Positions 1 through 45,944 of a stretch of DNA of 45,944 nt are shown piece after piece. Below the pieces are notes generated by a model. That model worked only from the letters and a program-made list of their open reading frames with translations, made no database searches and was not told the DNA's origin. Positions within the stretch are counted from its first letter, which is position 1. Each line of letters opens with the position of its first letter. Location: contig CAIZPP010000005.1 in the NCBI GenBank assembly GCA_903934875.1, forward strand, positions 1-45,944, read 5' to 3'. Source of the stretch: an uncultured Methylococcaceae bacterium (GTDB taxonomy: Bacteria; Pseudomonadota; Gammaproteobacteria; Methylococcales; Methylococcaceae). The translations under genes and the position numbers were made by a program.

Positions 1-86
1 GAGTGCGGCGACTCGTCGCCGCCTTCTGCGTCCAGCGGCGACGAGTCCCCGCCTTTTCCGTCCAGCGGCGACGAGTCGCCGCACTC
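1..86. repeat. GC-rich palindromic repeat (REP/BIME-like)
   Basis: A perfect 21-bp inverted repeat lies at 1-21 and 66-86 (rc of each other). A third, nearly identical GGCGACGAGTC unit sits between them at about 34-53, so there are three copies of one module, the outer two facing each other. It is cut by the window edge and may continue upstream. It resembles REP/BIME intergenic repeats; a transcript would fold into a strong hairpin. Confidence 0.75.
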
Positions 87-126
87 CACAAGTTGCCATC
101 CTCTAGGGATGACTGCGTAACATCAG

Positions 127-147
127 TTATTAAGAAAAAACGCTGTT
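127..147. repeat. Remnant of the TACAGCG-type element end
   Basis: The segment ending AAGAAAAAACGCTGTT matches the outer end of the intact elements elsewhere in the window (for example the right end of 11605-11727, AATAAACGCTGTA). Only about 20 bp remain and the terminal TA is TT. It directly precedes the first possible start codon (TTG 146) of the NAD(P)HX repair gene, the same arrangement seen at 12092 and 13139. Confidence 0.45.
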
Positions 148-1657
148 GAGATTACCTGAAGTGAACGAAACAAACAAACGCCAAAGACCTTTACCCCTTT
201 ACCGTGCCGAACAAGTGCGTGCCATGGACAGTTACGCCATTGATCGGTTGGGTATTCAAAGCATGGAATTGATGCGCAGGGCCGGTGCCGCCGCATTCGC
301 TGCCTTGCGCAGACGTTGGCCCGGCACACGCACGCTGTCGGTGGTTTGCGGCTCGGGCAATAATGCTGGCGATGGCTATGTCCTAGCCCGGCTAGGTGTG
401 GATGCCGGCATGGACGTGCGGGTCTATCCACTGGCAGCGCCGGAAAAATTGCATGGCGATACCTTAGTTGCCTGCGAGGAATACAAGGCCGTTGGCGGGT
501 CGCTGTTAGATTTCGTGCCCGCCGATTTTGAAGGTGCGCAGGTACTGGTTGACGGTTTGCTTGGAACAGGGCTTGACCGCAAAGTGGCAGGACTTTACGC
601 TGAGGTCATCCGGGGCATGAACCGTTTTAGCGGGGAGGTGTTGGCGCTGGACATACCCTCGGGACTCCATGCCGACACCGGGCGGGCCATGGACGAGGCT
701 GTCAATGCCAATTGCACGGTGACCTTCATCGGCTTGAAACAGGGCTTGTTCACCGGCGATGGGCCTGAGCATTGCGGAGAGCTTGTTTTTGCAGGGTTGG
801 ATATGCCGCCATCGGTGCAGGCTAGCCAGCCTGCCTCAGCGTGGTTGTTGCCGCCTTGGCAATCCCGCCTGCCACGCCGGGCGCGTGGAGCGCACAAGGG
901 GAATTTTGGCCATGTGCTAGTGGTGGGTGGTGCGCCTGGATTTTCTGGCGCGGCCAGGATGGCGGCGGAATCCGCCGCCCGCGTGGGGGCAGGGCTGGTC
1001 AGTTTGGCCACTCACCCGGACCATGCCGCGTTGATGAATATTATCCGCCCGGAATTGATGTGCCATGCTGTCGCCAATGCAGATCAATTGGCTCCGCTGA
1101 TGGCCCAGGCCAGCGTGATTGCCGTCGGGCCAGGTTTGGGTCTGGGGCAGGCGGGCTGGGGGAGAGTGCTGTTCGAGGCCGTGCAGGACTCTGGATTGCC
1201 ATTGGTGGTGGATGCGGACGCGCTCAATCTACTGGCCCTCGCCCCCCTCAAGCGAGACGATTGGGTTCTTACCCCACACCCAGGCGAGGCCGCACGCCTA
1301 TTGCAAATTACCACCGGTGCGGTCCAGGCTGACAGGTTTGCCGCGATAGCCGCCTTGCGCGAGCGGTTTGGCGGAACGGTGGTACTGAAAGGAGCAGGCA
1401 CCTTGATTCTCGGCAGGTCCAGCACCGAACCCTCCGTTTGCACCCAGGGTAATCCGGGCATGGCCACAGGTGGCATGGGCGATGTCCTCACCGGAGCGAT
1501 TGCGGGGCTATTAGCGCAGGGTCTGGATTACGATGAGGCTGCAGAAATCGGCGTGTGCCTCCATAGTGCGGCGGGTGACAAGGCGGCGGAAGATGGCGAG
1601 CGTGGCCTACTGGCGGGGGATTTGATGCCTTGGTTACGCAAATTGGTGAATTTGTGA
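146..1657 (+). CDS. nnr: Bifunctional NAD(P)HX epimerase / ADP-dependent NAD(P)HX dehydratase
   Basis: This is a cytosolic metabolite-repair enzyme that epimerises and dehydrates damaged NAD(P)H hydrates. The N-terminal YjeF_N/epimerase half (about residues 15-230) carries the GSGNNAGDGY loop near residue 67. The C-terminal ribokinase-like dehydratase half (about 235-500) carries GPGLGLG near 328, TPHPGEAARLL, and the ATP-binding NPGMATGGMGDVLTG near 435. The length of 503 aa is normal for the fused form. The start is uncertain: TTG 146 is the first in-frame option, GTG 161 and ATG 224 are alternatives, and none has a good ribosome binding site. It is followed by tsaE, the order common in proteobacteria, but a MITE-like element now separates them. 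Confidence 0.95.
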   Translation: MRLPEVNETNKRQRPLPLYRAEQVRAMDSYAIDRLGIQSMELMRRAGAAAFAALRRRWPGTRTLSVVCGSGNNAGDGYVLARLGVDAGMDVRVYPLAAPEKLHGDTLVACEEYKAVGGSLLDFVPADFEGAQVLVDGLLGTGLDRKVAGLYAEVIRGMNRFSGEVLALDIPSGLHADTGRAMDEAVNANCTVTFIGLKQGLFTGDGPEHCGELVFAGLDMPPSVQASQPASAWLLPPWQSRLPRRARGAHKGNFGHVLVVGGAPGFSGAARMAAESAARVGAGLVSLATHPDHAALMNIIRPELMCHAVANADQLAPLMAQASVIAVGPGLGLGQAGWGRVLFEAVQDSGLPLVVDADALNLLALAPLKRDDWVLTPHPGEAARLLQITTGAVQADRFAAIAALRERFGGTVVLKGAGTLILGRSSTEPSVCTQGNPGMATGGMGDVLTGAIAGLLAQGLDYDEAAEIGVCLHSAAGDKAAEDGERGLLAGDLMPWLRKLVNL

Positions 1658-1665
1658 AATGACTA

Positions 1666-1789
1666 TACAGCGTTTTTAATATCGAAGAGTTACTAGATAG
1701 CTGGTATGAAAGGGTAAGACATTCAGTTAACTCGAAGCGTTAACTGAATATCCATCTTTTAGGTATATTTTAAAGATGAAAACGCTGTA
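1666..1789. repeat. MITE-like element, alpha type
   Basis: This 124-bp element starts TACAGCGTTTTTAAT and ends GATGAAAACGCTGTA, with TA at both edges, which fits a TA target duplication. It contains the 'ATCGAAGAGTTACTAGATAG' left-end block shared with other copies and an internal 10-bp inverted repeat (1721-1730 with 1740-1749, ATTCAGTTAA/TTAACTGAAT). It carries no ORF. It lies between nnr and tsaE, its right end 8 bp before the tsaE ATG. Confidence 0.85.
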
Positions 1790-1797
1790 AAGCACTT

Positions 1798-2265
1798 ATG
1801 AACCCCTCAGCTCCTCTTTTAGTTTATCTGCCCGACGAGGCGGCGACCTTGTCCTTCGCTGGGCGTTTCTACCGGGCCTTGCCTTTTGGTTGCCTGGTGT
1901 TTCTGCGCGGCAATCTTGGGGCGGGAAAGACCGCTTTCGTGCGTGGCTGCCTGCGTGAGGCTGGTTATAATGGCGCGGTGAAAAGCCCGACTTTCACTCT
2001 TGTGGAGGAATATTTTTTGGGGGGGTGCGCTGTCTACCATTTCGACCTATACCGCCTGGCCGACCCCGAGGAATTGGAATGGATGGGAATGCGCGATTAT
2101 CTGCGCCCGGACGCAATATGTTTCATCGAATGGCCGGAACGGGGCGAAGGCGTGCTGCCGGATGCCGATGTGGAGATAGACTTGGCCATTGAAGGCGCTT
2201 CCCGCAACTTGTCGGTTATGCCTATTTCCAGCATCGGTCGCAAAATCAAGGAAAATTTAATGTAG
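1798..2265 (+). CDS. tsaE: tRNA threonylcarbamoyladenosine biosynthesis ATPase TsaE
   Basis: TsaE is the ATPase partner of TsaB-TsaD in making the t6A37 modification of ANN-decoding tRNAs. The P-loop GNLGAGKTAF lies near residues 38-47, followed by the family blocks SPTFTLVEEY and the FDLYRLADPEELEWMG region. At 155 aa it matches the usual length. There is no clear Shine-Dalgarno upstream, because the MITE-like element ends 8 bp before ATG 1798. A G7 run (2019-2025) sits inside the gene. The role is well established; expression from the element-disrupted upstream region is an open point. Confidence 0.95.
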   Translation: MNPSAPLLVYLPDEAATLSFAGRFYRALPFGCLVFLRGNLGAGKTAFVRGCLREAGYNGAVKSPTFTLVEEYFLGGCAVYHFDLYRLADPEELEWMGMRDYLRPDAICFIEWPERGEGVLPDADVEIDLAIEGASRNLSVMPISSIGRKIKENLM

Positions 2266-2435
2266 GTAGTTTTACGGATGCCGCAACTCCCGCTTGGCTG
2301 CTAAAGTAAGCCATAGCCCGGTTGAGACTCCTTATGCATCCTTCTGGGGCAAGGATGTTGTGGATGGAGCGGAGCAGTTTGCTCCATTTCACAGTCGGAA
2401 CACCGGGCACCACCTAAGGCATCGACATCATACGT

Positions 2436-3518
2436 TTAATGTGTGCCTTTTATTCCATTCAATCCTAATTTAGCGGTATTTCTAAAAAGACTCATCAGCC
2501 TCCATTCAACGCATGAGCCTATGAAATAGACTAATGATAAGAATATAAAGCTGTAAAACATGACGTACTCTGCAATTCCTAAGGCCGCTGCGCCGATCCC
2601 TACCAGCCCAAGCGTCGATGACAAGGCGACAATGACAGCCGTTGTCTGCGGTACGGAAAATCCGGCACGAAGTAAAATATGGTGCAGATGGTCATGGCCG
2701 GGCGAAAACGGGCTTCTGCCCTTCATTATGCGTCTTAACATGAGGCTGACCGTATCCAATATTGGTATGCCCAGTATCCATACGGCAGTGATTGGTGCAA
2801 AAGCCTTGGATGATTGGTCAGCCAAATCAATGGCGAACCATGCCAGCAAAAAACCAAGCATCATGCTTCCAGCGTCGCCCATAAAGACTGCTGCTTTGGA
2901 CCGCCAAGGCGTTCGCATGTTGAACATGATAAAACCAAGCACTGCGCTTGCCACTAAAAAAAGCAGCGATGCCTGGGTTTCATTTCCACTCAGCAGGGCC
3001 GCGCCTCCGAACATCAGCAGATCGACCAACACGATGCCGCCCGCTAAACCATCAATACCATCCAACATGTTGATCGCATTCATCATGCCGACCACACAGA
3101 AAATGGTAAAAGGCACTGACCATGAATCCAGTTCGACTGGTCCCCATCCGAACAAATCACCCAAATTAGTTAGGGATACCTCGCCAAGGTAAACCATTAA
3201 TATGGTTGCTGTTGCCTGTGATAAAAATCGGCTGCCGGGACTCAGGTCAAACTTGTCGTCGCATACCCCGGTTATGACTACCAATATTAAGGGAGGGAAG
3301 ATCGCGAATGAGACATCGCTTAATGAATCATGCAAAAACGCTGTGAGTGTGATTGCCAGCAGCATTGCCACACCGCCCGTGAGCGGCACATCGCCGCTAT
3401 GGTCTTTTCGTCCAGAAGGTACATCCATCAGTCCCAAACATTTTGCTGGTTGAAAAAGGAGATTGACGAAAAGTATGGTCGCTAAAAAAGCGAAGAAATA
3501 CCAATAAATAATGTCCAT
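2436..3518 (-). CDS. WecA/MraY-family undecaprenyl-phosphate sugar-1-phosphate transferase
   Basis: This polytopic inner-membrane enzyme transfers a sugar-1-phosphate (GlcNAc-1-P in WecA) to undecaprenyl phosphate to start glycan assembly. Visible family motifs are MNAINMLDGIDGLAGG (cytoplasmic Asp motif), VFMGDAGSMMLGF, and the WecA-type GHDHLHHILLR histidine motif near residue 275. It has about ten hydrophobic segments; 360 aa is typical. It is the only minus-strand gene in the window and is divergent from the EPS operon across about 800 bp. It is the best candidate for the initiating transferase of the downstream polysaccharide(s). The sugar specificity cannot be read from sequence. Confidence 0.9.
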   Translation of the reverse strand: MDIIYWYFFAFLATILFVNLLFQPAKCLGLMDVPSGRKDHSGDVPLTGGVAMLLAITLTAFLHDSLSDVSFAIFPPLILVVITGVCDDKFDLSPGSRFLSQATATILMVYLGEVSLTNLGDLFGWGPVELDSWSVPFTIFCVVGMMNAINMLDGIDGLAGGIVLVDLLMFGGAALLSGNETQASLLFLVASAVLGFIMFNMRTPWRSKAAVFMGDAGSMMLGFLLAWFAIDLADQSSKAFAPITAVWILGIPILDTVSLMLRRIMKGRSPFSPGHDHLHHILLRAGFSVPQTTAVIVALSSTLGLVGIGAAALGIAEYVMFYSFIFLSLVYFIGSCVEWRLMSLFRNTAKLGLNGIKGTH

Positions 3519-4328
3519 AAGATTAATCTGAAGAAAAAAGTTGTCAATTTTACACGGCTATACCGTTATAACGCGTGAACGGTAGTGGGATATCCTAAAA
3601 ATTGCCCTGCTATCCGGCATGAGTCCAAAGCTGTATGCTTTAACAAAAAGAGCCGTTTAGATCGGGTTGGTTCTGTCAACTAAATCTGAGCTTCAATCAT
3701 ACAGTGTATGGCAATAGTCTTTAAGCAAAAAACAGACCAACAATTAGCCCCTTGAGTCTGCTGTTGGCACTGTTTAAACGTAAACCTATTCCCTGTGTAG
3801 GTAAACCGCTGGGTCTCCAGCTGGTCTTGCTCGCTTCTTAGACCATTGGAACAGCAATTTTACTTCTAGCGGTGCTTGCTTAAGCATAGCAGGCATCACC
3901 CCCCATGTTAAGAGCTGTCTCCCTGGCACGACGCAAAGTAAGTGCGGTCTACATGTGCGAGGACATAAGGAAGCTGCTGTTCAGCACCATTCTGCCACTT
4001 ACATTTTCCCATAAATGGCGTTGTTGACCAAAAAATCAGATTTTTTCCTATATACACAGGTCACGGCGAAAAGCTAAAGTATTCCTGCGGAGATAAAAAA
4101 TCACTTGCAGGGTGCGGATTTTGCGTAAGTTCTAATGCATTCTGAAAAGTGTGCCCGACCTTCCCGTCAACTTGACAAGGGCAGTCATTGGTGCAATATT
4201 TAGATCATATTTTAGCTGAATTTATTTTATTGGCTGAAGTTAAAGATGATTGCAACGGGTGGCTGTTGTCGGCTTGCCTCTTAAAGTGTGGCTCTAATTA
4301 GCATAATGTGTTGTGGGGAGGTTGAATT
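3519..4328. other. Long gene-free region between divergent wecA-like gene and EPS operon
   Basis: About 810 bp hold no convincing ORF on either strand. Visible features are a 7-bp inverted repeat TACCGTT-N10-AACGGTA (3561-3567 and 3578-3584), a candidate sigma70 promoter near 4172-4199, and a strong ribosome binding site GGGGAGG (4315-4321) for the next gene. The stretch is long enough to house regulatory sites for both directions or a small RNA. I could not match a known riboswitch. Confidence 0.6.
4172..4199 (+). promoter_or_regulatory. Candidate sigma70 promoter for the EPS operon
   Basis: A perfect -35 TTGACA (4172-4177) is followed 16 bp later by CAATAT (4194-4199), a weak -10. It lies about 130 bp upstream of ATG 4329, in the divergent intergenic region. 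The weak -10 makes this tentative. Confidence 0.3.
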
Positions 4329-5363
4329 ATGAACAGATTGATCAAGCCGCTTATGTTTGCGATATGGCTGGGTTCGATGTTGGCCCCCGCCTACGCGGAT
4401 GTGGCTGCTGATGTGGCGACTGCAGTTAAAAATGCTGCTAGCCCAGAGGCTGCTGCTGCAATCGTCTCCGAAGCCGTGGCTAACGCCCCTAGTCCCGAGG
4501 CAGCGGCTGCAATTGTTTCTGCCGCCGTGGCTGCAGACCCAGGCGCTGCAGCGGCGATCACTGCGGCGGCGGTCACCGCCGCGCCGACTTCGGCGGCTGC
4601 GATCACGACGGCGGCGGTCAACGCCGCGCCGACTTCGGCGGCTGCGATCACGACGGCGGCGGTCACCGCCGCGCCGAACTCGGCGGCGGCAATTACGACA
4701 GCGGCGGTTACCGCCTTGCCGAGTTCGGCGGCGGCAATCACGACGGCGGCGGTCAACGCCTCGCCGACCTCGGCGGCTGCAATCACCACGGCGGCGGTCA
4801 ACGCCGCGCCGACCTCGGCGGCTGCGATCACAACGGCGGCGGTTACCGCCGCGCCGACTTCAGCGGCGGCAATCACCACAGCGGCAGTCACCGCCGCACC
4901 TGCCAGTGCAGCGGCAGCGGTAACAACTGCCGCTGTGACCGCCGCGCCGACCTCGGCGGAGGCAATCACCACAGCGGCTGTTACCGCCGCGCCGACCTCG
5001 GCGGCGGCGATCACGACGGCGGCAGTCACTGCCGCCCCTAGCAATGCTGGTGCAATTGTCGCCGCTGGTGTCGTGGCGAGCGGAACTGCCGCTGGTGCCA
5101 CGGCTGTTGTCGCTGCCGTTGCAACTGTCGCAGCCAGCACACCAACGGGCTTGCCGGCTGGTGGACAGCCAACGACTGCGCAGCTTACCTCTGCTGTCAC
5201 TCAGGCAGTATTGAATAATCCTGCAAATGCGGCGAGCTACAATGCTGCTGCCCAAGCGGTAGCAACTACGCCAGCTCAGGCGGTGGCGGTCCAGGCGGCT
5301 GCTACTACGGCTTTACAAACCGCAACCAGCAACCCGAATGCAACCCTCGCCTCGCCGAATTAA
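4329..5363 (+). CDS. Exported Ala-rich protein with tandem 15-residue repeats, unknown function
   Basis: This 344-aa protein has a clear signal peptide (hydrophobic core LMFAIWLGSMLAPAYA, predicted cut after A-Y-A near residue 23). About 14 consecutive 15-residue units follow, of consensus TAAPTSAAAITTAAV; the first two carry SPEAAAAIV instead. A non-repetitive C-terminal region of about 100 residues is rich in A, T, Q and N. No cysteine follows the signal and there is no membrane anchor, so it is probably periplasmic or secreted. The strong ribosome binding site GGGGAGG lies 7 bp before the ATG. It is the first gene of the EPS operon, which suggests a matrix-associated or structural role; that is inference only. 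The Ala-rich helical-repeat character is seen in other proteobacterial proteins of unknown function. Confidence 0.75.
   Translation: MNRLIKPLMFAIWLGSMLAPAYADVAADVATAVKNAASPEAAAAIVSEAVANAPSPEAAAAIVSAAVAADPGAAAAITAAAVTAAPTSAAAITTAAVNAAPTSAAAITTAAVTAAPNSAAAITTAAVTALPSSAAAITTAAVNASPTSAAAITTAAVNAAPTSAAAITTAAVTAAPTSAAAITTAAVTAAPASAAAAVTTAAVTAAPTSAEAITTAAVTAAPTSAAAITTAAVTAAPSNAGAIVAAGVVASGTAAGATAVVAAVATVAASTPTGLPAGGQPTTAQLTSAVTQAVLNNPANAASYNAAAQAVATTPAQAVAVQAAATTALQTATSNPNATLASPN
4575..5072 (+). repeat. 45-bp in-frame tandem repeat array
   Basis: Eleven units of 45 bp (one of 48 bp, starting at 4890) encode the T/N-A-A-P-T-S-A-A-A-I-T-T-A-A-V unit. Many units are nearly identical at the nucleotide level, including third positions, which points to recent expansion or gene conversion. 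The array is much more GC-rich than its flanks. Confidence 0.9.
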
Positions 5364-5552
5364 AGAACCGTTCTGAAATATTACTGATACAAAGAGACTG
5401 TAAAATGTTAGTAGCTATATCTTGGTTTTTTTATCGCAAATTTGCCGAGAATGGAAAATATGGCCTTGCAACTTGATTTAAGGCAGGTAGTCTAATGGGT
5501 AATTGCGAAAGATTAGTCTTGTCCAGTTTGGTTTAATTAATAACAAGTTTTT

Positions 5553-7061
5553 TTGAGAGGCTGTTATTACTGTTTTTCTAACCATAGCCACTGGGGGCGC
5601 ATTATTTCTGTTGATATTCAAAATGTAGTGAATCAGGAAGATGCCCAAGACAATCTTGTTGAGTTGAGCAGAAATAGATGGATATTCAATGCACTAATCG
5701 GTTTATATGTTGTCGCTCCCTTGCCGTTGGGTAGCAATCGGCCTTGGGCTTGGGGGTCATTGGCGGGTTATACATGTTTGTTGTTGGCCGCTTGGTTGTT
5801 TGCATGGATGCGCGGGAGTATGCCGCTGTCGCCCGCGTTACGCGAGCGTCCGGCAAAAGTGGCGGTTGGTTTGCTGGTGTTGGTCGTAGCATGGATATTT
5901 TGTCAAACCCTGCCATTATCTCCGACGTGGGTAAAGTCGCTATCACCGCATACTTTCGAACTTTATCAAGTAGCCCGCGATGCGGTACCGGCAGTCAAGG
6001 AGTCCATGCCTCTGTCGTTGGATAGCGACGCTACGTTTGCCGCTGGAATTCGCAGCTTGTTTTTGACGGCAATGTTCCTGTTGCTGGTGCAGTGCCTAGA
6101 CTGTCGTAGGCGTTTGAAAGTTTTTTGCTTCGCCATTGTAGTGTCAGGTTTTTTCCAAGCTGTTTACGGCAGTTTTACGGCACTTTCAGGAATAGCCTAC
6201 CCTTTTGTGGGGCAAGGTGTGGCAACCGGAACCTTCGTCAACCGGAACCATCTGGCCGGTTACTTGGAGATGGCGCTAGCGATGGGGATGGCATTGCTGC
6301 TGATGGGGAGCAGGCATGGAGGTATGCAGGGCGGTTTGCGCGGGATGTTGAAAATATTGCTAAGTAAAAAGGCGCTGGTTAGGCTGATGGTGATCATGAT
6401 GGTCGCTGGATTGATTCTTACTCGTTCACGCATGGGCAATACTGCGTTTTTCAGCAGTTTACTAGTGACTGGGTCGCTGGCCATCAGTATTTCCAAGTAT
6501 TTTCGTACTAGGGCATTTTTTTTACTCTTAATCAGCGTGATACTAGTGGATATATTGATGCTGGGCCAATGGTTTGGGTTGGAGAATGTTGCCGAACGGC
6601 TACGGCAAACTTCAATGGTTAGCGAGCATCGCGATGAAGTTGATATCTATGTAGTACCCTTGGCTAAGGATTTTTGGCTTACTGGCGCAGGCGCTGCAAC
6701 TTTTATGCATGTCTTTCCAGCATATGCCCAAGAAGATTTGGGTGTTTTGTACGACCATGCACACAATGACTATTTGGAGTTATATGCGGAATTAGGAATT
6801 ATTGGCTTTGTTCCGTTAGCAACTTTTGTTGTGTTGGGATTTTGCCAATCCTTGTGCGCGCTACAATGTGAACACCGCAGCCATGTCAGAGCCATAGGAT
6901 TTGGAGGTTGCATGGGAATTATTAGCTTAAGCATTCATTCAGCGGTGGACTTTAACTTACAAATCCCGGCAAATGCAATGCTGTTCATGGCAGTCATCGC
7001 GATTGTTTATGTTGCACAGTGTGCACATGACAATACCGTTAGGGGTTCTGAAAAATCATGA
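5553..7061 (+). CDS. O-antigen ligase/polymerase-like (Wzy_C family) membrane protein
   Basis: This polytopic inner-membrane protein of about 500 aa has roughly ten or more hydrophobic segments from about residue 45. The Wzy_C-type periplasmic-loop signature is present: YDHAHNDYLELYAELGIIG near residue 400. Family members polymerise or ligate lipid-linked glycans in the periplasm. Next to Wza/Wzc-like genes it is likely the polymerase or ligase of the EPS system. The start is unsure: TTG 5553 gives the longest form, and GTG 5628 would give MNQEDAQDN; neither has a convincing ribosome binding site. It is followed 7 bp later by the outer-membrane beta-barrel gene. Confidence 0.85.
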   Translation: MRGCYYCFSNHSHWGRIISVDIQNVVNQEDAQDNLVELSRNRWIFNALIGLYVVAPLPLGSNRPWAWGSLAGYTCLLLAAWLFAWMRGSMPLSPALRERPAKVAVGLLVLVVAWIFCQTLPLSPTWVKSLSPHTFELYQVARDAVPAVKESMPLSLDSDATFAAGIRSLFLTAMFLLLVQCLDCRRRLKVFCFAIVVSGFFQAVYGSFTALSGIAYPFVGQGVATGTFVNRNHLAGYLEMALAMGMALLLMGSRHGGMQGGLRGMLKILLSKKALVRLMVIMMVAGLILTRSRMGNTAFFSSLLVTGSLAISISKYFRTRAFFLLLISVILVDILMLGQWFGLENVAERLRQTSMVSEHRDEVDIYVVPLAKDFWLTGAGAATFMHVFPAYAQEDLGVLYDHAHNDYLELYAELGIIGFVPLATFVVLGFCQSLCALQCEHRSHVRAIGFGGCMGIISLSIHSAVDFNLQIPANAMLFMAVIAIVYVAQCAHDNTVRGSEKS

Positions 7062-7068
7062 GATTGCT

Positions 7069-8589
7069 ATGCGGATTATTCATTGGATAACATTTATTCT
7101 GCCATTTTGCGCGGTTGTGGGTACAAGTCAGGCCGATGACAGTACGCCGTCATCGACTCCGAGTACGGGTAATGCGGGTGGGAGTGCGACAAGCGGCGGC
7201 ACGGGTAACGCGGGAAAAAATGCGCCTAGCGGCGGCAGGGGTAGCACAGATGTTAGTACCCCTAGCGGCGGCACAGGTAACACAGGCGGTGGCGCTCCAA
7301 GCTTCGGTACGGGTAACACGAGTTACAACCCGTCCGGAGGTGGAATGCCAGCGGATGGAAGCGATTTTTCCGACATAGTTAGCAAAAAGCCGTGGACGTA
7401 TGGCATTGGCCCTTTTGATTTTTCACCCATGTTGGAAGTAAGCGAGTCTTACAACGACAATATCTGGTTCAATAATATTGGCCCGAACAACCAGGGCAAG
7501 AAAAGCTCTATGCTGACGCAAGTGAAGCTAGGTTTGCAGTTGGAACTCAATTACGGGCTTAACCGCTATGCCTTGCAATACGGCTTTAGAAGCTGGACTT
7601 GGCATTCCAGTCCTAACGACGATTATCTGGATCAATTTGTCGGTACTAAGGAGCATATCGAGTTCACTGACCGCAATAAAGTTGATTTCATCGCCAATTA
7701 TATCGATTCCCACAACTTGCGCGGCACCTATTTCACCGCGCCCGGTTTGCCAGGTTCGCAGTTGAACCAACTCGCCACATTTTACGAATACAATGCTGAA
7801 CTCAAATACCGTTACGGTGCGGCTAGCGCACAGGGTAATTTGGAACTGATCACCGGTTTTAGCGATCTAAACTACAATCCTATTCAGGGAGCCGATCTTA
7901 CCACCTATAACAAAACCCGAATCTACTTAATCCCTGGGTTTTATTACAAGATCATGCCGAAAACTCAATTGCTCGCTCAGGTGGAGGCGACTTGGTACAA
8001 ATACCATGAATCGTCCAGCGCTGCGATTTATGATTTTAATTTGCAGCGCTATTTAATTGGTGCTAAATGGGAGGCCACAGCGGAAACCACGGGTATCTTG
8101 CGTTTGGGCTATATGACGCAGCAATTTAACAGCGGAGCTAACGGTACGAGTGGTTTTACTGGTGATATTGGCATGGAGTGGTCACCACTCAGCTATAGCC
8201 GCTTTAACATCAGTGCGTCAAGGAATATCAACCCAACCTCAGGCTACGGCACCGCAAATATTACCAACCAAGTCTCGGTAGGCTGGACGCATGATTGGAG
8301 TAGCAGGCTTTCCACTCACTTGAGGGTGGGTTATACCAATATAGATAACCAGCATGTAAATACTACGACAGTTAATAGCAGCAATATCTACAGTAACTAT
8401 ATTAACGCCAAAGTAGGTGTCGAGTATGCCGTGCGAAACTGGCTAAGTGTCGGACTCAATTATTCATACAATAACTTATCCTCCAGTTATAATGTGCAGA
8501 ATTACGATCAAAACATCGTCATGCTGTATTTTACCTTTAACCCAAATGCGGCAGGGCAAACCAGTGCGCCTTGGACCTTTAATTTTTAA
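7069..8589 (+). CDS. Outer-membrane beta-barrel protein of the EPS operon (EpsL/BBP2-like)
   Basis: Starting at ATG 7069 gives a clean signal peptide (RIIHWITFILPFCAVVGTSQA, cut before DDS). A low-complexity Gly/Ser/Thr/Asn linker follows (about residues 25-90) built from degenerate TPSGGTGNTGGGA units. The rest, from FSPMLEVSESYNDNIWF on, has alternating aromatic strands and ends in an aromatic residue (WTFNF), typical of outer-membrane barrels. Related proteins (EpsL, VpsM, putative beta-barrel porin 2) are found in EPS operons next to polysaccharide export genes. It sits between the Wzy-like gene and the Poly_export gene, 1 bp from the latter. Longer in-frame starts exist upstream but overlap the preceding gene. 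A role as an outer-membrane channel or anchor is inferred. Confidence 0.8.
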   Translation: MRIIHWITFILPFCAVVGTSQADDSTPSSTPSTGNAGGSATSGGTGNAGKNAPSGGRGSTDVSTPSGGTGNTGGGAPSFGTGNTSYNPSGGGMPADGSDFSDIVSKKPWTYGIGPFDFSPMLEVSESYNDNIWFNNIGPNNQGKKSSMLTQVKLGLQLELNYGLNRYALQYGFRSWTWHSSPNDDYLDQFVGTKEHIEFTDRNKVDFIANYIDSHNLRGTYFTAPGLPGSQLNQLATFYEYNAELKYRYGAASAQGNLELITGFSDLNYNPIQGADLTTYNKTRIYLIPGFYYKIMPKTQLLAQVEATWYKYHESSSAAIYDFNLQRYLIGAKWEATAETTGILRLGYMTQQFNSGANGTSGFTGDIGMEWSPLSYSRFNISASRNINPTSGYGTANITNQVSVGWTHDWSSRLSTHLRVGYTNIDNQHVNTTTVNSSNIYSNYINAKVGVEYAVRNWLSVGLNYSYNNLSSSYNVQNYDQNIVMLYFTFNPNAAGQTSAPWTFNF

Positions 8590-8590
8590 T

Positions 8591-9139
8591 ATGGCATCAA
8601 TCAGGCAGTGGTTTGTAATGCTGGCGCTTGCCATTCCCCTATTCTTGCAGGCGGCGGAACCGGCACGTTCAGGGTCGCTATCCAACTATCAGTTGGGTTC
8701 CGGGGATAAGATAAAAATCCAAGTCTACGGAGAGGATGGATTGAGCATGGAAACCAAGCTGACCGATGCCGGCACAATACTCTATCCCTTCCTCGGTGAG
8801 GTCCGTGTGGCTGGCATGACAGTCGGCCAATTGGCTGACCGCATCGTCGAGGGACTCAAAGGCCGTTACTTGGTCGATCCTAAAGTCAGCGTCAGTGTGC
8901 TGGAATACCGAGAGTTCTTTGTCAATGGCGAAGTCAAAAGCCCAGGTGCTTATCCTTACCAGCCCGGTTTAACGGTGCAAAAAGCGGTGTCGATGGCGGG
9001 TGGTTTTACCGAACGGGCATCGCATTCCGATATCACTTTAACAAAGGAAAAAGACCCTGATGGTAAACCAGGAAAAGTCGATCTAAGTGAGCCGGTTTCG
9101 CCCGGTGATGTGTTGACAGTAGAGCAGAGTTTTTTCTAA
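8591..9139 (+). CDS. Polysaccharide export protein (Poly_export/SLBB, Wza-like)
   Basis: This 182-aa exported protein has a signal peptide (FVMLALAIPLFLQA, cut near residue 22). The Poly_export motif follows, from YQLGSGDKIKIQVYGE through GTILYPFLGEVRVAGMTVGQL, with one SLBB-like domain (FVNGEVKSPGAYPYQPGLTV near residues 113-132). It is much shorter than E. coli Wza (about 380 aa), resembling short EpsA/VpsN-type periplasmic adaptors, and lacks a lipobox Cys. The stop and the next ATG overlap (TAATG at 9137-9141), so it is translationally coupled to the kinase. It likely bridges the inner-membrane copolymerase and the outer-membrane barrel. Confidence 0.9.
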   Translation: MASIRQWFVMLALAIPLFLQAAEPARSGSLSNYQLGSGDKIKIQVYGEDGLSMETKLTDAGTILYPFLGEVRVAGMTVGQLADRIVEGLKGRYLVDPKVSVSVLEYREFFVNGEVKSPGAYPYQPGLTVQKAVSMAGGFTERASHSDITLTKEKDPDGKPGKVDLSEPVSPGDVLTVEQSFF

Positions 9140-11472
9140 TGGGTGAATTGACAGCACAAAAAAATAATAGACGGGCTTTGCGGACGCAGCAAGAAGAGCC
9201 TGATTTAATCGGTGGCCTTGAGGAAGAGGAAATCGACCTTAAGCAATATTGGCATTTGCTGCGCAAATATCTGTGGGTCATCCTCGGACTGGCATCATTG
9301 GTGGCCGTATTGGTATCGCTGTTCGTTTCCACCATTCGACCAGTTTACCGTTCCACCGCAACCCTATTGGTGGAAGGCCAGGGTAACAAGGCTTTGACCT
9401 TGGAGGAAATATATCGTACGGATGCTTATCAAAATGAATACTTCCAAACCCAAGTGGAGATTTTGAAATCTCGCGACTTGGCGCGTAAAGTCATTAGTCG
9501 GCTCAAGCTGGGCGAAAAACCCGAATTCCTAGGCTATCCTGATGATAAGCCAATGCTGCCGTGGCGCGATTGGCTTGCTTGGTTGCCTGCACTGAAAATA
9601 CCTGGTGTTACAGGCGAAAATGTAAAACCCACGCCCGCATTTGCGCCCGATCCACAAGATGGGCTGATAGGAGTGTTCAAAAGCCGTCTTACCGTGGTGC
9701 CTAGGCGCAACACCCAATTGGTTGATATAAGTTTCGAGTCCAACGACCCCCGTTTGGCCAAGGAGATTGTTGACGCACTGGGCGAGGCTTTCATTGAAAG
9801 CAGTGTTGAGTCACGGGTATCCGTTACGCGCAAAGGATCAGAATGGTTAGGTGATCGCTTACAGGTATTACGGGACAAGCTCGCCGCTTCCGAAAAGCAA
9901 TTGCAGGACTATCTGGAGAAAGAGCATTTGCTTGATGTGGGGGGGGTGTTGACGCTGACTAGTAAAGAAGTGGACAGTAATAGCCAGCGTCTTGCCGAAC
10001 TGCGCAGCAAACGAGTCGCGGAGGAGAACCTGTATAATAAAATCCGCTCGCTAGGCGACAATGTGTATAAAAACATTGAGGTAGTGCCTGAGTTATATCA
10101 AGATAGCGGGGTGCAAAGCCTCAAAACAAAAGAAGCGGAAATTTTAGGCAGGATATCGGACCTAGGCCAGCGCTATGGACCCGACCACCCAAGTATGGTG
10201 TCGGCGCGTTCAGAACTTGAGTCCATTAATACCTTATTGCGCAGACAGATCAGCACTATCGTCAACGGTATTAAAAACCGCTACGATGTGGCCAAGGCTG
10301 ATGAACAGGCGGCATTGAGCAGTTTAGAGGCTAACAAGAGCCAAGTTCAGTTAATCGGGCGCAAGCAAGGCATGGTCAGAGAGTTGCAGCAGCAGGTTGA
10401 ATCGAACAAAAAGCTTTATGAGACGTTTTTTGACCGCTTTAAAGAAACTTCCGAAGCCGCCGACCTGAAGGCACCAAACATCCGCTTCATAGACAGGGCT
10501 AATTTCTCGGTGACACCGGTTAAGCCGAAAAAGTCAATGATTGTAGGGCTTAGCTTTGGCGGGACTGCTTTCATCTGTATTTTGCTCGCACTACTGCTAG
10601 AGCGTGTGGATTCAACACTGAAAACCCCCGATGATATTGAGTCCAAGCTCGGTGCTGCTGTGGCAGTGCTCGGGGTCATCCCGCTGTTCAAGGAAAACAA
10701 GCGGAGGGCAATCGAGAATCAGGAAGTTGGCCGAATGGTGCAGTTTTTCCCTAAGTCCAGTTTTGCCGAAGCAATACGCACAGTGCGTACTAGCATGGTG
10801 CTTTCCGCACTGGACCGCCAGCACAGCGTTTGGTTAATTACCTCATCTGTGCCGGGAGAAGGAAAGACTACCTTGGCTATGAACATTGGGTTCGCGTTGG
10901 CACAAATGGAGACAGGCGGGGTGTTGTTGATTGACGGCGACTTACGCCGTGCCAACCTGGGTAAGCGCTTCGGACTGCCTTCACGAGCGTTGGGGCTGTC
11001 GCATATCCTCGCCCATGAGGCGGAAATAGATGCATGCATCCATAATATTCCCGACACTAAACTGGATATCATGCCAGCGGGTTTGATCCCCCCCAACCCT
11101 TCGGAATTGCTATCTTCGCAAAGATTTTCCCAGCTACTGGAAAATTTGCAATTGCGCTACAGCGTTATCCTACTCGATTCGCCCCCGGTGCATAACGTCA
11201 GCGATGCCTATTTGCTTGCCCAGTATGTGCAATCGGTTATTTATGTCATACATGCAGACAAGACCCCTGTGGACTTTGTCAAGCGCGGCATGAAAGGTTT
11301 GCTGCATTTTGGCGATTCCGTGCCCAGTGTTATCCTTAATAAGATCGATTTCGATAAAAAACACCGCTATGGCGGCTACTATAATAATTATTATTACCAA
11401 CATTACTATTCGAAGAACCCGTATGGGGACGACAAGACCCCGTCTGAGGAAAGCCGCAAACAAGAAGCTTAG
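9139..11472 (+). CDS. Wzc-type polysaccharide copolymerase / BY-kinase
   Basis: This 777-aa inner-membrane protein has an N-terminal Wzz domain (transmembrane segment about 43-63), a long coiled-coil-rich periplasmic region, and a second transmembrane segment (about 466-485). The cytoplasmic BY-kinase domain has Walker A SVPGEGKTTLAMN (about 569-581), Walker A' VLLIDGDLRR (about 595) and Walker B SVILLDSPPV (about 675). The C-terminus is a strong tyrosine cluster (nine Tyr in about 20 residues near 742-764), the usual autophosphorylation tail. Such kinases control chain length and export by cycling phosphorylation, reversed by the phosphatase encoded downstream. A G8 run (9939-9946) lies inside the gene. 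The next 600 bp contain repeat elements that split the operon. Confidence 0.95.
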   Translation: MGELTAQKNNRRALRTQQEEPDLIGGLEEEEIDLKQYWHLLRKYLWVILGLASLVAVLVSLFVSTIRPVYRSTATLLVEGQGNKALTLEEIYRTDAYQNEYFQTQVEILKSRDLARKVISRLKLGEKPEFLGYPDDKPMLPWRDWLAWLPALKIPGVTGENVKPTPAFAPDPQDGLIGVFKSRLTVVPRRNTQLVDISFESNDPRLAKEIVDALGEAFIESSVESRVSVTRKGSEWLGDRLQVLRDKLAASEKQLQDYLEKEHLLDVGGVLTLTSKEVDSNSQRLAELRSKRVAEENLYNKIRSLGDNVYKNIEVVPELYQDSGVQSLKTKEAEILGRISDLGQRYGPDHPSMVSARSELESINTLLRRQISTIVNGIKNRYDVAKADEQAALSSLEANKSQVQLIGRKQGMVRELQQQVESNKKLYETFFDRFKETSEAADLKAPNIRFIDRANFSVTPVKPKKSMIVGLSFGGTAFICILLALLLERVDSTLKTPDDIESKLGAAVAVLGVIPLFKENKRRAIENQEVGRMVQFFPKSSFAEAIRTVRTSMVLSALDRQHSVWLITSSVPGEGKTTLAMNIGFALAQMETGGVLLIDGDLRRANLGKRFGLPSRALGLSHILAHEAEIDACIHNIPDTKLDIMPAGLIPPNPSELLSSQRFSQLLENLQLRYSVILLDSPPVHNVSDAYLLAQYVQSVIYVIHADKTPVDFVKRGMKGLLHFGDSVPSVILNKIDFDKKHRYGGYYNNYYYQHYYSKNPYGDDKTPSEESRKQEA

Positions 11473-11604
11473 GGGACTGTTGTGGCGCCTTTAGTAAAGC
11501 GTTTCTTCCCCCCTGCATTTCTTCCAAGCAGTGCGAACATCTTGTCCGCTATGTCAGTGGGCGTGATTCTTGCGCTCCTTGGGAGGAGTCAAAGCTTACT
11601 ACCT
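11473..11604 (+). other. Possible truncated ORF before a MITE-like element
   Basis: An open frame begins at GTG 11482 (MAPLVKRFFPPAFLPSS... with a hydrophobic stretch NILSAMSVGVILALLG) and runs into the element at 11605, which supplies the rest up to a stop at 11682. It reads like the N-terminus of a membrane protein cut by the element. I do not recognise it, and it may be non-coding. Confidence 0.25.
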
Positions 11605-11727
11605 TACAGCGTTCTCAACATCAAAGAGTTACTTGTCGAGCCATATCATTTTGCAAAGCAATTCACACACAGGATAGTTTAAATGAGTGTTCTTTATTAT
11701 TTTTCTTTGGTAAGAATAAACGCTGTA
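11605..11727. repeat. MITE-like element, beta type
   Basis: This 123-bp element starts TACAGCGTTCTCAACATC and ends GGTAAGAATAAACGCTGTA, with TA at both edges. It has the AAAGAGTTACTTG left block and an internal block (ATATCATTTTGCAAAGCAAT) shared in inverse orientation with 21422-21544, 32824-32944 and 45814-45938. Confidence 0.85.
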
Positions 11728-11942
11728 CATGAATGCAAATCGGGACTCCTTGCGGCGAAAAATTGCAAATAGGCCGTTTTGACGGTCAACAAAATACGTT
11801 GCCAAAAACGACGGAACACGGCTACGGCTGTTGCGCACTATCGCGTTGAGGGGAGTCAATAAGTGCATTATTATACGCGTTTAAATGATTGGTTAGCATA
11901 CATTTCAGAAATGGGTATGTGAAGCATGGGGATATATTTATG
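11728..11942. repeat. Core sequence between two elements, homologous to 21304-21421 (inverted)
   Basis: From CATGAATGCAAATCGGGACT to about 11865 the sequence aligns, in reverse complement and with substitutions and small gaps, with the DNA between the two element pieces at 21.3-21.4 kb. Shared landmarks are TGCAAATCGG, ATAGGCCGTT, ACGGCT and CTGTTGCGC. The element pairs plus this core may be one larger modular mobile element. No ORF is conserved between the two copies. Confidence 0.6.
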
Positions 11943-12092
11943 TACAGCATTTTCACCATTAAAATAAACATAATAAAGGGTATTCAGCTAACGTTTCAAG
12001 ATAACTGAATATCTTGCCCCTTCATTCCATCTATCAAGTAACTCTTTGATGTTGAAAATGCTGAAGTATATTTTTAAGATGAAAACGCTGTA
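11943..12092. repeat. MITE-like element, alpha type with nested end
   Basis: This 150-bp element runs from TACAGCATTTTCACC to AAGATGAAAACGCTGTA. It contains the inverted repeat ATTCAGCTAACG/...AACTGAAT and an extra internal end (CAAGTAACTCTTTGATGTTGAAAATGCTG, about 12034-12063) before the final end, so it looks nested or recombined. The last base (A 12092) is the A of the next gene's ATG. Confidence 0.8.
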
Positions 12093-12838
12093 TGATCGAC
12101 TTACACTGCCATATACTACCGGGTATTGATGACGGTCCTAAAACCTTGGGCCAATCTCTGGCGATGGCCCGCCATGCTCTCAGCAACGGTATCAGGCTCA
12201 GCGTTGCCACCCCGCATATTCACCTTGGATGCTATGACAACAACTTCGACAGTATCCGGGACGCACAACAAAAGTTCCAACAAGCATTGGCAGAAGAAGG
12301 TATTGCATTGCAGCTTGGCATGGCGGCTGAGGTGCGCGTGGATGCTCATTTGCCGGGCTTGGTCGAAGCTGGGAAATTGCCCTTCCTAGGGAATTGGGAG
12401 GGATATCTCGCTTTGTTGATCGAGTTCCCCGACAACCATTTACCCGCAGGGTCCGAAGCGCTGGTCCTATGGCTGATTGACCGGGGTATCCTGCCTGTAA
12501 TTGCTCATCCCGAACGTAACCGAGCTTTCGTGAGCCATCCTAACAAGCTAATACCGTTTGTGGAACTCGGTTGCTTGATGCAAATTACCGCCGCCTCGCT
12601 GACCGGACTGTTCGGCACGGACGTGCGGCAATATGCGGTCTCATTGGTGCGACAGGGTTTGGTTACCTTCATGGCATCTGATGCCCACAATCTCGAAAAG
12701 CGCAGCCCTAACATGCTGCCGGCGCTGGATCGCCTGCATGCCTTGATCGGTAGAGAAAAGGCAGATGATTTGGTCAATGGCAACCCGCAAAAATTGTTGG
12801 GGCAAATACAGCATTCTCAACATCAAAGAGTTACTTGA
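12092..12838 (+). CDS. CpsB/YwqE-type PHP tyrosine-protein phosphatase
   Basis: This manganese-dependent PHP-domain phosphatase dephosphorylates BY-kinases such as the Wzc-like protein just upstream. Metal-binding blocks are visible: IDLHCHILPGIDDG at residues 2-15, ATPHIHLG near 39, AEVRVDAHLPG near 79, VIAHPERNRAF near 136, and MASDAHNLEKRSP near 193. At 248 aa it is typical. The start is firm because the family begins MIDxHCHILPGIDDG, yet ATG 12092 begins at the last base of a repeat element and no ribosome binding site is visible. The last roughly 10 residues (HSQHQRVT region) and the stop are encoded by the next element (12807-12928). Both gene ends are therefore element-derived boundaries. 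Confidence 0.93.
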   Translation: MIDLHCHILPGIDDGPKTLGQSLAMARHALSNGIRLSVATPHIHLGCYDNNFDSIRDAQQKFQQALAEEGIALQLGMAAEVRVDAHLPGLVEAGKLPFLGNWEGYLALLIEFPDNHLPAGSEALVLWLIDRGILPVIAHPERNRAFVSHPNKLIPFVELGCLMQITAASLTGLFGTDVRQYAVSLVRQGLVTFMASDAHNLEKRSPNMLPALDRLHALIGREKADDLVNGNPQKLLGQIQHSQHQRVT

Positions 12839-12928
12839 TAGCTAGTGGGTGGTGCTGGATATACGTTTATATGGAAGGGATAACTGTATATCATTTTGTA
12901 GTTTTATGATAAAGATGAAAACGCTGTA
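12807..12928. repeat. MITE-like element, alpha type, overlapping the phosphatase 3' end
   Basis: This 122-bp element starts TACAGCATTCTCAACATC, has the AAAGAGTTACTTGATAGCT block, and ends GATGAAAACGCTGTA; TA at both edges. It provides the last ten codons and the TAG stop (12836-12838) of the phosphatase. Confidence 0.88.
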
Positions 12929-12986
12929 CATGAAGATATTTCCAAGTGTGTTAATACATGGCAAGGAGTCCCAGTTTGTATTTATG

Positions 12987-13139
12987 TAGAGCATTTTTAT
13001 CTTACAAAGGAAAATAATAAAGGAGCCTCAATTAAACTATCTTGTGGGTACATGCCTTGCAAAATTATATAACCTAAAAGTAACTTTTTGATGTTAAAAA
13101 TGCTGTAACAAGTAACTATTCGATATTCAAAACGCTGTA
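12987..13139. repeat. MITE-like element, beta type with duplicated end
   Basis: This element is 153 bp. The left end TAGAGCATTTTTATC is slightly degenerate. A first right end stops at 13107 (AAAAATGCTGTA) and a second, related 32-bp end (13108-13139, ...ATTCAAAACGCTGTA) follows directly. The last A is the A of the next gene's ATG. The 25 bp before it (GGAGTCCCAGTTTGTATTTATG) resemble those before 21422. Confidence 0.82.
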
Positions 13140-13813
13140 TGACAAGAAAACTAGCGTGGTTTCCCATTGCTTTATTGATATTGGCAGCGGGATATTGCTT
13201 CCGCATGGCATTGGCGGATGTCTGGGCCACGCAGGTCCGCTATGAACTGGGGCAACCCCGTCTGTCTGACGAAGAATGGCTGCGTACCGGGCAAATACTG
13301 AAGCAGTCTCTATTGCTCGCACCGGATCATGCTTCGAATTTGGAGTTGGCAGGGCAGTTTTACCAAGTTCAAGGTTATCGGCAGGCTCTGCCACAAGCTC
13401 CAGTTGACCGTTCTGACAGCCGAAAGAAGGCATTGAACTATTTTCGTCAAGCTGTCACGCTAAACCCGGCGTGGCCTTACCTTTGGGATCGGTTGGCCTT
13501 GACGAAAATGAGCCTTCAGCAATTTGACCGGGAATTAAGCGGTGCGCTTGACCGCGTTGTAAAACTGGGACCGTGGGAAAAAACGCTGCAATACAACGCC
13601 GCAATCATCGGGATGGCCTCTGCCGAACAACTTGATATGCTTGGTCGCGCGGCGATGTATTTTGCTATGGAGCAGAGTTTAAAGATGCAAGACCAGGATA
13701 CGCAAAAAACTTTGCTGGCTCAATTCAAACTTAAAAAACTTTGTATTGGGATTGAAGCTTTTAGTGTCAGTCTGCCGATTTTAAGTAGGCGGTGTGCAGA
13801 TAAAGCATTTTAA
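13139..13813 (+). CDS. VpsP-like polysaccharide biosynthesis protein with TPR-like region
   Basis: This 224-aa protein has one N-terminal membrane segment or uncleaved signal (LAWFPIALLILAAGYCF) and then a predicted periplasmic helical region with TPR-like spacing (KKALNYFRQAVTLNPAWPYLWDRLALTK near residues 97-125). The pattern and operon position fit the VpsP family of EPS operons, whose biochemical role is not established. ATG 13139 begins on the final base of a repeat element with no visible ribosome binding site; internal in-frame starts would remove the membrane segment, so this start is preferred. It is followed 14 bp later by the carbohydrate-binding-like gene. Confidence 0.65.
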   Translation: MTRKLAWFPIALLILAAGYCFRMALADVWATQVRYELGQPRLSDEEWLRTGQILKQSLLLAPDHASNLELAGQFYQVQGYRQALPQAPVDRSDSRKKALNYFRQAVTLNPAWPYLWDRLALTKMSLQQFDRELSGALDRVVKLGPWEKTLQYNAAIIGMASAEQLDMLGRAAMYFAMEQSLKMQDQDTQKTLLAQFKLKKLCIGIEAFSVSLPILSRRCADKAF

Positions 13814-13827
13814 TTTGAAGTGGATTG

Positions 13828-14925
13828 ATGCTACAGGCAAACCATTATAGCCGTGTTCGGGTAAAGCATGTCATTAGCTTGTTTTTAGTTTATGTGCTAT
13901 TAGCGCGGGGGGGGCAAGCCCGTGCTAACGATAGGTATGGCAACTTATTTCCAAACGGCGGCTTTGAGGACGCAGCCCCGAAGTGGACTTCGAGTGTCAA
14001 TGATCCTGCACAGTCGGGCGCGCTGGTCTTGTCGAATTCACCGCAGGCTAAAGAGGGGCGGCAATCCGCCATGCTTTCGTTGCCGGGGCAAGGTTCAGCG
14101 AGCCTTGCAAGCCCTCTCGCAGCGGTGGAAGCCGGTGAGGATTACCTGTTTAGCCTTTGGTACCGCTCCGAGGGTTTTAGCAAAGATGGCCGTTATGCCG
14201 GGGTCAATGCATCTTACCGGTTGGCTTGGTATTCTGCAGATAAGATGGTGCTAGGCCAATTTAACATTGGCCTGCCTTATGGCGCAAAGCCAGAATGGTC
14301 ACAACAAATCCGCACTTTGAGTGCTCCTAAGAATGCGGCCTACCTAGGCCTATCCTTGGCCATGAACGCTGGCGAAAAGTGTCCGCCTTCGACGCTTTGG
14401 ATAGACCATATCCAACTCCGCCACTGGCCTGATGAGGCTAAAATGGGGGGAAAGACTATCAGGTTTCATATAGGCACTCAAGGATATTTTAGCCAAGAGC
14501 TGTTCCGCAAAGTGTGGGATGACGATGCCGACGACGGTTTTGCGGCGATTGCCAATACCCGCTTTGTCAGCAAAGCGGGCTATCTGGCTGGGGGGATGTA
14601 TACACGGCTACTCTCTCCTGGCGTCTATCGGGTTACCTTCCGGGTAAAAGTGGGGAATATTCCAACCGAGCCTAAGTCAATTTTGCAATGGGATATCAAT
14701 ACTGCCGATACGGGGAAGCTGAGGGACGGAATGCTGTACTCGAACGATTTTACGGCAGAAAAAGTTTACCAAGATTTTACTTACCGATTCGTGGTGGTTC
14801 CAAGCTCGGCTTGGGTGGATTTTCGCGCCTACTGGCTAGCTTCGGTGACTACATGGATTGATACGATTACTGTTTCCGAAGAGAAAATCTTTACTGGGGA
14901 TGACCTTAAAATGCTGCTAGAGTAA
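13828..14925 (+). CDS. Secreted two-domain carbohydrate-binding-like protein
   Basis: This 365-aa exported protein has a signal peptide (VISLFLVYVLLARGGQARA, cut before NDRYG). After it, NLFPNGGFEDAAPKWT begins a jelly-roll, CBM-like domain typical of proteins that bind or coat polysaccharides, and a second beta-rich domain begins near residue 215 (KTIRFHIGTQGYF). No catalytic motif is evident. TTG 13825 is an alternative start one codon upstream. A G8 run (13907-13914) lies exactly in the signal-peptide coding part, where a slip would abolish export. It sits between the VpsP-like gene and the lyase-like gene, suggesting a role in EPS binding or processing in the periplasm. Confidence 0.65.
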   Translation: MLQANHYSRVRVKHVISLFLVYVLLARGGQARANDRYGNLFPNGGFEDAAPKWTSSVNDPAQSGALVLSNSPQAKEGRQSAMLSLPGQGSASLASPLAAVEAGEDYLFSLWYRSEGFSKDGRYAGVNASYRLAWYSADKMVLGQFNIGLPYGAKPEWSQQIRTLSAPKNAAYLGLSLAMNAGEKCPPSTLWIDHIQLRHWPDEAKMGGKTIRFHIGTQGYFSQELFRKVWDDDADDGFAAIANTRFVSKAGYLAGGMYTRLLSPGVYRVTFRVKVGNIPTEPKSILQWDINTADTGKLRDGMLYSNDFTAEKVYQDFTYRFVVVPSSAWVDFRAYWLASVTTWIDTITVSEEKIFTGDDLKMLLE

Positions 14926-14938
14926 GCGTTCTTAAAAT

Positions 14939-17128
14939 ATGATCCAAACCCTTTTAATTACGATGCTGCTGCTGGCAATGGGTGTCGCTGCTGCGCAGCC
15001 AAGCGTAGACTTGGCAACGCTGGTGAACAAGGCGGAGCATTGGCCTGCTGTGATTCCTATCCAGCAGACCGACCCGGTGAACAAATACTTCTATTTGAAA
15101 ACCGCTTCGGAGTTTCTGCAAGACATCTATGGCAAGGCCGGATACTACCTAAAGCAACCTAAACCTTATCCAAACATGGGGTTTAATGTCGGAAATGCCA
15201 ACTGGTTGGCTTATGCCTATTCACTCAATGGCGACGAGGCATATGCGCAACTGGCGGCAAACTATTTAGAGCAAGCCCATAGTCTCATTGTGGAGCCGCA
15301 GGAGCACAAAAAAAATACCACGCCAAGCAACTTGGCCGTTGTTGACCTCTACTTCATCGAGCAGTGCTTGCAGAAAAGCACGGCCTATACCACTCAACAC
15401 AAGCAATGGATACGCGAGATCGCCTTAAAGGCAATGCCGTCGTTCCCGCAAGACACTGTCGAATACGGCTCATTCAACCGTTCCTTCTTGTCTGCGTTGA
15501 CTGGTGAGGCGCTGCTGGCGCTGGTGCCTAACGCTCCCGATGCCGCTAAATGGCGCAAATTCATTGACACGGTATGGGGATACTGGTGGCAATTCCGCGA
15601 CCAAGACGAAAGTAGCGACCACTACACCGCCTTGTGGTTTCGTTATTTGCTGGAGTGGATTGAAATCCGCGGAGTAAGTAAGGAGTTCTGGACAGATTCC
15701 GGCGTGAAGAAGCTGATGGAACGCTATCTCTACATCGTTTTTCCCATGGGTGCATTTCCGCATTACTCGGATAGTGCGGGCTGGAACGTCACTTGGGGGC
15801 ACTGGGTCTATATTTTTGAGTCCTGCGCGACGCATTACCGGGATGGGCGCTTCAAGTGGGCAGCTCGCCGCATTTATGATTATGGCAGCAATCGCATCGA
15901 AAAGCTTGGCAGTTGGAGTTATACCGGTGAAGAGGCCGGCTGGTCGCTGTTGCGGGCCTATGCAATTGCCGATGACACCATTCAGGAGATGCCACGGGAA
16001 TACGATGTGGCCTTGTTGATGCGGCATAAAATAGTGCAGCGGAGTGAATCGGAGCGCAAAGCTACCCAGCAGTCCTTCGATCTACTGCCGGAGATGGCAC
16101 CAGACAAGTTGGTCTTCTACGGTGGCAGCAACCGCGATGCCCTTTCTCTTCTCGTGGATGCTGTCGATCAATCCGGGCACAGTCACAATCGTCATCCTGC
16201 CTTGCTGGCCTTGGCCGACCACCAGTCCGTGCTGGTAATGTCCCTTGCTTACATGGAACGCCGTCAGGAAGACCACAACATGCCGCTACTTTACGATACC
16301 GAGGGCTATCCTTACGATAATACGCCTTACTATATCAAAAGCACGAATAACCAGCTTGAGGATGCGGTTGCCGTTGACTTGGGCTCGGTTGGGTACGGCA
16401 AAATCCGCGAGAAAAATTTCCACGGCTACCCCGCTGTCATCGAGCGGGAGATTGTTTTCATCAAAAATGCCGGGGTTGTGGTGAAGGATACATTGTCGCT
16501 GGGCCACAATCTGGACACACGCTGGGGGCAGAATTATCGGGTGCGCAACCTAGGTCCGGATTATGGTGCTAATTGGGCGAATACCTATCTCGGTGAGTGG
16601 GTCCCGTTGCGCGGGCTTGGGATAGGCGCACCTGTTTACACACGCTGGCGCAACAGCCCGCGTGATTTGCTGATCTACTTCCTGCCGGAAAAGAACGCTA
16701 GCCTGCAGGTTGTGGATGAAGGCTTGAAAGACAGTACCCTGCCACTGCCACTCCGTCTACAATATGTCTTACGCGGGCCGATGAAAAATGACACCCCGCA
16801 GACAAGTACTGCGCTGCTGCTGCCGCATGACCCGGGCGATGGAAAGCCTTTTGCAGATTCCGTGAAGATTCTAGCCAACGATTCGCTACATACCGTAGTG
16901 CAATTCAAGGATGCCAACGGATTTATCAATTTGGTGGTGCTGAACAGTAGCGGTGGGGCGATTACCGTCGGCAAATTATACACCGATGCCAAGCTTGCCT
17001 ATGTGCAGAGCCAAGGTGGCAAGGTGAAAAGCGTCAGTCTTTACGGTGGCAATAAGCTCACTCTAGGTGGCAAAGATTTGGCGAAACTCGCCCCGCAACC
17101 GAAGGTGAACGAGGTACCGCCGCCATAG
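14939..17128 (+). CDS. Secreted heparinase II/III- or alginate-lyase-like protein
   Basis: This 729-aa protein has a signal peptide (LLITMLLLAMGVAAA). The N-terminal half (about 40-360) is helical, like the (alpha/alpha) toroid of polysaccharide lyases (WLAYAYSLNGDEAYAQLAANY, HYTALWFRYLLEW). The C-terminal half is beta-rich and begins with DAVDQSGHSHNRHPALLALA near 408, comparable to the HxH-containing heparinase II/III domain. It would act on polysaccharide in the periplasm, for example trimming the EPS. Substrate and activity are not readable from sequence, and a non-catalytic role is possible. It is the last gene before a strong hairpin. Confidence 0.65.
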   Translation: MIQTLLITMLLLAMGVAAAQPSVDLATLVNKAEHWPAVIPIQQTDPVNKYFYLKTASEFLQDIYGKAGYYLKQPKPYPNMGFNVGNANWLAYAYSLNGDEAYAQLAANYLEQAHSLIVEPQEHKKNTTPSNLAVVDLYFIEQCLQKSTAYTTQHKQWIREIALKAMPSFPQDTVEYGSFNRSFLSALTGEALLALVPNAPDAAKWRKFIDTVWGYWWQFRDQDESSDHYTALWFRYLLEWIEIRGVSKEFWTDSGVKKLMERYLYIVFPMGAFPHYSDSAGWNVTWGHWVYIFESCATHYRDGRFKWAARRIYDYGSNRIEKLGSWSYTGEEAGWSLLRAYAIADDTIQEMPREYDVALLMRHKIVQRSESERKATQQSFDLLPEMAPDKLVFYGGSNRDALSLLVDAVDQSGHSHNRHPALLALADHQSVLVMSLAYMERRQEDHNMPLLYDTEGYPYDNTPYYIKSTNNQLEDAVAVDLGSVGYGKIREKNFHGYPAVIEREIVFIKNAGVVVKDTLSLGHNLDTRWGQNYRVRNLGPDYGANWANTYLGEWVPLRGLGIGAPVYTRWRNSPRDLLIYFLPEKNASLQVVDEGLKDSTLPLPLRLQYVLRGPMKNDTPQTSTALLLPHDPGDGKPFADSVKILANDSLHTVVQFKDANGFINLVVLNSSGGAITVGKLYTDAKLAYVQSQGGKVKSVSLYGGNKLTLGGKDLAKLAPQPKVNEVPPP

Positions 17129-17205
17129 GTATAGGAACATCCTAGAATTTGCACTTCGTAATACTAGCTACCCCCTAATCGCTACAAAAATGAATGAAGT
17201 GTAGA

Positions 17206-17282
17206 AGGATGGGCAAAGGCCGCTAGGCCGTGCCCATCAAACCGCCCAAGATGGGCACGGCCTAGCGGCCTTTGCCCATCCT
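17206..17282. repeat. Long perfect palindrome, possible terminator/REP
   Basis: The 33-bp arms 17206-17238 and 17250-17282 are perfect reverse complements, separated by an 11-bp loop. There is no T-run after it on the plus strand. It lies between the EPS operon and the rfbF cassette and may stop read-through both ways, or be a mobile palindromic repeat. Confidence 0.85.
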
Positions 17283-17447
17283 ACCAATCAGCCGTTTTTA
17301 GACTGATACGGGAGTAGAGAAATGCTGTGAAATTCTGTTATGATATAAAATTTGATTGCCAATAAACTACGAGAAGGCGTTTCGCGACGCTCTTGTTGGA
17401 CCAACCCAGTCGAGTTGGATGTGATTATCCAAAATGGAGTCGTTGCA

Positions 17448-18221
17448 ATGAAAGCGGTCATTCTTGCTGGTGGCATGGGAACTCGCATTTCAGAGGAAAC
17501 CCACCTAAAGCCCAAACCCATGATCGAAATCGGCGGCAAGCCGATATTGTGGCACATCATGAAGCTCTATTCCTCGCATGGTGTGAATGAGTTCGTGATC
17601 TGTTGCGGCTACAAAGGCTACATGATCAAAGAATACTTTGCCAACTATTTTCTGCATATGTCAGACGTGACCTTCGACATGCGCACCAATGCCATGCAGG
17701 TGCATGAGCGCCATGCCGAGCCATGGCAGGTAACTCTGGTGGATACTGGAGAGGATACTATGACTGGAGGCCGTCTCAAGCGCGTAGCCTCCTATGTACG
17801 GCAGGATGATGTTTTCTGTTTCACTTACGGTGACGGTGTCGCCGATGTCGATATCACCCAGCAAATTGCCTTTCATCGCCAACACGGCAAATGGGCTACA
17901 GTGACGGCGGTCCAGCCTCCAGGTCGCTACGGGGCTTTGCAAATGGCTGGTGATCATCAGGTGACGGGATTCATGGAAAAGCCGCGAGGCGATGGCGGGT
18001 TGATCAATGGCGGGTTTTTTGTGCTGTCCCCGCAGTGTCTCATGCTTATCAAGGACGATGAGGCGAGTTGGGAGGGAGAACCCTTGGTAGGCCTGGTAAA
18101 CTTGGGCCAACTCATGGCCTTTGAGCATCAAGGTTTCTGGCAACCCATGGATACCTTGCGCGATAAGAACCATCTGGAAGCATTATGGGATTCGGGACGG
18201 GCGCCGTGGAAAGTTTGGTGA
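17448..18221 (+). CDS. rfbF: Glucose-1-phosphate cytidylyltransferase
   Basis: RfbF makes CDP-glucose from CTP and glucose-1-phosphate, the first step to CDP-linked deoxysugars. The nucleotide-binding signature KAVILAGGMGTRISEET opens the protein, KPKPMIEIGGKPILWHIMK follows near residue 22, and FCFTYGDGVADVD lies near 120. Starting at ATG 17448, with GGAG 17435-17438 as ribosome binding site, gives 257 aa, the normal family length; an upstream in-frame TTG (17352) would add 32 unrelated residues. It overlaps rfbG by 4 bp (GTGA). Confidence 0.96.
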   Translation: MKAVILAGGMGTRISEETHLKPKPMIEIGGKPILWHIMKLYSSHGVNEFVICCGYKGYMIKEYFANYFLHMSDVTFDMRTNAMQVHERHAEPWQVTLVDTGEDTMTGGRLKRVASYVRQDDVFCFTYGDGVADVDITQQIAFHRQHGKWATVTAVQPPGRYGALQMAGDHQVTGFMEKPRGDGGLINGGFFVLSPQCLMLIKDDEASWEGEPLVGLVNLGQLMAFEHQGFWQPMDTLRDKNHLEALWDSGRAPWKVW

Positions 18222-19303
18222 GAATTCAACCGTCTTTTTGGTGTGGCCGCTCGGTGTTGGTCACAGGCCATACCGGTTTCAAGGGGGGGTGGTTGTCATT
18301 GTGGTTGCATAGACTGGGTGCGAAAGTCCATGGCTATGCCTTGCCTCCACCTACTGAACCCAGTCTGTTTGAGGCTGCCCGTGTAGGTCATGTACTGGCC
18401 TCGGATACCCGCGCCGATTTGGCGGATTTGACGCAGCTTAAGGCGGCTTTCAGCGCAGCCCAGCCCGATATCGTCTTCCATCTGGCGGCCCAGCCCTTGG
18501 TGCGTGCAAGTTATGTCGATCCTTTAGGCACGTTGTCGAGCAACATACTGGGTACCGCGCATGTGCTGGAGGCTGCACGCAGTTGCGACACCGTACATGC
18601 CTTGGTGCTTATCACCACCGACAAAGTGTACGAGAACCGGGAATGGGTCTATCCATACCGCGAAATCGACCCGCTAGGTGGTCATGATCCCTATAGCGCG
18701 AGCAAGGCAGCGGCAGAGTTGGTTGCGGCAAGCTACCGGGCGAGCTTCTTCACAGGAGCCACGGGCCACCCGGCGCAGGTGGCGACAGTCCGCGCTGGCA
18801 ACGTCATCGGCGGTGGCGATTGGGCCAGCGACAGGCTGGTGCCTGATTGTGTGCGGTCCTTCATGGTGCGGGAATCGGTGCGCTTGCGCTTTCCGCAAGC
18901 AGTGCGGCCTTGGCAGCATGTTTTGGAGCCTCTGGCCGGCTACCTGTTGTTGGCTGAACAGCTTTTGTCCCCAAATGGGGCTGCCTTCGCCAAAGCTTGG
19001 AATTTTGGACCAGATGCCAGTGGCGATGCCTCAGTGGGTGCAGTGGCTGAAACCTTGGCGCAGTTGTGGGGTATGGGAGCCAGCGTGGAGTCCGTTCCAT
19101 CCACAGCTAACCCTCATGAGGCGGGGTTACTAAGACTAGACAGCAGCTTGGCACGCAGCGAACTCGCTTGGAGGCCGCGCTGGTCGTTGGCACAGGCGCT
19201 TTTACAGACCGCGACTTGGTACCAAGCGTGGTTTCAGGGTGCTGATATGGGTGCTTTCACCCTTGATCAAATCGGTGCCTATGAAACGGAGTGCCCCTCA
19301 TGA
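18218..19303 (+). CDS. rfbG: CDP-glucose 4,6-dehydratase
   Basis: This extended SDR enzyme converts CDP-glucose to CDP-4-keto-6-deoxyglucose. The NAD-binding VLVTGHTGFKGGWLSLWL begins near residue 13, the family block TTDKVYENREWVYPY lies near 132, and DPYSASKAAAEL supplies the catalytic YxxxK near 158. GTG 18218 overlaps the rfbF stop (GTGA) and has GGAAAG upstream, giving 361 aa and the usual ...PSFWxGxxVxVTGHTGFKG start; ATG 18185 is an alternative but extends into rfbF. A G7 run (18283-18289) lies in the VTGHTGFKGGW codons. Confidence 0.95.
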   Translation: MRIQPSFWCGRSVLVTGHTGFKGGWLSLWLHRLGAKVHGYALPPPTEPSLFEAARVGHVLASDTRADLADLTQLKAAFSAAQPDIVFHLAAQPLVRASYVDPLGTLSSNILGTAHVLEAARSCDTVHALVLITTDKVYENREWVYPYREIDPLGGHDPYSASKAAAELVAASYRASFFTGATGHPAQVATVRAGNVIGGGDWASDRLVPDCVRSFMVRESVRLRFPQAVRPWQHVLEPLAGYLLLAEQLLSPNGAAFAKAWNFGPDASGDASVGAVAETLAQLWGMGASVESVPSTANPHEAGLLRLDSSLARSELAWRPRWSLAQALLQTATWYQAWFQGADMGAFTLDQIGAYETECPS

Positions 19304-19863
19304 GTTCCCGCTTTGATATTTTCGACACGCCAATGTCCGGGTTGAAACTAATTCAACGCAAGCCGCTGGGGGACCGGCGTGGTTATCTGGAACGGCTATT
19401 TTGCACAGAAGAACTGCAAATGCTGATCCCCAGCCGGGGCATTGTGCAAATCAACCACAGCTTGACTGCCCGGCGCGGCACTGTGCGCGGTATACACTTT
19501 CAGTATCCACCCCATGCCGAAGTCAAGTTTGTGAGTTGCCTGCGCGGTGAAGTGTTTGATGTGGCAGTGGACCTGCGCCAAGGTTCCGTGACTTTTTTGC
19601 ACTGGCACGGGGTTATACTGAGCGCCGACAACCACCAAACCCTATTGATACCTGAAGGCTTTGCCCACGGTTTCCAGACCTTGACCGAGGATTGTGAGAT
19701 GATATATTTCCATACCGCAGCCCATCAGCCGAGTGCAGAAGGTGGACTCAATGCCAAAGACCCCCGTTTGAATATTGATTGGCCTGTGGCGATGACAGAG
19801 CAGTCTCCTCGCGACGCGGCGCACCCGTGGCTGGGCGATGATTTCACCGGAGTGGCGTTATGA
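19300..19863 (+). CDS. dTDP-4-dehydrorhamnose 3,5-epimerase-family (RmlC-like) cupin
   Basis: This 187-aa cupin of the RmlC/RfbC fold epimerises 4-keto-6-deoxy sugar nucleotides at C3 and/or C5. The catalytic-His block GTVRGIHFQYPPHAEVKFV is present near residues 61-79, with VFDVAVDLRQGS and LLIPEGFAHGFQTL following. At the position of the usual catalytic Tyr (YYxP in RmlC) I read AAHQPSAEGG, so the acid may be replaced by His, which can signal a mono-epimerase or altered specificity; this needs alignment. ATG 19300 overlaps the rfbG stop (ATGA). Being coupled to rfbG, its substrate is probably CDP-4-keto-6-deoxyglucose or its derivative rather than a dTDP sugar. Confidence 0.85.
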   Translation: MSSRFDIFDTPMSGLKLIQRKPLGDRRGYLERLFCTEELQMLIPSRGIVQINHSLTARRGTVRGIHFQYPPHAEVKFVSCLRGEVFDVAVDLRQGSVTFLHWHGVILSADNHQTLLIPEGFAHGFQTLTEDCEMIYFHTAAHQPSAEGGLNAKDPRLNIDWPVAMTEQSPRDAAHPWLGDDFTGVAL

Positions 19864-21104
19864 AATGCCGACATTGTAGTTCTGAGCTGAAGCTGCCCTT
19901 GGTGGACTTGGGCAGCGCACCGCCGTCCAATGCCTATCTCACCGAGACCACGTTGAGGGCGGTGGAAAAATGGTTTCCCTTGCGGGTGTTGGTGTGTGAG
20001 CAGTGCTGGTTGGCGCAAACCGAGGATTTTGCCCAGGCAGAAGAATTATTTGCTGCCGACTATGCCTATTTCAGTGGCTTTTCCAGCAGTTGGCTGGCGC
20101 ATTGCGATCATTATGTGGCTGATATGGCGGCTCGTTTTGGTTTAAGTGCCGCTAGCCAAGTGGTTGAAGTCGCCGCCAACGACGGCTACTTATTGCAGTA
20201 TGTGCAGGCACGCAGCATACCCTGCATTGGAATTGAACCCACTGCTAGCACTGCTGCCGTCGCTCGTGCCAAGGGCATACCTATCGTTGAGGATTTTTTT
20301 GGCATCCGTCTAGCGCAGGATCTGGCCGCGCAAGGGCTGCAGGCCGACTTGATCGTCGCCAATAATGTGCTCGCCCATGTGCCGGATATCAACGATTTCG
20401 TAGCGGGTTTTGCCATGTTGCTCAAGTCTGGCGGCGTGGCGACCTTTGAGTTTCCCCATTTGTTACGACTGATTGCCGATAAGCAGTTCGATACTATTTA
20501 TCACGAACATTTTTCTTATTTGTCGCTGACGGCGGTGCGCCGCATCTTTTCCGCCAACGGTTTGTCCGTGTTCGATGTGGAAGAGCACCCCACCCACGGT
20601 GGTAGCCTGCGGGTGTTCGCCCAGCGCGGCGACACCTGCCCTAATCCAAGCAGTGACAAGGTTGGTGAGTTATTGCAACAGGAAGCACAAGCCGGGATGG
20701 CTAACGCCCCTTACTATGCCGGGTTTCAAGCCCGCACCAACCGAGTCAAGGATGATTTCCTGGCATTTCTGCTGGATGCCAAGCGGCAGGGCAATACTGT
20801 CGCTGGTTACGGTGCCGCCGCCAAGGGCAATACTTTATTAAACTTTGCCGGAATCCGGCCTGATCTGTTGCCGTTCGTGGTAGACCGCAATCCGGCCAAG
20901 CAAGGGAAATACCTGCCTGGTAGCCGCATACCCATAGTCAACGAAAATCACCTTAAAGTCACACGACCGGATTTTGTGGTGATTCTTCCATGGAACCTAA
21001 AGGCAGAAGTGATGCGACAGCTTGATTACATCAAGGAATGGGGTGGCAAGTTTGTCACGGCGGTGCCTAGTGTGGCAGTGTCAGACGGGACAGGGTGTGA
21101 TTAA
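19860..21104 (+). CDS. SAM-dependent sugar C-methyltransferase
   Basis: This 414-aa enzyme has the three-part architecture of NDP-hexose C-methyltransferases (TylCIII/NovU type). An N-terminal zinc-binding domain (CRHC at 3-6 and CEQC near 43) is followed by a Rossmann SAM domain (VVEVAANDGYLLQYV near 100) and a C-terminal domain with GYGAAAKGNTLLNF near 318. FEFPHL and YHEHFSYLSL are characteristic of the family. It adds a methyl branch to a ketosugar carbon, usually C3. ATG 19860 overlaps the preceding stop (ATGA). With rfbF, rfbG and an epimerase, and no rfbH-like 3-deoxygenase, it predicts a CDP-linked 3-C-methyl-6-deoxyhexose. Confidence 0.88.
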   Translation: MKCRHCSSELKLPLVDLGSAPPSNAYLTETTLRAVEKWFPLRVLVCEQCWLAQTEDFAQAEELFAADYAYFSGFSSSWLAHCDHYVADMAARFGLSAASQVVEVAANDGYLLQYVQARSIPCIGIEPTASTAAVARAKGIPIVEDFFGIRLAQDLAAQGLQADLIVANNVLAHVPDINDFVAGFAMLLKSGGVATFEFPHLLRLIADKQFDTIYHEHFSYLSLTAVRRIFSANGLSVFDVEEHPTHGGSLRVFAQRGDTCPNPSSDKVGELLQQEAQAGMANAPYYAGFQARTNRVKDDFLAFLLDAKRQGNTVAGYGAAAKGNTLLNFAGIRPDLLPFVVDRNPAKQGKYLPGSRIPIVNENHLKVTRPDFVVILPWNLKAEVMRQLDYIKEWGGKFVTAVPSVAVSDGTGCD

Positions 21105-21115
21105 AAATGATCCAG

Positions 21116-21169
21116 GAGTGCAAGGTTTGCTTTGCGATGCCATCTGTTGGCAAGGCAAGCCTTGCACTC
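21116..21169 (+). terminator. Hairpin after the C-methyltransferase gene
   Basis: Arms 21116-21135 and 21150-21169 pair over 20 bp with two G-T-type mismatches (GAGTGCAAGG / CCTTGCACTC at the base), loop 14 bp. It starts 12 bp after the stop codon. There is no T-run, so it may be a Rho-independent-like stem, an mRNA-end stabiliser, or a palindromic repeat. Confidence 0.55.
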
Positions 21170-21216
21170 TAGGCGTTATTTCAAGAAACGCACCGTTCGT
21201 TTATATGCATCACTTT

Positions 21217-21544
21217 TACAGCGTTTTCAACATCAAAGAGTTACTTGATAGCTGGAATGAAAGGGTAAGGTATTCCGTTAACTTGAAACGTTTGCTGAAT
21301 ATCCTTCAACGTGGTAAGGCGCAACAGGCGTAAGCCGTAGTTCTGGTAAAGTCATTTGTTGCTCGACAAACAACGGCCTATGTGCCACTATATCGCTTAG
21401 GAGTTCCGATTTGCAATTATGTACAGCGTTTTTTCTTAACAAAGAAAAATAATATAGGGCACCCAATCAAACCATCCTGCGTTTGAATTGCTTTGCAAAA
21501 TGATATAACTTAACAGGTAACTCTTCGATGTTAAAAATGCTGTA
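21217..21544. repeat. Composite repeat element (alpha part + core + beta element)
   Basis: Left part 21217-21303 is an alpha-type element lacking its right end (TACAGCGTTTTCAACATC...). The core 21304-21421 matches, in reverse complement, the 11728-11942 core. The right part 21422-21544 is a full beta element ending AAAAATGCTGTA with TA at both edges. The outer ends are both of the long type (ATCAAAGAGTTACTTG and its complement), so the whole 328 bp may move as one unit. It sits inside the deoxysugar cassette. Confidence 0.78.
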
Positions 21545-21559
21545 ACAAATGGCGACGTC

Positions 21560-21862
21560 ATGCGACTGACTCCATATCAAATCCATGCGATTATCCAAAC
21601 CGTATCCCGTTTGACCGGCGGGACAGCGGAAGTTTTTTTGTTTGGTTCACGGCTTGATGATCGGGCGAGGGGAGGTGATATCGACCTGTTGATTCTGACC
21701 AGTACTCAGATGGGCCTAATCGAGCGGGCGCGGATCAAAATGGAATTGGAATCCCTAGTCAGCCTACCGATTGATATTGTATCGCAAGTGCACAACTCGG
21801 CACCTACCCCGTTTCAGCGTATCGCCCGTGCCAATGCCGTCAGACTGGAGCCGCTATTATGA
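21560..21862 (+). CDS. MNT-type minimal nucleotidyltransferase (antitoxin-like)
   Basis: This 100-aa protein has the nucleotidyltransferase active site LFGSRLDDRARGGDIDLLI (GSR..RGGDIDL) near residues 28-46 and a third acidic position in LPIDIVSQ near 71. MNT proteins act as antitoxins of HEPN RNases, in known cases by AMPylating them. The following ORF overlaps by 4 bp (ATGA) and starts like a HEPN partner but is broken, so this is an orphaned antitoxin. It is homologous to the decayed gene at 35943. It begins 15 bp after a repeat element. Confidence 0.85.
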   Translation: MRLTPYQIHAIIQTVSRLTGGTAEVFLFGSRLDDRARGGDIDLLILTSTQMGLIERARIKMELESLVSLPIDIVSQVHNSAPTPFQRIARANAVRLEPLL

Positions 21863-22072
21863 ACAATGCTGCACTTGAAGCGGAACGGGCGTATCTTTCT
21901 GGCCTGCTTGAGGCTATTCAGCGTTGTGTTTATTTTTTAGACGCTTCTGACCGGAAGCATACATGGCCGTTAATGCCAGAAAACTTGGCATACCATAAAA
22001 ATGTCACGCATACACTACACTAAACACACGACTACCGAGTTGAAGATGGCTTTAGTCACCGATGCCGCCAGT
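21859..22072 (+). pseudogene. Truncated HEPN-domain toxin remnant
   Basis: From ATG 21859 (overlapping the MNT stop) the frame reads MNNAALEAERAYLSGLLEAI and continues RCVYFLDASDRKHTWPLMPENLA, a typical N-terminus of MNT-associated HEPN proteins, but stops at TAA 22021-22023 after 54 codons. Directly after it the same frame gives THDYRVEDG, resembling the family's C-terminal RNxxAHDY region. The simplest reading is an internal deletion of the middle (about 60-70 residues) with loss of the RNase site Arg. The usual protein is about 150 aa. Confidence 0.7.
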
Positions 22073-22089
22073 GATGGCTGGGTTGACCT

Positions 22090-22935
22090 GTGAAAATAGC
22101 TGTGACAGGGGCAACCGGTTTTATCGGGCGGCATGTTGTTGCTGAACTGGATCGCCGCTCAGTGTTTCCGGTCCTGATGTGTCGGCCCGCAGCAAAAATT
22201 CCGCTGCCGTTGTCAAATTATGAAATTGTTTCGATTGACCTTGAAAATCCGCCGCCTAATGCATTTGATTTGCTGGGCCAGCCAGATATACTGGTCCATC
22301 TAGCGTGGTCTGGGTTGCCGAATTACAAATCATTGCATCATTTTGAGGAAGAATTGCCAGCCCAGTATCGCTTCCTGAAAGGGCTGATTAAATCCGGTCT
22401 AAAAAACCTAGTCGTCACAGGAACCTGCTTTGAATACGGTATGCAGTCAGGCCCGCTTCACGAAGAGATGGGTGCACGACCGAGCAATCCTTATGGTTTT
22501 GCCAAAGACGCGCTGCGGTGCCAATTAGAATATCTTCAGAAGTTTCAGGCATTTAATCTGATTTGGGCGCGCCTGTTTTATCTTTATGGGGAAGGGCAGG
22601 CAGAGAATTCATTGTTACCGCAGCTTATGCGGGCGGTGGAGCGAGGTGACAAGATGTTCAATATGTCCGGTGGGGAGCAGTTGCGCGATTATCTACCCGC
22701 TGCCGAAGCGGGGAAACATCTTGTTTCCTTGGCAATGACGGTTCAGAATCACGGAATTGTGAATGTTTGTTCGGGAACCCCTATTTCGGTACGCAAACTG
22801 GTTGAAGGCTGGACCAAGGCAGACGGTCGGCTTATAAACCTAAATTTTGGACACTATCCCTATAATGACTATGAACCGATGGCGTTTTGGGGGTGTGCAG
22901 ATAAACTTTACTCAATCATCAAAGAGACTGCATGA
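22090..22935 (+). CDS. NAD-dependent epimerase/dehydratase (extended SDR), putative 4-ketoreductase
   Basis: This 281-aa SDR has a Rossmann motif VTGATGFIGRHVV (residues 5-17), the Thr/Ser site region VVTGTCFEYG (about 109) and the catalytic NPYGFAKDALR (YxxxK about 136). GTG 22090 overlaps the end of an upstream open frame (GTGA), giving VKIAVTGATG. The position after rfbF/rfbG/epimerase/C-methyltransferase suggests it reduces the 4-keto group of the branched sugar, the last step of the pathway; other SDR reactions are possible. A repeat element and a broken toxin gene now separate it from the first four genes. It overlaps the next gene by 4 bp (ATGA). Confidence 0.85.
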   Translation: MKIAVTGATGFIGRHVVAELDRRSVFPVLMCRPAAKIPLPLSNYEIVSIDLENPPPNAFDLLGQPDILVHLAWSGLPNYKSLHHFEEELPAQYRFLKGLIKSGLKNLVVTGTCFEYGMQSGPLHEEMGARPSNPYGFAKDALRCQLEYLQKFQAFNLIWARLFYLYGEGQAENSLLPQLMRAVERGDKMFNMSGGEQLRDYLPAAEAGKHLVSLAMTVQNHGIVNVCSGTPISVRKLVEGWTKADGRLINLNFGHYPYNDYEPMAFWGCADKLYSIIKETA

Positions 22936-23714
22936 GTACGAATCCGATTGAAGTGTTTTCTCAGGAGTGCGGGGAAAGGATCGCATCCTATCCTAGCAGC
23001 GAATTGGCTAGTGCCGCTGCCCTATTCATGGCAGCTAGCACAGTGCCTAAGTACTCCTACAATTTCTCCTGGCTTGGTCGCCCTATCATCCAGTATCCGC
23101 AAGACATCATTGCGATGCAGGAGATCATTTGGTTGGTGCAGCCTGACCTGATAATTGAAGCCGGCATTGCACATGGCGGGTCGCTGATCATGAGCGCATC
23201 CATACTGGCCTTACTTGATATGAGTGATGCCATTGAGTCGGGCGAAAAACTCGATCCTAAACTTTCCCACCGCAAAGTATTGGGCATCGACATAGACATT
23301 CGTGCCCACAACCGCGAGGCTATCGAGGCACACCCTATGGCTTCGCGCATTCAGATGATCCAAGGTTCCAGCATCGAACTGGAAATAATTGAACAGGTAC
23401 GCGCCGTCGCCGCAAACTATAAGCGTGTGCTAGTCTGCCTAGATAGTAACCACACCCACGCCCATGTGCTGGCAGAATTGGAAGCCTATGCGCCGCTCAC
23501 CTCAGAAGGCAGTTATTGTGTGGTGTTCGATACCATCATTGACGACATGCCTGAAGGTACTTACCCCGACCGCCCGTGGGACAAGGGCAATAACCCAAAA
23601 ACTGCCGTGTGGGAGTATCTAAAATCCCACTCCGAGTTTGAGATCGACAAGAGTATACAAAACAAGCTGCTGATTACTGTCGCACCGGATGGGTTTTTGC
23701 GGCGGGTAAGGTAG
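22932..23714 (+). CDS. CmcI/cephalosporin hydroxylase-family (probable sugar O-methyltransferase)
   Basis: This 260-aa protein belongs to the CmcI family, which in glycan clusters (rhamnosyl O-methyltransferases) methylates sugars rather than hydroxylating antibiotics. Landmarks are FSWLGRPIIQYPQDIIAMQE (about 44-63), the SAM-binding LIIEAGIAHGGSLI (about 72), LGIDIDIRAHNR (about 116), VLVCLDSNHTHAHVL (about 165) and the metal-site-like FDTIIDDMP. ATG 22932 overlaps the SDR stop. Together they suggest O-methylation of the deoxysugar-containing unit. The family assignment is strong, the acceptor unknown. Confidence 0.85.
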   Translation: MSTNPIEVFSQECGERIASYPSSELASAAALFMAASTVPKYSYNFSWLGRPIIQYPQDIIAMQEIIWLVQPDLIIEAGIAHGGSLIMSASILALLDMSDAIESGEKLDPKLSHRKVLGIDIDIRAHNREAIEAHPMASRIQMIQGSSIELEIIEQVRAVAANYKRVLVCLDSNHTHAHVLAELEAYAPLTSEGSYCVVFDTIIDDMPEGTYPDRPWDKGNNPKTAVWEYLKSHSEFEIDKSIQNKLLITVAPDGFLRRVR

Positions 23715-23830
23715 ATGATACTGATTTAGCCGCGTAGGTCTGGCAACGTTTTTTTTTGCCCGAGACTTCATCGGTGTTGTCGGGCGAAAACAGGCTCGCT
23801 AGACCTGCAAGACTGTGAGAGGAATCTAAC

Positions 23831-24349
23831 ATGAATACCGAATCACTAAAAGAGGCGATTAAACGGGAACTGCCGGAATTTTTGCGTACGGATCAAGACT
23901 TCCGTTCCTACATTATCGAATTGACACGGCAGGAGTATGCAGGACGGGTAGAAACCCAAGACCGGTTTTATGACCTCCTGGCAGAATTGCGCCGCGACCG
24001 GGAAGGGAGAACCCGTGAATGGGAAGAATTTAAGGACGGGCAGAGCCGCAAGTGGGACGAGCAGAACCGCAGGTGGGACGAGCAGAACCGCAGGTGGGAC
24101 GAGACTCAGGCGGAATTGCGGCGGATTCACGAAGAGATTATGTTGCTGATCTGCGAACTGAAGTCTTCCATCGACAAGGCTGGCATGTACATTTTCGAGC
24201 GCAAGGCGCGGTATTACGAGCAGCGGCATCAGCGTACCGCCAACCGTCTGATCGTCATATCGCCCATGATCGACGCACGGGCGCGCAGGGTGGTGGAGCG
24301 GTTGGGGATTGAAACCTACGGCGATTCGTCCGAAGTTGAGGCAATATGA
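23831..24349 (+). CDS. PD-(D/E)XK-like (DUF3782-type) protein with internal deletion
   Basis: This 172-aa protein has the N-terminus of a family common in methanotrophs and cyanobacteria (LKEAIKRELPEFLRTDQDFR) and a coiled coil with tandem WDEQNRR heptads (21-bp DNA repeats near 24053-24094). It then jumps from RRIHEEIM to LLICELKSSIDKAGMY and the conserved tail YEQRHQRTANRLIVISPM. Family members I know are about 240-260 aa and have 80-90 more residues here, including the acidic part of the nuclease-like core; only the ELK of the ExK motif remains. The frame is kept across the deletion. A good ribosome binding site (GAGAGGA) precedes ATG 23831. Probably inactive. Confidence 0.7.
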   Translation: MNTESLKEAIKRELPEFLRTDQDFRSYIIELTRQEYAGRVETQDRFYDLLAELRRDREGRTREWEEFKDGQSRKWDEQNRRWDEQNRRWDETQAELRRIHEEIMLLICELKSSIDKAGMYIFERKARYYEQRHQRTANRLIVISPMIDARARRVVERLGIETYGDSSEVEAI

Positions 24350-24385
24350 GGTTCAAGGTGCCCACTGCATCAGTTTGGATAAAGC

Positions 24386-26659
24386 ATGCCGCTGAATAAA
24401 CGTTTAGTCTCCAATTGTCTTGTTCATGGCTGGCGGGCGGTTATGAGCTTGGCTTGGATTCCGCTTTATCTACAATTGCTTGGAAACGAAAGTTTTGCTC
24501 TGGTCGGGCTATTTGCCCTTCTGCAAGCATGGTTAATTGTGTTTAATCTAGTGTTACAGCAGTCGATGTCAGGCATGGTCAGTTTAGATAATACACTAGC
24601 TATTCGCAGCCGACTGCTGAAACTTTCATTAAGTATAATGTTCAGCGGGGTAATCGTTGCTCTCGGCATTTGGGCCGCCTCGGGCTGGTTGGCATCGACA
24701 TGGGTAAATACCGAGTGGTTGAATGTGAAATATCTCCCTGTCGAATCGGTGGGTCAGGCATTTACCTTGATGGGCGTGGTCACCGTTTTGCAGTTGATTG
24801 AGAGTCTATATTCTGGCACCCTGGTCGGTTTACAGCGACAGTCCCTGCAAAATGTAATGACGAGCTTGCTGGCTACGCTGCGGGGCTTGGGTGCTGTGGG
24901 TGTGCTAGTCTGGTTCTCGCCTACCGTTAACGCGTTTTTTATTTGGCAAGGCCTGATATCGCTGGTTATAGTCTTATTTTTTGCAGGGCTTGTTTATCAA
25001 TGCCTCCGGTCCACCCACCCGGGAATCTCCCTAGACCGAGCCAGCTTAACAAGCCGAGTCGGTCTCATGTTAGGGTTCCCTGGTTTCATTTGGCGCAAGC
25101 AAGGTACTTATGCCTCTACACTAACCGCTCGCAACCCTTCTCTGAAAAAAAACGTCGCCGCCAATTATCTAGGCCAAGGATGGCGGGCACTAATGAGTAT
25201 GGCGTTCATTCCGCTGTACATCCGTTATCTTGGCATCGAGTCTTATGGTTTGATCGGAATTTTCGCCATTTTGCAAGCGTGGTTAGGGTTGCTCGATATG
25301 GGAATGAGGCCTGCACTGGGTCGGGAGATGGCTCGGTTTACCGGTGGGGCGCACGATGCGCAGACTATTCGCAATCTGCTTCGGAGCATAGAAGTGATTG
25401 CTTTTGCCATTGCAGTGGCGGTTGCGCTGGGAATTTGGGCGGCCTCTGGCTGGCTGGCCTCCAACTGGTTAAATGTTAAAAATCTGCCAGTCGATATTGT
25501 CGTAAAGGCGTTTTCGCTAATGGGCGTGGTCACCGCTTTGCAATTTATCGAGAGTATCTATGCCAGTAGCATTGCTGGCTTGCAGCGTCAGGTGCTGCAA
25601 AACGTGATAACCAGCACTATGGCCACGGCGCGAGGTTTGGGCGCAGTTGGCATATTGGTCTGGGTTTCACCGACCATTGAGGCCTTTTTTATCTGGCAGG
25701 GTTTTATTTCTCTGGTAAACGTCGCTTTGTTTGCAAGCGTGGTTTATCGTACACTCCCGGACGCTCAGTTTGCCCGCTTTTCCATTAACGCTCTTAAGGG
25801 AGTGGGTCGTTTCGCGGGGGGGGCGATGGCAATTACTTTATCAACATTGCTATTGACCCAAACCGATAAGATTTTGCTGTCACGCTTGCTGACTTTGGAA
25901 AACTTTGCCCATTACACCTTAGCAGGTGTGGTTGCCAATGCGTTATATATGCTCGTGGCTCCAATCGGTTCCGCTTTTTATCCGCGCTTTACCGAACTGG
26001 CGACGCGAGGTGACGATCTTGCCTTGCGCAAGGTCTACCACCAAGGAGCCCAGATGGTGACGGTGCTGATGGGTTCCGCTGCAGTGGTATTGATGCTCTT
26101 TGGTGGCAAGGTGTTGCGACTGTGGACTGCTGACCCGGCGTTGGCCCAGCAGGTTTCACCTCTGCTAGCTGTACTTGCGCTAGGCACACTATGCAACGGG
26201 CTGATGTGGATTCCCTATCAGATGCAACTTGCCCACGGCTGGACTAGTCTGACAATTAAGATCAACAGCATTGCTGTTGCTACCTTGGTCCCTTGCATCC
26301 TATGGGCAGTGGCGAAATACGGGGCGATAGGAGCAGCTTGGGTATGGGTGGCGCTGAATACGGGGTACTTGGTGTTTGGCATCTATTTTTTTCACAAAAA
26401 TTTGTTAAGCACCGAAAAATGGCATTGGTATGGTCAGGATGTTGCCAGCCCTTTGTTGGCTGCAACTGCTACGGCGGGATTATGCCGCTGGGTTATGCCG
26501 GACAATTTAGGAAAGTTCGGTGAGTTCACCGTGTTGTTGATGAGTTCTGGATGTGTGCTGATTTCGGCATCCTTGGGTGCCCCCTTAATTCGTCATCAGC
26601 TAATCCGGTTTGTGTCGAGCAGGTTAAAACTAGTGACGTATGGGTATAAAGTTGAGTAA
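24386..26659 (+). CDS. Oversized Wzx/MOP-family flippase with duplicated N-terminal half
   Basis: This 757-aa inner-membrane protein is far longer than normal Wzx flippases (400-500 aa). Residues about 252-757 form a complete polysaccharide-type flippase (VAANYLGQGWRALMSMAFIP ... GRFAGGAMAITL ... DKILLSRLLTL ... FYPRFTEL). Residues about 5-215 are a second, diverged copy of its first half: WRAVMSLAWIPLYL versus WRALMSMAFIPLYI, ALGIWAASGWLAS in both, GLGAVGVLVWFSPT versus GLGAVGILVWVSPT. The RPALGREMARFTGGA block of copy 2 is degraded in copy 1 (QQSMSGMVSLDNT). A linker (about 215-251) joins them. It presumably flips lipid-linked repeat units; the extra roughly six helices are unexplained. A G8 run (25816-25823) lies in copy 2. 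Confidence 0.9.
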   Translation: MPLNKRLVSNCLVHGWRAVMSLAWIPLYLQLLGNESFALVGLFALLQAWLIVFNLVLQQSMSGMVSLDNTLAIRSRLLKLSLSIMFSGVIVALGIWAASGWLASTWVNTEWLNVKYLPVESVGQAFTLMGVVTVLQLIESLYSGTLVGLQRQSLQNVMTSLLATLRGLGAVGVLVWFSPTVNAFFIWQGLISLVIVLFFAGLVYQCLRSTHPGISLDRASLTSRVGLMLGFPGFIWRKQGTYASTLTARNPSLKKNVAANYLGQGWRALMSMAFIPLYIRYLGIESYGLIGIFAILQAWLGLLDMGMRPALGREMARFTGGAHDAQTIRNLLRSIEVIAFAIAVAVALGIWAASGWLASNWLNVKNLPVDIVVKAFSLMGVVTALQFIESIYASSIAGLQRQVLQNVITSTMATARGLGAVGILVWVSPTIEAFFIWQGFISLVNVALFASVVYRTLPDAQFARFSINALKGVGRFAGGAMAITLSTLLLTQTDKILLSRLLTLENFAHYTLAGVVANALYMLVAPIGSAFYPRFTELATRGDDLALRKVYHQGAQMVTVLMGSAAVVLMLFGGKVLRLWTADPALAQQVSPLLAVLALGTLCNGLMWIPYQMQLAHGWTSLTIKINSIAVATLVPCILWAVAKYGAIGAAWVWVALNTGYLVFGIYFFHKNLLSTEKWHWYGQDVASPLLAATATAGLCRWVMPDNLGKFGEFTVLLMSSGCVLISASLGAPLIRHQLIRFVSSRLKLVTYGYKVE

Positions 26660-26735
26660 AGTCAGGTATTGCGGGGCATCGAATATCTTGATTTACTAAT
26701 AGATTTTTATGTTAAAAAACTTTGGGGTTGCATGA

Positions 26736-27611
26736 ATGAAAAATGAACAAATAATTGAATTGTTAGTGGCTATACTCGGAAAACAAACAAGCTATCGATT
26801 AGGTCGTGCCTTGTATCAGCAAGCTCGTGGTGATATTCAAAATAACATTGCTACAAATGGAGAAAGAATGATCCAGCGATGTGTTATAAATGCATGGAGA
26901 AAAAAGGTAATTAAGGATAGTCAGTTAGTTGTGTTTGATGTAGGAGCTAATATAGGGGAATGGTCATATCAATTATTAGATGACTTATTAAAGTCAAATG
27001 AATTGCAATTTTTGGATATCTATTTATTTGAACCAGTTCCAAGCACTGCTGAAAAATTAATACAGAGGTTGAATAAGTTTGGTGATTTGTTGCGCTTCGA
27101 GCAATTAGTTCTTTCATCAACAGACGGTATTGATCAGTTCTACATTAATTGCAATAATGAGAATGCGGGAACCAATTCATTATATCAACAAGGAATTGAT
27201 AGCTATACTATAAATGTGCTAAAAAATACGGCCAGTACATTTTGTGCAGCGAATAAAATTAACAAAATACACTTATTCAAATGCGACACTGAAGGGCACG
27301 ATATGGAAGTCATTAGAGGAGCCATACCGTTAATCGCTGAAGAAAAAATTGATGTTTTTCAATTTGAGTATAACTATCGCTGGATATATTCAAAAAATTT
27401 TCTAAGGGATGTTTTTTCTATCATAGAAAAACTTCCTTATAAAATTGCTAAAATACAGAGCGAATATATAATTCTATTACCAGAATGGCACTTTGAGCTT
27501 GACAAGTTCTTTGAAGGAAATTATTTACTGGTTCATAAGGATTCAGTAAGATGGTTTCCAGCCAAAACAGCTGCATTTGATCGGTATAACACACAATGCC
27601 TAAATGTGTAA
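26736..27611 (+). CDS. FkbM-family methyltransferase
   Basis: This 291-aa class I SAM methyltransferase has the FkbM pattern: VVFDVGANIGEWSYQLL (motif I, about 67), IYLFEPVPSTAEKL (about 97), and LFKCDTEGHDMEVIRGA (about 188). Such enzymes O-methylate sugars in glycan clusters. The gene opens an AT-rich block whose codon use differs visibly from the GC-richer genes around it, pointing to separate acquisition. The acceptor is unknown. Confidence 0.85.
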   Translation: MKNEQIIELLVAILGKQTSYRLGRALYQQARGDIQNNIATNGERMIQRCVINAWRKKVIKDSQLVVFDVGANIGEWSYQLLDDLLKSNELQFLDIYLFEPVPSTAEKLIQRLNKFGDLLRFEQLVLSSTDGIDQFYINCNNENAGTNSLYQQGIDSYTINVLKNTASTFCAANKINKIHLFKCDTEGHDMEVIRGAIPLIAEEKIDVFQFEYNYRWIYSKNFLRDVFSIIEKLPYKIAKIQSEYIILLPEWHFELDKFFEGNYLLVHKDSVRWFPAKTAAFDRYNTQCLNV

Positions 27612-27682
27612 TAAGAACTCAATTCGCAAGTTATTCAGTTTGCTGGGTGAATATTAATCAAAAATGATGCATGGGGATTAGT

Positions 27683-28630
27683 ATGAATAGCATAAGCCAG
27701 TCAGATAATTCGGCAAAAATACCGAAAGTTAGCATAGGAATGCCGGTATACAATGGTGAAAGATATCTTCATAATGTGTTGCAATGCTTGTTAGCGCAGA
27801 CTTATACTAATTTTGAGTTGATTATTTCAGATAATTTTTCAACAGATTCTACAAAAGCAATATGCAAGGAATTTTGTAATCGCGATGCTAGGATTTTATA
27901 TCATTGCCAGTCTGAAAATATAGGTGCAGCAAATAACTTTTTATTCGTGCTTAATCAGGCGCGGGGTGAATTTTTTATGTGGGCATCTTGTGATGACCAC
28001 TGGGATAATAATTGGCTAGAAGTTTTGTTGAGTAAGATGGATATAGGGACAGTAATATCATTTGGTCGTGTAATAGAGGTTTGGCCAGATAAATCTGTTA
28101 ATAAAGTATATCCAGTGATGGGCTTTTCAGCAAGTAAGCCAATTAGAATAGCAAAGCTACTGCTGATAGATGCGTCTAACAAAGCTATGCTAATCCATGG
28201 ATTATTTAGAAGAGCTTATTTTAATACTGAAAATGGTAGAATAGCTTTAAAATATTTTGTCTCAAAAGCTATGTATATTGAATTGTATTTTGTCTATAAA
28301 ATCGCACAGGATGGTAATATTGCGACTACTGACTCAACATGTTTTTATAAATCGTTAGGGGGTACAAGTTCACCTCAATTTCAGCATAAAACATCAATGA
28401 CACATAGACCAGCTAGTTTTTCAACGTTAGGGGTTTCGAAGCTGCTAAAAAAATCTTTTGATATTTTAAATCCTGTAAATTTGATAAAATATCATATACT
28501 TTATATTTTTGTTCCTAGTTCATGGTATATAAAACTATTAGTACTGGTATTTTTGCCTGTTGTATTGCTGAAACATTATCTCTCTCTTGGATTGTATTTG
28601 GTATCCCGTATAACAAATAAAGTGAAATAA
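27683..28630 (+). CDS. Family 2 glycosyltransferase
   Basis: This GT-A glycosyltransferase has VSIGMPVYNGERYLHNVLQC at its start, FELIISDNFSTDST (about 45) and FMWASCDDHWDNNW (acidic metal-site region, about 95). GGGGA at 27672-27676 favours ATG 27683 (315 aa) over ATG 27671. The C-terminus has hydrophobic segments that may tether it to the membrane. AT-rich. Donor and acceptor unknown. Confidence 0.85.
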   Translation: MNSISQSDNSAKIPKVSIGMPVYNGERYLHNVLQCLLAQTYTNFELIISDNFSTDSTKAICKEFCNRDARILYHCQSENIGAANNFLFVLNQARGEFFMWASCDDHWDNNWLEVLLSKMDIGTVISFGRVIEVWPDKSVNKVYPVMGFSASKPIRIAKLLLIDASNKAMLIHGLFRRAYFNTENGRIALKYFVSKAMYIELYFVYKIAQDGNIATTDSTCFYKSLGGTSSPQFQHKTSMTHRPASFSTLGVSKLLKKSFDILNPVNLIKYHILYIFVPSSWYIKLLVLVFLPVVLLKHYLSLGLYLVSRITNKVK

Positions 28631-28638
28631 GTTATTTT

Positions 28639-29454
28639 ATGAAAAATAAATTTACAATTGTAGTTAGTTCATCTGACGCATATGAAGACTGTTGGAATCC
28701 TTTTTTTACACTGTTCAACAAGTTCTGGCCTAATTGTGAAATTCCAATAATGTTGGTTTCGAATACGAAGGTTTTCGAATTTGAAAATCTAAATATAACC
28801 TGTCCAATAGCTGGAATGGCTAGCAGAAACAATAAGTGGGGTGAGTCGTTTCTAAAGACATTACAGGCAGTCGATACTGATATCATTTTATTGCTAATGA
28901 TTGATTATTTTATAAAATCCCCAGTACAAATCAATGTGCTTAACGAGCTAGTTGATTTGATGTACAGAGATAATATAACTCACATAGTGCTTTTATCAGA
29001 AGTGCCGGGTTCAAAATGCAAAACTAAATATCCTATGCTTCTTGAACGAGGACAACAGGTTCCATATAGGTTTACTTTGCAAGCAGGACTGTGGAGAAAA
29101 GATCGACTAAATGATTATATTAGAGAATATGAAGATCCTTGGCTAGGAGAAACTTGGGGAACTAAGCGGGCATGGCATATTAAAGAAAGTTTTTATTGTA
29201 TAGATAAAGCGTTTGAGCAGGCAGAGGGTAAAATTATTAACTATCATCATTTAGGTGGGATGAGGCAAGGCAAATGGCGTAAAGAAGAGGTTGTGGATTT
29301 ATTCAAGCAAAATGGGGTTGAAGTTGATTTCTTAATTAGAGGTTTTCATGACGATTCGCAAATTAAAACTTTACCTGAACGGCTGAAGGCAAGACTATAT
29401 AGGTTTCCATCTGAGGCTATATCTTGGCTAGAGTTATATTTTATGACATATTAA
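28639..29454 (+). CDS. Putative glycosyltransferase-like protein of unknown family
   Basis: This 271-aa soluble protein begins NKFTIVVSSSDAYEDCW and has ILLLMIDYFIKSPVQINVL (about 84-102), reminiscent of the acidic donor-site region of GT-A enzymes. WGESFLKTLQAV and YHHLGGMRQGKWRKEE are further possible conserved blocks. I do not recognise a firm family. Its place between a GT2 and a polymerase, 8 bp after the GT2 gene, supports a glycan-assembly role. AT-rich like its neighbours. Confidence 0.5.
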   Translation: MKNKFTIVVSSSDAYEDCWNPFFTLFNKFWPNCEIPIMLVSNTKVFEFENLNITCPIAGMASRNNKWGESFLKTLQAVDTDIILLLMIDYFIKSPVQINVLNELVDLMYRDNITHIVLLSEVPGSKCKTKYPMLLERGQQVPYRFTLQAGLWRKDRLNDYIREYEDPWLGETWGTKRAWHIKESFYCIDKAFEQAEGKIINYHHLGGMRQGKWRKEEVVDLFKQNGVEVDFLIRGFHDDSQIKTLPERLKARLYRFPSEAISWLELYFMTY

Positions 29455-29563
29455 TATATGGATTAAATTGATTATTAATAGGAGTTGTGATAATGTCTGA
29501 TAATCTATTGGCGATAGCTATAGCCCGTTTTTTGGCTTAAGTTCGGAGTGTTCTAAGCACGAC

Positions 29564-30997
29564 ATGCAAACCCTTGCAATCTCTGGTCACATGCGACTTC
29601 CATTCGTATGGAGAAAAGTGTCAGTTGTTTTTGGTGGATTTGGTTTCGTTGCGTTGGCAGCAGCTAATATCATCGGACCTGATGATTGGTATATGTTGGG
29701 CTTGCTGTGCGTCTCGGTTTTGGCTTATGCAATTATTATAATTGTTTTGGGTTTTCGTGACGGTATGCGGCGCATATTGACGGACCCATTTCTTATTTTA
29801 ATCATTTCTTTTTCACTATATTATCTTGTTGGTCCTTTACTATTGATTTTTGGTTCTGAGGACGAAATTAGTTATGTAGTGAGTTGGTATCCTGTCACTG
29901 CAATTAATGCAGTCCTTGTTACCAGTATAAATTTAATCGGTTTAGCAATAATGCTTTATATAAGTAGTTATTTCAATGGCTTGGGAATAGTAAGAACTGT
30001 CCAACCGGTAATATCTTTTTTTAGTAAATATTCGGTTGAAAGAGTTTTTTGGCTGTTTGCTATGATTGGGTTTATCGCCTTCGCAATAGTTCAGACATCT
30101 GATGAATTGGTAAGTGGAACCATTAGGATTTTAGCTCAGTTACTGTTGATGGCGATATTGTTGGGGACAATCTGTCAGGGCCGTGGTTCGTCACGTTTGC
30201 ACAGCCTAGCGATTATGATAACGATATTTACTTCAGTAATGGGGCTACTTTCGTTCAGTAAATCTGAGGCTATGCTACCAATTGTTGTTTTAGTACTAGG
30301 TTTGTATTTACGTTCTGTTAGTATCAAATTGATAGTGATAATTTTAGTTATAGTTTTTTTGGGCTTGGGGTTAATTGTAAAACCAATCACAGAAGCTAGG
30401 ATTATGCTTTTGTTAAGTGCTGACAATAGCCTATCGAATCGATATTATATTTTACAAGAAGCATTTCAAAAAGCTTACGACAGCACTTCAACAAATAAAA
30501 CAAAGGCCGGATTATGGACTCGTTTGTGCTATGTGCCACCCCAAGTGGCAAGTGTAGATCTGTTCGATAAAGGACAGGGTGGTCATGATATGGAGTTGAT
30601 GTTTTGGGTCTTTATTCCTAGGGCAATTTATCCAGACAAACCTATCATCACAAGAACAGGGAACGAACTTAATGCACAAGTGACTGGTTCTGAGTCTTCT
30701 TCAACAGGGGTCGGTTTATTTGTCGGTGGTTATTACAGCCTAGGCTGGGTTGGTATAATTTTGGTTTCAGTTATAAGTGGTTTGATTTTATCTATATTCG
30801 CTACTGTTTCACGTTTAATTATTTCATCCGGTTTAATGATTGGGTTACCTGTTGGTTTATTTGGAAATTTTATGGCATTCCGGATTGATGGATATTTCGT
30901 GGGAGATTATTTAGGCCCATTTGCGATGATTATGATGACTTTCTTGACAGTTCTATTTATATTGCATACCGGTATACCTAAAACTTCTACTAAGTAA
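29564..30997 (+). CDS. O-antigen polymerase (Wzy)-like membrane protein
   Basis: This 477-aa polytopic protein has about 10-12 hydrophobic helices and no cleavable signal. A large central loop (about residues 285-370, TEARIMLLLSADNSLSNRY through ATNELNAQ-like text) contains PRAIYPDKPIITRTGNELN, a pattern common in oligosaccharide repeat-unit polymerases. It probably polymerises the lipid-linked unit in the periplasm. ATG 29591 (MRLPFVWRKV) is a possible shorter start. AT-rich. A second Wzy_C-type gene at 5553 suggests two distinct roles or two glycans. Confidence 0.8.
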   Translation: MQTLAISGHMRLPFVWRKVSVVFGGFGFVALAAANIIGPDDWYMLGLLCVSVLAYAIIIIVLGFRDGMRRILTDPFLILIISFSLYYLVGPLLLIFGSEDEISYVVSWYPVTAINAVLVTSINLIGLAIMLYISSYFNGLGIVRTVQPVISFFSKYSVERVFWLFAMIGFIAFAIVQTSDELVSGTIRILAQLLLMAILLGTICQGRGSSRLHSLAIMITIFTSVMGLLSFSKSEAMLPIVVLVLGLYLRSVSIKLIVIILVIVFLGLGLIVKPITEARIMLLLSADNSLSNRYYILQEAFQKAYDSTSTNKTKAGLWTRLCYVPPQVASVDLFDKGQGGHDMELMFWVFIPRAIYPDKPIITRTGNELNAQVTGSESSSTGVGLFVGGYYSLGWVGIILVSVISGLILSIFATVSRLIISSGLMIGLPVGLFGNFMAFRIDGYFVGDYLGPFAMIMMTFLTVLFILHTGIPKTSTK

Positions 30998-31080
30998 AAC
31001 CTGAACAGAAAATATTTCTTATAAGCAGCTACTTATAAATTGTATTAACTTTTGAATTATTAACCTTTGGAAACATAGTG

Positions 31081-31818
31081 ATGAAATCAAGCTATCGTAC
31101 TCGACTCTATTCCCATTATGGTCATGATTTTCAGGATGCAGGGGAAGTTTTTGATGTTAAAACAGCCCAGCGATGGGGGAAGGCGCAAACTTACCGGCTT
31201 CGCAATTGGCTGCCTGATAGCAAGGATGTCAAGATTATTGATCTAGCTTGCGGAGGCGGAAAGCTGCTAAATTTTTTTAAAGGAAATGGATATAATAACC
31301 TACAAGGTATAGATATTAGTCCTGACCAAGTGTCTTTATCCCGCCAAGTTGTACCTGATGTTCTTCAAGGCAATATCCTTGAGCATCTTAGAAACAGTCC
31401 GGCTACCTATGATCTAATTACAGCTTACGATATTATTGAGCACTTTCATAAGGATGAGGTTCTCGACTTTCTGGATGGTTGCTACGCAGCACTAAAGCCG
31501 AATGGTCGCTTAGTCTTGCAAACTTGTAACGCCGATAGTCCGTGGGGTACCATGCATCGTTATGGCGATTTTACACACGAAGTTTCCTTTAATCCAAACG
31601 TCCTTTCTCGCCTTCTAAAACTTGTTGGTTTTCAGATGACTGAGGCAAGAGAGGCAGGTCCAGTTCCATGGGGTTATAGTCTGACTTGCACTATGCGGTT
31701 TCTCATGTGGCAGTTGTTCAGGGCGTGGTTCATTCTATGGAATTTGGTTGAAACAGGGTCTAAAGGTGATGGCGTTTTTACTAGGATATTTTTGACCACT
31801 GGAATTAAGGGTAACTAG
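31081..31818 (+). CDS. Class I SAM-dependent methyltransferase
   Basis: This 245-aa methyltransferase has motif I IIDLACGGGKLLNFF (about 52), LQGIDISPDQVSLSRQ (about 76) and YDLITAYDIIEHFHKDEVLDF (about 114). GTG 31078 is one codon upstream; GGAAA precedes the ATG. It lies in the glycosyltransferase block and is probably a glycan methyltransferase. It ends 3 bp before the next start. Confidence 0.85.
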   Translation: MKSSYRTRLYSHYGHDFQDAGEVFDVKTAQRWGKAQTYRLRNWLPDSKDVKIIDLACGGGKLLNFFKGNGYNNLQGIDISPDQVSLSRQVVPDVLQGNILEHLRNSPATYDLITAYDIIEHFHKDEVLDFLDGCYAALKPNGRLVLQTCNADSPWGTMHRYGDFTHEVSFNPNVLSRLLKLVGFQMTEAREAGPVPWGYSLTCTMRFLMWQLFRAWFILWNLVETGSKGDGVFTRIFLTTGIKGN

Positions 31819-31821
31819 TTG

Positions 31822-32841
31822 ATGAAAATATTCTATGTGGGACCACTCTGGGAGGGTGGCACTGCACTTGAGAGATTGAATATTCTAAGTCGTCTCGGGC
31901 ACACGGTTATTCCTTTTGATATTACTCCGTTTGAGAAAAGGGTTCCGCGATTGTTTCGGTCGATTGCATGTAGGTTTAAGGTCGGTCCAATTCCTCAAGC
32001 CGTGAACAAAGCCTTGAAAGACTCAGTGCGAAAAGTCAATGGAATTAGCCATATCTGGATAGATAAGGGGGTATGGATCTATCCCGATACCCTGCAGTAT
32101 CTCAAGCAGCTTACCGGTGCGATGGCAATTCATTACACGCCTGATGCACAGTTACTTTCGCAAAGATCACGGCATTTTGTTGCCTGCATACCAATTTATG
32201 ATATGCTGATTACTACCAAAGAATGGGAAGTCCAGTCATACAAGAATGCTGGTGCGAAAAATGTCGTATTAACCTACCAAGGTTATGATGAACGATTTTT
32301 TCCACGTAATATTGAAGAAAAGGATTTCGCACTATATGCCTCGGATGTTTGTTTTATTGGGCACACACAAAAGCACTATGCAGATAGATTAAAGTCAATT
32401 TCCAGTCTAGGTGTTAACTTGCGAGTGTGGGGTGATGCATGGCCAGACTATATGATGAAACAAAAGTGGTCAAATTCAATGGTAGTCGGCAAAGGATTGT
32501 GGGGTGAAAGTTATCCTAAAGCACTTTCATGTGCAAAGATAGGGCTTGGTTTGCTGGGGAAGCACATTCCCGAAACATCAACCACACGTACGTTCGAAAT
32601 ACCTGCGATGGGAGCTTTTTTGCTCGCTGAGCGGACAGCGATACACCAATCGCTTTTTGAAGAAGGAAAAGAGGCTGAATTCTTTGCTTCTGATGAGGAA
32701 ATGCTCGATAAAATACGATATTACTTGGCGCACGACAATGATCGAAAAAAAATTGCCCTAGCTGGTAGAAATCGATGTGAGAGGGGCGGTTATTCAAGTT
32801 ATGAACTTCTACGAGAAATAATGGCCAGATTTTTATCTTAA
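31822..32841 (+). CDS. CgeB-like glycosyltransferase (GT4-like, Glyco_trans_1_2)
   Basis: This 339-aa GT-B-type protein opens MKIFYVGPLWEGGTALERL. The C-terminal domain has DVCFIGHTQKHYADRL (about 175), YPKALSCAKIGLGLLG (about 232) and TSTTRTFEIPAMGAFLLAER (about 253), the nucleotide-sugar-site region of CgeB-like enzymes. The final codons and stop (RFLS, TAA at 32839-32841) lie in the left end of a repeat element, so the native C-terminus may have been replaced. TTG 31819 is an alternative start. Confidence 0.8.
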   Translation: MKIFYVGPLWEGGTALERLNILSRLGHTVIPFDITPFEKRVPRLFRSIACRFKVGPIPQAVNKALKDSVRKVNGISHIWIDKGVWIYPDTLQYLKQLTGAMAIHYTPDAQLLSQRSRHFVACIPIYDMLITTKEWEVQSYKNAGAKNVVLTYQGYDERFFPRNIEEKDFALYASDVCFIGHTQKHYADRLKSISSLGVNLRVWGDAWPDYMMKQKWSNSMVVGKGLWGESYPKALSCAKIGLGLLGKHIPETSTTRTFEIPAMGAFLLAERTAIHQSLFEEGKEAEFFASDEEMLDKIRYYLAHDNDRKKIALAGRNRCERGGYSSYELLREIMARFLS

Positions 32842-32944
32842 CAAAGGATAATAATAAAGGACGCTCAATTAAACCATCTTGTGTGTATGTGCCTTGCATA
32901 ATGATATAACCTAAAAGTAACTGTTTGATATTAAAAATTCTGTA
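32824..32944. repeat. MITE-like element, beta type, degenerate left end
   Basis: About 121 bp, closely matching 12987-13107 (TTTTTATCTTAACAAAGGAT, AACCATCTTGTG, ATAATGATATAACC). The left terminus reads CCAGATTTTTATC instead of TACAGCATTTTTATC, and the right end is AAAAATTCTGTA. It supplies the stop of the CgeB-like gene and ends 26 bp before the next start. Confidence 0.8.
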
Positions 32945-32970
32945 AATACTATAAATGTTTGCCTAAAAAA

Positions 32971-33972
32971 ATGAAACCGATTCAAGTTGTTCATTTCCAT
33001 CGCAAATCGGACCGTGATGCTTTTAGCATAGAACGTTTGTTTGTCGATATCCGTGCCGCTATGCCTGCTGATATAAATGTGTCGGTTTGGGTTTCTCCTT
33101 TTTTAAGTAGTGGCGCATGGCGGCGATTGTTCAACATAGTTGATGCGGCCTTTCACCAAGGCGAGGTCAACCACATCACTGGTGATGTGCATTTTCTGAG
33201 CTACTTGTTGAATTGGAACCGAACAGTTTTGACCATTCACGATTGCGTCAGTTTGGAGCGATTGACTGGAATTAAGAAGTGGCTTCTATGGTTATTATGG
33301 TATTGGTTACCAGTGCGTTGTTGTCGTGCGGTTACGGTGAATTCAGAGTCTACTAAGCAGGAATTGCTTAAGTATGTTAGTTACGATCCAGAAAATATTT
33401 ATGTGATTTACAGTTGCATATCGGAGTGGTTTCATCCTGGTGAACGGTCTTTCAATTCCGCCTGTCCAAGTATATTGCAAGTGGGAACGAAGCCAAACAA
33501 AAATATCGAGCGGATTGCTGCGGCACTGGCTGGGTTGCATTGCCGCTGGGTTATAATAGGACTTTTAACTGATGCTCAACGTTCTTTGATTGATAGCTAC
33601 TCTATCGAATACACAAATCTATTTGGGTTAAGTGAGGAGGCGTTGTTGGAACAGTATCGGCTTGCCGATCTGCTAGTTTTTGCGTCTACTTATGAAGGAT
33701 TTGGAGCACCTATCGTAGAAGCTAACGCGGTAGGGCTGCCTGTGGTGACAAGTAATTTGTATTCGATGCCCGAGATAGCTGGCGATGCTGCATGCTTGGT
33801 TGATCCGTATAATGTAGGGAGTATCCGCAACGGGATAATGCGGGTGATTCAGAATCCTGATTATCGGGTTCGCCTGATAAAGGCAGGTTTTTACAATAGG
33901 GAGAGGTTTCGTCCTGCTGCGATAGCAGAGCAGTACGCATTGTTGTACCGTAAAATAGTATTAAAAACTTAA
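32971..33972 (+). CDS. Family 4 glycosyltransferase
   Basis: This 333-aa GT-B enzyme has VLTIHDCVSLERLTG (about 88), VTVNSESTKQEL (about 121), the donor-domain CPSILQVGTKPNKNIER and FASTYEGFGAPIVEANAVGLP (about 238-258, the ExFGxPxxEAxxxGxP signature). ATG 32971 follows TTG 32959, which is in frame and could add four residues; no clear ribosome binding site is seen after the repeat element upstream. Retaining glycosyltransferase of glycan assembly; specificity unknown. Confidence 0.88.
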   Translation: MKPIQVVHFHRKSDRDAFSIERLFVDIRAAMPADINVSVWVSPFLSSGAWRRLFNIVDAAFHQGEVNHITGDVHFLSYLLNWNRTVLTIHDCVSLERLTGIKKWLLWLLWYWLPVRCCRAVTVNSESTKQELLKYVSYDPENIYVIYSCISEWFHPGERSFNSACPSILQVGTKPNKNIERIAAALAGLHCRWVIIGLLTDAQRSLIDSYSIEYTNLFGLSEEALLEQYRLADLLVFASTYEGFGAPIVEANAVGLPVVTSNLYSMPEIAGDAACLVDPYNVGSIRNGIMRVIQNPDYRVRLIKAGFYNRERFRPAAIAEQYALLYRKIVLKT

Positions 33973-34049
33973 CAGAAGAATAAAGATCAAACTTAATCCG
34001 TTAGTAAGTATAATGGAGATATAATTAACCATAGCTAAGCTTGCAAAAT

Positions 34050-35894
34050 ATGTGTGGAATAGCAGGTATTAGAATTTGCCAAAGTTTACCGAAAACTCAA
34101 GCACAAGATAGCGTCCGGCGGATGAGTGAGCATATGTTTGCCCGCGGCCCTGATGGAGTGGGTTATTGGCAGGGCGATGGTGTCGTCCTAGGTCATCGCC
34201 GTCTGGCCATTCTCGATCTGGATGTCCGTTCTAATCAGCCTATGGTATCTGCCGATGGGCGCTATGTGATCGTTTTCAATGGTGAAATATACAACTTCCG
34301 GGAACTGCGTAAAAATCTAGAATCTGATGGAATTAATTTCCGCACCACTTCTGACACTGAAGTGTTGTTGGCATTGTACTCACGTGATGGAGAACGGATG
34401 CTGCCTAAGCTCCGTGGTATGTTTGCTTTTGCGATTTGGGATAGGCAGTCCGGCGAACTGTTCTTGGCACGTGACCCTTATGGCATCAAACCACTCTATT
34501 ACTCACAAACTAAACATGGCTTTGTCTTTGCTTCCCAAGTCAAAGCACTGTTGGCTTCTGGTTTGGTTGCAGAGGAAATTGAGCAGGCAGGGTTAGCGGG
34601 CTTTTACCTATGGGGGAGTGTACCGGAACCTTGGACGATTTATCGTGATGTGTTCGCTTTGCCCGCCGGTCATTGGCTAAGGGTGTTGGATGGCAAGACA
34701 GAAGCTCCAGTTTGCTGGCACGATATCCGCGTTCACTGGCAGAGACAAGTAGACTCCTTACCGCAATCCCTTCCCTCAAGTGAACGAGGAAGGCAGACAT
34801 TGCAGGAGCGTGTGCGTGAAGCTGTGCGGGATACGGTGTGCAATCACCTAGTGTCGGATGTGCCAGTGAGCGTATTTCTTTCCGGGGGCATCGACTCGGG
34901 GATGATTGCCGGTCTGGCTACCGAATTGGGTGTACAAGTCGAAGGCATCACCATTGGTTTCGACGAATTTGCAGGTAGCCATGACGATGAAGTTCCCGTG
35001 GCTCGTGCCATTGCCGCCCACTATGGTTTACCGCACCATGTGCGACAATTCACCCGGCTTGAATTTACGAAAGATATCCCGAACATTATTGCCGCTATGG
35101 ATCAACCATCCATTGATGGTGTCAACACTTGGTTCGCCAGCAAGGCAGCGGCGGAGCGCGGGTACAAGGTTGTGTTGTCAGGCGTTGGCGGGGATGAGTT
35201 GTTTTGCGGTTATCCCTCGTTTTCGCAAATTCCGTGCTTGGCGGTGTTGGGGCGGGTAGTTTCGGCTGTTCCCTACGCTGGCAGATTGCTAAAAATGCCT
35301 TGTAATTGGCTTGCGCTGAGCCGCTCGCAGCCTAAGTTCACCGCCATTCCCGATTTTATGGGTTCCTTGGAAGGGTTGTATTTCTTGCGCCGGGCATTAT
35401 TTATGCCCATCGAGCTACCGGTTCTGATGGGAATAGAGCAGGCACGGGAAGGGTTGGTTCGGTTAGGTGGTATGCCGCCCGGCATGAACTCTGCTAATGC
35501 AAGAGATGGTGCAGCGGCCGTCGGCCTGCTAGAGTCCACCTACTATTTGCGCAACCAGTTATTGCGTGATAGTGATTGGGCCAGCATGGGACATTCGCTG
35601 GAATTGCGTACCCCGCTGGTTGATCCGGCATTGCTTGAATCAATGGGGCCGTGTGTGGCTGAATTTTCAGGTCGGGTTGGTAAGGCAATGTTGGCTCGGT
35701 CCCCGAAAAATCCTTTACCGGATTCAATTATTAACCGCCCCAAGACAGGCTTCGGTTTGCCTATGACGCAATGGTTATCTGGCGAGGCTGTAAATGAGGC
35801 CTGGGCCAATACTGAGATGTTGTCTGAACCGGGTGTCCCTTGGGCGCGGCGTTGGGCGAAAGCTATTATAGACTTTAATACAAGTGGTTGTTAA
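34050..35894 (+). CDS. asnB: Glutamine-hydrolysing asparagine synthase-type amidotransferase
   Basis: The N-terminal glutaminase begins MCGIAGI with catalytic Cys2; VFNGEIYNFRELR (about 80) and RDPYGIKPLYY (about 146) follow. The synthetase domain has the pyrophosphate loop VSVFLSGGIDSGMIAGL (about 275) and SGVGGDELFCGYPSF (about 378). The 614-aa length and the 'GMCGIAG' start at ATG 34050 fit AsnB; TTG 34041 would block the N-terminal Cys. In O-antigen clusters such enzymes often amidate uronic acids instead of making asparagine. It is followed 48 bp later by a decayed MNT gene. Confidence 0.93.
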   Translation: MCGIAGIRICQSLPKTQAQDSVRRMSEHMFARGPDGVGYWQGDGVVLGHRRLAILDLDVRSNQPMVSADGRYVIVFNGEIYNFRELRKNLESDGINFRTTSDTEVLLALYSRDGERMLPKLRGMFAFAIWDRQSGELFLARDPYGIKPLYYSQTKHGFVFASQVKALLASGLVAEEIEQAGLAGFYLWGSVPEPWTIYRDVFALPAGHWLRVLDGKTEAPVCWHDIRVHWQRQVDSLPQSLPSSERGRQTLQERVREAVRDTVCNHLVSDVPVSVFLSGGIDSGMIAGLATELGVQVEGITIGFDEFAGSHDDEVPVARAIAAHYGLPHHVRQFTRLEFTKDIPNIIAAMDQPSIDGVNTWFASKAAAERGYKVVLSGVGGDELFCGYPSFSQIPCLAVLGRVVSAVPYAGRLLKMPCNWLALSRSQPKFTAIPDFMGSLEGLYFLRRALFMPIELPVLMGIEQAREGLVRLGGMPPGMNSANARDGAAAVGLLESTYYLRNQLLRDSDWASMGHSLELRTPLVDPALLESMGPCVAEFSGRVGKAMLARSPKNPLPDSIINRPKTGFGLPMTQWLSGEAVNEAWANTEMLSEPGVPWARRWAKAIIDFNTSGC

Positions 35895-35942
35895 CGTCTA
35901 TGTTGTTTACTCTTGTGCGCTTTTTTTTAGAGGAATTGATCA

Positions 35943-36253
35943 ATGCGTGTAACCCCGCGACAAATTGATACAGTCAGGAGCTTTGCGCAACACCACTTTG
36001 GCGATGATGCGGAGGTATGGCTGTTTGGTTCTCGTGTTGATGACAGCAAGAGGGGGGCGATTATGATTTTCTCATTTAAACTTCATTTGACCAGTGTGAT
36101 GCAATTGTTGAACGCAAGCTTGCGCTGATCGCGGAACTTCAATCGTCCCAGCCCTTTGAGGACGAAAAAATAGATATAATTGTTAAGCGACGGAGTTCGG
36201 GCTTCGAAATTCCCATTTATGCCATAGTCAAAACCGAAGGGGTTCGGCTGTGA
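35943..36253 (+). pseudogene. MNT-type nucleotidyltransferase, frameshifted and with a nonsense codon
   Basis: From ATG 35943 (AGAGGA ribosome binding site) the frame reads MRVTPRQIDTVRSF and LFGSRVDDSKRG, then shifts in a G6 run (36052-36057). The neighbouring frame continues DYDFLI, hits TAA where the intact protein would be expected to have Gln (CAA to TAA), and goes on TSFDQCDAIVERKL to VKTEGVRL, stop 36251-36253. One G missing plus one point mutation explain the decay. It overlaps the intact HEPN gene (GTGA). Homologous to the intact gene at 21560. Confidence 0.85.
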
Positions 36254-36750
36254 AGCCAAGGCAATTAATGATAATATATCTTGGTGAATGTCATCTGCAT
36301 ATGGACGTATTGTCGGAGGCTTTGTCTGTGGTGCGGCATTGGTTACCGTTTACCCGGGATTCCGTAGAGGGCATCAAAATAGAGCAGATTCGAGTCTTGG
36401 ATCAGGTGGCCTACCGTTTCACTAAATTGCATGACACTATGGGCCAGAAAGTTTTACCGGCTATTCTTGAATTAGGGCAGGAACCGATTACCTCAGACGC
36501 GACCTTCGCTGAGAAGCTGAACTGGCTGGAACGGATGGGGGTGCTACCTTCAGCTGACGAGTGGAAAATGCTTCGCGTAGCTCGCAACGCAATTGCTCAC
36601 GAATATCCCGAAGATCCTGAAATGCGTGCTTGTGCCATCAACCATTTCCTAGATGGTGCAATGCGGCTGTGCATGATTCATGAATTTGTCGGTGCGTACT
36701 TGCAGAAGCACTTCCCGGAAATTTGTAAAGGCACGAGTGACGATGTGTAA
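36250..36750 (+). CDS. HEPN-domain protein (toxin-like), partner of a decayed MNT gene
   Basis: This 166-aa helical protein has the HEPN RNase signature R-x4-H as VARNAIAHEYPEDPE near residues 114-128, and a family-like middle (RVLDQVAYRFTKLHDTMGQKVLPAILE). In MNT/HEPN modules the HEPN protein is the RNase toxin and the MNT protein its antitoxin. Here the toxin frame is open but its upstream MNT is broken. Start GTG 36250 overlaps the MNT stop. Either the toxin is tolerated, silenced, or neutralised by one of the other MNT proteins. Confidence 0.8.
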   Translation: MKPRQLMIIYLGECHLHMDVLSEALSVVRHWLPFTRDSVEGIKIEQIRVLDQVAYRFTKLHDTMGQKVLPAILELGQEPITSDATFAEKLNWLERMGVLPSADEWKMLRVARNAIAHEYPEDPEMRACAINHFLDGAMRLCMIHEFVGAYLQKHFPEICKGTSDDV

Positions 36751-37098
36751 ACCGTCTTGGTTAGCAAAATTTTTCAGTCAAATCGTATTTCCTGTTATTC
36801 CGACAGGGATTGCCGGGAAAATCGGCAGGTTAGCCGGTTTGTGCGGCTTTGCCACCCGGCAGGGTTCTGGACATGGAAGTCCCGAATGCATCTAGTCGCC
36901 ATGGAGGGTAAGACCGTTGGCAATGCCACCAAACCTAAAATGTTCTATATTAACTGATGTTACGCAAACGCGAAAGGCCGTAACCCGGATGGAGCTGCTT
37001 GCGGCGCAATCCGGGTTGTGGCCACGTTATCCCGTATTGCGCCGCAAGCGGCTCCATCCGGGCTACAATGCTGTTTTTTTCTATAAGCTTAATGAACC
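36751..37098. other. Gene-free stretch with a palindromic repeat
   Basis: No convincing gene is seen in these 348 bp. The main content is the near-perfect palindrome at 36984-37062. Two short open frames (about 65-95 codons) show no recognisable sequence. Confidence 0.6.
36984..37062. repeat. 27-bp inverted repeat (REP-like)
   Basis: Arms 36984-37010 (CCCGGATGGAGCTGC...) and 37036-37062 (...GCTCCATCCGGG) are reverse complements with one mismatch. The left arm also contains its own AACCCGGAT / ATCCGGGTT pairing. It lies upstream of the GT4 gene. Confidence 0.8.
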
Positions 37099-38253
37099 AT
37101 GGGTGACAATTTTTCTATTCGTGCGATCCATATTGTCCCAGCGATATCTGAAGAAGCAAGCGGACCCTCTTATTCGGTGGTGCGTCTGTGCGAGTCACTG
37201 ATTGAACAAGGGCAAGAAGTCACGCTGGCCGTGCTGGACTGGGCAGATTTACCATTGCCACCGCCTTTTTTGAAAATCTTCCCGCTGGGGTGGGGTCCGC
37301 GGCGGTTAGGGCGTTCGCCTGCAATGATGCAGTGGCTATCGGAAACATCAAGGCTAGGGTTAGTCGATTTACTGCACAACCACAGTCTGTGGATGATGCC
37401 CAATGCCTACCCTGGTCTGGTGGCTGGGCGGCAGGGATTGCCTTTGGTGGTTTCGCCGCGCGGTACATTATCGGAATGGTCGATGCATAGCGGTTCCACC
37501 CTAAAGCGCATTTTTTGGCCGTTAGTGCAGAAGCCTACATTGGCTGCAACATCCTGTTTTCACGCTACGGCGGAATCTGAATATGCAGATATCCGCCGTA
37601 TGGGGTTTCGGCAACCAGTGGCGATTATTCCCAATGGAATTGATATTCCCAACCTGCCTCCGAAAGTATCAGGCGAATCGCGTATTCTGTTATTCCTCGG
37701 ACGCGTCCATCCTATAAAGGGACTGGATATGTTGCTGCCAGCATGGCAAGCGGTACAAGCTCGTTTCCCAGAATGGCGCTTGAGGATCGTCGGGCCGGAC
37801 AACGGCGGATACCTAGCGAAAATGCAACGGTTGGCTAAAAAATTGCTGCTTGAGCGCATCGAGTTTAGCGGTGCGTTGCGAGGGGAACAAAAATGGCAAG
37901 CGTACCAGCAGGCTGACTTATTCGTGCTTCCCACTTATTCTGAGAATTTCGGAATATCGGTGGCAGAAGCTTTGGCTGCGGGCACACCCGCCATCGTGAC
38001 CAAGGGTGCGCCTTGGGCAGGTTTGGAGGCTCGCGGTGCAGGTTGGTGGACCGATATTGGCCTTGATCCTTTGGTGGCTTGTTTGGAAGATGCACTATGC
38101 CGTACCACAGACGACTTGAATGATATGGGCCTGTGTGGTCGAAGCTGGATGGAAGAGAATTATTCTTGGGCGAGTGTGGGGCTTAAGATGACAGAGACCT
38201 ATCGCTGGATATTAAATGGTAGCAACAAACCTGAATGTGTAATTGAAGGATAA
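37099..38253 (+). CDS. Family 4 glycosyltransferase
   Basis: This 384-aa GT-B enzyme has IHIVPAISEEASGPSYSV at the start, LLHNHSLWMMPNAYPGL (about 93), LVVSPRGTLSEWSMHSG (about 117) and the donor domain RILLFLGRVHPIKGLDMLLPA (about 195) with VLPTYSENFGISVAEALAAG (about 275). This sub-type occurs in LPS/EPS clusters. It starts the last glycan block, followed 7 bp later by a methyltransferase. Confidence 0.9.
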   Translation: MGDNFSIRAIHIVPAISEEASGPSYSVVRLCESLIEQGQEVTLAVLDWADLPLPPPFLKIFPLGWGPRRLGRSPAMMQWLSETSRLGLVDLLHNHSLWMMPNAYPGLVAGRQGLPLVVSPRGTLSEWSMHSGSTLKRIFWPLVQKPTLAATSCFHATAESEYADIRRMGFRQPVAIIPNGIDIPNLPPKVSGESRILLFLGRVHPIKGLDMLLPAWQAVQARFPEWRLRIVGPDNGGYLAKMQRLAKKLLLERIEFSGALRGEQKWQAYQQADLFVLPTYSENFGISVAEALAAGTPAIVTKGAPWAGLEARGAGWWTDIGLDPLVACLEDALCRTTDDLNDMGLCGRSWMEENYSWASVGLKMTETYRWILNGSNKPECVIEG

Positions 38254-38260
38254 TTGACTA

Positions 38261-39211
38261 ATGAGCCTAATCAGTAACAATTTATCTATTTGCCCACTTT
38301 GTTCGGCACTTGGCTTCCGTTCTTACAAGCTTGGTTTGTTGCAGTGCGAATCTTGCAATCTGGTGCTTTCCCCTTTAATTTGGGAAGCCCAAGTCAATGA
38401 GAAGATGGAAAGTGAATGGTTCGGCAAGGACTATAAGGCGAAATCCACAGCTTGGGTCAATGCTTTCGAAACTTGGAATAATCGGAAAACACTCGCAAGG
38501 CTGCAAGCAGACCACTCACAAGGTCGTCGTTTGCTGGAAATCGGCGTGGGTAGCGGTTCGTTTCTAAGCTCGGCGCGAACTGCTGGTTTTGACGTGATGG
38601 GTTGTGATCTCTCCTCTCCCATTTGCGAGTATGTGCGCCGTAAATATGGGATTACAATGCATGGCGAGCATTTAGCTATGTTAGAAGGAGAAAACAGTTT
38701 TGATCTTGTCGTGATGAACCATGTTTTGGAGCATGTTAACAAACCTATTGAGTTTATGCGAGAGGTTCATCGACTTTTAACACCCGGTGGCGTGGTTCAT
38801 ATCGCCGTACCCAATATCGCATGTTGGGAAGCTAATCTAGCTGGCTGGACCAGTTACGAGCCATATCATTTGGTCTACTTTGATCCTCAGACTATTGAAA
38901 AGACGGTTACTGCGGCTGGCCTAATGATAGAGCATATTACTACCCATGACTCCTTTTCCGGCTGGTTTCTTGCTGTATTACGCACTGTGTTAGGTGTAAA
39001 CAGGGAAGGCGGCGCCGTCACGCGACCAGCGTCTGCCATTATCGGACACGCCTCAGGTCGCCGCCCGAGAGTGATTGAACACGCCTACCGCGTTGCTATG
39101 ATCTGTGCGGGGGGGGGGCTTTGGCCGTTGCGGTTCCTTCAGGCAAGGCTGGGTTGCGGCGACGAAATTATCTGCATTGCCCGCAAGCCACTAGCGGGAC
39201 CGGCACAGTGA
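38261..39211 (+). CDS. Class I SAM methyltransferase with N-terminal zinc ribbon and a G10 tract
   Basis: This 316-aa protein has an N-terminal zinc ribbon-like CPLCSALG...CESCNL (about 11-33), SAM motif I LLEIGVGSGSFLSSA (about 91) and FDLVVMNHVLEHVNKP (about 147). A run of ten G (39109-39118) encodes AGGGL near residue 285; a one-base slip would alter the last 30 residues. Such tracts drive phase variation in other bacteria. The likely role is O- or C-methylation of a glycan or its lipid-linked unit. The gene is followed 6 bp later by a GT2 gene. Confidence 0.85.
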   Translation: MSLISNNLSICPLCSALGFRSYKLGLLQCESCNLVLSPLIWEAQVNEKMESEWFGKDYKAKSTAWVNAFETWNNRKTLARLQADHSQGRRLLEIGVGSGSFLSSARTAGFDVMGCDLSSPICEYVRRKYGITMHGEHLAMLEGENSFDLVVMNHVLEHVNKPIEFMREVHRLLTPGGVVHIAVPNIACWEANLAGWTSYEPYHLVYFDPQTIEKTVTAAGLMIEHITTHDSFSGWFLAVLRTVLGVNREGGAVTRPASAIIGHASGRRPRVIEHAYRVAMICAGGGLWPLRFLQARLGCGDEIICIARKPLAGPAQ

Positions 39212-39217
39212 TGGTAT

Positions 39218-40120
39218 ATGATGATTGAAACCACCCGGTCAATCCATTGGCAGCCTGGGTCCGCCCCCGTTGCTGTAATAATGATTTCGCTTAACGAAGC
39301 CCATAACATGGAAGCCGTGCTGGCAAATCTGAAAGGTTGGGCGCAAGAGGTGTTTTTAGTGGACAGCTACAGCCAGGACGAGACCTTGGATATAGCCTTG
39401 AAGTATGGTATCCAAGTAGTGCAGCGGCGGTTTCGTGACTTCGGCGACCAGTGGAACTTCGCATTGGAGCATCTGCCAATTACTGCCCCTTGGACTATGA
39501 AGCTGGATCCAGACGAGCGGCTTTCCGATGAATTGAAAGCCAATCTAGTGGATGCGATTAGACGAAACGAAAACGATGGTTTTTCGCTGGAACGGCGATT
39601 GTGGTTTATGGGGCGACCCTTGCCAGTGCGCCAAACCTTGGTTCGGCTGTGGCGCACAGGCCTATGCCGGTTCACGGACGTAGCGGTCAACGAACATCCC
39701 ATTGTGCGGGGGGCGATCTGGCATGTTGATGGCGAAATTGCACACTACGATAGTCCCGACCTCGATCACTGGTTGGAAAAGCAGAACCGCTATACCACTG
39801 CCGAGGCCATCATCGCTTTCGAAAAGTCGCCGCTGGCGGATACGCCGCGACTGCTAGGCACGAACTTCCAACGGCGCATGTGGTTGAAAAAAAACTTTTA
39901 CAAATTGCCTTGCCGCTATTTTTTGTTATTTCTCTATCACTGGCTGTGGTTGGGTGCATGGCGGGCTGGATGGGTGGGTTATGCCTGGGCTCGACTGCGC
40001 TCGGATTATATGCGGTTGATTGAGTACAAGCGCAGAGAGATTGAGATTACAGGTCGCCTGCCGGTCAAGAGGTTCTACGGGTCGGGGCAGACTGATGAGC
40101 GAGTGCAGCAATTTGAGTGA
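39218..40120 (+). CDS. Family 2 glycosyltransferase (WaaE/KdtX-like)
   Basis: This 300-aa GT-A enzyme has VAVIMISLNEAHNMEAVL (about 18), VFLVDSYSQDETLDIAL (about 45), the acidic WTMKLDPDERLSDEL (about 90) and FMGRPLPVRQTLVRLWRTG (about 129), typical of LPS-core-type beta-glycosyltransferases such as WaaE. A C-terminal hydrophobic stretch (YFLLFLYHWLWLGAW) suggests membrane association. ATG 39221 is an alternative start. It overlaps the next gene (GTGA at 40117). Confidence 0.88.
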   Translation: MMIETTRSIHWQPGSAPVAVIMISLNEAHNMEAVLANLKGWAQEVFLVDSYSQDETLDIALKYGIQVVQRRFRDFGDQWNFALEHLPITAPWTMKLDPDERLSDELKANLVDAIRRNENDGFSLERRLWFMGRPLPVRQTLVRLWRTGLCRFTDVAVNEHPIVRGAIWHVDGEIAHYDSPDLDHWLEKQNRYTTAEAIIAFEKSPLADTPRLLGTNFQRRMWLKKNFYKLPCRYFLLFLYHWLWLGAWRAGWVGYAWARLRSDYMRLIEYKRREIEITGRLPVKRFYGSGQTDERVQQFE

Positions 40121-41256
40121 AATCACTGATTTTAATGGCTACTTATAAAAATTTTATTGCTGTACGAAAAATATGGCGGTTTTTGACCATTTATGGTGTA
40201 GGAAAAACCCTGTTTAAGGTCTTTGGGCGTATTCGACCAAGTTATCTAACGGCAGGCTCAAAGCGAATTCGGGATATTGGCGTAATCGGATGTGGACAGT
40301 TTGCCTATGCAACTATTGGCTACTCAATTTGGAGAAAATATGGAAATAGGTTTTTGGCTTGTTATGACGTAAATAAAGGAAATCAAGACTCTTTCGCCGC
40401 TTTTTTCGGGATTACCTGTGCTGCTAAGAGTGCAGCCGATGTAATTACTGATGGACGGGTAAATGTAGTTTATATTGCTTCTAACCATGCTTCTCATGCA
40501 GAGTATGCCATAGAAGCGCTACAAGCTGGAAAGATAGTATATGTTGAGAAGCCGGTTAGTGTCAGCTTTCTGCAATTCAGTAGATTGGCTGAAGTTTGTA
40601 GCCACTCAAGGGAAAGAATTTATGCCGGATATAACAGACCTTTTTCCGGGGCGGTAAGAGCACTGCGAAAGGAGGTAGGTTCGAGAAATAAACCGATGAC
40701 ATTAAATTGCTTTGTGAGTGGGCATATGATCGAAACCGATCATTGGTATCGTAAGCCCGAGGAGGGCACCCGGATTTGTGGTAACGTTGGTCATTGGCTG
40801 GACCTTGCCGTACATATGCTTTCATGGGGAGAATTGCCAGATTGCTGGAAAATTATTGTTTCGTACAGCAATGATGTATCGCGTGATGATGATGTGGCGA
40901 TAAGTCTGACGAGTGAGCGGGGAGACTTGGTAAACATTGTTCTTACGGCACGAAGCGAACCTTTCGAAGGCATTAATGAAACCATAAATTTTCAGCAATG
41001 CGATGTTATTGCAAAAATTGATGACTTCCGCAGCATGACCTTATGGAAAGGGCCGAGCGTTCGTAGGTTCAACTACCGACCTAAAGATGTTGGACACAAT
41101 TTAGCGATCATTCAGCCTTTTTCAGGCATCCATCGTGAATGGAAAGAAGTTGAAATGTCTACCCTGCTAATGTTATTTATTGCGGATATGGTTGTGAATG
41201 CGGAACATTTCTCGGAGTTTTCGTTTTCCTATCAAATGGCCAGACTTCTCAAATAA
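40117..41256 (+). CDS. Gfo/Idh/MocA-family oxidoreductase
   Basis: This 379-aa NAD(P)-dependent enzyme has Rossmann DIGVIGCGQFAYATIGYS (about 54), VVYIASNHASHAEYAIEAL (about 111) and the catalytic VYVEKPVSVSF (EKP about 141), plus HWLDLAVHMLSWGELP (about 227). GTG 40117 overlaps the GT2 stop. It resembles the Gfo/Idh half of bi-domain oxidoreductases often found beside heparinase II/III genes; the alcohol-dehydrogenase half is absent here. It likely oxidises or reduces a sugar nucleotide or a glycan intermediate. The N-terminal 45 residues (basic, hydrophobic) are unusual. Confidence 0.85.
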   Translation: MKSLILMATYKNFIAVRKIWRFLTIYGVGKTLFKVFGRIRPSYLTAGSKRIRDIGVIGCGQFAYATIGYSIWRKYGNRFLACYDVNKGNQDSFAAFFGITCAAKSAADVITDGRVNVVYIASNHASHAEYAIEALQAGKIVYVEKPVSVSFLQFSRLAEVCSHSRERIYAGYNRPFSGAVRALRKEVGSRNKPMTLNCFVSGHMIETDHWYRKPEEGTRICGNVGHWLDLAVHMLSWGELPDCWKIIVSYSNDVSRDDDVAISLTSERGDLVNIVLTARSEPFEGINETINFQQCDVIAKIDDFRSMTLWKGPSVRRFNYRPKDVGHNLAIIQPFSGIHREWKEVEMSTLLMLFIADMVVNAEHFSEFSFSYQMARLLK

Positions 41257-42228
41257 ATGGATCACGACCAAGCTTTCAAAAACCTCATCCTCGACTATCC
41301 TGCTGAGTCTCTGGAGTTTTTTGCTGGTGTCCGTGGTTTGACCAAGGCAACCATTACACCCGTTCGGGAGGAGCAATTGCAAGAGGTTCTGGGTAGCCGC
41401 TACCGCAAACTGGATGTGCCTCTAAAAGTAGAATGGCCGGACGGGCGCAGGGCGGCGGTGCTGTTCGTGGTGGAGGAGGAAACCGAACCCCGGCGATTTT
41501 CCATCCATCGTCTGGCCCATTATTGCCTGGACTTGGCGGAACTGTTGAAAACGACACAAGTGGTGCCTGTGGTGGTTTTCCTGCACCAAGGGGAGTTTCC
41601 CCATGATCTGCGTCTAGGGGACGGCGAAGACATCTATCTGACCTTCCACTTCATCTATTGCGAGTTGGCTAGGCTACCGGCGGAGCGTTACTTGGATAGT
41701 AGGAATATCGTGGCACGGCTAAATTTGCCCAATATGCAACATCCACGGGAGCGGCGAGTGGAAGTATACGCTCGCGCTTTGGATGGTCTGTTGACCTTGG
41801 AGCCGGATTGGAACAAGCAGCGAAAGTATGTCGGGTTCATTGATTCCTACGCAGATTTGCGCGAAGATGAGGCGGCGCGTTACCGCGCCGAATATATCGA
41901 GAACACGGGGGACAACACCATGGGCTTAGTGGCAACATTACTTGAAGAAGGCTGGCAGAAAGGGCGGCATGAAGGACGGCAAGAGGGACGGCAGGAGGGA
42001 CGGCAAGAGGGACGGCAAGAGGGACGGCAGGAGGGACGGCAAGAGGGACGGCAAGAGGGACGGCAAGAGGGAGAATCCGCGCTGCTGCTACGGCTGCTGG
42101 AACTTCGCTTTGGACCGCTGGCAGAAGCCTTGCGGGAGCGGATACGGTCGGCAGACGCAGAAACCTTATTGCTGTGGAGCGAACGCATCCTGACTGCGGC
42201 AGCACCAGAGGATGTGGTCAAGGATTAA
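41257..42228 (+). CDS. Rpn/DUF4351-type PD-(D/E)XK-like protein with GRQEG repeats
   Basis: This 323-aa protein starts directly after the preceding stop and belongs to a family widespread in methanotrophs and relatives (MDHDQAFKNLILDYP...). It has a nuclease-like core around LDVPLKVEWPDG and LFVVEEETEPRRFSIHRLAHYCLDLAELL (about 54-93). A run of about nine GRxEG units (12-bp DNA repeats, about 41968-42072) leads to LLLRLLELRFGPLAEALRERIR and LLWSERILTA. Rpn proteins promote recombination; this family's activity is unproven. A decayed copy lies at 43228. Copy number of the 12-bp repeat could vary without breaking the frame. Confidence 0.8.
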   Translation: MDHDQAFKNLILDYPAESLEFFAGVRGLTKATITPVREEQLQEVLGSRYRKLDVPLKVEWPDGRRAAVLFVVEEETEPRRFSIHRLAHYCLDLAELLKTTQVVPVVVFLHQGEFPHDLRLGDGEDIYLTFHFIYCELARLPAERYLDSRNIVARLNLPNMQHPRERRVEVYARALDGLLTLEPDWNKQRKYVGFIDSYADLREDEAARYRAEYIENTGDNTMGLVATLLEEGWQKGRHEGRQEGRQEGRQEGRQEGRQEGRQEGRQEGRQEGESALLLRLLELRFGPLAEALRERIRSADAETLLLWSERILTAAAPEDVVKD

Positions 42229-42295
42229 AGGTAACGGGCGGACTTTAATGTTGGGCAATGCCGCGCTTATGCACAACCTACATTGGGGCTTTGAC

Positions 42296-42739
42296 ATGCA
42301 ATTTAGTGGTTTCGACGAGCTAAAAATGCCCCGCCAATCTTTCAATAAACCTGAAATTGATGTGCTTATCGAACAGGTTCTGAAAAAGCATCCTCAGATT
42401 CTTCTGGCGGTGCTATTCGGTTCTCTTGCAAGTGACACCGCAGGTGTAGACAGTGATATTGATCTAGCAGTCTGTGCCGATAAGCCGCTGGACGTGAATG
42501 AAAAGATGCAATTGATCATGGATCTGGCAGAGTCCATAGGGCGACCGGTTGATTTGGTGGATTTGAAGACAGTCGGAGAACCCTTGCTTGGACAAATTAT
42601 CACTGGTGGACGAAAAGTGCTGGGGGACGATTCCCGTTACGCTTTGATGCTGAGCAAGCACTTATTCAATCAGGCGGATTTTACGCCTTATCGGAACAGA
42701 ATTCTTCGCGAAAGAAGGTTGGCATGGATTGGAGTTTGA
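42296..42739 (+). CDS. mntA: MntA-like nucleotidyltransferase antitoxin
   Basis: This nucleotidyltransferase has LAVLFGSLASDTAGVDSDIDLAV (GSx10-DSDID) near residues 37-59 and a third acidic site in GRPVDLVDLK (about 85). The C-terminal tail (YALMLSKHLFNQADFTPYRNRIL) fits MntA antitoxins, which AMPylate the HepT toxin. ATG 42296, with GGGG before it, gives 147 aa; ATG 42326 is a shorter option. It overlaps the HepT-like gene by 16 bp. Unlike the other two modules here, both partners look intact. Confidence 0.85.
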   Translation: MQFSGFDELKMPRQSFNKPEIDVLIEQVLKKHPQILLAVLFGSLASDTAGVDSDIDLAVCADKPLDVNEKMQLIMDLAESIGRPVDLVDLKTVGEPLLGQIITGGRKVLGDDSRYALMLSKHLFNQADFTPYRNRILRERRLAWIGV

Positions 42740-43146
42740 TAGGGCAAAAACTCGAATCCTTGCGTCGCTGTCTCCGCCGGGTAAAAGACAAATGCCCGAA
42801 GGATGTGGATACGTTGTTGAAAGATTACGATGCCCAGGATATTCTTGCGCTAAACCTGACGCGCGCCGTTCAACTTTGTGTTGATATAGGGGCGCATCTT
42901 GTGGCAGGAACCCAACTTTCTCCACCGGACACTATGGGGCAAACATTTGATATTTTAATGGAAGCTGGAATCATCAATGCCGATCTGGCCCGACGCATGA
43001 AAAAGGCGGTAGGATTTCGGAATTTGGCTATTCATAACTACGATGCCATCAACTGGGCCATTGTTTACGCGATAGCCCGATACCGATTGACGGACTTTGA
43101 GGATTTTGCCAAGGCGATTGTGTTGGCATCATTTGATGAGATATAA
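42724..43146 (+). CDS. hepT: HepT-like HEPN toxin
   Basis: This 140-aa HEPN RNase has the R-x4-H-x-Y motif as VGFRNLAIHNYDAINW near residues 96-111 and the family-typical DTMGQTFDILMEAGII (about 69-84) and LNLTRAVQLCVDIGAHL. It overlaps the mntA-like gene by 16 bp, so the two are co-translated. The toxin cuts RNA (tRNA in known cases) and is silenced by MntA AMPylating its Tyr. The module sits between an intact and a decayed Rpn-like gene. Confidence 0.87.
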   Translation: MDWSLIGQKLESLRRCLRRVKDKCPKDVDTLLKDYDAQDILALNLTRAVQLCVDIGAHLVAGTQLSPPDTMGQTFDILMEAGIINADLARRMKKAVGFRNLAIHNYDAINWAIVYAIARYRLTDFEDFAKAIVLASFDEI

Positions 43147-43227
43147 ATTAAACAAATCCTCCAATCGCTTAAAATCAGCATTACTGAAATCGCTAAAGTG
43201 TCATGGTTAAATAAGGCATAGAAGACA

Positions 43228-43791
43228 ATGGACCATGACCAAGCTTTCACGAACCTCATCCTCGACTATCCTGCTGAGTCTCCGGAGTTTTTTGCCGGTG
43301 CCAGTGGCTTGGTCGGTGCAAACATTAGGCCCGTTCGGGAGGAGCAGTTGCAAAAGGTTCTGGCTGGGTAGTCGCTACCGGAAATTGGATGTGCCCTTAA
43401 AGGTTGAATGGCCGGATGGGCGCAAGCCGGCGGCGGTGTTCGTGGTGGAGGAAGAAACCGAACCTAGGCGAAATACGCTGAATTCATCGACAACTACTCC
43501 GGTTTGCGCGAAGACGAGGTGGCTCGTTACCACGCCGAATATAGCGAGAACACGGGGGACAACACCATGGGTTTAGTGGCAACATTATTTGAAGAAGGCT
43601 GGCAGAAAGGCCGACATGAGGGTCGGCAAAGGGAGGGTCCGCGCTGCCGCTACGGCTGCTGGAACTTCGCTTTGGACCGCTGGCAGAAGCCCCTGCGGGA
43701 GCGGATGCGGTCTGCAGACGCAGGAATCCTGTTGCTGTGGAGCGAACGCATTCTGACTGCGGCGGCACTAGAGGATGTGGTCAAAAGGTAA
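43228..43791 (+). pseudogene. Decayed second copy of the Rpn/DUF4351-type gene
   Basis: ATG 43228 begins MDHDQAFTNLILDYPAESPEFF, nearly the start of the 41257 gene. It shifts at CTGGCTGGGTAG (about 43361-43372), where the other copy reads CTGGGTAGC. It also lacks about 340 bp after GAAACCGAACC, and its GRxEG repeat has shrunk to about two units with another frameshift. Recognisable text continues in other frames to EDVVK and a stop at 43791. Loss of function is clear. Confidence 0.88.
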
Positions 43792-43932
43792 ATGAAACAA
43801 ATCCTCAAAACAGACGGTTTGCTGCCCACGGTCGAGACCGTGTTCAATAAAATCGACCAGCCGCTGCCGCTGGGTTACTCCAATGACAGCGTTTTCATCT
43901 TTAAAATATACCTAAAACTGATATTCAGTTAA
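43792..43932 (+). pseudogene. Short ORF truncated by a MITE-like element, unidentified
   Basis: ATG 43792, right after the pseudogene stop, reads MKQILKTDGLLPTVETVFNK and IDQPLPLGYSN before entering the element at 43885, which adds DSVFIFKIYLKLIFS and a stop. It looks like the N-terminus of a gene cut by the element. I do not recognise the family. Confidence 0.35.
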
Positions 43933-44006
43933 CCCTCCAGGTTAACCGAATAATTTGCGCTATCATGCCCACTATTAAGTAACTCTTTGATGCTGAAAAA
44001 GCTATA
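43885..44006. repeat. MITE-like element, alpha type, overlapping the heparinase start
   Basis: This 122-bp element has left end GACAGCGTTTTCATC, an internal palindrome (GATATTCAGTTAACC...) and right end CTTTGATGCTGAAAAAGCTATA, a diverged form of CTTTGATGTTGAAAACGCTGTA. The ATG of the next gene (43990) is the ATG within the terminal repeat. Confidence 0.82.
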
Positions 44007-45774
44007 TTTTACGATAAAGCATTTAAAGCCGATCCAGCTATTCGGACGATTGCGCTTTCGCTTGTCGTTCCCCAAACCCGACCTTGCACAGGCTCCGCCG
44101 TTACGCGGGCTTTCCGGCGTTTGGGTGGTTCCGGCCCGGCGGAGGGCAAGTATGCTGGGGGTTGGATGCTGCCGCTTTCTGAACGAAACACACGATATAA
44201 CGTCCCCTGCGTGTTGGAATGACCAGGCACTGGAAAAACTTTGGCTGTATAATCTGCATTACTTTGACGATCTCAATGCCGTGAGTGCAGGGGATCGCAC
44301 GCGCTGGCAACAGTTGTTGATGGCCCGTTGGGTTGGGGAGAATCCACCCGCCAAGGGCGTCGGTTGGGAGCCTTATCCCACCTCTTTGCGCATCGTGAAT
44401 TGGATCAAGTGGGTTCTGGCGGGCAACCCTTTGCAACCGGAATGCCTGCATAGCTTGGCAGTGCAGACGCGCTGGTTGGCTAAACGCCTGGAGGTCCACC
44501 TGCTCGGCAACCATTTATTCGCCAACGCCAAGGCGCTGGTGTTCGCCGGCTTGTTCTTCGAGGGGGTGGAGGCTTCGGTTTGGCTGGAGACGGGCATGGA
44601 TATTCTGGCACGGGAAATTCCCGAGCAGGTGCTTACCGACGGAGGACAGTTTGAGCGCAGCACGATGTATCATGCCTTGGCTTTGGAAGACTTGCTGGAT
44701 TTGGCAAATTTGGCGGCTGCTTATGCAGCTGCGATTCCCAGCCATCGGTGCAGTTTTGTCGCCAACTGGGCGGAGACGGTTGGACGGATGCGCCGCTGGC
44801 TGGCCGCTATGTGCCATCCAGACGGAGAGCTTGGATTTTTCAATGACACGGCCATAGGCATTGCGCCCCCGCCCGCAGAATTGGAGGAATATGCCAGGCG
44901 GTTGTGGCCGGAACAGGCAAACAGCGGGGTCGATCTGTCGGAAGGGCAGGAGTCTGCAACGGCTTGCCGCTATCTGCTGCTTGCCGATAGCGGATATATC
45001 CGCGTGTGCTGGGGGGAAATGGTGGCGTTGCTTGATGTTGCGCCGGTAGGCCCGGATTACCTGCCGGGTCATGCCCATGCCGATAGCCTTAGCTTCGAGC
45101 TTTCCCTGTTCGGTCGGCGGGTATTGGTGAATTCCGGCATTTCCCGCTATGGCGTGGGGCCGGAGCGGTTGCGGCAACGGGGAACTGCGGCGCACAACAC
45201 CGTCGCCATCAATGGGCAGGATTCGTCGGAAGTGTGGGGTGGATTTCGGGTGGCCCGCCGAGCAAAGCCTTTTGGCTTGCGCATTGAGGAGGGTGAAAAA
45301 AATTTGAAGGTGGCCTGTGCCCACAACGGCTATACGCGCCTCCCAGGAAAACCGGTGCATAGGCGCGAGTGGCGTTTTTCGCCGGGGGCGCTGGAAATTG
45401 TCGATACTATCGAAGGTGGGTTCGCAGAGGCGGTGGGCCGTCTGTTTTTCCATCCGGATTTGCGCTTGCGCCCCCGAGGATTGGGCGATGGCAGCAATTC
45501 CCGATTTGAGTCTGGCACCGGGATTGAGGTCATAGAAGGCAGAGATAAGTTTAAAACCTTCCCAAGTTCTCTTCGTAAAGGAGGGCAGGGGGGGCATGAG
45601 GGCGATGTTGAAGGAACAGCCGGAAACCGACTATACTGGCAAGTTGAGGGTGCGGAAGATAGCATCGTAGAAACAGTCTACCACCCCGAATTTGGCCTTG
45701 ATGTGCCCAACCAATGCTTGGAAATGCGCTTTTCCCAATCGGTTTGCAGGGTGCGTTTAACTTGGGATAAGTAA
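43990..45774 (+). CDS. Heparinase II/III-family protein
   Basis: This 594-aa protein has the N-terminal helical domain of heparinase II/III and alginate-lyase-like cluster proteins (LFGRLRFRL, LWLYNLHYFDDL, WEPYPTSLRIVNWIKW, LLGNHLFANAKAL) and the C-terminal domain with YLPGHAHADSLSFEL (HxHxD, about 355) and RGTAAHNTVAINGQDSSEVWG (about 396). No signal peptide is obvious. The first six codons (MLKKLY) come from the right end of a repeat element. A stretch near 522-540 (FKTFPSSLRKGGQGG) looks like an inserted repeat-derived segment and contains a G7 run. It may act as a lyase or a non-catalytic glycan-assembly factor. Confidence 0.85.
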   Translation: MLKKLYFTIKHLKPIQLFGRLRFRLSFPKPDLAQAPPLRGLSGVWVVPARRRASMLGVGCCRFLNETHDITSPACWNDQALEKLWLYNLHYFDDLNAVSAGDRTRWQQLLMARWVGENPPAKGVGWEPYPTSLRIVNWIKWVLAGNPLQPECLHSLAVQTRWLAKRLEVHLLGNHLFANAKALVFAGLFFEGVEASVWLETGMDILAREIPEQVLTDGGQFERSTMYHALALEDLLDLANLAAAYAAAIPSHRCSFVANWAETVGRMRRWLAAMCHPDGELGFFNDTAIGIAPPPAELEEYARRLWPEQANSGVDLSEGQESATACRYLLLADSGYIRVCWGEMVALLDVAPVGPDYLPGHAHADSLSFELSLFGRRVLVNSGISRYGVGPERLRQRGTAAHNTVAINGQDSSEVWGGFRVARRAKPFGLRIEEGEKNLKVACAHNGYTRLPGKPVHRREWRFSPGALEIVDTIEGGFAEAVGRLFFHPDLRLRPRGLGDGSNSRFESGTGIEVIEGRDKFKTFPSSLRKGGQGGHEGDVEGTAGNRLYWQVEGAEDSIVETVYHPEFGLDVPNQCLEMRFSQSVCRVRLTWDK

Positions 45775-45813
45775 GGGGTCATAAGTTTTTTAACAACTAA
45801 GAAATTAAACAAA

Positions 45814-45938
45814 TACAGCATTTTCAACATCAAAGAGTTACTTGATAGAAGGACACTCAATCAAACCATCCTGTGTGTGAACTGCTTTGCAAAATGATAT
45901 AACTTAACAAGTAACTATTCGATATTAAAAACGCTGTA
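45814..45938. repeat. MITE-like element with two long ends
   Basis: This 125-bp element starts TACAGCATTTTCAACATC and ends ATATTAAAAACGCTGTA; TA at both edges. Unlike most copies, both ends carry the long (about 31 bp) terminal repeat including GTTACTTG and its complement, around a beta-type middle (ATGATATAACTTAAC). Confidence 0.88.
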
Positions 45939-45944
45939 ACTAGC

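What the first reader, a model, noticed from the sequence alone, without database searches (positions are those of the whole stretch)
24386..26659. A 757-residue flippase carrying a duplicated, diverged N-terminal half
The reading frame encodes one and a half flippases: residues about 5-215 repeat residues about 255-475 (ALGIWAASGWLAS in both; GLGAVGVLVWFSPT versus GLGAVGILVWVSPT). Wzx/MOP proteins have two six-helix lobes and 12-14 helices; this one would have roughly 18-20. The conserved RPALGREMARF block is degraded in the first copy, so the extra lobe may be regulatory, may act as a dominant partner, or may be a decaying duplicate fused by recombination. A tandem-gene fusion frozen in frame is unusual for this superfamily.
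Basis: partly seen in the sequence, partly recalled or inferred. Interest (0 to 1): 0.75.

Follow-up and report, generated by a model that had tools for sequence, protein, structure and literature searches.

The report
Flippase fused to decaying half-copy
A bacterial sugar-lipid transporter gene appears to be fused, in frame, to the worn front half of a second copy of itself, and the seam carries what looks like the remains of a small palindromic DNA repeat scattered through this genus.

Summary
ORF 24386-26659 (757 aa) carries a diverged N-lobe copy (A, residues ~3-210) in front of a complete, normal flippase (B, from ~251). The copies share ~61% of DNA, so one copy is not an assembly repeat of the other. 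No relative examined has the 1.5x layout. B keeps 69 of 70 N-lobe columns conserved in its 22 closest relatives; A keeps 39 and has lost the TM2/TM2-3 block. A groups with B and its near relatives on a branch about 4-9 times longer; its finer place is weak. B has Pro where 9 of 14 displayed relatives have Met. The linker matches, at 25 of 30 arm positions, a 33-nt palindrome found exactly in 6 of 7 genomes of the genus and 0 of 34 other relatives; intact copies lie in frame in genes, most clearly purL. Best reading: B is the working flippase, A a relaxed passenger lobe whose frame is kept as B's leader. No structure model was obtained; expression is untested.

The parts
24386..26659 (+). 757-codon open reading frame: half flippase + linker + complete flippase
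24386..25014 (+). copy A: diverged N-lobe (TM1-6) of the flippase family, residues ~1-210; residues 1-250 alone match no Pfam family at E 0.001
24536..24655 (+). A residues 51-90: lost TM2 end / TM2-3 loop / TM3 start block (RPALGREMARF region), 4 of 40 identical to B, with a 5-residue gap
   Evidence: no frameshift found (21); no inversion or copied source found (26, 27)
25015..25135 (+). linker of ~40 codons between A and B, open in frame
25033..25065 (+). probable decayed copy of the genus-specific 33-nt palindrome (25 of 30 arm positions)
25067..25069 (+). in-frame ATG (residue 228), the only one in the linker; possible separate start for B with a 23-residue extension
   Evidence: sequence
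25136..26656 (+). copy B: complete flippase; Pro251 stands where 9 of 14 displayed relatives have Met
   Evidence: PF01943 56.7 bits against a cut-off of 28.2
22932..23714 (+). RMNT_CmcI methyltransferase gene; in 19 of 59 places compared its match ends within ~55 nt of the flippase match; in G034, G005 and G036 other DNA lies between
23831..24349 (+). PDDEXK_10 gene between the CmcI gene and copy A; no tblastn match (E 1e-8) in any locus compared

Best explanation
Copy B is the working lipid-linked-sugar flippase of this surface-polysaccharide cluster. Copy A is the N-lobe remnant of a second, related flippase gene (a tandem duplicate, or an allele brought in by recombination) whose C-lobe is gone. 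An in-frame deletion or join put A's TM6-7 loop next to codon 2 of B and removed B's start codon (inferred). Since then A has evolved under relaxed constraint and lost the TM2 block, while its reading frame stayed open because it serves as B's leader (inferred). A small palindromic repeat also entered the linker and decayed there (the match is shown; descent and order of events are inferred). Six helices in A would leave B's N-terminus on the cytoplasmic side, so the extra lobe is tolerated (inference).
For: B: 70-73% identity to normal flippases in G005, G034 and G192; 69 of 70 conserved N-lobe columns and 58 of 59 C-lobe columns kept; Pfam cut-offs passed. A: 39 of 70 columns kept, where the lowest of 22 relatives, each left out in turn, keeps 86% of 74; against all 55 relatives A keeps 18 of 33, B 33 of 33, lowest relative 69% of 35. 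Loss is concentrated in the block. Branch 1.29 against 0.15 for B, or 0.67 against 0.17 without the block, both in a 12-row group supported 97/94 and 97/93. No stop in A and no frameshift found; in a neutral simulation with 140-200 substitutions, 25 to 7 of 1000 runs stayed stop-free. Remnants near another flippase in L011 (71 codons) and L139 (frameshifted N-lobe about 1.4 kb upstream). The TM2 kink is reported as important in a capsule flippase (PMC8561386, passages seen).
Against: Much of A is still well conserved (residues 151-190: 30 of 40 identical to B) and third codon positions differ most, so A was, or partly is, under protein-level selection. The tree flags A's long branch as unsure and places it weakly within the 12-row group. 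No expression data. B could start at ATG 25067 without A. The neutral simulation treats all counted change as neutral, starts from B and ignores indels.
Confidence: 0.6

Rival explanations
1. Two products: B is translated on its own from the in-frame ATG at 25067 and A is a dead or separate fragment; the continuous frame is accidental.
For: In-frame ATG at 25067. A 41-codon stretch of this composition would be open by chance with probability about 0.16.
Against: No clear ribosome-binding site before 25067 by eye (not scored; the one before 24386 is weak too). A itself is stop-free over ~210 codons despite heavy change, which this reading leaves to chance or to recent loss.
Confidence: 0.2
2. 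The extra lobe is functional: an accessory six-helix bundle that packs against B and changes its gating, partner choice or amount.
For: Open frame; A residues 151-190 well conserved; changes still biased to third positions.
Against: No relative examined has it; a highly conserved block of the family is the one lost; long branch even without that block.
Confidence: 0.13
3. Assembly artefact: two flippase genes wrongly joined in a draft of 344 contigs.
For: Draft genome, no reads, and the layout seen in one genome only.
Against: Copies ~61% identical with no repeat over 15 nt in register reported; one place in the genome at E 0.001; the 131-nt junction matches only itself apart from three weak hits, two of them the palindrome.
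Confidence: 0.06

Closest known systems
Wzx-type flippases of the MOP superfamily (Pfam PF01943 Polysacc_synt)
   Same: B is a full-length member by sequence, lying among surface-sugar genes
   Different: An extra N-lobe copy is fused in front; none of the relatives examined has it
MurJ (14 helices: N-lobe, C-lobe, two extra C-terminal helices; PMC6465408, passages seen)
   Same: Two-lobe plan with TM1-6 and TM7-12
   Different: Here the extra helices are a repeat of the N-lobe at the N-terminus; sequence relation to MurJ not tested
Rickettsia palindromic elements (RPE) and other intragenic REPs (PMC3733652, passages seen)
   Same: Short dispersed palindrome lying in frame within protein-coding genes
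   Different: Own sequence of 33 nt, seen here in one unnamed genus; in the flippase it is a decayed match inside a fusion linker. No RPE sequence was compared

Membership tests
MOP / Polysacc_synt flippase (copy B) | Passes the curated PF01943 cut-off | tested here: met
   56.7 bits, cut-off 28.2
MOP / Polysacc_synt flippase (copy B) | Both lobes with the conserved columns of the close family | tested here: met
   69 of 70 N-lobe and 58 of 59 C-lobe columns
MOP / Polysacc_synt flippase (copy B) | Moves lipid-linked sugar | not testable with these tools
   needs complementation or a transport assay
MOP / Polysacc_synt flippase (copy A alone) | Passes the Pfam cut-off | tested here: not met
   0 families for residues 1-250 at E 0.001, though homology to B is clear
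MOP / Polysacc_synt flippase (copy A alone) | Two lobes | tested here: not met
   homology ends after TM6; continuation into TM7 not supported
MOP / Polysacc_synt flippase (copy A alone) | Conserved TM2/TM2-3 block | tested here: not met
   4 of 40 identical to B
RPE-like intragenic palindrome (element family) | Dispersed short palindrome | tested here: met
   exact pattern in 6 of 7 genus genomes, 5-32 copies each, and 0 of 34 other relatives
RPE-like intragenic palindrome (element family) | In-frame insertion within intact genes | tested here: met
   11 of 30 copies examined lie in frames of 500 aa or more, 19 do not; clear insertion in PurL, not clear in the AcrB-like frame; no enrichment test was made
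RPE-like intragenic palindrome (element family) | The stretch in the window is a copy | tested here: met
   25 of 30 arm positions; next best in window 18; 0 of 300 simulated windows reach 25, their maximum 21. Left arm decayed, so descent is inferred
Rickettsia RPE family proper | Sequence relationship to RPE families | not tested
   no RPE sequence was compared

The most novel reading that the evidence does not exclude
The fused N-lobe is a domesticated, transport-dead half-flippase kept as a cis-acting partner of B, making a three-lobe (6+12-14 helix) flippase, with its hinge supplied in part by an in-frame palindromic repeat; more widely, this genus uses a 33-nt palindrome as a source of new in-frame protein linkers.
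Probability: 0.12. Interest if true: 0.7.

Novelty: new variant of a known kind. Interest (0 to 1): 0.42.

Why it matters
MOP flippases are built of two related lobes (PMC6465408, passages seen). If the fusion is made, a natural three-lobe version would show that a whole extra lobe can be carried in front of a full flippase, and would let one test what a lobe without its TM2 block still does. The palindrome found at the seam belongs to a genus-specific family whose copies also lie in frame in purL, an NRPS gene, helicase and pump genes, which would be another case of palindromes becoming protein sequence.

Tried and rejected
1. Compensated frameshifts as the cause of the lost block: a frameshift-aware profile alignment found none at three penalties. 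2. Local inversion, or copying of the block from elsewhere: reverse complement no better than shuffles; own-genome DNA search gave only a 21-nt match at E 0.76. 3. A continuing past the palindrome into TM7: 174 of 2000 protein shuffles as good; DNA comparisons with seven sequences had 259, 219, 332, 345, 63, 431 and 305 of 500 shuffles as good; not supported. 4. A as a member of another subfamily: its best identity is with B (56%; next 52%, G192), and among the 24 relatives printed the block matches at most 8 of 40. 5. Other 1.5x flippases: six relatives with reported open frames over 700 aa (G463, G653, G730, G758, G803, G1010) proved to have flippase frames of 501-515 aa beside other genes; the next largest (580, 573, 556 and 552 aa: G1002, G1025, G482, G659) were not looked into. 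6. Phage or plasmid origin: plasmids 7 records, best 32% identity; phages 1 record, 21%; viral contigs none. 7. RNA family in 22900-27700: none. 9. Palindrome in plasmids: no match. 10. Whether the palindrome is in print: one search for a 14-nt arm in the held library gave 0 papers, which says little. Fusion or duplication of flippases in print was searched (listings seen only); I noticed no such case in the rows listed. 11. Structure prediction: no job was accepted (12 calls).

Full report
What is there. ORF 24386-26659 is open for 757 codons. Residues 3-227 align with 254-474 (score 548, best of 200 shuffles 79); about 54% identical in protein and 61% in DNA over 216 codons. Pfam finds Polysacc_synt and MatE only from residue 253 on; the first 250 residues alone match nothing at E 0.001. 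So the frame is a normal flippase (B, from residue 251) with the N-lobe of another copy (A) and a ~40-codon linker in front.

Is it private? In the 48 loci L002-L049 the stop-to-stop stretch holding the flippase is 450-548 aa (L035 is cut by a contig end). Flippase relatives were matched in 9 of 61 genomes, 11 of 369 of the class (E<=1e-60), 28 of 301 of the order and 27 of 398 of the phylum (E<=1e-30). The own genome is counted in each, some genomes are shared between searches, and only the best 2-4 candidates per genome were scored. Six had reported open frames over 700 aa; when fetched, each proved to be a 501-515 aa flippase frame next to other genes. The next largest (552-580 aa, four genomes) were not examined. 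Of 7 genomes of the genus only the own one and G005 carry the family. No second 1.5x case was found.

Which copy works? Over 70 N-lobe columns conserved in at least 90% of the 22 closest relatives, B keeps 69 and A 39; the lowest relative, left out in turn, keeps 86% of 74. Against all 55 relatives A keeps 18 of 33, B 33 of 33, and the lowest relative 69% of 35. In A the loss is concentrated in residues 51-90 (4 of 40 identical to B), where close relatives keep 30-33 of 40 with B; residues 91-105 match 13 of 13 and 151-190 match 30 of 40. By position the block covers the end of TM2 and the TM2-3 loop. Work on a capsule flippase points to the TM2 kink (PMC8561386, passages seen), and in MurJ Glu57 of the G/A-E-G-A motif forms a gate between the lobes (PMC6465408, passages seen). 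Mapping those residues onto this family is my inference and was not tested.

Origin of A. On a tree of 32 N-lobes A falls in a 12-row group with B (support 97/94; 97/93 without the block), nearest by path to G005 (same genus), B, G192 and G034. Its branch is 1.29 against 0.15 for B; without the lost block 0.67 against 0.17. The finer place is weak (A with G005 96/79; unresolved without the block), and the program flags the long branch. I read A as a fast-evolving duplicate or related allele. Synteny: in 19 of the 59 places compared (many are distant or short) the match to the CmcI-type methyltransferase ends within about 55 nt of the flippase match, but in three genomes of the same family (G034, G005, G036) other DNA lies between. 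Here a PDDEXK_10 gene and A intervene. G+C is 49-55% from 19860 to the end of B and falls to 33-35% in the next three genes, so a cluster boundary probably lies just right of B. Remnants near another flippase occur elsewhere: 71 codons in L011 and a frameshifted N-lobe about 1.4 kb upstream of a flippase that runs off the contig in L139. Those are separate; here the remnant is fused.

The seam. The column where 9 of 14 displayed relatives have Met (2 Val, 1 Leu, 2 other; their true starts were not determined) holds Pro251, codon CCT. B therefore seems to lack the usual start; the only in-frame ATG in the linker is at 25067. A's frame has no stop, and the frameshift-aware alignment found no shift. 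If A had changed neutrally by 140-200 substitutions, 25 to 7 of 1000 simulated copies would be stop-free; the two main size changes of A against B, minus 5 and plus 5 residues, are whole codons. I read this as selection on the frame, probably because it leads into B; it is an inference.

The palindrome. The linker folds better than its shuffles (single-strand DNA, z -3.77, 0 of 200 as good) because of an inverted repeat at 25033-25065. Of three weak own-genome hits to the linker, two are palindromes of the form AGACCGACTCGGTT-N-AACCGAGTCGGTCT and the third is unrelated to it. That pattern occurs in 6 of 7 genomes of the genus (9, 11, 8, 9, 0, 5 and 32 copies for G000-G006) and in 0 of 34 other relatives; the pattern read backwards gave 0 everywhere. 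The window's stretch matches 25 of 30 arm positions at the same 33-nt length; the next best place in the window has 18, and 0 of 300 simulated windows reach 25 (maximum 21). Of 30 copies examined (all 9 exact copies of G000 and 21 of the 32 of G006), 11 lie inside frames of 500 aa or more, 5 of 9 and 6 of 21; 19 do not. No test of enrichment was made. Pfam names for these ten frames include PurL, an AcrB-like pump, an NRPS condensation-adenylation junction, Lhr-type helicase (two), MMPL, NACHT-FGE proteins (two), an FGE-sulfatase protein and a DNA methylase. In PurL the element's residues fall in a 14-residue insertion against the solved enzyme, in an otherwise nearly continuous alignment (1131 bits). 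In the AcrB-like frame the alignment runs through the site with no gap there, so that case is not clear. In-frame insertion in genes is what is described for Rickettsia palindromic elements (PMC3733652, passages seen). The flippase linker would be one more such case, decayed.

Mechanism, with status. Shown: two copies, one frame, loss of the block in A, Pro at B's usual start, palindrome-like linker. Inferred: a deletion joined A's TM6-7 loop to codon 2 of B; B flips the lipid-linked repeat unit as other Wzx proteins do; A sits as an extra six-helix bundle. The even helix count, and 10 K/R between residues 204 and 288 (this stretch includes B's TM1, which the scan missed), suggest a cytoplasmic linker that leaves B's topology normal. 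Not shown: that the fusion protein is made, its structure, or any effect of A. The structure machine was full at all 12 requests.

Verdict. A real, apparently private gene fusion made of a decaying half-copy and a normal flippase. Modest interest by itself; the palindrome family found at the seam is the more general lead.

Noticed in passing
G000 (9 copies, e.g. L097:1501-1533), G001-G003, G005, G006; window 25033-25065 (decayed): A 33-nt palindrome dispersed in one genus: 74 exact copies in six genomes, 71 of them exactly 33 nt; 11 of 30 examined lie in long frames, among them purL, NRPS, Lhr-type helicase, MMPL and NACHT-FGE genes.
   Followed up: partly
L102:1501-1533 and 2292-2324: One NACHT-FGE gene in G006 carries two palindrome copies, one at what looks like the same site as in L097.
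   Followed up: no
L120, L121 (IMG/VR contig IMGVR_UViG_3300045970_000708): The same palindrome occurs in two stretches of one contig listed as viral.
   Followed up: no
window 26736-29454: G+C drops from about 51% to 33-35% immediately after the flippase, over FkbM, GT2 and one more gene: a likely recombination boundary.
   Followed up: no
window 26736-27611 against L050:8972-9829: The FkbM methyltransferase lies after the flippase here but before it in G034, at 66% identity: local reshuffling of the cluster.
   Followed up: no
window 23831-24349: PDDEXK_10 gene with 21-nt internal repeats between the CmcI gene and the flippase; partial paralogues on contigs 13 and 14.
   Followed up: partly
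window 21560-22023: Two small overlapping frames that look like a nucleotidyltransferase (MNT) and a shortened HEPN-type partner (naming from memory, not tested).
   Followed up: no
L011:8289-8501: A 71-codon flippase fragment about 1.8 kb downstream of a whole flippase, in a stretch that I read by eye as a broken FkbM-like methyltransferase (not tested).
   Followed up: partly
L139:1032-1721: A frameshifted N-lobe flippase remnant about 1.4 kb upstream of a second flippase that runs to the contig end.
   Followed up: partly
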